From NCBI GenBank assembly GCA_003242035.1, contig QBMC01000028.1:1-32536 (forward strand): DNA of 32,536 nucleotides, given 5' to 3'. The DNA is from Nodosilinea foveolarum (GTDB lineage: Bacteria; Cyanobacteriota; Cyanobacteriia; Phormidesmidales; Phormidesmidaceae). A model generated the notes under the pieces. The model had not been told where the DNA came from, did not search any database, and saw only the letters and a program-made list of their open reading frames with translations. Position 1 is the first letter of the stretch; every line of letters starts with the position of its first letter. Positions 1 to 32,536 of this stretch are shown here, one piece after another. The position numbers were made by a program, and so were the translations under genes.

Positions 1-2430
1 AGCGGGTTCGGTATAGACCGGTGCAGGTGCAGGCGCAGGCGCCGGTTCGGTGTAGGCTGGTTCTGGCTCGCTGAACTCTGGCGCAGAGGTCGCAGGCTCT
101 TCTGACTCGTAGTAGTAGCTAGGTTCTTCCGGTTCCCATTCTTGGCTAGGCTGATAGGCCGGTTCTTCGTAATACGAGTCTGCTCTTCTCTGGCGCTCTG
201 ACGGCGCTTCTTCTCTGGCACCAGGATCTTCTGAACTGATCCGACCAGGTGACACCGGTTTGGCTTTCAACGTGTTCTTTCTACCTTCCAAAGGAGGGAC
301 TTCTGGAAATTCTTCAACCGGCATATCGTCAACGAACTGACTGACAAACTTGTACCAGGCGAGCGCCGCAGTACTACTAGCACCATTGGTTGGTGTACTG
401 TCGTCGTTACCCATCCATACACCCGCGACTAGCTGAGGCATGTAGCCCACAAACCAGAGATCTCGGTATTCCTCGGAGGTGCCTGTTTTCCCGGCAACCG
501 GTCTGCCCGAAATATTGGCATTGCCGCCGGTGCCGCCATTGATCACACTCTCTAGCATCCAGGTCATAATCGAGGCGGTATCAGCGTCGATGGCCTGCTT
601 TGGCTTCTCTTTGAACTCGTAGATCACGTCGCCTTGGGCATTGGTGATACGCGTGATGCCATGAGGGTTGTAGTGTTTGCCTTCGGCTGCAAAAGTGCCG
701 TAGGCGCTGGTCAGCTCTAACAAGTTAACTTCAGAGGAGCCTAGCGCTAAAGAATAGGCCGGGAGCAAGTCGGAGTCGATTCCCATGCGGTGGGCTAAGG
801 CAACAACCGGGTCAAACCCGACATCTACCAATAGCTTGACGGCAACGATATTGATGGAGTTAGAGAGGGCACTGCGCAGATCGACGGAGCCTTTGTAGCC
901 GCCGCCGTAGTTTTTGGGTTCGTAGCCGTCTACAACGTAGCGAGCGTCTGCATACTGTTTGTAGGGCGACATGCCGGTGGCGATCGCCGTAGCATATACA
1001 AACGCTTTAAAGGTCGAACCGGGCTGTCTTTGGGCCTGGGTAACTCGGTTGAACTGGCTATCGTCAAAGTCCGTGCCGCCTACCATTGCCTTAATCTGGC
1101 CGCTTTTAGGATCGATCGCAACTAGCGCCGCCTGCTCAAAATCTTGCCATTGCCCGTAGTCATCGATCATGTCCTTGACAGTCTTTTCAGCGGCCCGCTG
1201 CCATTTCGTATCTAGCGAAGTTTCAACGACCAATCCGCCCGCTTCGATTTGCTCTTCGCTCAGTATCTGCGAAAGCTGCTTTTTGATGTAAATAGTGAAG
1301 TAGGGAAACTGACTGTACAGATACTTAGGATCTTGAGCCTCGACGGTAACGTCCGACTGATAAGCATCTTGGGCCTGAGCGCTGGTGATAACGCCGTTTT
1401 CCTCCATGCGATAAATCACCTTATCGCGCTGCTCTCTCGCTAGCTCCGGATTCTCCTTTGGAGAATACACACTGGGCGCAGGGGCCATGCCAGCAATCAG
1501 CGCTACCTCTGCAACGCTCAGTTTATCGACGGTTTTACCGAAATATACCCAAGCGGCATCGGTTACGCCGTAAGCGCCTGAGCCTAAGTACACTAAGTTT
1601 AAGTAGCGTTCTAATACTTTTTCTTTGCCGAGTTCTTTTTCGAGTTCTTGCGCAAGAATGGCTTCTTTAAACTTGCGCTGAAAGCTGCGGTCCTGATCTA
1701 AAAAGGCGATGCGGGCGAGTTGCTGAGTGATAGTACTGGCCCCTTCGACCACACCGCCGCTGGTCACGTTAGCAACGGCGGCCCTGGCAATAGAGCGATA
1801 GTCAACGCCGTTGTGCTGATAAAAGCGGCGATCTTCGGCCGCGATAAATGCCTGAACCATGACCTCTGGGATTTCGTCGTAGGTGAGGCTCTCTTGCGCG
1901 GTAGGTCCTACTTTTTGTAGGATTTTTCCATCGCTCGATTTGAGGGTAATCGTACCACTGCGCTCGTAGTTGAGCGCTCTAGAAACGTCGGGGAAGGTAT
2001 CTTGCAGCTCGGCGTAAAGTCGGTACAACCGGGCACTGGGGCCAGCGATGCCTGCGCCTATCAGGAGTAATACCCAAAAAGTAGGACGCTTGTAAGCAGG
2101 TCTGGCGTGGAGTCTCTGTGAGGGTTTTTGTTTGCCTGTCACGGTTAGCGGTCCGCCCGGTTCATGCTCTCTTGTGCCATTGCGGCTAGCCCTATTCCGG
2201 TTAGTTCCACGATGTGTAATGCCGCCATTACTGATGCCGTTGTTACTGAGGCGATCGCTATTCAAAGCTCGCTCAATCGCGTCCTGGCTACCTGAACTGG
2301 GGGGAATCGGGGGCCGTAGACCTGTAGATCTACGGGCGTCCGCTTGGCGCTTTCGGACGGTACGCGGATCTGTTTCGGAGCCGGTGACTCTTTTAGACCA
2401 TTGCTTTAACTGTGAGAAGAGGTTGGCCAC
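1..2430 (-). CDS. Class A penicillin-binding protein (PBP1A-type glycosyltransferase/transpeptidase), C-terminus cut by window edge
   Basis: Bifunctional peptidoglycan synthase: polymerises glycan strands and cross-links stem peptides at the outer face of the plasma membrane. 810 codons are visible; no stop is reached before position 1. Order: a basic, low-complexity cytoplasmic N-terminus (about 1-110), one membrane segment (near 115-130), a GT51 glycosyltransferase domain with the EDRRFYQHNG motif (catalytic Glu about residue 199) and STITQQL, then a transpeptidase domain with STFK (nucleophile Ser about 472), SNSIN and KTGTSE. The visible end is a Pro/Glu/Ala/Tyr-rich tail, common in cyanobacterial PBP1A proteins. 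I chose the GTG start at 2430 because GGAG lies 9 to 11 bases before it; an in-frame TTG lies further up, and an in-frame stop closes the frame beyond that. The gene lies 160 bases downstream of chlG on the same strand. Family assignment is secure; the exact paralogue is not. Confidence 0.93.
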   Translation of the reverse strand, partial: MANLFSQLKQWSKRVTGSETDPRTVRKRQADARRSTGLRPPIPPSSGSQDAIERALNSDRLSNNGISNGGITHRGTNRNRASRNGTREHEPGGPLTVTGKQKPSQRLHARPAYKRPTFWVLLLIGAGIAGPSARLYRLYAELQDTFPDVSRALNYERSGTITLKSSDGKILQKVGPTAQESLTYDEIPEVMVQAFIAAEDRRFYQHNGVDYRSIARAAVANVTSGGVVEGASTITQQLARIAFLDQDRSFQRKFKEAILAQELEKELGKEKVLERYLNLVYLGSGAYGVTDAAWVYFGKTVDKLSVAEVALIAGMAPAPSVYSPKENPELAREQRDKVIYRMEENGVITSAQAQDAYQSDVTVEAQDPKYLYSQFPYFTIYIKKQLSQILSEEQIEAGGLVVETSLDTKWQRAAEKTVKDMIDDYGQWQDFEQAALVAIDPKSGQIKAMVGGTDFDDSQFNRVTQAQRQPGSTFKAFVYATAIATGMSPYKQYADARYVVDGYEPKNYGGGYKGSVDLRSALSNSINIVAVKLLVDVGFDPVVALAHRMGIDSDLLPAYSLALGSSEVNLLELTSAYGTFAAEGKHYNPHGITRITNAQGDVIYEFKEKPKQAIDADTASIMTWMLESVINGGTGGNANISGRPVAGKTGTSEEYRDLWFVGYMPQLVAGVWMGNDDSTPTNGASSTAALAWYKFVSQFVDDMPVEEFPEVPPLEGRKNTLKAKPVSPGRISSEDPGAREEAPSERQRRADSYYEEPAYQPSQEWEPEEPSYYYESEEPATSAPEFSEPEPAYTEPAPAPAPAPVYTEPA

Positions 2431-2590
2431 TTCAGTAGATTCTCCAGACGGGCTGACCGCCGTTAACAAAAGTTACGTTGACGGACGGTTGACGAGCTTG
2501 ATGAGCGGGCTAGCGTAATGCTACCACGGGGTTTAAGGACTACAGGCTGCTTGTGGACGGTTCATATTCTCTTCTTACTACGGCGCTTGA

Positions 2591-3601
2591 TTATCCGCTC
2601 ACCAAGCTGCTGTGACCTAGCGCGATCGCCGTAACCAACATGCCAAGCACCAAAAAGGGCTGAGCGCTCGCTTGGTACTTCACGTCGTTTTCCAGCGGAT
2701 TGCGCAAGAAGTACATGTCCTGAAAAGTGATTTGCGGAATAATCAAAAGAATGAGCAGTACGGCGTACAGGTTCTTATGAATGCTCATCAGGTAAGCAGC
2801 CATGCCACCTTGGAAGACATCGATCATCAGTACGCAAATCCAGGCGGCGGTTTGGATGCCGAACATCACAGGCAGTGATTTTAGCCCTAGCTGGCGATCG
2901 CCCTCTACCGCTTTAAAGTCATTCACCACCGCGATGCCCAATCCGGCCATACTATAAATCAATGTCAGGACAATAATGGTGGCATTGAGTTCACCAAACA
3001 GTGCATGACCAGCCCACCAAGGCAGCGCGATATAGCTTGCTCCCAAGGCATAGTTACCGAGCCAGCCGTTCTTTTTTAGCTTTAGCGGCGGCGCTGAATA
3101 TATATAAGAGACAAAAGAGCCGCCAATTGCAAGCGCCGTTATGGTGGGAAAATCGTGCTGCGCCCAGCGGTCTAGACCGTAGGCAACCGCGATGCCACCC
3201 AAGAGCAGTACCCAGATTTGTACCTGAACTTGACCGAGCGAAATTGCTCCTGATGGAATGGGCCGATTGGGTTCGTTAATGGCGTCTAAATCGCGGTCGT
3301 AGTAGTCGTTAATAGTCTGGGTATAGCCAGTGAGCAGGGGGCCAGACATCAGCATACAGGCCGCCGAAATCAGTACGTTTTCGACTGTCCAGGTGAACCT
3401 ACCAGAGGATGCCGCACCGCAAACTACACCCCAGATCAGAGGAATCCAGGTAATCGCTTTCATTAGCTGAAGGCGAATCTTCCAAATAGACGTCTCGCCT
3501 GCTTGTGCACCTTTCATGCCTAAGAGCTGCCGAGCTTTGCCGGTGGAATTTTTCGCAGCTTCTACTGCAACTGCTGATTCCGAGAGCTGTTCTTCGGGCA
3601 T
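2591..3601 (-). CDS. chlG: Chlorophyll synthase ChlG
   Basis: Attaches the phytyl or geranylgeranyl tail to chlorophyllide a, the last step of chlorophyll a synthesis, in the thylakoid membrane. The 336-residue protein is a UbiA-superfamily prenyltransferase with about nine hydrophobic segments. Both Asp-rich motifs are visible: NDYYDRDLDAINEPNRPIPSG-type at 98-118 and NDFKAVEGDRQLG at 227-239; these coordinate magnesium and the prenyl diphosphate. The sequence around the first motif matches ChlG/BchG rather than the other UbiA enzymes (quinone or haem pathway). Length is normal for the family. Upstream on the same strand, 148 bases away, is a Get3/ArsA-like ATPase; the gap carries a short heptamer repeat, so co-transcription is possible but unproven. 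Confidence 0.96.
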   Translation of the reverse strand: MPEEQLSESAVAVEAAKNSTGKARQLLGMKGAQAGETSIWKIRLQLMKAITWIPLIWGVVCGAASSGRFTWTVENVLISAACMLMSGPLLTGYTQTINDYYDRDLDAINEPNRPIPSGAISLGQVQVQIWVLLLGGIAVAYGLDRWAQHDFPTITALAIGGSFVSYIYSAPPLKLKKNGWLGNYALGASYIALPWWAGHALFGELNATIIVLTLIYSMAGLGIAVVNDFKAVEGDRQLGLKSLPVMFGIQTAAWICVLMIDVFQGGMAAYLMSIHKNLYAVLLILLIIPQITFQDMYFLRNPLENDVKYQASAQPFLVLGMLVTAIALGHSSLVSG

Positions 3602-3613
3602 AGGGGACTCCGT

Positions 3614-3641
3614 TGAGTGATGAGTGATGAATTATGAGTGT
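3614..3641. repeat. Heptanucleotide tandem repeat in the chlG leader
   Basis: Four consecutive 7-base units read on the plus strand: TGAGTGA, TGAGTGA, TGAATTA, TGAGTGT. They lie 13 bases upstream of the chlG start, in its likely 5' untranslated region. This resembles the short tandemly repeated (STRR-type) heptamers known from cyanobacteria. Immediately beyond is a small GGAGC/GCTCC hairpin (about 3643-3656). No function can be assigned. Confidence 0.55.
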
Positions 3642-3749
3642 CGGAGCGGCGGCTCCAAGGCGGTTCTATTAAGTGCTGGCTGAAAAACCAGTTGCAGCTA
3701 GATAGTCGCTGCTAAATAATAGAGCAGCTTTAGATCAATGCTAGCCAAA

Positions 3750-4877
3750 CTAGCCAAAAGAGATGATTAAGTAGCCGTCTTGGAATTTTGCGCTAGTGAC
3801 TGAGCGACCGCTTAGGGCGGGCGGCAAGGACAGATTGTGGCGCTGATCGCCTGCTTCTACGGTGACTTCTGGGCCGTATTGAGTGAGTTTTACCTGGGTT
3901 TTGTCGAAGCCGGGTAAAAATAGCTTGACGGTGCTGCTGGCGGTGTCTACGCTCATGGCGCTAGGGACGTTGACTGGTTCGGTCAGGGGTGGCAATGCGT
4001 CGATGATGGGTTGCCAGCGGTTGTCGCTTGCGCCGTGCGGTAGGGCTACAACCGGAATAGGAGCAAAGGCAGCTTCGGCTGGTTGGGGATTGCTAGGCTG
4101 ACCGGAATAGGGCTGATTGGTGAGTGTGCCTGCTACGGTGAGGCCGATCTGTTGGGCGGCGCTCCAGAGGTATTTGCCGGTGGCGATCGCCATTTCATCG
4201 TCAGTCGTCACCACATAAGCGCGTAGCTGCATGGGGTCGCTAACCAGCGCTTTTCCTTTGGCAACCATGCTTTCTACGCTCTGCGCTTCTGGCCGATTCC
4301 AAACATCGCCGGACATGCCGCCTGCTAAAATTGCGCCGGTAATCGGGGCAATGAAGGGAGAAATGGAGCGGTAGAACTGAGAGTCTTGAAAGACTTTTTT
4401 GAATCGGCGGAAGTACCAGTCTATGCCGCCAATCGCACCCCAGAGCCTGAGCGTGGACTGGTCGCCTTTGCCATCGTGCACAATCACGTCGTACTGATTG
4501 CTTTCGGTATATTCTCGGATAGCGTTGAGGGCCAAGAAGTCGTCTAATCCAGGCACCACGCTAAGTTCTTGACCGTAAACAGCCTTAAAGAAGGGGTCTC
4601 TTAAGTACTGGGCTTCGAAGGTTTTGAGTTTTTCCCAGTTGTCGTCTAGTAAAACGGTGGTGCGTAGCTGTACGACCTGAAAAGGACTGCTGCCAAGATT
4701 GACGGCGCTGGGCGTGGGGCCGATGTCGCTACCCACTAGCAAAGAGAGGGCGGGGCCAGCTTCTTGAGAAACGAGCAGTACGCGCGATCCGGCATTGGCT
4801 AGCTTTTGAGCGGCGGCGATCGCTACCGTAGACCGGCCCGTACCGCCTTTGCCAAGAAACGTAAGAATCAGCGTCAT
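3750..4877 (-). CDS. Get3/ArsA-family ATPase with C-terminal HSP20-like domain
   Basis: 375 residues. The N-terminus carries a deviant Walker A loop, GKGGTGRST (9-17), typical of the ArsA/Get3/MinD class of dimeric ATPases, which act in metal export, tail-anchored protein targeting or partitioning. The signature lysine (K10) is present, but the position normally held by the second P-loop lysine is R15. The switch region around HDGKGDQSTLRLWG (about 165-178) parallels the ArsA DTAPTGHTLRLL motif. The last 60 or so residues form a small beta-rich domain resembling alpha-crystallin/HSP20. I see no cysteine in the protein, so it has neither the Get3 zinc CxxC nor the ArsA metal cysteines. It sits upstream of chlG on the same strand; a role in delivering membrane or pigment-binding proteins is inference only. 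Confidence 0.85.
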   Translation of the reverse strand: MTLILTFLGKGGTGRSTVAIAAAQKLANAGSRVLLVSQEAGPALSLLVGSDIGPTPSAVNLGSSPFQVVQLRTTVLLDDNWEKLKTFEAQYLRDPFFKAVYGQELSVVPGLDDFLALNAIREYTESNQYDVIVHDGKGDQSTLRLWGAIGGIDWYFRRFKKVFQDSQFYRSISPFIAPITGAILAGGMSGDVWNRPEAQSVESMVAKGKALVSDPMQLRAYVVTTDDEMAIATGKYLWSAAQQIGLTVAGTLTNQPYSGQPSNPQPAEAAFAPIPVVALPHGASDNRWQPIIDALPPLTEPVNVPSAMSVDTASSTVKLFLPGFDKTQVKLTQYGPEVTVEAGDQRHNLSLPPALSGRSVTSAKFQDGYLIISFG

Positions 4878-4999
4878 AGTTGAAGAGTGAAGGTGGTAGT
4901 TAGCCAGTAAGCTCGCGCAATATAAGGACGAACACCTACCGGCTCAAGCAGATCAAATTAAACCAATTAAATTAAGCAGAATCGAAATCAGAGAGCGCC

Positions 5000-5203
5000 T
5001 TAATTCGATGGGCGCAGCTCATCTTCAAAGAACCAAGTAGTGTAGTTGTCCGTGTCAAATTTTACGAGTGCGCCGATGTTTTGACCGTCTAGCAATTTAA
5101 AGTCTTTGATGACACCCGTTTGGCCAAGCCTTGCGCCTACACTCTTAGAAACGCGATCGCGCATCCGGCGCACCTGAACTTTCTGTCCGATTTCCAAATC
5201 CAT
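5000..5203 (-). CDS. Small DUF2862-type cyanobacterial protein
   Basis: 67 residues. It begins MDLEIGQKVQVRRMRDRVS and ends with a YTTWFFEDELRP segment, the pattern I associate with the DUF2862 family of small cyanobacterial and plastid-lineage proteins of unknown function. The fold is probably a small SH3-like beta barrel (KVQVRR, GVIKDFK, GALVKFD strands), as in other short 'DUF' proteins with a Gly-rich turn; that is inference. It is soluble with no signal peptide. It is divergent from hisF and shares with it a 121-base intergenic region containing an inverted repeat. Confidence 0.8.
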   Translation of the reverse strand: MDLEIGQKVQVRRMRDRVSKSVGARLGQTGVIKDFKLLDGQNIGALVKFDTDNYTTWFFEDELRPSN

Positions 5204-5241
5204 ATGTAATAACTGTATCCTTACTGAACCGATTCAAAACA

Positions 5242-5270
5242 GATAGCTGACTATCCACTAGCCAGCTATC
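5242..5270. repeat. Inverted repeat between divergent DUF2862 and hisF genes
   Basis: Perfect 8-base arms GATAGCTG (5242-5249) and CAGCTATC (5263-5270) separated by 13 bases; an extra CTATC sits inside the loop. There is no T-run, and both flanking genes point away from it, so it is not a terminator for either. It could be an operator or an RNA hairpin in the hisF leader. Function unknown. Confidence 0.45.
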
Positions 5271-5324
5271 CAATTCAGACTTTAGTTTATCAGCGACCTG
5301 TGCCCGATTGCGGAGTATTTTGCC

Positions 5325-6098
5325 ATGCTTGCCAAACGAATCCTGCCCTGCCTCGATGTCAAAGCGGGCCGCGTTGTCAAAGGGGTTAACTTTGTCGATC
5401 TTAAAGATGCGGGCGACCCGGTAGCGCTGGCCAAGCTATATAACGAAGCGGGCGCAGATGAGCTGATATTTCTAGACATTACGGCCACGCATGAAGATCG
5501 AGGCGTGATTTATGACGTGATTTATCAAACCGCTGAACAGGTCTTTATCCCGCTGACGGTGGGCGGCGGCATTAGTTCGGTCGATACCATCAAAAAGCTG
5601 CTGCGAGCAGGGGCCGACAAAGTCAGCATTAACTCAGCGGCAGTGCGCGATCCAGAGCTGATTGACCGGGCGAGCGATCGCTTTGGCAACCAGTGTATTG
5701 TAGTGGCGATTGATGCTAGACGCCGAGAGCAGACAGCAGGCGCTGAGCCGGGGTGGGACGTGTTTGTTCGGGGCGGACGAGAAAATACCGGATTAGACGC
5801 GGTGGACTGGGCTTGCGAGATGGTGCAGCGTGGGGCGGGTGAGTTGCTGATTACCAGCATGGATGCGGATGGAACACAGGCGGGGTACGACCTGACTTTG
5901 ACCGAGGCGATCGCGTCGCGAGTGGACGTTCCGGTGATTGCTTCAGGGGGCGCTGGCACCTGCGAGCATATTCACCAAGCCCTGACTAAAGGCAAAGCAG
6001 AAGCGGCGTTACTGGCTTCTCTGCTGCACTTCGGACAGCTCAGCGTGGCGCAAATCAAACAGTACTTGAATGATCATCAGGTAACGGTTCGCCGGTAA
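5325..6098 (+). CDS. hisF: Imidazole glycerol phosphate synthase cyclase subunit HisF
   Basis: Cytoplasmic histidine biosynthesis enzyme. With HisH it converts PRFAR plus ammonia into imidazole glycerol phosphate and AICAR. The 257-residue TIM barrel is full length. The catalytic aspartates D11 (RILPCLDV) and D130 (VVAIDARR) are both present, as are the phosphate-binding segments TVGGGI and ASGGAG. The start is supported by CGGAG 9 bases upstream of the ATG. It stands alone: hisH is not adjacent, as is usual for cyanobacteria, where his genes are scattered. It is followed by 390 bases without a gene. Confidence 0.97.
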
Positions 6099-6488
6099 TT
6101 ATTTATAAAACATTACAGAATGTATCGCTTGGTGATAGTCCCGCTATGTTTAGTGGGCTGAGCTAGCAACTGACTACAAGCACTCGACTCCATAAGTGGT
6201 TTACAGTGGCTAGTTTTTAAAGTTCGGCTTTTACAGCATCCTCTACTACTTCTTTACTGGAACGCATTCTGAGATTTCTGTTAAGCTGTGTAAAGGAATA
6301 CAACTTAAGGAATAAATCGAAACATCAGAAGTTGGGTGTAGACACCTGCTTTGCGCCACATTTATTGCTTTTCTCTAGCATATTTTTCCAGAAAAGTGGT
6401 CAACTCTAGCGCTCGCGATTTGGCGCTAGTTTGGCCAGTAACTTTCCTAGCTCCATAACCTTTCCTTTGAGGCTGCTCGCCGCCTGCG
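6099..6488. other. 390-base intergenic stretch, no gene recognised
   Basis: Both strands hold only reading frames under about 20 codons. I see no tRNA-like T-loop, no clear intrinsic terminator for hisF and no strong promoter. A TGTAAAGGAATACAAC segment near 6287-6302 loosely resembles a reversed HLR1-like pair, but with about three mismatches, so I do not claim a site. Confidence 0.5.
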
Positions 6489-6773
6489 ATGATATTTTTG
6501 ACGCTAATAATTGTAATTGGTTTAGTCTTTTGGGCGCTGCGTCTGATGGATCGGGCCGTCGCAAACCAAGAGTTTTCGCTGATGCTGGCGGGCTTTTTGG
6601 TGGCGTCTTCTGCGGCTGCGATGGTGGGCGTTTACTTTTTGATGAGCGACTACTTTATGTTTGTAAATCAGGCGAACGGTGCGTTTGATAGCTACGACAC
6701 GACAATGATTGAGGGCGAGCTACCCAACTGGTTCGAGTCGGCAGATGCTCCTAACGCTACCGACAAAGGCTAA
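6489..6773 (+). CDS. Small membrane protein of unknown function
   Basis: 94 residues with two predicted transmembrane helices: about 2-18 (ILTLIIVIGLVFWAL-like) and about 30-52 (LMLAGFLVASSAAAMVGVYF). A soluble, acidic C-terminal tail of about 40 residues (FDSYDTTMIEGELPNWFES) follows. I do not recognise the family. The codon use and the coherent hydrophobic pattern favour a real gene over a frame on the same strand that overlaps it. The ribosome site is weak: GAGG lies 17 bases upstream. It converges on the peptidoglycan-binding protein gene with a 50-base gap. Confidence 0.65.
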   Translation: MIFLTLIIVIGLVFWALRLMDRAVANQEFSLMLAGFLVASSAAAMVGVYFLMSDYFMFVNQANGAFDSYDTTMIEGELPNWFESADAPNATDKG

Positions 6774-6823
6774 CGCACCTGAGTTTTGGTTTAATTACCT
6801 GTGTTGTTGGGTTTTGACTCTGC

Positions 6824-7477
6824 TTACTGTCCCAACGCCTGCGTGAGCGCGTCCCAAGTTGAAGGGCCAACAATGGCATCAACCACTAGCCCGCTGTCAG
6901 ACTGAAACGATTTAACGGCTGCTTGAGTAGATTCTCCATATCTTCCATTAATCTCTCCCTGGTAGTAGCCCAGTGTCGTTAGCTCTTTCTGTAGCTGGGA
7001 AACGGCTGGGCCTTCAATCTCGGCGCGCAGAATAGGCGGGCCGGGAGGTCCTTCTGGTGCTTGCTCAGCTATTGGCTCGACTACTGGCTCAGGGGAGGCA
7101 GGGACTTGGGTCGCTGGAAGGGTGGCGACATCGCCGGGAGCTGGCAATAGCTTTGCCCAGGTAGATGGCCCGGTAACGCCATCGGCAGAAATGCCCGCAG
7201 CAGCCTGGAACTGAGTAACGGCGTCTTGGGTGGCGACGGTGTAGTTGCCATCAACTTCGCCTGAGTAGAACCCTAAAAGCTTGAGGGTTGCTTGTAGCTG
7301 ACTAACAGAGGTGCCTGTACTTCCTGCTGCGAGCAGAGGATAGTTTTGCGCGATGAGTATGGTGGGCGCTGCGATCGCGCTGACGTTTGGAAGGATAGCA
7401 AAGAGAACGCTGCTAGCAATTCCCGTTAAGATTGGCTTAGCTACGATAGCCGTTAGCTTTTGGTAGGGTTTAGTCAT
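6824..7477 (-). CDS. Exported protein with two peptidoglycan-binding (PG_binding_1) repeats
   Basis: 217 residues. A signal peptide covers about 1-37 (basic start, hydrophobic core, then NVSAIAA). Two PG_binding_1 modules follow, at about 52-112 and 155-215. Each has the QLQxxLxxLGYYxGxxxGxYxxxTxxAVxxFQ pattern and ends GPSTW. A Pro/Glu/Ala-rich linker (about 113-150) joins them. No catalytic domain is attached, so the likely role is binding murein in the periplasm, perhaps as a scaffold or as a partner for an unlinked hydrolase. It is separately transcribed from its neighbours as far as spacing shows. Confidence 0.88.
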   Translation of the reverse strand: MTKPYQKLTAIVAKPILTGIASSVLFAILPNVSAIAAPTILIAQNYPLLAAGSTGTSVSQLQATLKLLGFYSGEVDGNYTVATQDAVTQFQAAAGISADGVTGPSTWAKLLPAPGDVATLPATQVPASPEPVVEPIAEQAPEGPPGPPILRAEIEGPAVSQLQKELTTLGYYQGEINGRYGESTQAAVKSFQSDSGLVVDAIVGPSTWDALTQALGQ

Positions 7478-7644
7478 TCGTAAGAAATAAGCAATCGAAG
7501 CGTTGCTTGGCGTATATGAACTTGACGTATGAAGTTGAAGTTATAAAGGTGAGGCGTCGATATCAATAAAAGTCCTACTAAATATACGAGAATACAATTT
7601 CACAAGCAAAGCTACATGGGCCAATTTATCAATAGAATCGATCA

Positions 7645-8604
7645 ATGAGATCATTAGTCAGCGGGCAAAACCACGCTATGCGGCGAGCGGGCCTCTCTAG
7701 ATCGGTCGGCAGAACGGTGGGTGCGGGTGAGCTGCGTGATCGCTTTCAAGGCGCTTTGCTAGGGACCAGCCTAGTGCCGACTGCACTTGTTTCAGGTCGC
7801 CTTTCGGAGTTATTGGTAGCGCGATCGCTGCTTCAGCAAGCACTTGATTGTTCACTAGCGCAAACGCGCTCTTTTGTATCTGCGCCTAATGCTTGGTCAA
7901 TAGACCTTGTCTGCTTACCGTCTCCGGCATTCTTGCTGCCCGCTTGCGTTCCCGTTTTGCTGCGTTATCACGATAGCTGGCGCAGACGTTTTGATCGATT
8001 GGTGCCGCTGCAATTGCAGATCGACTGCTTAGAGCGGGACGCTGTGGCTGGAGATTGGAACGGGGCGATCGCTCAAATTCTGATGCTAGGCGACTTACTC
8101 GAAGCCATGAGCCTCAATGCCTCACAGTTGGCATTACAGGCTGACTGGATTGCCTGGTTGACTGACTGCGCAGAGCGGTATCAAATTGCGCCACAAATTC
8201 ACATTCAATACGAGGGGCTACTGTCTGCGATAAAGGCGTCTGCTGGCTATTCGGCAGACGAAATTCAGAGATCGTTTGTGGTCGGTGTGACAAGTGCGCT
8301 GACGCATCTAGAGAGCTACGTCCTGGCTATTCAGTGTTTATCTGGGTACTCTTCGAACCAGGCGGCTGGATTGGGCAACGCTGCTCAGAGTGATGTTCAG
8401 ATGGCCGCTCAAGCTACCAATGCGATCGCGTTTGACTGGACGGCTGCTTTTGTGGCGGGTCTGCTATCAGGGGCCTTCAGCGGCGGTAGCGGTCTACCTG
8501 CGCTCTGGCAAATTCGTCCAGGTATTGAAGGCAGTCGGGAGTTGGCGAACGAGCTGTTCAGCCTTTGGGCAGGAGGGCTTTCCACCGCTGGTCTGCCAAG
8601 TTGA
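7645..8604 (+). CDS. Degenerate ADP-ribosylglycohydrolase-like protein
   Basis: 319 residues, soluble, helical. Two segments recall the ADP-ribosyl-glycohydrolase (DraG/ARH) fold: near the N-terminus LRDRFQGALLGTSLV resembles the family's RxxGALLGLAxGDALG, and near the C-terminus FVAGLLSGAFSGGSGLPALW resembles AIAGALAGAYYGxxxIPxxW. The metal-binding aspartates are not visible: the GDALG position reads GTSLV, and no GGDTDT precedes the C-terminal segment. If the homology is right, it is a non-catalytic relative; this is my inference. The start is uncertain: the ATG at 7645 or an in-frame ATG at 7681. It lies 147 bases upstream of the HD phosphohydrolase on the same strand. Confidence 0.6.
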   Translation: MRSLVSGQNHAMRRAGLSRSVGRTVGAGELRDRFQGALLGTSLVPTALVSGRLSELLVARSLLQQALDCSLAQTRSFVSAPNAWSIDLVCLPSPAFLLPACVPVLLRYHDSWRRRFDRLVPLQLQIDCLERDAVAGDWNGAIAQILMLGDLLEAMSLNASQLALQADWIAWLTDCAERYQIAPQIHIQYEGLLSAIKASAGYSADEIQRSFVVGVTSALTHLESYVLAIQCLSGYSSNQAAGLGNAAQSDVQMAAQATNAIAFDWTAAFVAGLLSGAFSGGSGLPALWQIRPGIEGSRELANELFSLWAGGLSTAGLPS

Positions 8605-8631
8605 GGAGCAATCGGTTAAAAGAACGCATAC

Positions 8632-8637
8632 TATAAT
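8632..8637 (+). promoter_or_regulatory. Candidate -10 box upstream of the HD phosphohydrolase gene
   Basis: A perfect TATAAT lies 115 bases before the ATG at 8752. No good -35 hexamer is found at 16-18 bases, so this would be a -10-dominant promoter if real. Confidence 0.35.
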
Positions 8638-8751
8638 GTCAATATGACCAAGTTTTTGTAATTTGTTTGGTGTTCCGTCACAGTTTTGGCTACTTTGCTG
8701 CTTGTAGTCTTATCTACAGCAGCTCTTTAAGACGGCATTTGGTTAGGCCCT

Positions 8752-11502
8752 ATGAGTGTTCTTCGCTACATCACCCGTCGGGTTCATCAGATCTGGTCAT
8801 CCTCTTTTTTGCGACTAAAACATCCTGGTCGCTACCTCAAGCGGCAAGTCAGCCGTCGCTATGCGCTATGGGCTGACGATGTCCAGCGATTTCTCCCTTC
8901 GGCCCACTCGTCTGCTGCTGATTCTGATCGATCAGAAAATCGCTTAGAGCGACGGACTCGTCGTCCAGGTGCGCGGGTTAAAGGTGCGGTAGGAAGGCGA
9001 TTGCAGCGTAGTCGTCAACGTAGACAAGTGCCTACGACCCATCATTCTGTTGGCAAAGCGCTAATTTCTAAGCGATCGCCTAAAAGAAATCAGGCGATCG
9101 CCCTGTTAGCTGTTTTGCTGCTCGCGACCTGCTTTGGCCAGCGATTTTATAACCAACCTGGCCTAGCCGTCAATTCCCTCTCAACCCAAACGTTTTACGC
9201 CCCTAAGAGTGCCGTCGTTATTAACGAAAAGGAAACTGAACGTCGCCGTGAGGAAGCCCGTACGGGCACGGTGGAAGTCCTTAAAATAAATGCAGAAGTG
9301 ACTAATGCCGCTGAGTCTAAGCTCAATGCGCTGCTCGCTCAGGGCCGTGAGCTAAGAGAGCAGGCGGGCAGTCCACCCTTTCTTAATCCGCAAACGCTCT
9401 CTAAACCGACCCAAGAGTTTCTATTTCAGGCTTCGAATGCTCAGTGGTCTGAGGTCTGGCAATTGGCACTTCGCCTTGATCTGTCAGCGGTTCAGTTAAC
9501 CGACAGTGCAGAGGCCAGTACAGAAACTAATGCCGAGACTAATGTAGAAGCAGACGCTGTCGTTAAAGTGCCGCCGCCACCGATAGATGTCCAAAAGCAG
9601 ATCCGCACCTTTGTTCCCGACCAAATTTTCGCGATTAAAGAGCTGTTGGCTTACAGAGATCTGTCTGGCCCAATCGGGCTAAGCTCGCTCAAAACTCAGA
9701 TGGAAGGTCGGCGCAAGCTATATCAGCAAGAAGCCGCAGAGCTGATTGCCGAGCTGGCGGCGAATAGCGGGCAGGGCCATCCGCTGTATAACGCTCAAGC
9801 CTTTGATTTATCTGAAGATGAGTGGCTAGTGTTAGAGAATACGACGCGACAGATTTTTGATGAGATGATGCAGCAGGGGGTACATAGGGGTGCGCCTCCC
9901 GATCTTATTCTGCGAGCGATTGAACTGCGTATCCCGACCGATCTTCCTGATTCAGTGCGATCGCTTGCGGCTGATGTGGTTGCCTATGCCGTTACGCCTA
10001 ATCTGACGCCTGATTTGGATCGCACTTACTCTTTGGCCAACCAGAAAGCAGGCGAGATTGAGCCAGTGGTGCTAAAGGTCGCAAAAGGCGATCTGATTGT
10101 GAGAGCGAATCAGGCGATTGGTCAGGATGCTTTCTTGCTGCTGGATCATTTCGAATTGAGCGATCGCTATTTCAACTGGCTAGGTCTATGTGGATTTAGC
10201 CTGCTGGTAGCGGCGGCGACTACTTTCTACTTCTGGATTGATCATATTCAAGCAAATCAGCTTCAGCCTAGAGACCACTTTTTAGTCTTGCTGCTGTGTC
10301 TGGTAGTCTCGCTATTAGCCTTACTGAAGGTGCCTACAGTTGGACTCCCGGCAGTCGGTTTATTAGTGGGTAGCTTTTACGGTTCGGCGCTAGGACTAAC
10401 GGTGATTGGGCTACTGGCAATAGTGCTCCCTATTGGTACGCCAGTGAGTACGATTCCGTTAATCACAGGAGCGTTAGCGGCCATTTTGGGTGCCTGTATT
10501 GCACCGCAGTTGCGATCGCGCGAGGAATTTGCGCTGCTAGGCGGATTTGTAGGACTTTCTCAAGCCACAGTCTATTTACTACTAACTTTGATTCGCTCCA
10601 CGGTTTCTGCCCCACTGTGGCAGGCGGTGTTTGTGGGTTCTGCGATGCATGGACTCTATGGCATTGCCTGGAGCGTGGTGGCGCTAGGGGTGAGTCCTTA
10701 TTTAGAGCATCTGTTTGATGTGGTGACGCCGATTCGACTAGCTGAGCTATCGAACCCAAACCGACCGCTGCTGAAGCGATTGGCATCTGAAGCCCCTGGC
10801 ACCTTTCAGCACACTATGTTTGTGGCTAATTTAGCTGAGGCGGCGGCTCGCAGTTTGGGCCGTAACGTAGAGCTAGTTAGAGCAGGCACGCTCTATCACG
10901 ACATTGGTAAAATGCACGACCCGCTGGGCTTTATCGAAAACCAGATGGGAGGGCCTAATAAGCACGACCTGATTGATGATCCCTGGCAGAGCGCTCGCAT
11001 TATTAGAAAGCATGTGACGCAGGGGCTGGTGATGGCTCGCAAGTATCGGCTGCCCAAAGCGGTACGAGCGTTTATCCCAGAGCACCAGGGCGATATGAAG
11101 ATTAGCTATTTCTATCAGCAGGCCAAAGCTCGCCAAGAGAAGGAGCCGACGCTAGTCGTTGATGAGGCCGACTTTAGATACGACGGGCCAACGCCGCAAA
11201 CGCCTGAGACGGGAATTACAATGCTGGCCGATTCTTGTGAGGCGGCGCTGCGATCGCTCAAGCCAGATGCGGCGATAGACGAAGCCTATGTGATGGTTAA
11301 CAAAATACTGCGGGCGCGCTGGCGCAGCGGACAGCTAGCCGACAGTGGCCTGACTCGTGAAAATATCAACACGGTGGCTAACGTATTTATCCAGGTGTGG
11401 CAGCAGCACAACCACAAGCGAATTGCTTATCCCAAAGAAATGAACGTTGAAGAGAAAACGGTCGCTGGAGAGGTGGTTATCAGATCGGAGGCGCAGGCAT
11501 GA
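8752..11502 (+). CDS. Membrane HD-domain phosphohydrolase, PgpH/7TMR-HDED type (predicted c-di-AMP phosphodiesterase)
   Basis: 916 residues. Order: a basic cytoplasmic N-terminus (1-112), a first membrane helix (about 114-130), a periplasmic 7TMR-HDED-type domain (about 135-465), a cluster of seven or so membrane helices (about 473-650), then a cytoplasmic HD domain. The HD signature is YHDIGKM (H716, D717), with a preceding HTMFVANLAEAAA helix and later EHQGD. Characterised members of this architecture (Listeria PgpH and relatives) hydrolyse cyclic di-AMP, which controls potassium and osmotic balance; that substrate is inferred from the family. The extended basic N-terminus is an unusual addition. 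The stop overlaps the next gene's start (ATGA), implying translational coupling to an ABC ATPase. The start lacks an obvious Shine-Dalgarno sequence. Confidence 0.88.
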   Translation: MSVLRYITRRVHQIWSSSFLRLKHPGRYLKRQVSRRYALWADDVQRFLPSAHSSAADSDRSENRLERRTRRPGARVKGAVGRRLQRSRQRRQVPTTHHSVGKALISKRSPKRNQAIALLAVLLLATCFGQRFYNQPGLAVNSLSTQTFYAPKSAVVINEKETERRREEARTGTVEVLKINAEVTNAAESKLNALLAQGRELREQAGSPPFLNPQTLSKPTQEFLFQASNAQWSEVWQLALRLDLSAVQLTDSAEASTETNAETNVEADAVVKVPPPPIDVQKQIRTFVPDQIFAIKELLAYRDLSGPIGLSSLKTQMEGRRKLYQQEAAELIAELAANSGQGHPLYNAQAFDLSEDEWLVLENTTRQIFDEMMQQGVHRGAPPDLILRAIELRIPTDLPDSVRSLAADVVAYAVTPNLTPDLDRTYSLANQKAGEIEPVVLKVAKGDLIVRANQAIGQDAFLLLDHFELSDRYFNWLGLCGFSLLVAAATTFYFWIDHIQANQLQPRDHFLVLLLCLVVSLLALLKVPTVGLPAVGLLVGSFYGSALGLTVIGLLAIVLPIGTPVSTIPLITGALAAILGACIAPQLRSREEFALLGGFVGLSQATVYLLLTLIRSTVSAPLWQAVFVGSAMHGLYGIAWSVVALGVSPYLEHLFDVVTPIRLAELSNPNRPLLKRLASEAPGTFQHTMFVANLAEAAARSLGRNVELVRAGTLYHDIGKMHDPLGFIENQMGGPNKHDLIDDPWQSARIIRKHVTQGLVMARKYRLPKAVRAFIPEHQGDMKISYFYQQAKARQEKEPTLVVDEADFRYDGPTPQTPETGITMLADSCEAALRSLKPDAAIDEAYVMVNKILRARWRSGQLADSGLTRENINTVANVFIQVWQQHNHKRIAYPKEMNVEEKTVAGEVVIRSEAQA

Positions 11503-12323
11503 TTTACCTCAGCGATTTACGAGTTGCGTTTTCTCCAGGAACCGCCCTAGAAAAGCAGGTATTCGATGGGCTTTCTCTGACAATTCCAGCAGGGCAGTTC
11601 ATTACCGTGATTGGCAGCAACGGGGCGGGCAAATCGACGTTGCTAAATGCAATTAGCGGGGAGGCCAGACCTCAGAGCGGACGGGTTACGGTGGCGGGCT
11701 ACGACATTACCTCATGGCCCATCGCTAAGCGAGCGAAGTTAGTCTCTCGGGTCTTTCAAAATCCGCTGGCGGGGTCTTGCGCTGAGCTGACGCTAGAAGA
11801 GAATTTAGTGCTGGCTCAGGGGCGATCGCGTTCCTTTCGGCTAAGTCCAGCGCTCAATCGGTCGGTGCGAGCGCAGTTTCGAGCGCGGCTAGCTGGCCTG
11901 TCGTTGGGCCTCGAAAATCGGCTGGGCGATCGCATGGGATTACTCTCTGGCGGACAGCGGCAGGCGGCAAGCCTAGTGATGGCAACACTCGCACCGACTC
12001 AGGTACTGCTGCTAGATGAACATACAGCGGCGCTAGACCCGAAGACGGCCAGCGCCATTTTGACCCTGACGCAAACGCTGGTAGACGAGCAGCAGCTAAC
12101 GACCTTGATGGTGACGCACAGTATGCAGCAGGCGTTGGATTTGGGTGATCGCACCCTAATGCTGCATGAAGGCAAAACGGCCTTAGATATCTCAGGCGAC
12201 GAACGAAAAGGCTTAACGGTGAACGATTTGCTCAATGCATTCGCTCAAAAGCGAGCCGTTCATTCAAAGACTTCTGGTGATGCTTCAGCCCTTTTCTCTG
12301 AGGACTCTCTTTTGCTGGGATAA
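11499..12323 (+). CDS. ABC transporter ATP-binding protein
   Basis: 274 residues with a complete nucleotide-binding domain: Walker A GSNGAGKST (39-47), Q-loop Q87, signature LSGGQ (149-153), Walker B VLLLDE (169-174) and H-loop H207. The sequence resembles the ATPase of the TrpXYZ-like or ABC-substrate-binding (DUF534) amino-acid uptake group (VFQNPLAGSCAELTLEENL). That subgrouping is tentative. No permease or substrate-binding protein lies in the window, so partners must be encoded elsewhere. The ATG overlaps the upstream stop by 4 bases, and GGAGG lies 7 bases before it. A non-conserved tail of about 40 residues follows the ATPase core. Confidence 0.88.
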   Translation: MIYLSDLRVAFSPGTALEKQVFDGLSLTIPAGQFITVIGSNGAGKSTLLNAISGEARPQSGRVTVAGYDITSWPIAKRAKLVSRVFQNPLAGSCAELTLEENLVLAQGRSRSFRLSPALNRSVRAQFRARLAGLSLGLENRLGDRMGLLSGGQRQAASLVMATLAPTQVLLLDEHTAALDPKTASAILTLTQTLVDEQQLTTLMVTHSMQQALDLGDRTLMLHEGKTALDISGDERKGLTVNDLLNAFAQKRAVHSKTSGDASALFSEDSLLLG

Positions 12324-12687
12324 TGTTCGCTCGCTAGACGAGTTGGCGCTTTGAGGAATAGTTCTTTTGTACTATACTTTTTTAAGTCATTGGCAACTTT
12401 TGTTGCGGCTTAAGTTCTACGCCACCAAGGTGTTAGAGCGGTATCTATTCCCTCAGAATTGATAAAAAAATATGTCTATGGTTCATTACGAAGTGCCTGT
12501 GCGTAACCTTAAATAACCATCAGGCGCTGCACCTATTGCTGGCTAGCCCAGCTAATGACCGATGAGCGGGCCAATTAACTGAGCCAAACGCTGTCATAAA
12601 CGTTACAATAGTTTATATAACAAGCGTTTATATCAAGACAGCAGGTAAATATCTGTTAACTCAGCCCACCGCTACGCGATTATCACA
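12324..12687. other. 364-base regulatory interval before the sigma factor gene
   Basis: No reading frame longer than about 15 codons with a plausible start. The half nearest the sigma factor contains an HLR1-like element and 7-base inverted arms ATAAACG (12596-12602) and CGTTTAT (12625-12631). A TATACT box near 12372 could be another -10. No obvious terminator for the upstream ABC gene. Confidence 0.5.
12602..12619 (+). promoter_or_regulatory. HLR1-like element (candidate RpaB binding site)
   Basis: Reads GTTACAAT, two bases, TTTATATA. Against the published HLR1 consensus (G/T)TTACA(T/A)(T/A)NN(G/T)TTACA(T/A)(T/A), 15 of 16 specified positions match and the spacing is exact. It lies 69-86 bases before the sigma factor ATG. 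It sits between inverted arms ATAAACG/CGTTTAT. HLR1 sites are bound by the response regulator RpaB at high-light-responsive cyanobacterial promoters, including that of the group 2 sigma gene rpoD3 in Synechococcus. Confidence 0.6.
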
Positions 12688-13641
12688 ATGAAAGCTGCTG
12701 CCTCTGGCGACCTTGTCCGTACATATCTTAAAGAAATTGGCCGTGTGCCATTGCTAACCCACGAGCAAGAAATTATTTTGGGCAAGCAGGTTAAGCAAAT
12801 GATGGCTTTGCTGGCGGTACAGTCTGAGCTAGCTGAAAAGCTGGACCGTGAACCTAGCCGAGTAGAGTGGGCCGAGGCCGCTCAGCTCTCTGAAGGCGAA
12901 CTGAACGCGGCTATCTTAGCGGGCGAACGGGCTAAGCGAAAAATGGTGGAGGCCAACTTGCGACTTGTGGTCTCTGTCGCGAAGAAATACATCAAGCGCA
13001 ACGTGGATTTGCTCGACCTGATTCAGGAAGGCACCATTGGTATGCAGCGCGGAGTAGAGAAGTTTGACCCAGCGAAAGGGTATCGGTTTAGCACATATGC
13101 CTACTGGTGGATTCGTCAGGCCATTACGCGGGCGATCGCCGAAAAAAGCCGCACCATCCGTCTACCTATTCACATCACCGAAAAGCTCAATAAAATCAAA
13201 AAAGCCCAGCGTCAGTTCACTCAGAAGACTGGTCGTACGCCGACCATTCCTGAGATTGCCGAAGAGACTGAGCTGACCATTCAGCAAGTTCGCGACTATC
13301 TGGATAGATCGCGACAGCCGCTGTCTTTAGATATGCGCGTAGGTGACAACAAAGACACTCAGCTTGGCGATTTGTTAGAAGACGACGGCCAGACGCCGGA
13401 AGACTTCGCTACGCAGACCTCCTTGAAAAGAGACTTGCGATCGCTCATGGCCGATCTCACCCCTCAGCAGCAAACCGTTATCTCGCTTCGTTTTGGCCTC
13501 GATGATGGCAAAAATATGACGCTAGCTAAAATCGGCGCAGTCCTGGACATCAGTCGCGAACGCGTTCGCCAAATTGAGCGAGAAGCGCTCACTAAACTAC
13601 GCAAGCGTCGTGGAGATATGCGTGAGTACTTAGCGGGTTAA
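12688..13641 (+). CDS. Group 2 (RpoD-like, non-essential class) RNA polymerase sigma factor
   Basis: 317 residues. Region 1.2 (about 8-38: [14 protein letters not shown]), region 2 (about 86-156, with [32 protein letters not shown]), region 3 (about 160-235) and region 4 with its helix-turn-helix (about 255-312: [23 protein letters not shown]). It lacks the long region 1.1 of the primary sigma factor SigA and is shorter, so it is a group 2 factor of the SigB/SigD type. The N-terminal pattern and the HLR1-like site upstream favour SigD/RpoD3, but I cannot separate the paralogues by eye. Such factors redirect transcription under light, stress or carbon/nitrogen shifts. No clear ribosome site is visible before the ATG. 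Confidence 0.92.
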
Positions 13642-13705
13642 TGAGTGCTTTTTTAGGTTGTTTTCCTGCGCTTGTACAGACAGTGTGAAATGAATGCGAG
13701 AAGAC

Positions 13706-14050
13706 CTAAAGCAGCGGGATACGGCCAGTGGAAAAAAGCCGATAGCCAACCGCCATCACCATAAAAGCGTAGAAGAATTCCCACAGGCTAGTGGGATTTA
13801 AAATGGCTCGGCTGCTGGCGAAAACAAAGAGAATGCCAACTGCGGTTGAGACCCAGCCGATTTTTTTGAACTCGCTAGGGAGAAAAACTAGCGAAAGTAC
13901 GCCAATGGCTAAAAACAAGACTGATGCATCAGCGGCAATGCCTCGCCACCAGTAAGGCGAAATGTTGGTCGTAAAAAAGATATTGTGGCCTAGTAAGTAG
14001 ATGCTGTACATCAATAGTCCAAAGCCAATGAGTTTAAAGAGCGTACGCAT
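13706..14050 (-). CDS. Small multi-pass membrane protein of unknown function
   Basis: 114 residues, with about four hydrophobic segments (near 5-22, 38-57, 65-82 and 88-106). Short charged loops separate them (FKKIGW, SPYWWRG). I do not recognise a family. It converges on the sigma factor gene with a 64-base gap and is divergent from the acyltransferase gene. The ATG at 14050 is the natural start. The clean alternation of helices and loops supports a real gene. Confidence 0.65.
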   Translation of the reverse strand: MRTLFKLIGFGLLMYSIYLLGHNIFFTTNISPYWWRGIAADASVLFLAIGVLSLVFLPSEFKKIGWVSTAVGILFVFASSRAILNPTSLWEFFYAFMVMAVGYRLFSTGRIPLL

Positions 14051-14130
14051 GTTCTGCCTTAGTGATTAACGTTTGTGCTCTTATGACGCCCATTTAATTG
14101 GGTGAGCTAAACAAGTTAAGTAAAAAATAG

Positions 14131-14205
14131 TACAATAGAACTATCCACATGACTTGACTACGTTTTGCCTCTGTCTCCGACTTGTTGCGAACAGAGGCAA
14201 TTTTT
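14131..14205 (+). ncRNA. Candidate small RNA: -10-like box followed by a strong intrinsic terminator
   Basis: TACAAT at 14131-14136 could be a -10 element, placing a start near 14143. A perfect 10-base-pair hairpin follows: TTGCCTCTGT (14165-14174) and ACAGAGGCAA (14191-14200), then five T residues (14201-14205). The terminator belongs to no visible gene: the flanking genes diverge, and the acyltransferase gene starts 105 bases further on. The predicted transcript is about 60-65 bases, mostly a single-stranded 5' part plus the terminator. Alternatives are an attenuator in the acyltransferase leader or a relic. I find no match to the Yfr1 or Yfr2 core motifs I remember. Confidence 0.45.
14165..14205 (+). 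terminator. Orphan intrinsic terminator
   Basis: Perfect 10-base-pair stem with a 16-base loop, followed by TTTTT, in the interval between two divergent genes. On the plus strand it would end any transcript begun between about 14051 and 14160. The minus-strand reading lacks an equally good T-run. Confidence 0.75.
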
Positions 14206-14309
14206 CTGGCTAACTAGCTTTGTAGGTAGACACGCCCATTTTTTACCGCAATCGTCCTATTTCGAAATTAAGCGCACTTATCTATATATTGGAGGTCATC
14301 CTCTTGTAA

Positions 14310-15590
14310 GTGCTGTTTGGTATGGTTGCTGACCCCTTAATTTCTCAGGTGCCTGATGCTAAGGCGGAGATGCAAGACTTTTATCCGCCTAAGCAAAAAC
14401 CGCTGATGATTCGGCTGGTGCAGAGTATTTCTTATCCACTGGCGCGGGTGCTGTACCAATTTCGGATATCGGTGTCTGAAGCAGATATTGGCAAGGTGCG
14501 CCGGATAGATGGCTCACGTTTGGTCTTTGTGTGCAATCATCCGACGTTGGAAGATGGCATTAGTTTATTTGTGCTTTCGGCTCGGCTGGGGCTGCTTTTG
14601 CATTACGTGGTGGCTCGTGAGTCTTTTAAGGGTCTGATGGGTTGGTTTATTCAGCGGTTGGGCTGTTATTCTATTCGGCGCGGCGTGGGCGATCGCACTA
14701 GCATCAGCCAAACCCTGTCACTGCTCAAAGAACCTCAGTGCCGACTCGTCATTTTTCCAGAAGGGGGGTGCTCGTACCAAAACGACACCATTATGCCGTT
14801 TCGTCCGGGGGCGATTCAGCTACCGATGTCTGTGCTGGCGCAGTTGGCGAAAAAAACGCCGGATGCGATTCCCGATCTTTATGTGGTGCCGCTTAGCCTT
14901 AAGTACCGCTATGTGCAGCCTATGCAGCGCGTGATTGATCAGACACTGTCTCGACTAGAAGCTCATTTAAAATTGTCTGCCTATGCTTTAGGTGGTGAAT
15001 CAGGAGATCGCGCGACTGGCGAACTAATGAGTGACTATCAAAGGCTGCGGCAGATTGCGCATCAGGTGATTTTGCAAATTGAGGATGAGGCGGGCTTGAC
15101 TCATCCAACTCAGCCAGATTGGAATGCGCGAATTGACCGACTGAGACGGGCCTTGATTGATAAGTGTGAAGCTGCTTTGAAGATAGAGCCGAATCTGAAC
15201 CTGCCCATTCGCGAGCGCGTCTATAAAGTACAGGCGGTGCTAGAAGAAGTTTCACCTACGGAGAAGTCTGAGGCTACTGACGCGACGAGCGATCGCCAGG
15301 ATAGTTTGTATTGGGATACGGTTCGCCTGCTCAATTTTGACGCAATCTACGACGGCTATGTCGCAGAGTCGCCAACTCCCGAGCGGTTTCTGGATACGCT
15401 TACTCGTCTGGAGGGGGAGGTTTTTCATATCGAACATGCTCAGCCCAAAGCGGCGCGTCGAGCTTGCTTTCGTATTGGTGACCCAATTAACTTAAAGGAT
15501 TATTTGGTGGATTATCAGAGCGATCGCGCAGGCACCGTGGATCTGCTGGCCGAACAGCTCAGAACACTGATGCAGGCTAATTTAGATTAG
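14310..15590 (+). CDS. PlsC-type glycerolipid acyltransferase family protein
   Basis: 426 residues. The acyltransferase core has motif I, NHPTLEDG (N76, H77, D82: the HX4D catalytic pair), and motif III, FPEGG (149-153), which binds the glycerol phosphate. This marks the family that includes 1-acylglycerol-3-phosphate acyltransferases. The protein is almost twice the usual PlsC length. The C-terminal 200 or so residues are a helical extension that I cannot assign, so the acyl acceptor is uncertain. It lacks strong membrane helices apart from hydrophobic patches near the core. The start is GTG at 14310, supported by GGAGG 14 bases upstream; an in-frame ATG at 14322 is the alternative. Confidence 0.82.
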   Translation: MLFGMVADPLISQVPDAKAEMQDFYPPKQKPLMIRLVQSISYPLARVLYQFRISVSEADIGKVRRIDGSRLVFVCNHPTLEDGISLFVLSARLGLLLHYVVARESFKGLMGWFIQRLGCYSIRRGVGDRTSISQTLSLLKEPQCRLVIFPEGGCSYQNDTIMPFRPGAIQLPMSVLAQLAKKTPDAIPDLYVVPLSLKYRYVQPMQRVIDQTLSRLEAHLKLSAYALGGESGDRATGELMSDYQRLRQIAHQVILQIEDEAGLTHPTQPDWNARIDRLRRALIDKCEAALKIEPNLNLPIRERVYKVQAVLEEVSPTEKSEATDATSDRQDSLYWDTVRLLNFDAIYDGYVAESPTPERFLDTLTRLEGEVFHIEHAQPKAARRACFRIGDPINLKDYLVDYQSDRAGTVDLLAEQLRTLMQANLD

Positions 15591-15715
15591 CGCTAACTAT
15601 TGTTTGTTAACCGCCTATTTTTATATTCGCGCGTACAGGCTATGTGGGCGAAGCTTACCGCGCGGATGATCGCGGTCGACTGAGTCCTTGATGAGCTTGT
15701 GTCCTGAATGAGTTT

Positions 15716-16669
15716 TTGATCTTTTCTAACATCACGGTGTCTTCTGTGTCTGTTTGCCAAGTCCCACCTTGTTTGACCCCTGGTGATTTGCTTTGGGCGA
15801 TCGCGCCTAGTGGAGGTCTGCACGAAACCGAAAAATTTGAGGCAGGGCTAGCTGTATGGCGCGATCGCGGCTACCGGGTGCAGCTCATGAAAGGCTACGA
15901 CGACCGCTGGGGGTATCTGGCGGGCAGCGACAGCGGGCGACGACAGCAGCTAACGGCGGCGCTGAGTGACGAGGAATGCAAGGGAATTCTTTGCGTTCGA
16001 GGCGGCTATGGCGGGACTCGATTATTAGAAGGCTGGCAGTGGCCTACAAACTCAAACAAGTGGCTAATTGGCTTTTCGGATATTACCAGTCTGCTCTGGA
16101 GCCTTAGCCGAGTAGGGATTTCTGGATTGCATGGGCCAATGCTGACTACGCTGGCAGACGAACCCGATTGGTCGGTGACGCGGTTGTTTGACTGGGTGGA
16201 GCGGCATCAGATTGAGCCGCTTTGGGGGCAGGGTTGGGGGCCGGTAGTGGCGGGCTGCGGTGGGGTTGCGAGCGGACGACTGCTGCCTGGAAATTTGTGT
16301 GTGGCAACTCATTTACTGGGGACTGCCGCAGAGCCAACTTTGACCGATGTTATTTTGGCGTTCGAAGACGTTGGCGAAGCGCCCTATCGGTTGGATCGAA
16401 TGCTGACTCAGTGGCGGTCCATGGGCAAGCTCTCGCAGGTTAAAGGGATTGCCCTGGGTCGCTTTAGCGGCTGGCCCGCCGCTGGTGTCGAGATCAAGAC
16501 TGGCTCTACGCTTAGCGTTGCTGAGGTGATGCGCGATCGCCTGTCTGATCTAGGCATTCCAGTTGTGTCCGATCTGCCCTTTGGCCATGATGGTGAAAAC
16601 GCAGTGCTGCCAGTGGGCCTACCCGTAATGCTAGATGCCGATACAGGCAAGCTATCCTGGAATCGTTGA
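15716..16669 (+). CDS. LD-carboxypeptidase, peptidase family S66 (LdcA-like)
   Basis: Cleaves the terminal D-alanine from murein tetrapeptides in the cytoplasm during peptidoglycan recycling. The catalytic triad of the family can be placed, counting from the TTG at 15716: Ser121 in IGFSDIT, Glu217 in LAFEDVGEAPYR and His291 in PFGHDGENAVLP. The VRGGYGGTRLL loop (about 94-104) is also typical. About 317 residues, normal length. The start is uncertain: TTG at 15716, or an in-frame GTG at 15737; neither has a clear ribosome site. It belongs functionally with the murein-related genes in this window (the PBP and the PG-binding protein), although it is not in an operon with them. Confidence 0.92.
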   Translation: MIFSNITVSSVSVCQVPPCLTPGDLLWAIAPSGGLHETEKFEAGLAVWRDRGYRVQLMKGYDDRWGYLAGSDSGRRQQLTAALSDEECKGILCVRGGYGGTRLLEGWQWPTNSNKWLIGFSDITSLLWSLSRVGISGLHGPMLTTLADEPDWSVTRLFDWVERHQIEPLWGQGWGPVVAGCGGVASGRLLPGNLCVATHLLGTAAEPTLTDVILAFEDVGEAPYRLDRMLTQWRSMGKLSQVKGIALGRFSGWPAAGVEIKTGSTLSVAEVMRDRLSDLGIPVVSDLPFGHDGENAVLPVGLPVMLDADTGKLSWNR

Positions 16670-16800
16670 GCTTAGGATAATTGAGATTGATTCACTCAGC
16701 ATGGCGAGACGGATAAAAGCAGCGAGATAGATAAAATAGAACTACTCCTACTTTTGCGTCAATGCAGATATCACTGAATATAACTTTGGAGCCTGATGAT

Positions 16801-17466
16801 ATGACGTTTAATACGAACGCGACGGTGACGGCCGAGACGCCGGAGATATATGAGGGACAGTTTGGCCCGTTTACGATTGATCAGAGCGATCGCCAGGAGG
16901 TTGTGCTCTACCGGGCTGGATTAGCGATCTCGGCTATCAGCTTTGGGCTGGCGGTAGGTTGCCTATTCTTTTTCTCGGGAATGGCGGCTCAGGTGGCGAC
17001 CGTCTGCTATGGGTTGCTGTGGCTAGGATTAGGGCTGAGCTTGTTCAAAATTCATATTTACGTAAAGCCGCTACACCTAGCTCTACAAGCTTTTTGGGCT
17101 ATTGGCGGTGTGGCGAGTGTCATCATTGCGTTTGCTTACTCAACGCCGCTGGCGCTGACGGCTTACCAGCAGCCGCTAACGATTTTTGGCATAGGCTTTA
17201 CCTTTGCCGCGCTCACAGGCATTTTCTTTAAGGAAGCGTTTTGCTTTAACCGGCTAGAGACGAAGTTTTTGGTTTTTTTGGTGCCCGGTTTATTGTTAGG
17301 ACATATGGCCGGTATTTTGTCGTCGTCGGTAGAGAGCAGTCTACTGATCGCTTGGGCGGGCCTATTTGCAGTGTTTGCGCTGCGTAAAGTCATTCAACCG
17401 ATCCCGCCTGATATCGGTGATAAAAGCGTGTTTGAATATTTGGCCAAAGAGCGTCAGACGGCTTAG
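16801..17466 (+). CDS. DUF2301-type integral membrane protein
   Basis: 221 residues from the chosen ATG at 16801, which has TTGGAG 9 bases upstream; an in-frame ATG at 16762 would add 13 residues but lacks a ribosome site. The N-terminal motif IYEGQFGPFTI..SDRQEVVLYRAGLAIS, followed by six or seven hydrophobic segments, matches the uncharacterised cyanobacterial and plant DUF2301 family as I remember it. A conserved FFKEAFCFNRLE loop separates the later helices. Function unknown. It converges on the M28 peptidase gene with a 3-base gap, so antisense read-through between the two is likely. Confidence 0.8.
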   Translation: MTFNTNATVTAETPEIYEGQFGPFTIDQSDRQEVVLYRAGLAISAISFGLAVGCLFFFSGMAAQVATVCYGLLWLGLGLSLFKIHIYVKPLHLALQAFWAIGGVASVIIAFAYSTPLALTAYQQPLTIFGIGFTFAALTGIFFKEAFCFNRLETKFLVFLVPGLLLGHMAGILSSSVESSLLIAWAGLFAVFALRKVIQPIPPDIGDKSVFEYLAKERQTA

Positions 17467-17469
17467 CGA

Positions 17470-18507
17470 CTAGGGCGGCGGTGGGGGCAATTGGTTTAGC
17501 AGCATGGCGATCGCATTCACAATATGCTGAGCGCTACCTGCGAGGAACGAAGCGTCTAACGTGACTGGCAGATCTCGTGGCGTGTGGTAGTTGGGATTGC
17601 GAAAGTTGGCAGTGTCGGTGACAAAAACAGCGGGAATATTTTTGTCCCAAAAGGGTGCGTGGTCGCTGCGAAGCAGGTCGGGGAAAAGACTTAGCGTACG
17701 TTCTGGAATCGGGAGACTCAGCACGAGTGGCCAGTGCTTTTGCGCCGAAAGCACAAAGGCTCCAATCAGATTAGTATGCGTACTAAGTCCTAGCACGGCT
17801 AGAAAATCTCCAGTCTGGGGCAGAGTTTGCACGGGCAGCCGGGGCGGATAGCGCTGACAACCCGCGTCTCGGCAAGCGTAGCCCACCATGTCTAAAATGA
17901 CTGCGCCTTTAATATCTGTGGCGTTTGCCGATTTTGTATAGGCCAAGCTGCCCAAGAGTCCACTGCCGTCTGTTTGCTGCTCTTCCTGGTCAAAAAAGAC
18001 TAGCTTCAAAGTCGCGGTACTGGGTCCGGCTGAAAAAATTCGAGCGGCTTCTATGAGAACAGCGATCGCGCTACCGTTGTCGTCAGCCCCGGCCGAATTT
18101 GAAATGGTGTCGTAATGCGCACCTAAGACAATGGCTCCTGCGGCTGAGTCACTGCCTGGAATTTCCGCAATCAAATTAGCGCCTTCGAGCGCACTACCGG
18201 TTTCTGCTAAGCCGTAAGATTGGCTGATGGTCGTTACACCATAGCTCGCTAGCTGAGCGGTAATGTACTGACGAGCGATCGCTTTTTGCTCAGGGTCATA
18301 GCGAGGTTGAGCGATCGCATAAACATGGTTCAAAAGCTGCTCTGCATCGACCGTTAGGTCTAGAATAGAGGGCGCAGATTCTGCGGGAAGCTCGATAGAA
18401 GCCGCTGGATTAAAGCCAGCAAGCATCTGGGGAATCGACTGTCCCCAGATAACGAGCGAGAGAATAATAGCCGCAAGGCCAAAAAAGAAAAGTCCGCTTT
18501 TTCTCAT
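17470..18507 (-). CDS. M28-family zinc aminopeptidase, membrane-anchored or exported
   Basis: 345 residues. An N-terminal hydrophobic segment (about 5-22) acts as a signal anchor or signal peptide, so the enzyme works in the periplasm or outside. The co-catalytic zinc ligands of the family are visible: His131 in GAHYDT, Asp142 in GADDNGSA, Glu175/Glu176 in DQEEQ, Asp206 in LDMVGY, and His in RSDHAPFW near the C-terminus. Length is normal for M28. The substrate is unknown; family members remove N-terminal residues or are related to glutaminyl cyclases. A Pro-rich tail ends the protein. The upstream gap carries a terminator for the preceding gene, so this gene has its own promoter. Confidence 0.92.
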   Translation of the reverse strand: MRKSGLFFFGLAAIILSLVIWGQSIPQMLAGFNPAASIELPAESAPSILDLTVDAEQLLNHVYAIAQPRYDPEQKAIARQYITAQLASYGVTTISQSYGLAETGSALEGANLIAEIPGSDSAAGAIVLGAHYDTISNSAGADDNGSAIAVLIEAARIFSAGPSTATLKLVFFDQEEQQTDGSGLLGSLAYTKSANATDIKGAVILDMVGYACRDAGCQRYPPRLPVQTLPQTGDFLAVLGLSTHTNLIGAFVLSAQKHWPLVLSLPIPERTLSLFPDLLRSDHAPFWDKNIPAVFVTDTANFRNPNYHTPRDLPVTLDASFLAGSAQHIVNAIAMLLNQLPPPPP

Positions 18508-18533
18508 ATTTTCAATAATCTATGTGTAAAAGC

Positions 18534-18572
18534 AAAAAAGCAGGCTTCCTTTTGTAGGGAACCTGCTTTTTT
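18534..18572 (-). terminator. Bidirectional-type intrinsic terminator
   Basis: Stem AAAAAAGCAGG(C)TTCC (18534-18549) pairs with GGAACCTGCTTTTTT (about 18558-18572), with one bulged base and an 8-base loop. T-runs exist on both strands. By position it ends the small conserved gene at 18602-18913 (minus strand), just before the M28 peptidase gene. Confidence 0.85.
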
Positions 18573-18601
18573 GAATATTACCTGTCTAACGCCCTATCTA
18601 A

Positions 18602-18913
18602 TTAACGATGTTCGTCCAACTCTGGAGTAGTGTCTTTTTGAAGCAATCTAGAAAGCTGCCCGCGAATATCGGCTGGCTGAGGTGTGTTCGTTTTAGAGGT
18701 GACAACCAGACAAACTTCAATCTCAGAGACGTTGTCGATGCGAGTCGTTTTCTCCCAAATTTTGCGCTTTGTATCAGATTCCGACTCATAGCGGAAGGTC
18801 AGCATATTATCGCCAACTTCTAAAATCTCGACGTTTTTGAACCAGCCGTTGCTGCTTTGGATGTAAAGCCAAACGCCGAGTTTGCCAACTAATTCTCTGA
18901 GCTTGCCTTCCAT
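18602..18913 (-). CDS. Small conserved cyanobacterial-type protein, possibly DUF6679
   Basis: 103 residues, soluble, beta-rich in the middle (VWLYIQ, WFKNVEILEVGDNMLTFRYESE) and ending in a charged, flexible tail. The pattern W....ILxV...LTxRYExExD....WE...RIDxVxxI recalls a small cyanobacterial family that I remember as DUF6679, so the family name is tentative. Function unknown. It ends at a strong terminator 30 bases downstream. The upstream region (488 bases) is free of genes. Confidence 0.7.
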   Translation of the reverse strand: MEGKLRELVGKLGVWLYIQSSNGWFKNVEILEVGDNMLTFRYESESDTKRKIWEKTTRIDNVSEIEVCLVVTSKTNTPQPADIRGQLSRLLQKDTTPELDEHR

Positions 18914-19401
18914 GTTGTGCCCTAACGATAACTGCGTGAATAAGAAAATGGAATTACCAAATTGAAATTATCTAGAATGAAGGAATTTAGGTGGGAGTAG
19001 CGATAGAGACCGCATCCGTCTTTAGATACGAATCTTGGCCACTTCTAGAATTTCTCACAGATTCTACCACTTCAAAAAGTTTTACGTAGACTAAACGGCT
19101 CCAAAAATGAAGGAGAACCGAGCCAACACCAAGCTTTCCTTATGCAAAAGCATTGTTCCCAAGATGTCAAATTTTCGCGCTACGGGAAATAACTACCCCT
19201 GCGTTCTTGTATGGGTGATGGACAAACTGATAAGTTTAATTGATAGCTCATATCGAATCTGCTTACGTTCAAGGGATCGTTTCAAAGGATGCCTGTCGGA
19301 ATAATGCAGGATTGAGGCGATAAACTAATGGCTGCGCTCCGATTTCGTTCTTTATGAAGCGTCTGAGTTTTGTTTGACCTGCTTTCTAATTATTTTCTGA
19401 T
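18914..19401. other. 488-base intergenic stretch, no convincing gene
   Basis: One 65-codon frame (19107-19304) has no ribosome site and a composition unlike neighbouring genes, and I do not accept it. A short perfect TAGAAT/ATTCTA hairpin lies near 19047-19067. A TTGACC hexamer at 19374-19379 has no -10 partner before the gpsA start. No tRNA features. Confidence 0.5.
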
Positions 19402-20397
19402 ATGCCGGTTTCTGTTCCTACCACTCCCTATTTAGATCCTGCGGTTTCTCGCTATCCGCCGTCCAATCGCGTTCTAAGGTTGACTGTTCTGGGTGCTGGC
19501 GCTTGGGGATCGGCGCTAGCGGGTCTGGCAAGACTGAATGGGCATACGGTGCAGGTGTGGTCGCGGCGAGGGGATTTGGAGCTGGCTGAGGCGATCGCCG
19601 AATCAGACGTGATTTTGTCAGCAATTTCGATGAAGGGCGTGGCGAGCGTGGTGCAGCAGCTTCATCAGCTAGGTATTCCGTCCGAATCTATTTTAGTGAC
19701 GGCGACCAAAGGACTCGATCCGCAGACGACTCAGACGCCTTCTCAACTCTTGAGTCAGACTTTTCCGACACATGCCGTGGCGGTGCTTTCTGGGCCAAAC
19801 CTTTCGCAGGAAATTGAGCATGGACTCCCGGCGGCGACGGTGCTGGCGAGTACAGATCGCTCTGCGGCGCTGCGTGTACAGCGGTTGCTTGCTTCCGATC
19901 AGTTTCGGGTGTATACCAGCGCCGATCCGCTGGGGGCAGAGTTGGGTGGAGCGCTGAAGAATGTAGTGGCGATCGCCGTAGGAGTTTGTGATGGCCTCAG
20001 CTTGGGCACTAACGCTAAGTCGGCCCTGATTACTCGTGCGCTCCCCGAAGTGATTCGGATCGGGATGAGACTGGGTGCGGCGGAAGTTGAAACCTTTTAC
20101 GGGCTAAGCGGTTTGGGCGATATGCTGGCAACCTGTAGCAGCCGACTGAGCCGAAATTATCGGGTGGGCTACGGACTGGCGCAGGGTAAATCGCTGCCGC
20201 AGATTTTGGCGGAGCTGGGCAGTACGGCAGAAGGGGTTAATACCGCTCATGTCTTGATGGAAATAGCGGATCGTGAGGGGATGGCCGCGCCGATCTCGCG
20301 TGAGGTTGAGCGGCTATTGCAGGGCCAGATTACGCCGAAGCAGGCTGTAGAAGCGCTGATGGAACGCGACCTCAAGCCGGAAGCCGGTGATTCGTAG
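19402..20397 (+). CDS. gpsA: NAD(P)-dependent glycerol-3-phosphate dehydrogenase GpsA
   Basis: Reduces dihydroxyacetone phosphate to sn-glycerol 3-phosphate for membrane lipid synthesis, in the cytoplasm. The Rossmann motif GAGAWGSALA lies near residue 31-40. Later motifs SGPN, ELGGALKNVVAIAVGV (with the catalytic Lys) and GLSGLGDM are all present. 331 residues. Compared with the E. coli enzyme, the stretch between the first Rossmann strand and SAISMKGV is shortened by about 30 residues, a form I recall from other cyanobacterial GpsA proteins. The N-terminus has about 25 extra residues before the Rossmann fold, so the true start could be later. The gene converges on the receiver-kinase gene, 5 bases apart. 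Confidence 0.95.
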   Translation: MPVSVPTTPYLDPAVSRYPPSNRVLRLTVLGAGAWGSALAGLARLNGHTVQVWSRRGDLELAEAIAESDVILSAISMKGVASVVQQLHQLGIPSESILVTATKGLDPQTTQTPSQLLSQTFPTHAVAVLSGPNLSQEIEHGLPAATVLASTDRSAALRVQRLLASDQFRVYTSADPLGAELGGALKNVVAIAVGVCDGLSLGTNAKSALITRALPEVIRIGMRLGAAEVETFYGLSGLGDMLATCSSRLSRNYRVGYGLAQGKSLPQILAELGSTAEGVNTAHVLMEIADREGMAAPISREVERLLQGQITPKQAVEALMERDLKPEAGDS

Positions 20398-20402
20398 ATG
20401 GA

Positions 20403-21773
20403 TTATGTTGCGCTCGGTAGCGTAATACGAAAGGTGGTGCCTTTGCCCATAGTAGAGGCGCATTCCATCTGACCGCCGTGGTTTTCGGTGACGATTTTTT
20501 GGGCGATAGAAAGGCCGAGGCCGGTGCCTTTACCTGCCGTTTTAGTGGTGAACTGGCTCTCGAAAATGCGCTTTCTGACGGCTTCTGACATGCCGCCTGC
20601 GGTGTCGGTGATTTTAATTTCGATCAGCTCACCGACTAGGCCGGTCTCAATCGAAATGGTCGGTGTTTGATCGTTGCGCGCTCTTTCTTCTAGCGCGTCA
20701 ATTGCGTTGGCCAGAACGTTCATAAATACCTGGTTGATCTGACCGGGGTAGCAGTTAATTTTAGGTAGCTGCCCGTAGTGTTTATCAACGACGATTTCAG
20801 AGCGATCGCCGTCTGCTTTCAGTCGGTGGCGCAAAATCAACAGCGTGCCGTCAATGCCTTTGTGTAGATCGTAGTCCTGTTTGTGGGTTTTGTCGGTGCG
20901 GGCAAAGGTGCGTAGAGATTGACTGATGGTTTTGATGCGATCGCCGCTGGTTGCCATAGATTCAATCAGCTTAGAAAAATCTTCGACAATATAGTCTAAT
21001 TCGATCTCTTCTGCGTGATCTTCTACGAGCTGTTTTTCAGCAGGCTTGTTGTTTTTATCGCTAGTTTCTATCACTGCTTGTTGGACAGCAATATGTTCTA
21101 AAAGCTGCTGCGTATAGTTTGAAACAAAGCTCATGTTGCTAGTAATACAGCCGATAGGATTGTTGATTTCGTGGGCTACACCCGCCACTAGTTCCCCTAA
21201 CGCAGAGAGTTTTTCACGTTGCACAACCTGATCTTGAGCCTGCTGCAAATGTTCGTTGGCCTGAGTGAGCGCGCTGTCGCCAACTTTGATGCGACTTTCT
21301 AACTGACTGTTAATGGCCTTGAGCTGCGCCTCGGCTCGTTCTCTGCGCTCAACTTCGATGGCCATCTGTTTATTTTGCTGGCGTAGCGTTTGCAGTAGCT
21401 CGCTCATTTTAAGATGGACTTTTACTCGTGCGATGACTTCTTCTCGCTGAAAAGGTTTGGTGATGTAGTCCACAGCACCGAGAGAAAGTCCTTTGGCCTT
21501 ATTTTCAACATCGGCTAGCGCTGTCATAAAGATAATAGGAATCTCCATCAAATCAGGATTCGATTTGAAGCGCCGACAGGTTTCAAACCCTCCGATTCCC
21601 GGCATCATAACGTCTAGTAAGATTAAGGTAGGGCGATCGCTCGCGGCCTGAGTCAGCGCGGTTTCTCCATCCATCGCGACCCGCACCCGACAGCCAAAGT
21701 CTTTGAGCGATTTGGAGAGAACGGCTAAATTGGCGGAATTGTCGTCAACAATGAGAATAAAATCAGCAGCCAT
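20403..21773 (-). CDS. Receiver domain-histidine kinase (response-regulator/kinase hybrid)
   Basis: 456 residues from the ATG at 21773 (AGGA 11 bases upstream). The frame stays open to a TTG at 21836, which would add 21 residues lacking family similarity. Order: a receiver domain (5-120; phosphoacceptor D54 in LLDVMMPG, K106 in ITKPFQ), a coiled coil (about 123-190), then a HisKA/HATPase kinase with H201 in AHEINNPIG, an N-box (NVLANAIDALEE), DTAGG and GTGLGLSIAQ. This layout, receiver first then kinase, suits the end of a phosphorelay: it would receive phosphate from the upstream kinase and control its own output. It is the last gene of the FIST-kinase-kinase operon, with 117 bases between it and the previous gene. 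No DNA-binding domain. Confidence 0.93.
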   Translation of the reverse strand: MAADFILIVDDNSANLAVLSKSLKDFGCRVRVAMDGETALTQAASDRPTLILLDVMMPGIGGFETCRRFKSNPDLMEIPIIFMTALADVENKAKGLSLGAVDYITKPFQREEVIARVKVHLKMSELLQTLRQQNKQMAIEVERRERAEAQLKAINSQLESRIKVGDSALTQANEHLQQAQDQVVQREKLSALGELVAGVAHEINNPIGCITSNMSFVSNYTQQLLEHIAVQQAVIETSDKNNKPAEKQLVEDHAEEIELDYIVEDFSKLIESMATSGDRIKTISQSLRTFARTDKTHKQDYDLHKGIDGTLLILRHRLKADGDRSEIVVDKHYGQLPKINCYPGQINQVFMNVLANAIDALEERARNDQTPTISIETGLVGELIEIKITDTAGGMSEAVRKRIFESQFTTKTAGKGTGLGLSIAQKIVTENHGGQMECASTMGKGTTFRITLPSAT

Positions 21774-21889
21774 TTGAAGAGATTTCCTGAAAGGTGATAG
21801 CGAAGGAGGATTGACGAAAATCGGTGCGTCAATCAACAGGCAGACGGGTTGCAGACCGGTGGGTCTGTAGTTTATGGCCCGGTTTGAGG

Positions 21890-23191
21890 CTAGGTGTGTT
21901 TTCCTAGCAAATTTAACAGCGCCTTGAGTCGAAAGTCTTCTGCTAAGGTGATGACGCTTTGGATGAATTGAGGATAGCGATCTTGTAAAGTCTGGGCCTC
22001 GGCTAAAACCGCGTCTAAGTCTCCTTGCTGGGCGAATACCTGAAGTGAGGCCAGTTCAGCTATGCTGGGTGCTTTCTCATCTGCGGTAGGCGTTAGCGCT
22101 GATGGGTTTAGTCCTTTTGCTTCTGAAAAGACTACAGTTGCAGAAACGCTTTGCCCTAGTTGACTCGTAATCTCTCTCAACGCTAATTCTTCGTCTGTGA
22201 GGACTTCGAGCGCACCGATGGCCATACTAAAGCTGAAGTGACTCCCCTTGCCTAGCTCACTTCTAACCATCAGTTCGCTACCCATAAGCTCGATAATTCG
22301 AGTGCTGATGGCAAGTCCTAGTCCGGTGCCTTCTGCCTTACGGCTGTCGTCTCCAACCTGCTCGAAGGGTTGAAAGATGCGCTGAGTTTGTTCAGCGGTC
22401 ATGCCGACACCCGTATCTCTAATCGAAAATTTCAGGAGAGAATGCTTTGAGTTTGTGGCGGATTCCACGCGAAAGAGAACGCTGCCCTGGTCGGTAAATT
22501 TAATGGCGTTGCCCAACAGATTAATCAGTACCTGACGCAGCCGCTTTTCGTCAGCACAAACAGATTTGGGCAAAAGAGCGTTTGCTTCGTAGACAAACTC
22601 GATGTTTTTCTGAGTAGCTCGAATTTGACACATCTCAGCCACACCTTGTAGAAAAGTGCCCAACGAGAACTCCGTTAGGTGCAGATCCATTCTGCGGGCT
22701 TCGATCTTAGACAGATCAAGAATGTCATTAATCAGCGTGAGCAGGTGGGAGCCACATTGAGAAATGACCTCTACACCTTTTTGATTCTCCCTAGAGAGAT
22801 CGTCTGAGTGCTTAAGAATTTGGGCATAGCCTAAAATGCCATTTAGCGGCGTTCTTAGCTCGTGGCTCATATTGGCCAAGAACTCGCTTTTGGCACTATT
22901 AGCATTGTCGGCGGCGGCTTTGGCCTCAGTGAGACTAGCGCTTTGGGCCTCGGCTTCTAACAATAGTCGCTTTAGCATGTTCTCGCGTTCTTGGTTCTCG
23001 CGTTCCATTTCGGCGCGAGTGCGCTCTGATCGGCTCAGTTTCTTTTGAAGGATGCGATTTGCCTTTTGGAGGACTTTGATCTCATTAGCAGTCTCCGGCT
23101 CAATGTCTGGCTCAATACTTGACTTAGGAAGCGGGGTTGAATGCATATGACGCATATTTTGTAGCGTTGTGTTGACTCGAACTGTCTGCAT
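21890..23191 (-). CDS. Histidine kinase without input domain (partner of FIST protein)
   Basis: 433 residues. A coiled coil (about 37-100) leads to HisKA with H110 in MSHELRTPLNG, then HATPase_c with N227 (LGNAIKF), DTGVG (259-263) and GTGLGL (288-293). No transmembrane or sensory domain is present, so input probably comes from the FIST protein encoded 2 bases upstream. After the kinase core, residues about 372-431 (IAELASLQVFAQQGDLDAVL...) resemble the helical module that, as I recall, ends many cyanobacterial hybrid kinases, usually after a receiver domain. Here no receiver precedes it. Codons of the FIST stop and this start are almost contiguous, which implies co-translation. Confidence 0.92.
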   Translation of the reverse strand: MQTVRVNTTLQNMRHMHSTPLPKSSIEPDIEPETANEIKVLQKANRILQKKLSRSERTRAEMERENQERENMLKRLLLEAEAQSASLTEAKAAADNANSAKSEFLANMSHELRTPLNGILGYAQILKHSDDLSRENQKGVEVISQCGSHLLTLINDILDLSKIEARRMDLHLTEFSLGTFLQGVAEMCQIRATQKNIEFVYEANALLPKSVCADEKRLRQVLINLLGNAIKFTDQGSVLFRVESATNSKHSLLKFSIRDTGVGMTAEQTQRIFQPFEQVGDDSRKAEGTGLGLAISTRIIELMGSELMVRSELGKGSHFSFSMAIGALEVLTDEELALREITSQLGQSVSATVVFSEAKGLNPSALTPTADEKAPSIAELASLQVFAQQGDLDAVLAEAQTLQDRYPQFIQSVITLAEDFRLKALLNLLGKHT

Positions 23192-23193
23192 CG

Positions 23194-24351
23194 TTAGTTC
23201 GTCCCAATGAGAAGAGCGGCAAAGGTTTCATTATGAAACTGAGGCGTGGTTTCTTCGGTGAAGGGAGAAATTTCACCGAAGGAATAGAAGCCTAGTTTGG
23301 GTAGCTCGGCTCCTAAAAACGATTCGGCTACTTTGTATTCTTCTGTAATCCGAGTACCCAAATTTCTTTGGCGCGATACGCAAGAGACAATGAGAGCTGC
23401 ACTCGGCTCGTGGCCTTGGTAGGCGACCTGCGCTTTTTCGAAAGCCTCTCTCGCTGCTTGCAGAAGACTGTCTTCGCTGGGCGAGGCAAGCTGAATGATT
23501 GACTGCTCTGGGACGTGGCTAAAGTATTTGACGCTGCCTGCTTCGGCGTTTTCGCTATGGGGCGATCGCAGATAAAAGTTGTCGCTGTCGGGTTCGTGGA
23601 CGGCGATCGCGCTTACCCGAGAGTTGCCCGCCACCTTAATTTTTTGCTCGCCAAAGTAGTCAATGTAAAATTGTTTAGCAGGCTGTCCGTCTATCTCGTG
23701 CAGTGTGTAGCGCTCGGACTTGGTAACGGTGGCCTTGCGTCCAATCGGTATTTGTCCGGTGGCTACGCCATAGGATACGTTGAGATTGCCCGAGAACGTG
23801 AGGACGACGACCGTACCCTCCATTACTTCGGAGCCTAAAAATTGATAGGTGTGCTCAAACCGGCAGTCGTCTGCGGTAAACCCGCCAAACACGGGCACGG
23901 CTCTGCCAATGGCTGCTTTTAGTCCTTGAGTCAGGGCCATCCCGTCTACGCCTATGCCTTCACACAAGGCGTAGCAGAGTTTCATATTGGGTGCGTTGGC
24001 TGAGGCGATCGCGTCTTGAGCCGCTGCCGCTTCATCGTCGCAGGCCCCATGCCCTACCCCCACGCTGAACGTAATCTCGTCGGAACAAAACAGCATTACA
24101 GCTAGTGAGTCCTGCTGAAAGGCAGCTTGCGAAGACATCTCAGCGCTGCTAGTGCCGCCTACTAACAAAATGCCAGGATAGGCCGTCTGAATGCGCTCTA
24201 GAATATCCCGGTGCTCAAAATCCGTAGCCGCAAATACAATGCCTGCTTGAGGACTATCCTCTCCCAACGTTTTCTGACATTGCGCCAGTACCTCTTCTAT
24301 CGCTTCGATAGAGTCAGGGTCTACGCTATGACCTACGGCTACTTTGAACAT
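23194..24351 (-). CDS. FIST-domain sensory protein
   Basis: 385 residues, soluble. FIST_N covers about 20-205 (GIVFAATDFEHRDIL, LVGGTSSAEM, DSLAVMLF, VFGGFTADD), and FIST_C about 215-370 (IDGQPAKQFYIDYFG, then SCVSRQRNLG and GFYSFGEISPF near the end). FIST modules are predicted to bind small ligands, perhaps amino acids, and are often tied to kinases or cyclic-nucleotide enzymes. Here the sensor is a separate protein just ahead of a kinase lacking any input domain, so the two very likely act together in the cytoplasm. The ligand is unknown. It is the first gene of the operon. Confidence 0.92.
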   Translation of the reverse strand: MFKVAVGHSVDPDSIEAIEEVLAQCQKTLGEDSPQAGIVFAATDFEHRDILERIQTAYPGILLVGGTSSAEMSSQAAFQQDSLAVMLFCSDEITFSVGVGHGACDDEAAAAQDAIASANAPNMKLCYALCEGIGVDGMALTQGLKAAIGRAVPVFGGFTADDCRFEHTYQFLGSEVMEGTVVVLTFSGNLNVSYGVATGQIPIGRKATVTKSERYTLHEIDGQPAKQFYIDYFGEQKIKVAGNSRVSAIAVHEPDSDNFYLRSPHSENAEAGSVKYFSHVPEQSIIQLASPSEDSLLQAAREAFEKAQVAYQGHEPSAALIVSCVSRQRNLGTRITEEYKVAESFLGAELPKLGFYSFGEISPFTEETTPQFHNETFAALLIGTN

Positions 24352-24543
24352 AGAACCTCTTTTGCTTGATTGCCCTCTCCTCTGTCTTGGCTACAAAAAG
24401 CGCAGCAACTGAGAAAATGACTTTATCAATAGGTTTCCCAAGCAAATAGATTTCTTGATTCGATCTACGCCATGGAAGGATAATTTCCTCATGGAGATGA
24501 CTCAATGAAGAGCACGGTCGAAGTTAGCGGTGCCTCTGAAGCT

Positions 24544-26154
24544 TTAGGGAAGTTCAGACTCGACTGGGTTAGCGGTATTCACTGCTTTACTTTCGGAGTT
24601 CTCTGCCGTATCTATAAGCTCGTTCGAGTCATCTGAAGCCTCTACGTCTTTTGGCAGGTCTTCTACGTCTGTATACAACTGAATACTAGGGTTGATGGGC
24701 GCTTTGGCTGGCTGGATCGTCTCGCTCTGCGACTCAATCTGAGCCTTTTGAAAAGCGCTCCATCTGGCTCTTAGCTGTTCTAAAAACCCAGTTTTGGTAA
24801 GCTCAGTCTCAGGCAACTCAGTCTCAGGTAGCTCAGGTTCAAAAGGGGCGATCTTGGGTGACTCTGTCTCAAGAGTGGCTTCCTCTGGCGCTTCGAAGGC
24901 TTTATCCGGCTCGAATTCCGTATCTTCTGACTGGTTTGAAAAATCAATATCTGTTTCTGCTGCGGGTGCGGTCAGATTGTCTGGGATATCGTCATTAATG
25001 TCGTCTATCGTGCGATTCCCTTCGAAGCTCTTTGTTTCCTCTAAGCTCTCTATTTCTTCTGAGTCTTGCGTTTCCTTTGGTAGCGATCGCTCAGGAACTA
25101 ATTCTTTGTTTTCATCCAATTCTAGATATTGAGTGTCCTTTGGCTCGTAGTTAGGAATGACTATTTGACCGATTTGTTCAATCGGAAGTTCTCCACGTAC
25201 CAGTTTGGAGAAGGTATCTTTTATTTCGGGGTCGTAGTTGACCAATCGTACGGTGCTATTAAACGCGTTATTTATGGGTGCGCCTTTTTCGTCTACCAAA
25301 CTGAGCTGAACCCAATTTTGACCCGGCTTGAGTCCTTTTAAGTAAACCGGCTGCCACTGATCGAATAAAAAGGTTTGACCATTGACAGTGCAGCGAATTT
25401 GCCAGTCGCGAATGTCGTCTTCTGAATTTTCTGCGGCTACTAAATGGAGCGGCGCATTGTTGAGATAAAAATCGAGCAGAACGGGCTGCGCTCCGAAGGT
25501 GCCTTGCGGTTCGTTGTAGGTTAGCAGCGGTAAACCAGGATCGGGCGTATTTTCTGCTGTGGATGCCAGAACGTGAAAAGTCGTCTGAGCGTAGGCAGCG
25601 GCATTTTTGAAGCTTTCGCCCCAGGGAAGCACAGCAAAGACTCTTAAGGTATGGCTACCAGGTAAAAGCTCAGGGAACGCGACTGGCTCGTCTAGATTGT
25701 AAATATCCTGTGCGGGTTGGTTGTCGAGGATGGCTTTTAGGTGCGGGCCAAGCTGGGTTGCCTCCTCCTTATATATAGAGAGGCCGCGTAGCTTAATTTT
25801 AGCGGCGAACTCGGTTTCGGTGAGGGTTTGATCGGGTTTGGGATAGGCAATCTCAACCTGGGGCTGTAGATTGCTGGCAAGATTGGCCAGGTCTAGAAAA
25901 ACGGCGGGCGGCGCAACTTCGCTGATATCGCCGCTGAGCGTTCTCACTTCACCACCAATGGGGCGATCGGGAAGCTCTAGGAGGCGAACAGAAGAATTAA
26001 CTTGCGAACAACTAGCGGCTAAGCAGAGAGCGGCTACGATAACCCATTGCGTTGCTCGTTTGAGCCAGACTGAGGCAATGGCTTTTAAGGCGGCTGAAAA
26101 CTGAGAGGATGTTTTGGGTGCGTTGGTGCAGCCTTTCTGTCGGAAAATTGCCAT
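24544..26154 (-). CDS. Probable lipoprotein or exported protein with acidic, repetitive C-terminal half
   Basis: 536 residues. A hydrophobic segment at about 36-48 ends LAASC (C49), a weak lipobox, preceded by an unusually long basic N-region. Residues about 60-340 look like exported beta-rich domains: an SHTLRVFAVLPWGESF segment and a GQNWVQLSLVDEKGAPI segment suggest Ig-like or chaperone-like folds that bind other proteins. From about 350 to the end the sequence is highly acidic and of low complexity, with tandem PETEL units near residue 450, and is probably disordered. I do not recognise the family. The gene is divergent from psaA across a 662-base gap. Confidence 0.7.
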   Translation of the reverse strand: MAIFRQKGCTNAPKTSSQFSAALKAIASVWLKRATQWVIVAALCLAASCSQVNSSVRLLELPDRPIGGEVRTLSGDISEVAPPAVFLDLANLASNLQPQVEIAYPKPDQTLTETEFAAKIKLRGLSIYKEEATQLGPHLKAILDNQPAQDIYNLDEPVAFPELLPGSHTLRVFAVLPWGESFKNAAAYAQTTFHVLASTAENTPDPGLPLLTYNEPQGTFGAQPVLLDFYLNNAPLHLVAAENSEDDIRDWQIRCTVNGQTFLFDQWQPVYLKGLKPGQNWVQLSLVDEKGAPINNAFNSTVRLVNYDPEIKDTFSKLVRGELPIEQIGQIVIPNYEPKDTQYLELDENKELVPERSLPKETQDSEEIESLEETKSFEGNRTIDDINDDIPDNLTAPAAETDIDFSNQSEDTEFEPDKAFEAPEEATLETESPKIAPFEPELPETELPETELTKTGFLEQLRARWSAFQKAQIESQSETIQPAKAPINPSIQLYTDVEDLPKDVEASDDSNELIDTAENSESKAVNTANPVESELP

Positions 26155-26390
26155 AGCTTGCCCTGTATCAAAATTTCACGAGCTGCATCGTTGAGTGCTC
26201 GTCAGATCTGATCGTAGTAGACGGCGACGCCAGACGGACATCTCTGTTACCAAACTGGAGAATTATCAGCAACCCTTTTCCAGAAGTCACTACTCAATCG
26301 AGCTAAATTTTTCTAATCCCCAGCAGCGGGGAACTCTGGGGTCAAGGCGAAAATGCAAACAAACTTCTTGTAACTATACAAATGTTCAGT

Positions 26391-26468
26391 AAAGGGGCCT
26401 GTCAGTCTATTGGAAACCTAAGAGAAAGTCTATGGTTTGCTAGAAAAACGACGCTGACAGCCCTTTTT
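26391..26468 (+). ncRNA. Candidate structured RNA or terminator upstream of psaA
   Basis: Outer arms AAAGGGGCCTGTCAG (26391-26405) and CTGACAGCCCTTTTT (26454-26468) pair over CTGTCAG/CTGACAG and GGG/CCC with a bulge. An inner stem AAACC/GGTTT (26414-26418, 26434-26438) closes an internal loop. The right arm ends in a five-T run, the layout of a terminator. A TATACA box at 26375-26380 sits about 10 bases before the left arm, so a transcript of about 80 bases consisting almost wholly of this fold is conceivable. Alternatively it is the terminator of a longer upstream transcript, or an inverted-repeat relic. Confidence 0.4.
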
Positions 26469-26623
26469 CTAGCTCTCAGAAAACAATGTTGCGTTTTGTT
26501 AAAGTAATTGTCTCTGTTCCTGCTAATTATGTATAGCTCGACGTTGGAAACCCTGATGAGATCAGCTTTTCTGGTGGTTGAACTATTGTTAACTTGTTGG
26601 TTTTTGGCTGCAAACTCATGACT

Positions 26624-26629
26624 ATAATA
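26624..26629 (+). promoter_or_regulatory. Candidate psaA-psaB promoter (-10 box)
   Basis: A perfect TATAAT lies 188 bases before the psaA ATG; the 17-base-spaced -35 position reads TTTTTG, so it is weak. This predicts a leader of about 180 bases. Photosystem I promoters in cyanobacteria often rely on AT-rich upstream elements and RpaB-type regulation, but I find no convincing HLR1 pair next to this box. Confidence 0.4.
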
Positions 26630-26816
26630 CGTGAGAACATTCCTAGAACCCTGTGGTTTTGAGGCAAGCAGTTAGAAGAGCGCCTTTCGCTTTTGTCGCT
26701 GTTTTTGAGTCCATCGCTTACCGCCTAAAAGCGGAGTTATGAAAGCTGGATTAATCTCGAAGCTATTTGCGGTTGATTAGGTGCCGTTCTTTCTCTGTCT
26801 AGAGAGGAGAGTCTCC

Positions 26817-29093
26817 ATGACAACTACCCCGCGAGAGCGGGAGGCAACCACCAAAGCTAAAGTTGTAGTTGATAGAAATCCAACCCCTACTTCGTTTGAG
26901 AAGTGGGCTAAGCCAGGTCATTTTGACCGGACTCTGGCGCGCGGACCTAAAACTACGACCTGGATTTGGAACCTCCACGCCGACGCTCATGACTTTGACA
27001 GTCACACCAGTGACCTAGAAGATATTTCGCGCAAGATTTTCAGTGCTCACTTCGGCCACCTGGCTGTGGTGTTTATTTGGTTGAGCGGCATGTATTTCCA
27101 TGGCGCTCGTTTTTCGAACTTTGAAGGTTGGATGGCCAATCCGTTGGCTATCAAGCCCAGTGCTCAGGTCGTTTGGCCTATTGTCGGTCAGGAAATCCTG
27201 AACGCCGACGTAGGTGGCGGCTTCCACGGCATTCAAATCACGTCTGGTCTGTTTCAACTCTGGCGTGCTTCCGGCTTTACAAACACAACTCAGCTTTATG
27301 CCACTGCCATCGGCGGCTTGGTCATGGCTGGTTTGATGCTGTTTGCCGGTTGGTTTCACTATCACAAGGCTGCTCCCAAGTTGGAGTGGTTCCAGAATGT
27401 GGAATCGATGCTGAATCACCACTTGGCTGGTCTGCTGGGTCTAGGTTCCCTAGGCTGGGCTGGTCACCAGATTCACGTTGCCGCGCCGATTAACAAGCTT
27501 TTGGACGCTGGCGTATCGCCTAAAGATATTCCGCTTCCTCATGAGTTCTTGTTTGACAGAGCCTTTATGGCTGAGCTTTATCCTGGTTTTGCAGAAGGTC
27601 TAAAGCCCTTCTTTACGCTGAACTGGGCGGTTTATTCCGACTTCCTTACCTTTAAGGGCGGTTTGAACCCGGTAACGGGCGGTCTGTGGCTGACTGACTC
27701 TGCGCACCATCATTTGGCGATCGCCGTGATGTTCTTGGTCGCAGGTCATATGTACCGCACCAACTGGGGCATTGGTCACAATATCAAACAGATTTTGGAT
27801 AACCATAAAGGCGATCCGCTTCTGTTTGGCGGCGAAGGTCACGTTGGCATGTTTGAGTTCCTCGTGAGTTCTTGGCACGCGCAACTGGCTTTGAACTTGG
27901 CCCTGCTAGGTTCGCTGACAATTATTGTGGCGCAGCACATGTATGCAATGCCTCCCTATCCTTATTTGGCGACGGACTATGCGACTCAGGTGTCGCTGTT
28001 CACTCACCATATGTGGATTGGTGGATTCATCATCGTAGGTGCAGGTGCTCACGCTGCGATCGCTCTGATTCGCGACTACGACCCGGCCAAGCATGTCAAC
28101 AACGTGCTCGACCGTACGCTCAGAGTCCGCGATGCCATCATCTCTCACCTTAACTGGGTCTGTATTTTCCTTGGCTTCCATAGCTTTGGTCTCTATATTC
28201 ACAACGACACCATGCAGGCATTGGGTCGCCCCCAAGACATGTTCTCGGACACAGCGATTCAGCTTCAGCCCGTCTTTGCCCAGTGGATTCAAGGCTTGCA
28301 CACCGCAGCCGTGAGTACTGCTGGCACTGCGCCTAATGCCCTAGCTCCGGCTAGCTATGTATTTGGTGGCGGCGTTGTTGCCGTAGGCGGCAAGGTCGCG
28401 ATGATGCCAATTCAACTTGGTACTGCCGACTTCATGGTTCACCATATTCACGCCTTTACCATTCACGTAACGGTGCTCATCCTGCTAAAGGGTGTGCTGT
28501 ATGCGCGTAGCTCTCGCCTCGTCCCTGATAAGGCCGAGTTGGGCTTCCGCTTCCCTTGCGATGGTCCGGGTCGTGGCGGTACATGCCAAGTTTCAGCCTG
28601 GGATCACGTGTTCCTCGGTCTGTTCTGGATGTACAACTCCATCTCGATTGTGATTTTCCACTTCAGTTGGAAAATGCAGTCAGATGTGTGGGGTTCGGTA
28701 TCGGATAACGGTACGGTTTCTCATATTACTGGCGGTAACTTTGCTGCAAGTGCAATCACTATCAACGGTTGGCTGCGCGACTTCTTGTGGGCGCAAGCTT
28801 CTCAGGTCATCAATACCTACGGTTCGGCTCTGTCGGCTTACGGTCTGATGTTCTTGGGTGCTCACTTTATCTGGGCCTTTAGTCTCATGTTCTTGTTCAG
28901 TGGTCGCGGCTACTGGCAGGAGCTAATTGAGTCTATCGTCTGGGCTCACAACAAACTGAAAGTGGCTCCGGCTATTCAGCCACGCGCACTGAGCATTGTT
29001 CAGGGCCGTGCTGTGGGCGTAGCTCACTACCTCCTGGGAGGGATCGCTACCACATGGGCGTTCTTCCTGGCTCGAATGATATCAGTAGGTTAA
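26817..29093 (+). CDS. psaA: Photosystem I P700 apoprotein A1 (PsaA)
   Basis: Core subunit of photosystem I in the thylakoid membrane. With PsaB it binds P700, the electron-transfer chlorophylls, phylloquinone, most antenna chlorophylls and the shared FX iron-sulphur cluster. 758 residues, with eleven membrane helices expected. FX ligands C581 and C590 lie in [12 protein letters not shown]. The ATG at 26817 follows a strong GAGGAGAG site; an upstream in-frame GTG at 26781 is not needed. Compared with remembered PsaA sequences, the loop after GIGH (HKG...GEGH, about residue 342-352) is about three residues longer (DPLLFG in place of PFT). psaB follows after 25 bases. Confidence 0.99.
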
Positions 29094-29118
29094 CGGAGCT
29101 CGGAGGACTCAATAACTT

Positions 29119-31338
29119 ATGGCAACTAAATTCCCAAAATTTAGCCAAGCGTTAGCGCAAGATCCGACCACTCGTCGGATCTGGTACGGGATTGCCACGG
29201 CTCACGACTTTGAAACCCATGATGGGATGACAGAGGAGAATCTTTACCAAAAGATCTTCGCCTCTCACTTCGGTCACTTGGCGATCATCTTTCTGTGGAC
29301 CTCAGGCAACCTATTCCACGTCGCTTGGCAAGGAAACTTTCCACAGTGGACTCAAGATCCACTCAACGTGAAACCCATCGCTCACGCGATTTGGGATCCT
29401 CACTTTGGTCAACCCGCAGTAGATGCGTTCTCTCAGGCTGGTTCTTCTAGCCCGGTGAACATTGCTTACTCGGGTGTGTATCACTGGTGGTACACCATCG
29501 GGATGCGCACAAATGGCGATTTGTATATCGGCGCGGTTGGCCTTTTGGGCCTCGCTGCTGTCATGCTCTTCGCTGGCTGGCTGCACCTTCAGCCCAAGTT
29601 CCGTCCGAGCTTGTCCTGGTTTAAGAATGCTGAATCTCGCCTCAATCACCACCTAGCCGGTTTGTTTGGCGTCAGCTCTTTGGCTTGGACTGGACACCTG
29701 GTTCACGTAGCGATTCCTGAGTCTCGCGGACAGCACGTTGGCTGGGATAACTTCCTAACCACGCTGCCTCACCCCGCAGGTCTCAAGCCGTTTTTCACAG
29801 GGAACTGGGGCGTTTACGCCGAGAACCCTGATACGGCTGGTCATATCTTTGGCACCTCTACGGGTTCTGGCGATGCGATTCTGACTTTCCTGGGTGGCTT
29901 CCATCCTCAAACGCAGTCTCTGTGGTTGACGGATATGGCTCATCACCATCTGGCGATCGCGGTCATCTTTATCATCGCTGGCCACATGTACCGGACGAAC
30001 TTCGGTATTGGTCACAGCATTAAAGAGATCTTGGCGACTCACCGTCCACCCGAGGGCACTCCCTTCGGCGGCGCGTTGGGCGCAGGTCACAAAGGTCTTT
30101 ACGATACGCTGAACAACTCGCTGCACTTCCAGCTCGCTTTGGCGCTGGCTGCTCTAGGGGTCGTTACCTCTCTAGTCGCTCAGCACATGTACGCGTTGCC
30201 TCCTTACGCTTTCATGGCGCAGGACTTCACGACTCAAGCGGCGCTGTACACTCACCACCAGTACATTGCTGGATTCATCATGGTGGGAGCGTTTGCTCAC
30301 GGCGCAATCTTCTTAATCAGAGATTATGACCCGGCGGCGAATGAGAACAACGTGTTGGCTCGCGTACTCGACCACAAAGAAGCGATTATCTCTCACCTGA
30401 GCTGGGTTTCTTTGTTCCTCGGTTTTCACACCCTGGGCATTTACGTTCACAACGACGTAGTGGTTGCCTTCGGTACGCCCGAGAAGCAGATCCTGGTGGA
30501 GCCTGTGTTTGCGCAGTTTGTGCAGGCGGCTTCGGGTAAGGCTCTCTATGGCTTTGATACGCTCCTGTCCAATCCTGATAGTGTGGCGAACGCGGCGGCA
30601 AGCGGCGTTTGGCTCCCTGGCTGGATGGATGCCATCAACAGCGGTAGCAACTCCTTGTTCTTGGCGATTGGGCCTGGTGACTTTCTAGTGCATCATGCGA
30701 TCGCGCTCGGCTTACACACCACTACTTTGATCTTGGTCAAAGGCGCGTTGGATGGCCGTGGCTCTAAGCTCATGCCCGACAAAAAGGACTTTGGCTTCAG
30801 CTTCCCTTGCGACGGCCCTGGTCGTGGCGGTACTTGCGACATCTCTGCCTGGGATTCGTTCTACCTGGCGATGTTCTGGATGCTCAATACCATTGGCTGG
30901 GTCACCTTCTACTGGCATTGGAAGCATCTGGCGATCTGGAGTGGCAACGTTGCCCAGTTTAATGAGAACTCGAACTATCTCATGGGCTGGCTGCGCGACT
31001 ATCTCTGGTTGAACTCTTCTCAGCTAATTAACGGTTACAACCCCTACGGGATGAACAATCTGGCGGTTTGGGCTTGGATGTTCCTCTTTGGTCACCTGGT
31101 CTGGGCAACTGGATTCATGTTCCTCATCTCCTGGCGTGGTTACTGGCAAGAGCTGATTGAAACCATCGTTTGGGCGCACGAGCGCACGCCGTTGGCTAAC
31201 TTGGTTCGCTGGAAGGATAAGCCGGTGGCAATGTCCATCGTTCAAGGTCGTTTGATTGGTTTGGCTCACTTTACGGTGGGGTATATACTGACTTACGCAG
31301 CCTTCCTGATAGCCTCTACGTCTAGTCGATTCGGTTAG
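29119..31338 (+). CDS. psaB: Photosystem I P700 apoprotein A2 (PsaB)
   Basis: Partner of PsaA in the photosystem I reaction centre. It supplies the other half of P700 and two of the four FX cluster cysteines (C564 and C573 in [12 protein letters not shown]). 739 residues, full length, ending STSSRFG as is usual. The spacer from psaA (25 bases) carries CGGAGGA ahead of the ATG, consistent with a single psaAB operon. The loop after [10 protein letters not shown] has the [12 protein letters not shown] form rather than the longer Thermosynechococcus type. A clear terminator follows 38 bases after the stop. Confidence 0.99.
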
Positions 31339-31375
31339 CCGAGCCACTGGATGTAGTCATTAGGTAAATAAAATG

Positions 31376-31409
31376 AAGCCTCTCAGCATTGCTGGGGGGC
31401 TTTGTTTTT
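31376..31409 (+). terminator. psaAB operon terminator
   Basis: Stem AAGCC-TCT-CAGCA (31376-31388) pairs with TGCTG-GGG-GGCTT (about 31390-31402); the central three pairs are T-G, C-G and T-G. It is followed by TGTTTTTG. It lies 38 bases after the psaB stop. Confidence 0.85.
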
Positions 31410-31461
31410 GAGTTGTAGACTAGATAGAGAGCTAGTGAGAAAAATTCAGGAGTCTGGGCCA

Positions 31462-32034
31462 ATGATTGCTAGTAGAACTCGTGGGACTTACCTTACTCTA
31501 GAGAAATATTTAGAGCTTGAGCGCGATAGTAAGATCAAGCATGAGTACATAGAAGGACAAGCTGTTGCAATGGCAGGAGCGACAAGGGCACATGGGGTTA
31601 TCGTCGATAATTTGACGGCACTTTTTGTGACTCATTTGCGCGGGTCTGGATGCATCTCGCATTCTGGAGATGTGAAAGTGCGTATGCCGGAGATAGGCAT
31701 GTTTTATTATCCTGATCAGTCTGTAACCTGCGCAGAAGAGAAGGGCAGTGCTGGAAGGGACTTTATTTTGCACCCCAAACTAATCGTCGAAGTGCTTTCA
31801 AAGTCAACGGCAGAATTTGATCGAAATGCGAAGTTTGAAGACTATAAAACGATTCCAGAGCTTGAGGAGTATGTCTTAGTTCATCAAAAGAAAGTTTTGG
31901 TGGAGAGGTTTTCTAGGCGAGCTGATGGTTTTTGGGCTGCTCAGAAGTATGAGACTGGCGATCGCGTTGAATTTGCGAGTATTAACTTGGCTTTTCCAAT
32001 TGAGTATCTATACGAAAACGTAGAAAATCTCTGA
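31462..32034 (+). CDS. Uma2-family (DUF820) predicted endonuclease
   Basis: 190 residues from the ATG at 31462, which has AGGAG 9 bases upstream; earlier in-frame starts overlap the psaB terminator and are rejected. The N-terminal YLTLEKYLELERDSKIKHEY pattern, YYPDQSV (about residue 77-83), LIVEVLSKSTAEFDRNAKFEDY and LEEYVLVHQ are all typical of Uma2, a PD-(D/E)XK-like nuclease fold expanded in cyanobacteria. The putative active-site D and E (YPD, VEV) are intact. The biological role of the family is not established; copies are often near mobile or defence genes. A frameshifted remnant of a second copy lies just downstream. Confidence 0.92.
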   Translation: MIASRTRGTYLTLEKYLELERDSKIKHEYIEGQAVAMAGATRAHGVIVDNLTALFVTHLRGSGCISHSGDVKVRMPEIGMFYYPDQSVTCAEEKGSAGRDFILHPKLIVEVLSKSTAEFDRNAKFEDYKTIPELEEYVLVHQKKVLVERFSRRADGFWAAQKYETGDRVEFASINLAFPIEYLYENVENL

Positions 32035-32048
32035 TGAGGCTGCAAACT

Positions 32049-32176
32049 ATGATCACTAGTAGAAATCTTAGCTTTTACTTTACGCTGAAGATCGTCTAGA
32101 GCGCGAGCGATTGAAGCTATTGGAATGGGAGTATCGACCGTCTAAACCACTATCGTCTGTAGTTGATAGACTATAG
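32049..32176 (+). pseudogene. Frameshifted 5' remnant of a second Uma2 gene
   Basis: The first frame opens MITSRNLSFYFTL, parallel to MIASRTRGTYLTL of the intact gene upstream. A shift of frame near 32086 then gives EDRLERERLKLLEWEYRP (32087-32140), parallel to the family's LEEYLxxERxxxxxHEY helix. The frame ends at a TAG at 32174. Nothing Uma2-like follows, so only the first quarter of the gene survives. It resembles a duplicate that decayed, rather than a fragment cut from the intact copy, because the two differ at many positions. Confidence 0.65.
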
Positions 32177-32220
32177 GCGATAGTAAAAAATATTGAATGC
32201 TAGAGTACGGAACGGAGTAA

Positions 32221-32439
32221 ATGATAGAGCGGCCCTTTGATGTTTTCTTAGCGCACCGCAGCGTAGATAAGCCATTAATTCGGAAGATCTATCGAGCGTT
32301 AAAAGCAAGAGGACTTAATCCTTGGCTAGATGAGGAAGAAATTCCGCCCGGTACTTCGTTTCAAGAAGAGCTACAGCAAGCTATTGGTCGAGTAAAGACT
32401 GCGGCAATTTGTATTGGCTTAGGACTGACCCATCAATAA
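32221..32439 (+). pseudogene. Truncated TIR-domain protein gene
   Basis: The frame gives 72 residues. The first 66 or so match the start of a prokaryotic TIR domain: FDVFLAHRSVDKPLIRKIYR (first strand and helix), ARGLNPWLDEEEIPPG (the BB-loop region), FQEELQQAI and KTAAICIGL. Related proteins normally continue with a Gly-rich turn and a W..xEL helix, which carries the catalytic glutamate of TIR NADases. Here the reading frame instead runs LTHQ and stops at 32439. The break therefore removes the catalytic helix. The similarity ends abruptly after IGL (about 32421), which suggests an insertion. CGGAG lies just before the ATG. TIR proteins in bacteria act in NAD-depleting antiphage defence. Confidence 0.75.
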
Positions 32440-32536
32440 CTGTCATTTTCATCTGATTCCATCAGGCTTTAAGCTTGTCAGGCTAGGCGTCATTTCCGAG
32501 AGGAGAGTCACGATGACATTTGAATTTCGTAATCAG
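32422..32536 (+). mobile_element. Putative insertion-sequence left end (runs off window)
   Basis: TIR homology stops abruptly near 32421. The following sequence, beginning GGACTGACCCATCAATAA, is non-coding for about 90 bases and leads to a strong ribosome site (GAGAGGAGAG) and an ATG at 32513. That is the layout of an IS: terminal repeat, short leader, transposase. The right end and any target duplication lie outside the window, so this is inference, and I do not assign a family. Confidence 0.4.
32513..32536 (+). CDS. First eight codons of an unidentified gene, possibly a transposase
   Basis: The ATG at 32513 is preceded at 5 to 7 bases by GAGAGGAGAG, one of the strongest ribosome sites in the window. 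Only MTFEFRNQ is visible before the window ends, too short for identification. Position just inside the inferred IS end suggests a transposase. Confidence 0.4.

What the first reader, a model, noticed from the sequence alone, without database searches (positions are those of the whole stretch)
32221..32536. TIR-domain gene interrupted just before its catalytic helix, probably by an insertion sequence
The TIR similarity runs cleanly from FDVFLAHRS to AAICIGL, then stops. The expected W..xEL helix with the NADase glutamate is replaced by a short nonsense tail, about 90 non-coding bases, and a strong ribosome site with a new ATG. This looks like disarming of a potential NAD-depleting defence protein by transposition. 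The rest of the TIR gene may lie beyond the element.
Basis: partly seen in the sequence, partly recalled or inferred. Interest (0 to 1): 0.6.

Follow-up and report, generated by a model that had tools for sequence, protein, structure and literature searches.

The report
TIR gene broken by insertion sequence
In this cyanobacterium a gene for a TIR protein (possibly a defence or cell-death enzyme) has been cut about a fifth of the way along by a common jumping gene present in some twenty copies, an ordinary kind of gene inactivation.

Summary
The window is one contig of a Phormidesmis-like cyanobacterium and ends 115 nt inside an insertion sequence (IS). The left end of that IS occurs in 22 places in this genome, at contig ends; its right end was found in 19. 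The two ends form a 24-bp imperfect inverted repeat (19/24). Seven left/right flank pairs, matched by eye, share a 3-bp TTA/TAA duplication within YTWAR. The frame starting at 32513 looks like an ISAzo13-type transposase. The TIR frame 32221-32418 is 80% identical to residues 1-66 of a 318-aa TIR + GUN4 protein downstream of psaB in P. priestleyi ULC027bin1. The IS entered after codon 67, ten residues before the homologue's W..xE glutamate, so that glutamate and the GUN4 domain are cut off. dN/dS of about 0.23 over the retained part and near-identical IS copies point to a recent event. The remainder of the gene was not found in the held assembly. Several right ends and the IS interior are missing too, so a deletion cannot be told from an unheld short contig. 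Nothing here is mechanistically new. A role in defence is inferred, not shown.

The parts
32221..32421 (+). 5' remnant of the TIR gene: 67 codons, the last (TTA) being the target-site triplet
   Evidence: TIR_2 E 2.9e-13; 80% identical to residues 1-66 of a 318-aa homologue
32419..32421 (+). TTA, left copy of the presumed 3-bp target duplication (YTWA flank)
   Evidence: YTWA/TWAR flanks at the other copies; seven flank pairs share exactly 3 bp. The right copy of this insertion was not found
32422..32445 (+). left inverted repeat of the IS (GGACTGACCCATCAATAACTGTCA)
   Evidence: 19/24 identical to the complement of the right end; left end present 22 times in the genome
32422..32536 (+). first 115 nt of the insertion sequence, cut off by the contig end
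32513..32536 (+). start of the transposase frame (MTFEFRNQ..., extended to 53 aa on contig C165), with GAGAGGAGAG as ribosome site just upstream
   Evidence: weak match to the ISAzo13 transposase model NF033519, E 0.002

Best explanation
A TIR-domain gene downstream of psaAB was interrupted after its 67th codon by a copy of an abundant ISAzo13-type insertion sequence that uses a YTWAR target and duplicates 3 bp. The remaining 72-aa frame lacks the second half of the TIR domain, including the W..xE glutamate, and everything C-terminal of it (GUN4 in the nearest homologue), so it should be a non-functional pseudogene. Shown by sequence: the truncation, the IS end, its copy number, its inverted repeats, the duplication at other copies, and intact longer homologues. 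Inferred: loss of NADase activity, any former role in defence, and the fate of the 3' part (on an unheld contig, or deleted).
For: TIR match ends exactly at the IS boundary; IS left end at 22 contig ends and right end at 19; 24-bp inverted repeat, 19/24; transposase start after the ribosome site; seven flank pairs share TTA or TAA, and Pfam domains run across the join for an ABC ATPase and a Uma2 gene; a 318-aa homologue in the same place downstream of psaB; dN/dS about 0.23 with no stop in the retained part.
Against: The other side of this particular insertion was not found, so its own target duplication is unverified. The transposase is known only from its ends; the family assignment rests on a weak model match and a C-terminal motif.
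Confidence: 0.93

Rival explanations
1. The IS insertion was followed by an adjacent deletion, so the 3' part of the TIR gene is gone rather than lying just beyond the element.
For: No match to residues 68-318 of the homologue at close similarity in the whole held assembly; none of the right-end flanks continues it.
Against: 13 main-type left ends carry TTA but only 8 right ends do, and the IS interior is absent too, so short contigs are evidently missing from what is held.
Confidence: 0.35
2. The 72-aa frame is a natural short TIR protein that merely lies next to an IS.
For: The frame has a start codon, a stop codon and no internal defects.
Against: It covers half a TIR domain; the close homologues read here are 314-322 aa; its last six residues include IS sequence.
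Confidence: 0.02
3. Assembly chimera: the TIR gene is intact and the IS end was joined to it wrongly at the contig end.
For: The junction lies at a contig end inside a multi-copy repeat, where assemblers can err.
Against: The boundary falls exactly at the IS end with the YTWA flank seen at the other copies; no other contig carries this TIR stretch or its continuation.
Confidence: 0.03

Closest known systems
ISAzo13-family insertion sequences
   Same: Transposase start matches the family model (E 0.002, 32 residues); the right end encodes PKWNY..., like the C-termini of other ISAzo13-type transposases in this genome; ends with inverted repeats and a short duplication.
   Different: Interior and DDE core not seen; not compared with ISfinder. 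No DNA match in 57 other genomes, plasmids or the GTDB contigs.
TIR-GUN4 fusion proteins of cyanobacteria (fusion mentioned in eLife 2020;9:e52696, PMC7159879)
   Same: The homologue G006:C222 (318 aa) has TIR_2 plus GUN4 and lies downstream of psaB, as here; the paper names TIR among the domains fused to GUN4.
   Different: The window copy keeps only the first half of the TIR domain. Other close TIR homologues have a different C-terminal part.
Bacterial TIR NADases (such as AbTir, PDB 7uwg) and the TIR effector Cat1 (9mud)
   Same: The intact homologue's TIR domain matches these by sequence, E 2.3e-5 for Cat1 and 0.0055 for AbTir.
   Different: The window frame ends before the region with the catalytic glutamate.

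Membership tests
TIR domain (TIR_2, PF13676) | Sequence match over the curated cut-off | tested here: met
   50.8 bits against a cut-off of 28, but positions 1-58 of 122 only
TIR NADase | Catalytic glutamate in the W..xE segment | tested here: not met
   The frame stops ten residues before it; present as E77 in the intact homologue
TIR NADase | NAD cleavage | not testable with these tools
   Needs an assay
TIR-based defence system | Match to a defence-specific family or partner genes | tested here: inconclusive
   PADLOC models match through the TIR region only; the neighbours are psaB and Uma2
TIR-GUN4 fusion | GUN4 domain C-terminal to TIR | tested here: not met
   Not in the window; only distant GUN4-region matches (27-29%) elsewhere in this genome
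ISAzo13-family IS | ISAzo13 transposase | tested here: inconclusive
   53 N-terminal residues match NF033519 at E 0.002, under its cut-off; C-terminal PKWNY motif
ISAzo13-family IS | DDE catalytic core | not testable with these tools
   The interior of the element is not in the held assembly
Insertion sequence (any) | Multiple copies, terminal inverted repeats, target duplication | tested here: met
   22 left and 19 right ends; 19/24 inverted repeat; 3-bp duplication at seven matched copies

The most novel reading that the evidence does not exclude
The insertion is reversible or kept: precise excision restores the gene, so that a costly TIR effector is switched off and on within the population.
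Probability: 0.03. Interest if true: 0.45.

Novelty: new member of a known kind. Interest (0 to 1): 0.12.

Why it matters
It is a clean example of a TIR gene lost by transposition in a cyanobacterium, with the ends, target site and duplication of the responsible IS worked out. It also warns that short TIR frames at contig ends are likely to be IS-truncated pseudogenes rather than minimal TIR proteins. It does not change what is known about TIR or IS biology.

Tried and rejected
The left-end sequence gave no match in 57 other genomes, plasmids or the GTDB contig collection, so no full-length copy of the IS was obtained. First candidates for the right end were rejected: C74/C76/C139/C127/C59 (ending ...CGATCC) and C206/C121 (ending ...GCTCCC and ...CGTCCC) were too few or lacked an inverted-repeat match to the left end. 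The right end came from shared contig starts. No right-end contig continues the TIR gene. A natural 72-aa TIR was rejected because homologues are far longer. Open frames across a join are weak evidence on their own: 61 of 189 flank pairings that share 3 bp, true pairs included, gave one.

Full report
What is in the window. The window is the whole of contig C210 of a 4.75-Mb, 299-contig cyanobacterial genome. The same-genus genome G006 is Phormidesmis priestleyi ULC027bin1 (identical protein and contig length). At the right end, downstream of psaA, psaB and an intact Uma2-family gene, ORF 32221-32439 encodes 72 aa. It matches TIR_2 at E 2.9e-13, but only profile positions 1-58 of 122. The alignment with homologues ends at ...KTAAICIG. 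The last six residues, LGLTHQ, come from TTA plus foreign sequence.

The foreign sequence is an insertion sequence. The bases from 32422 to the contig end recur in 22 places, at contig ends and with different flanks. One copy, on C165, runs 252 nt into the element and extends the frame that starts at 32513 to 53 residues. These match the ISAzo13 transposase model weakly (E 0.002 over 32 residues). The interior of the element is not in the held assembly. To find the other end I compared the starts of 40 other contigs and some already fetched. Two of them (C6, C41) share ...AATGGAATTACAGAGCTATTCCTGAAAACTTGACAGTTATTGATTGAGCGTTCC. Its complement matches the left end at 19 of the first 24 bases, 14 of them contiguous. 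This end is present 19 times. In one frame it reads PKWNYRAIPENLTVID* (my reading of the DNA), like the C-termini of other ISAzo13-type transposases in this genome.

Target site. Left flanks end in YTWA at 20 of 22 copies and right flanks begin with TWAR at 18 of 19. I matched seven left and right flanks by eye from their proteins: ABC ATPase, radical SAM, LPG-synthase-TM-like, sacsin-like, Uma2, cupin and FtsK-like. All seven share exactly 3 bp and give a continuous frame when joined. About a third of all 189 pairings that share 3 bp also give an open frame, so the weight lies on pairs in which the protein family itself continues. Pfam domains run across the join for the ABC ATPase and Uma2, and below cut-off for the LPG-synthase-TM-like protein; the cupin domain lies on one side of its join. 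So the element duplicates TTA or TAA. In the window the left copy is TTA at 32419-32421.

What was interrupted. In G006 the corresponding gene lies downstream of psaB on the same strand and encodes 318 aa with TIR_2 (residues 8-131) and GUN4 (166-287). The first 66 residues are 80% identical. Other near relatives are 314-322 aa with a different C-terminal part; in one of them a GUN4 domain is encoded by the neighbouring ORF. The break falls after codon 67. In G006 the residues after position 66 are SDELSNWQALEL, whose E77 is the expected NADase glutamate (knowledge of the family; position). dS is 0.48 and dN 0.11 over the retained 66 codons, with no stop, as expected if the gene was under purifying selection until recently; 66 codons is a small sample. 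Most IS copies are 99-100% identical over the stretch seen, which fits recent spread.

What could not be settled. The rest of the gene is not in the held assembly at close similarity, and no right end continues it. Of the main-type left ends 13 carry TTA, whereas only 8 right ends do, and the IS interior itself is absent. The missing part may thus lie on a short contig that is not held, or may have been deleted. The defence role is a guess: PADLOC hits reflect only the TIR region. One paper interprets GUN4 fusions, TIR among them, as likely tetrapyrrole-sensing control of enzymes, a readout of photosynthetic status (PMC7159879).

Verdict. An ordinary, well-supported case of gene inactivation by an abundant IS. 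Its expectation that the gene resumes beyond the element could not be confirmed.

Noticed in passing
window 32045-32135: Between the intact Uma2 gene and the TIR gene lies what looks like a decayed second Uma2 start (ATGATCACTAGTAGAA..., frameshifted), similar to the 5' end of the neighbouring Uma2 gene.
   Followed up: partly
window 31402-32421 against L079: Gene order differs: psaB-Uma2-TIR here, psaB-TIR-Uma2-ORF-Uma2 in P. priestleyi ULC027bin1, which suggests turnover of Uma2 genes behind psaB.
   Followed up: partly
G000 C117 and C257 (L019, L185): Another copy of the same IS interrupts a Uma2-family gene elsewhere in this genome; the joined protein matches Uma2 across the junction.
   Followed up: yes
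G000 contig starts C18, C22, C17, C32, C42 and contig ends C74, C76: Several other multi-copy right ends (...GATCC...CGTTCC) are also followed by TWA(R), so related elements with the same target preference may coexist.
   Followed up: no
L091 (G000 C23): Adjacent genes match PADLOC's PycTIR (E 3e-60) and PycC (E 2.5e-84): a probable Pycsar system, next to an ISAzo13-type transposase fragment at C23:14188-14337.
   Followed up: partly
L053, L054, L056 (TIR homologues): TIR homologues in other genera share a C-terminal region (ILFIKN..DPSGxWAY...AKVTHxVEFLD) that has no Pfam match in my scan.
   Followed up: no
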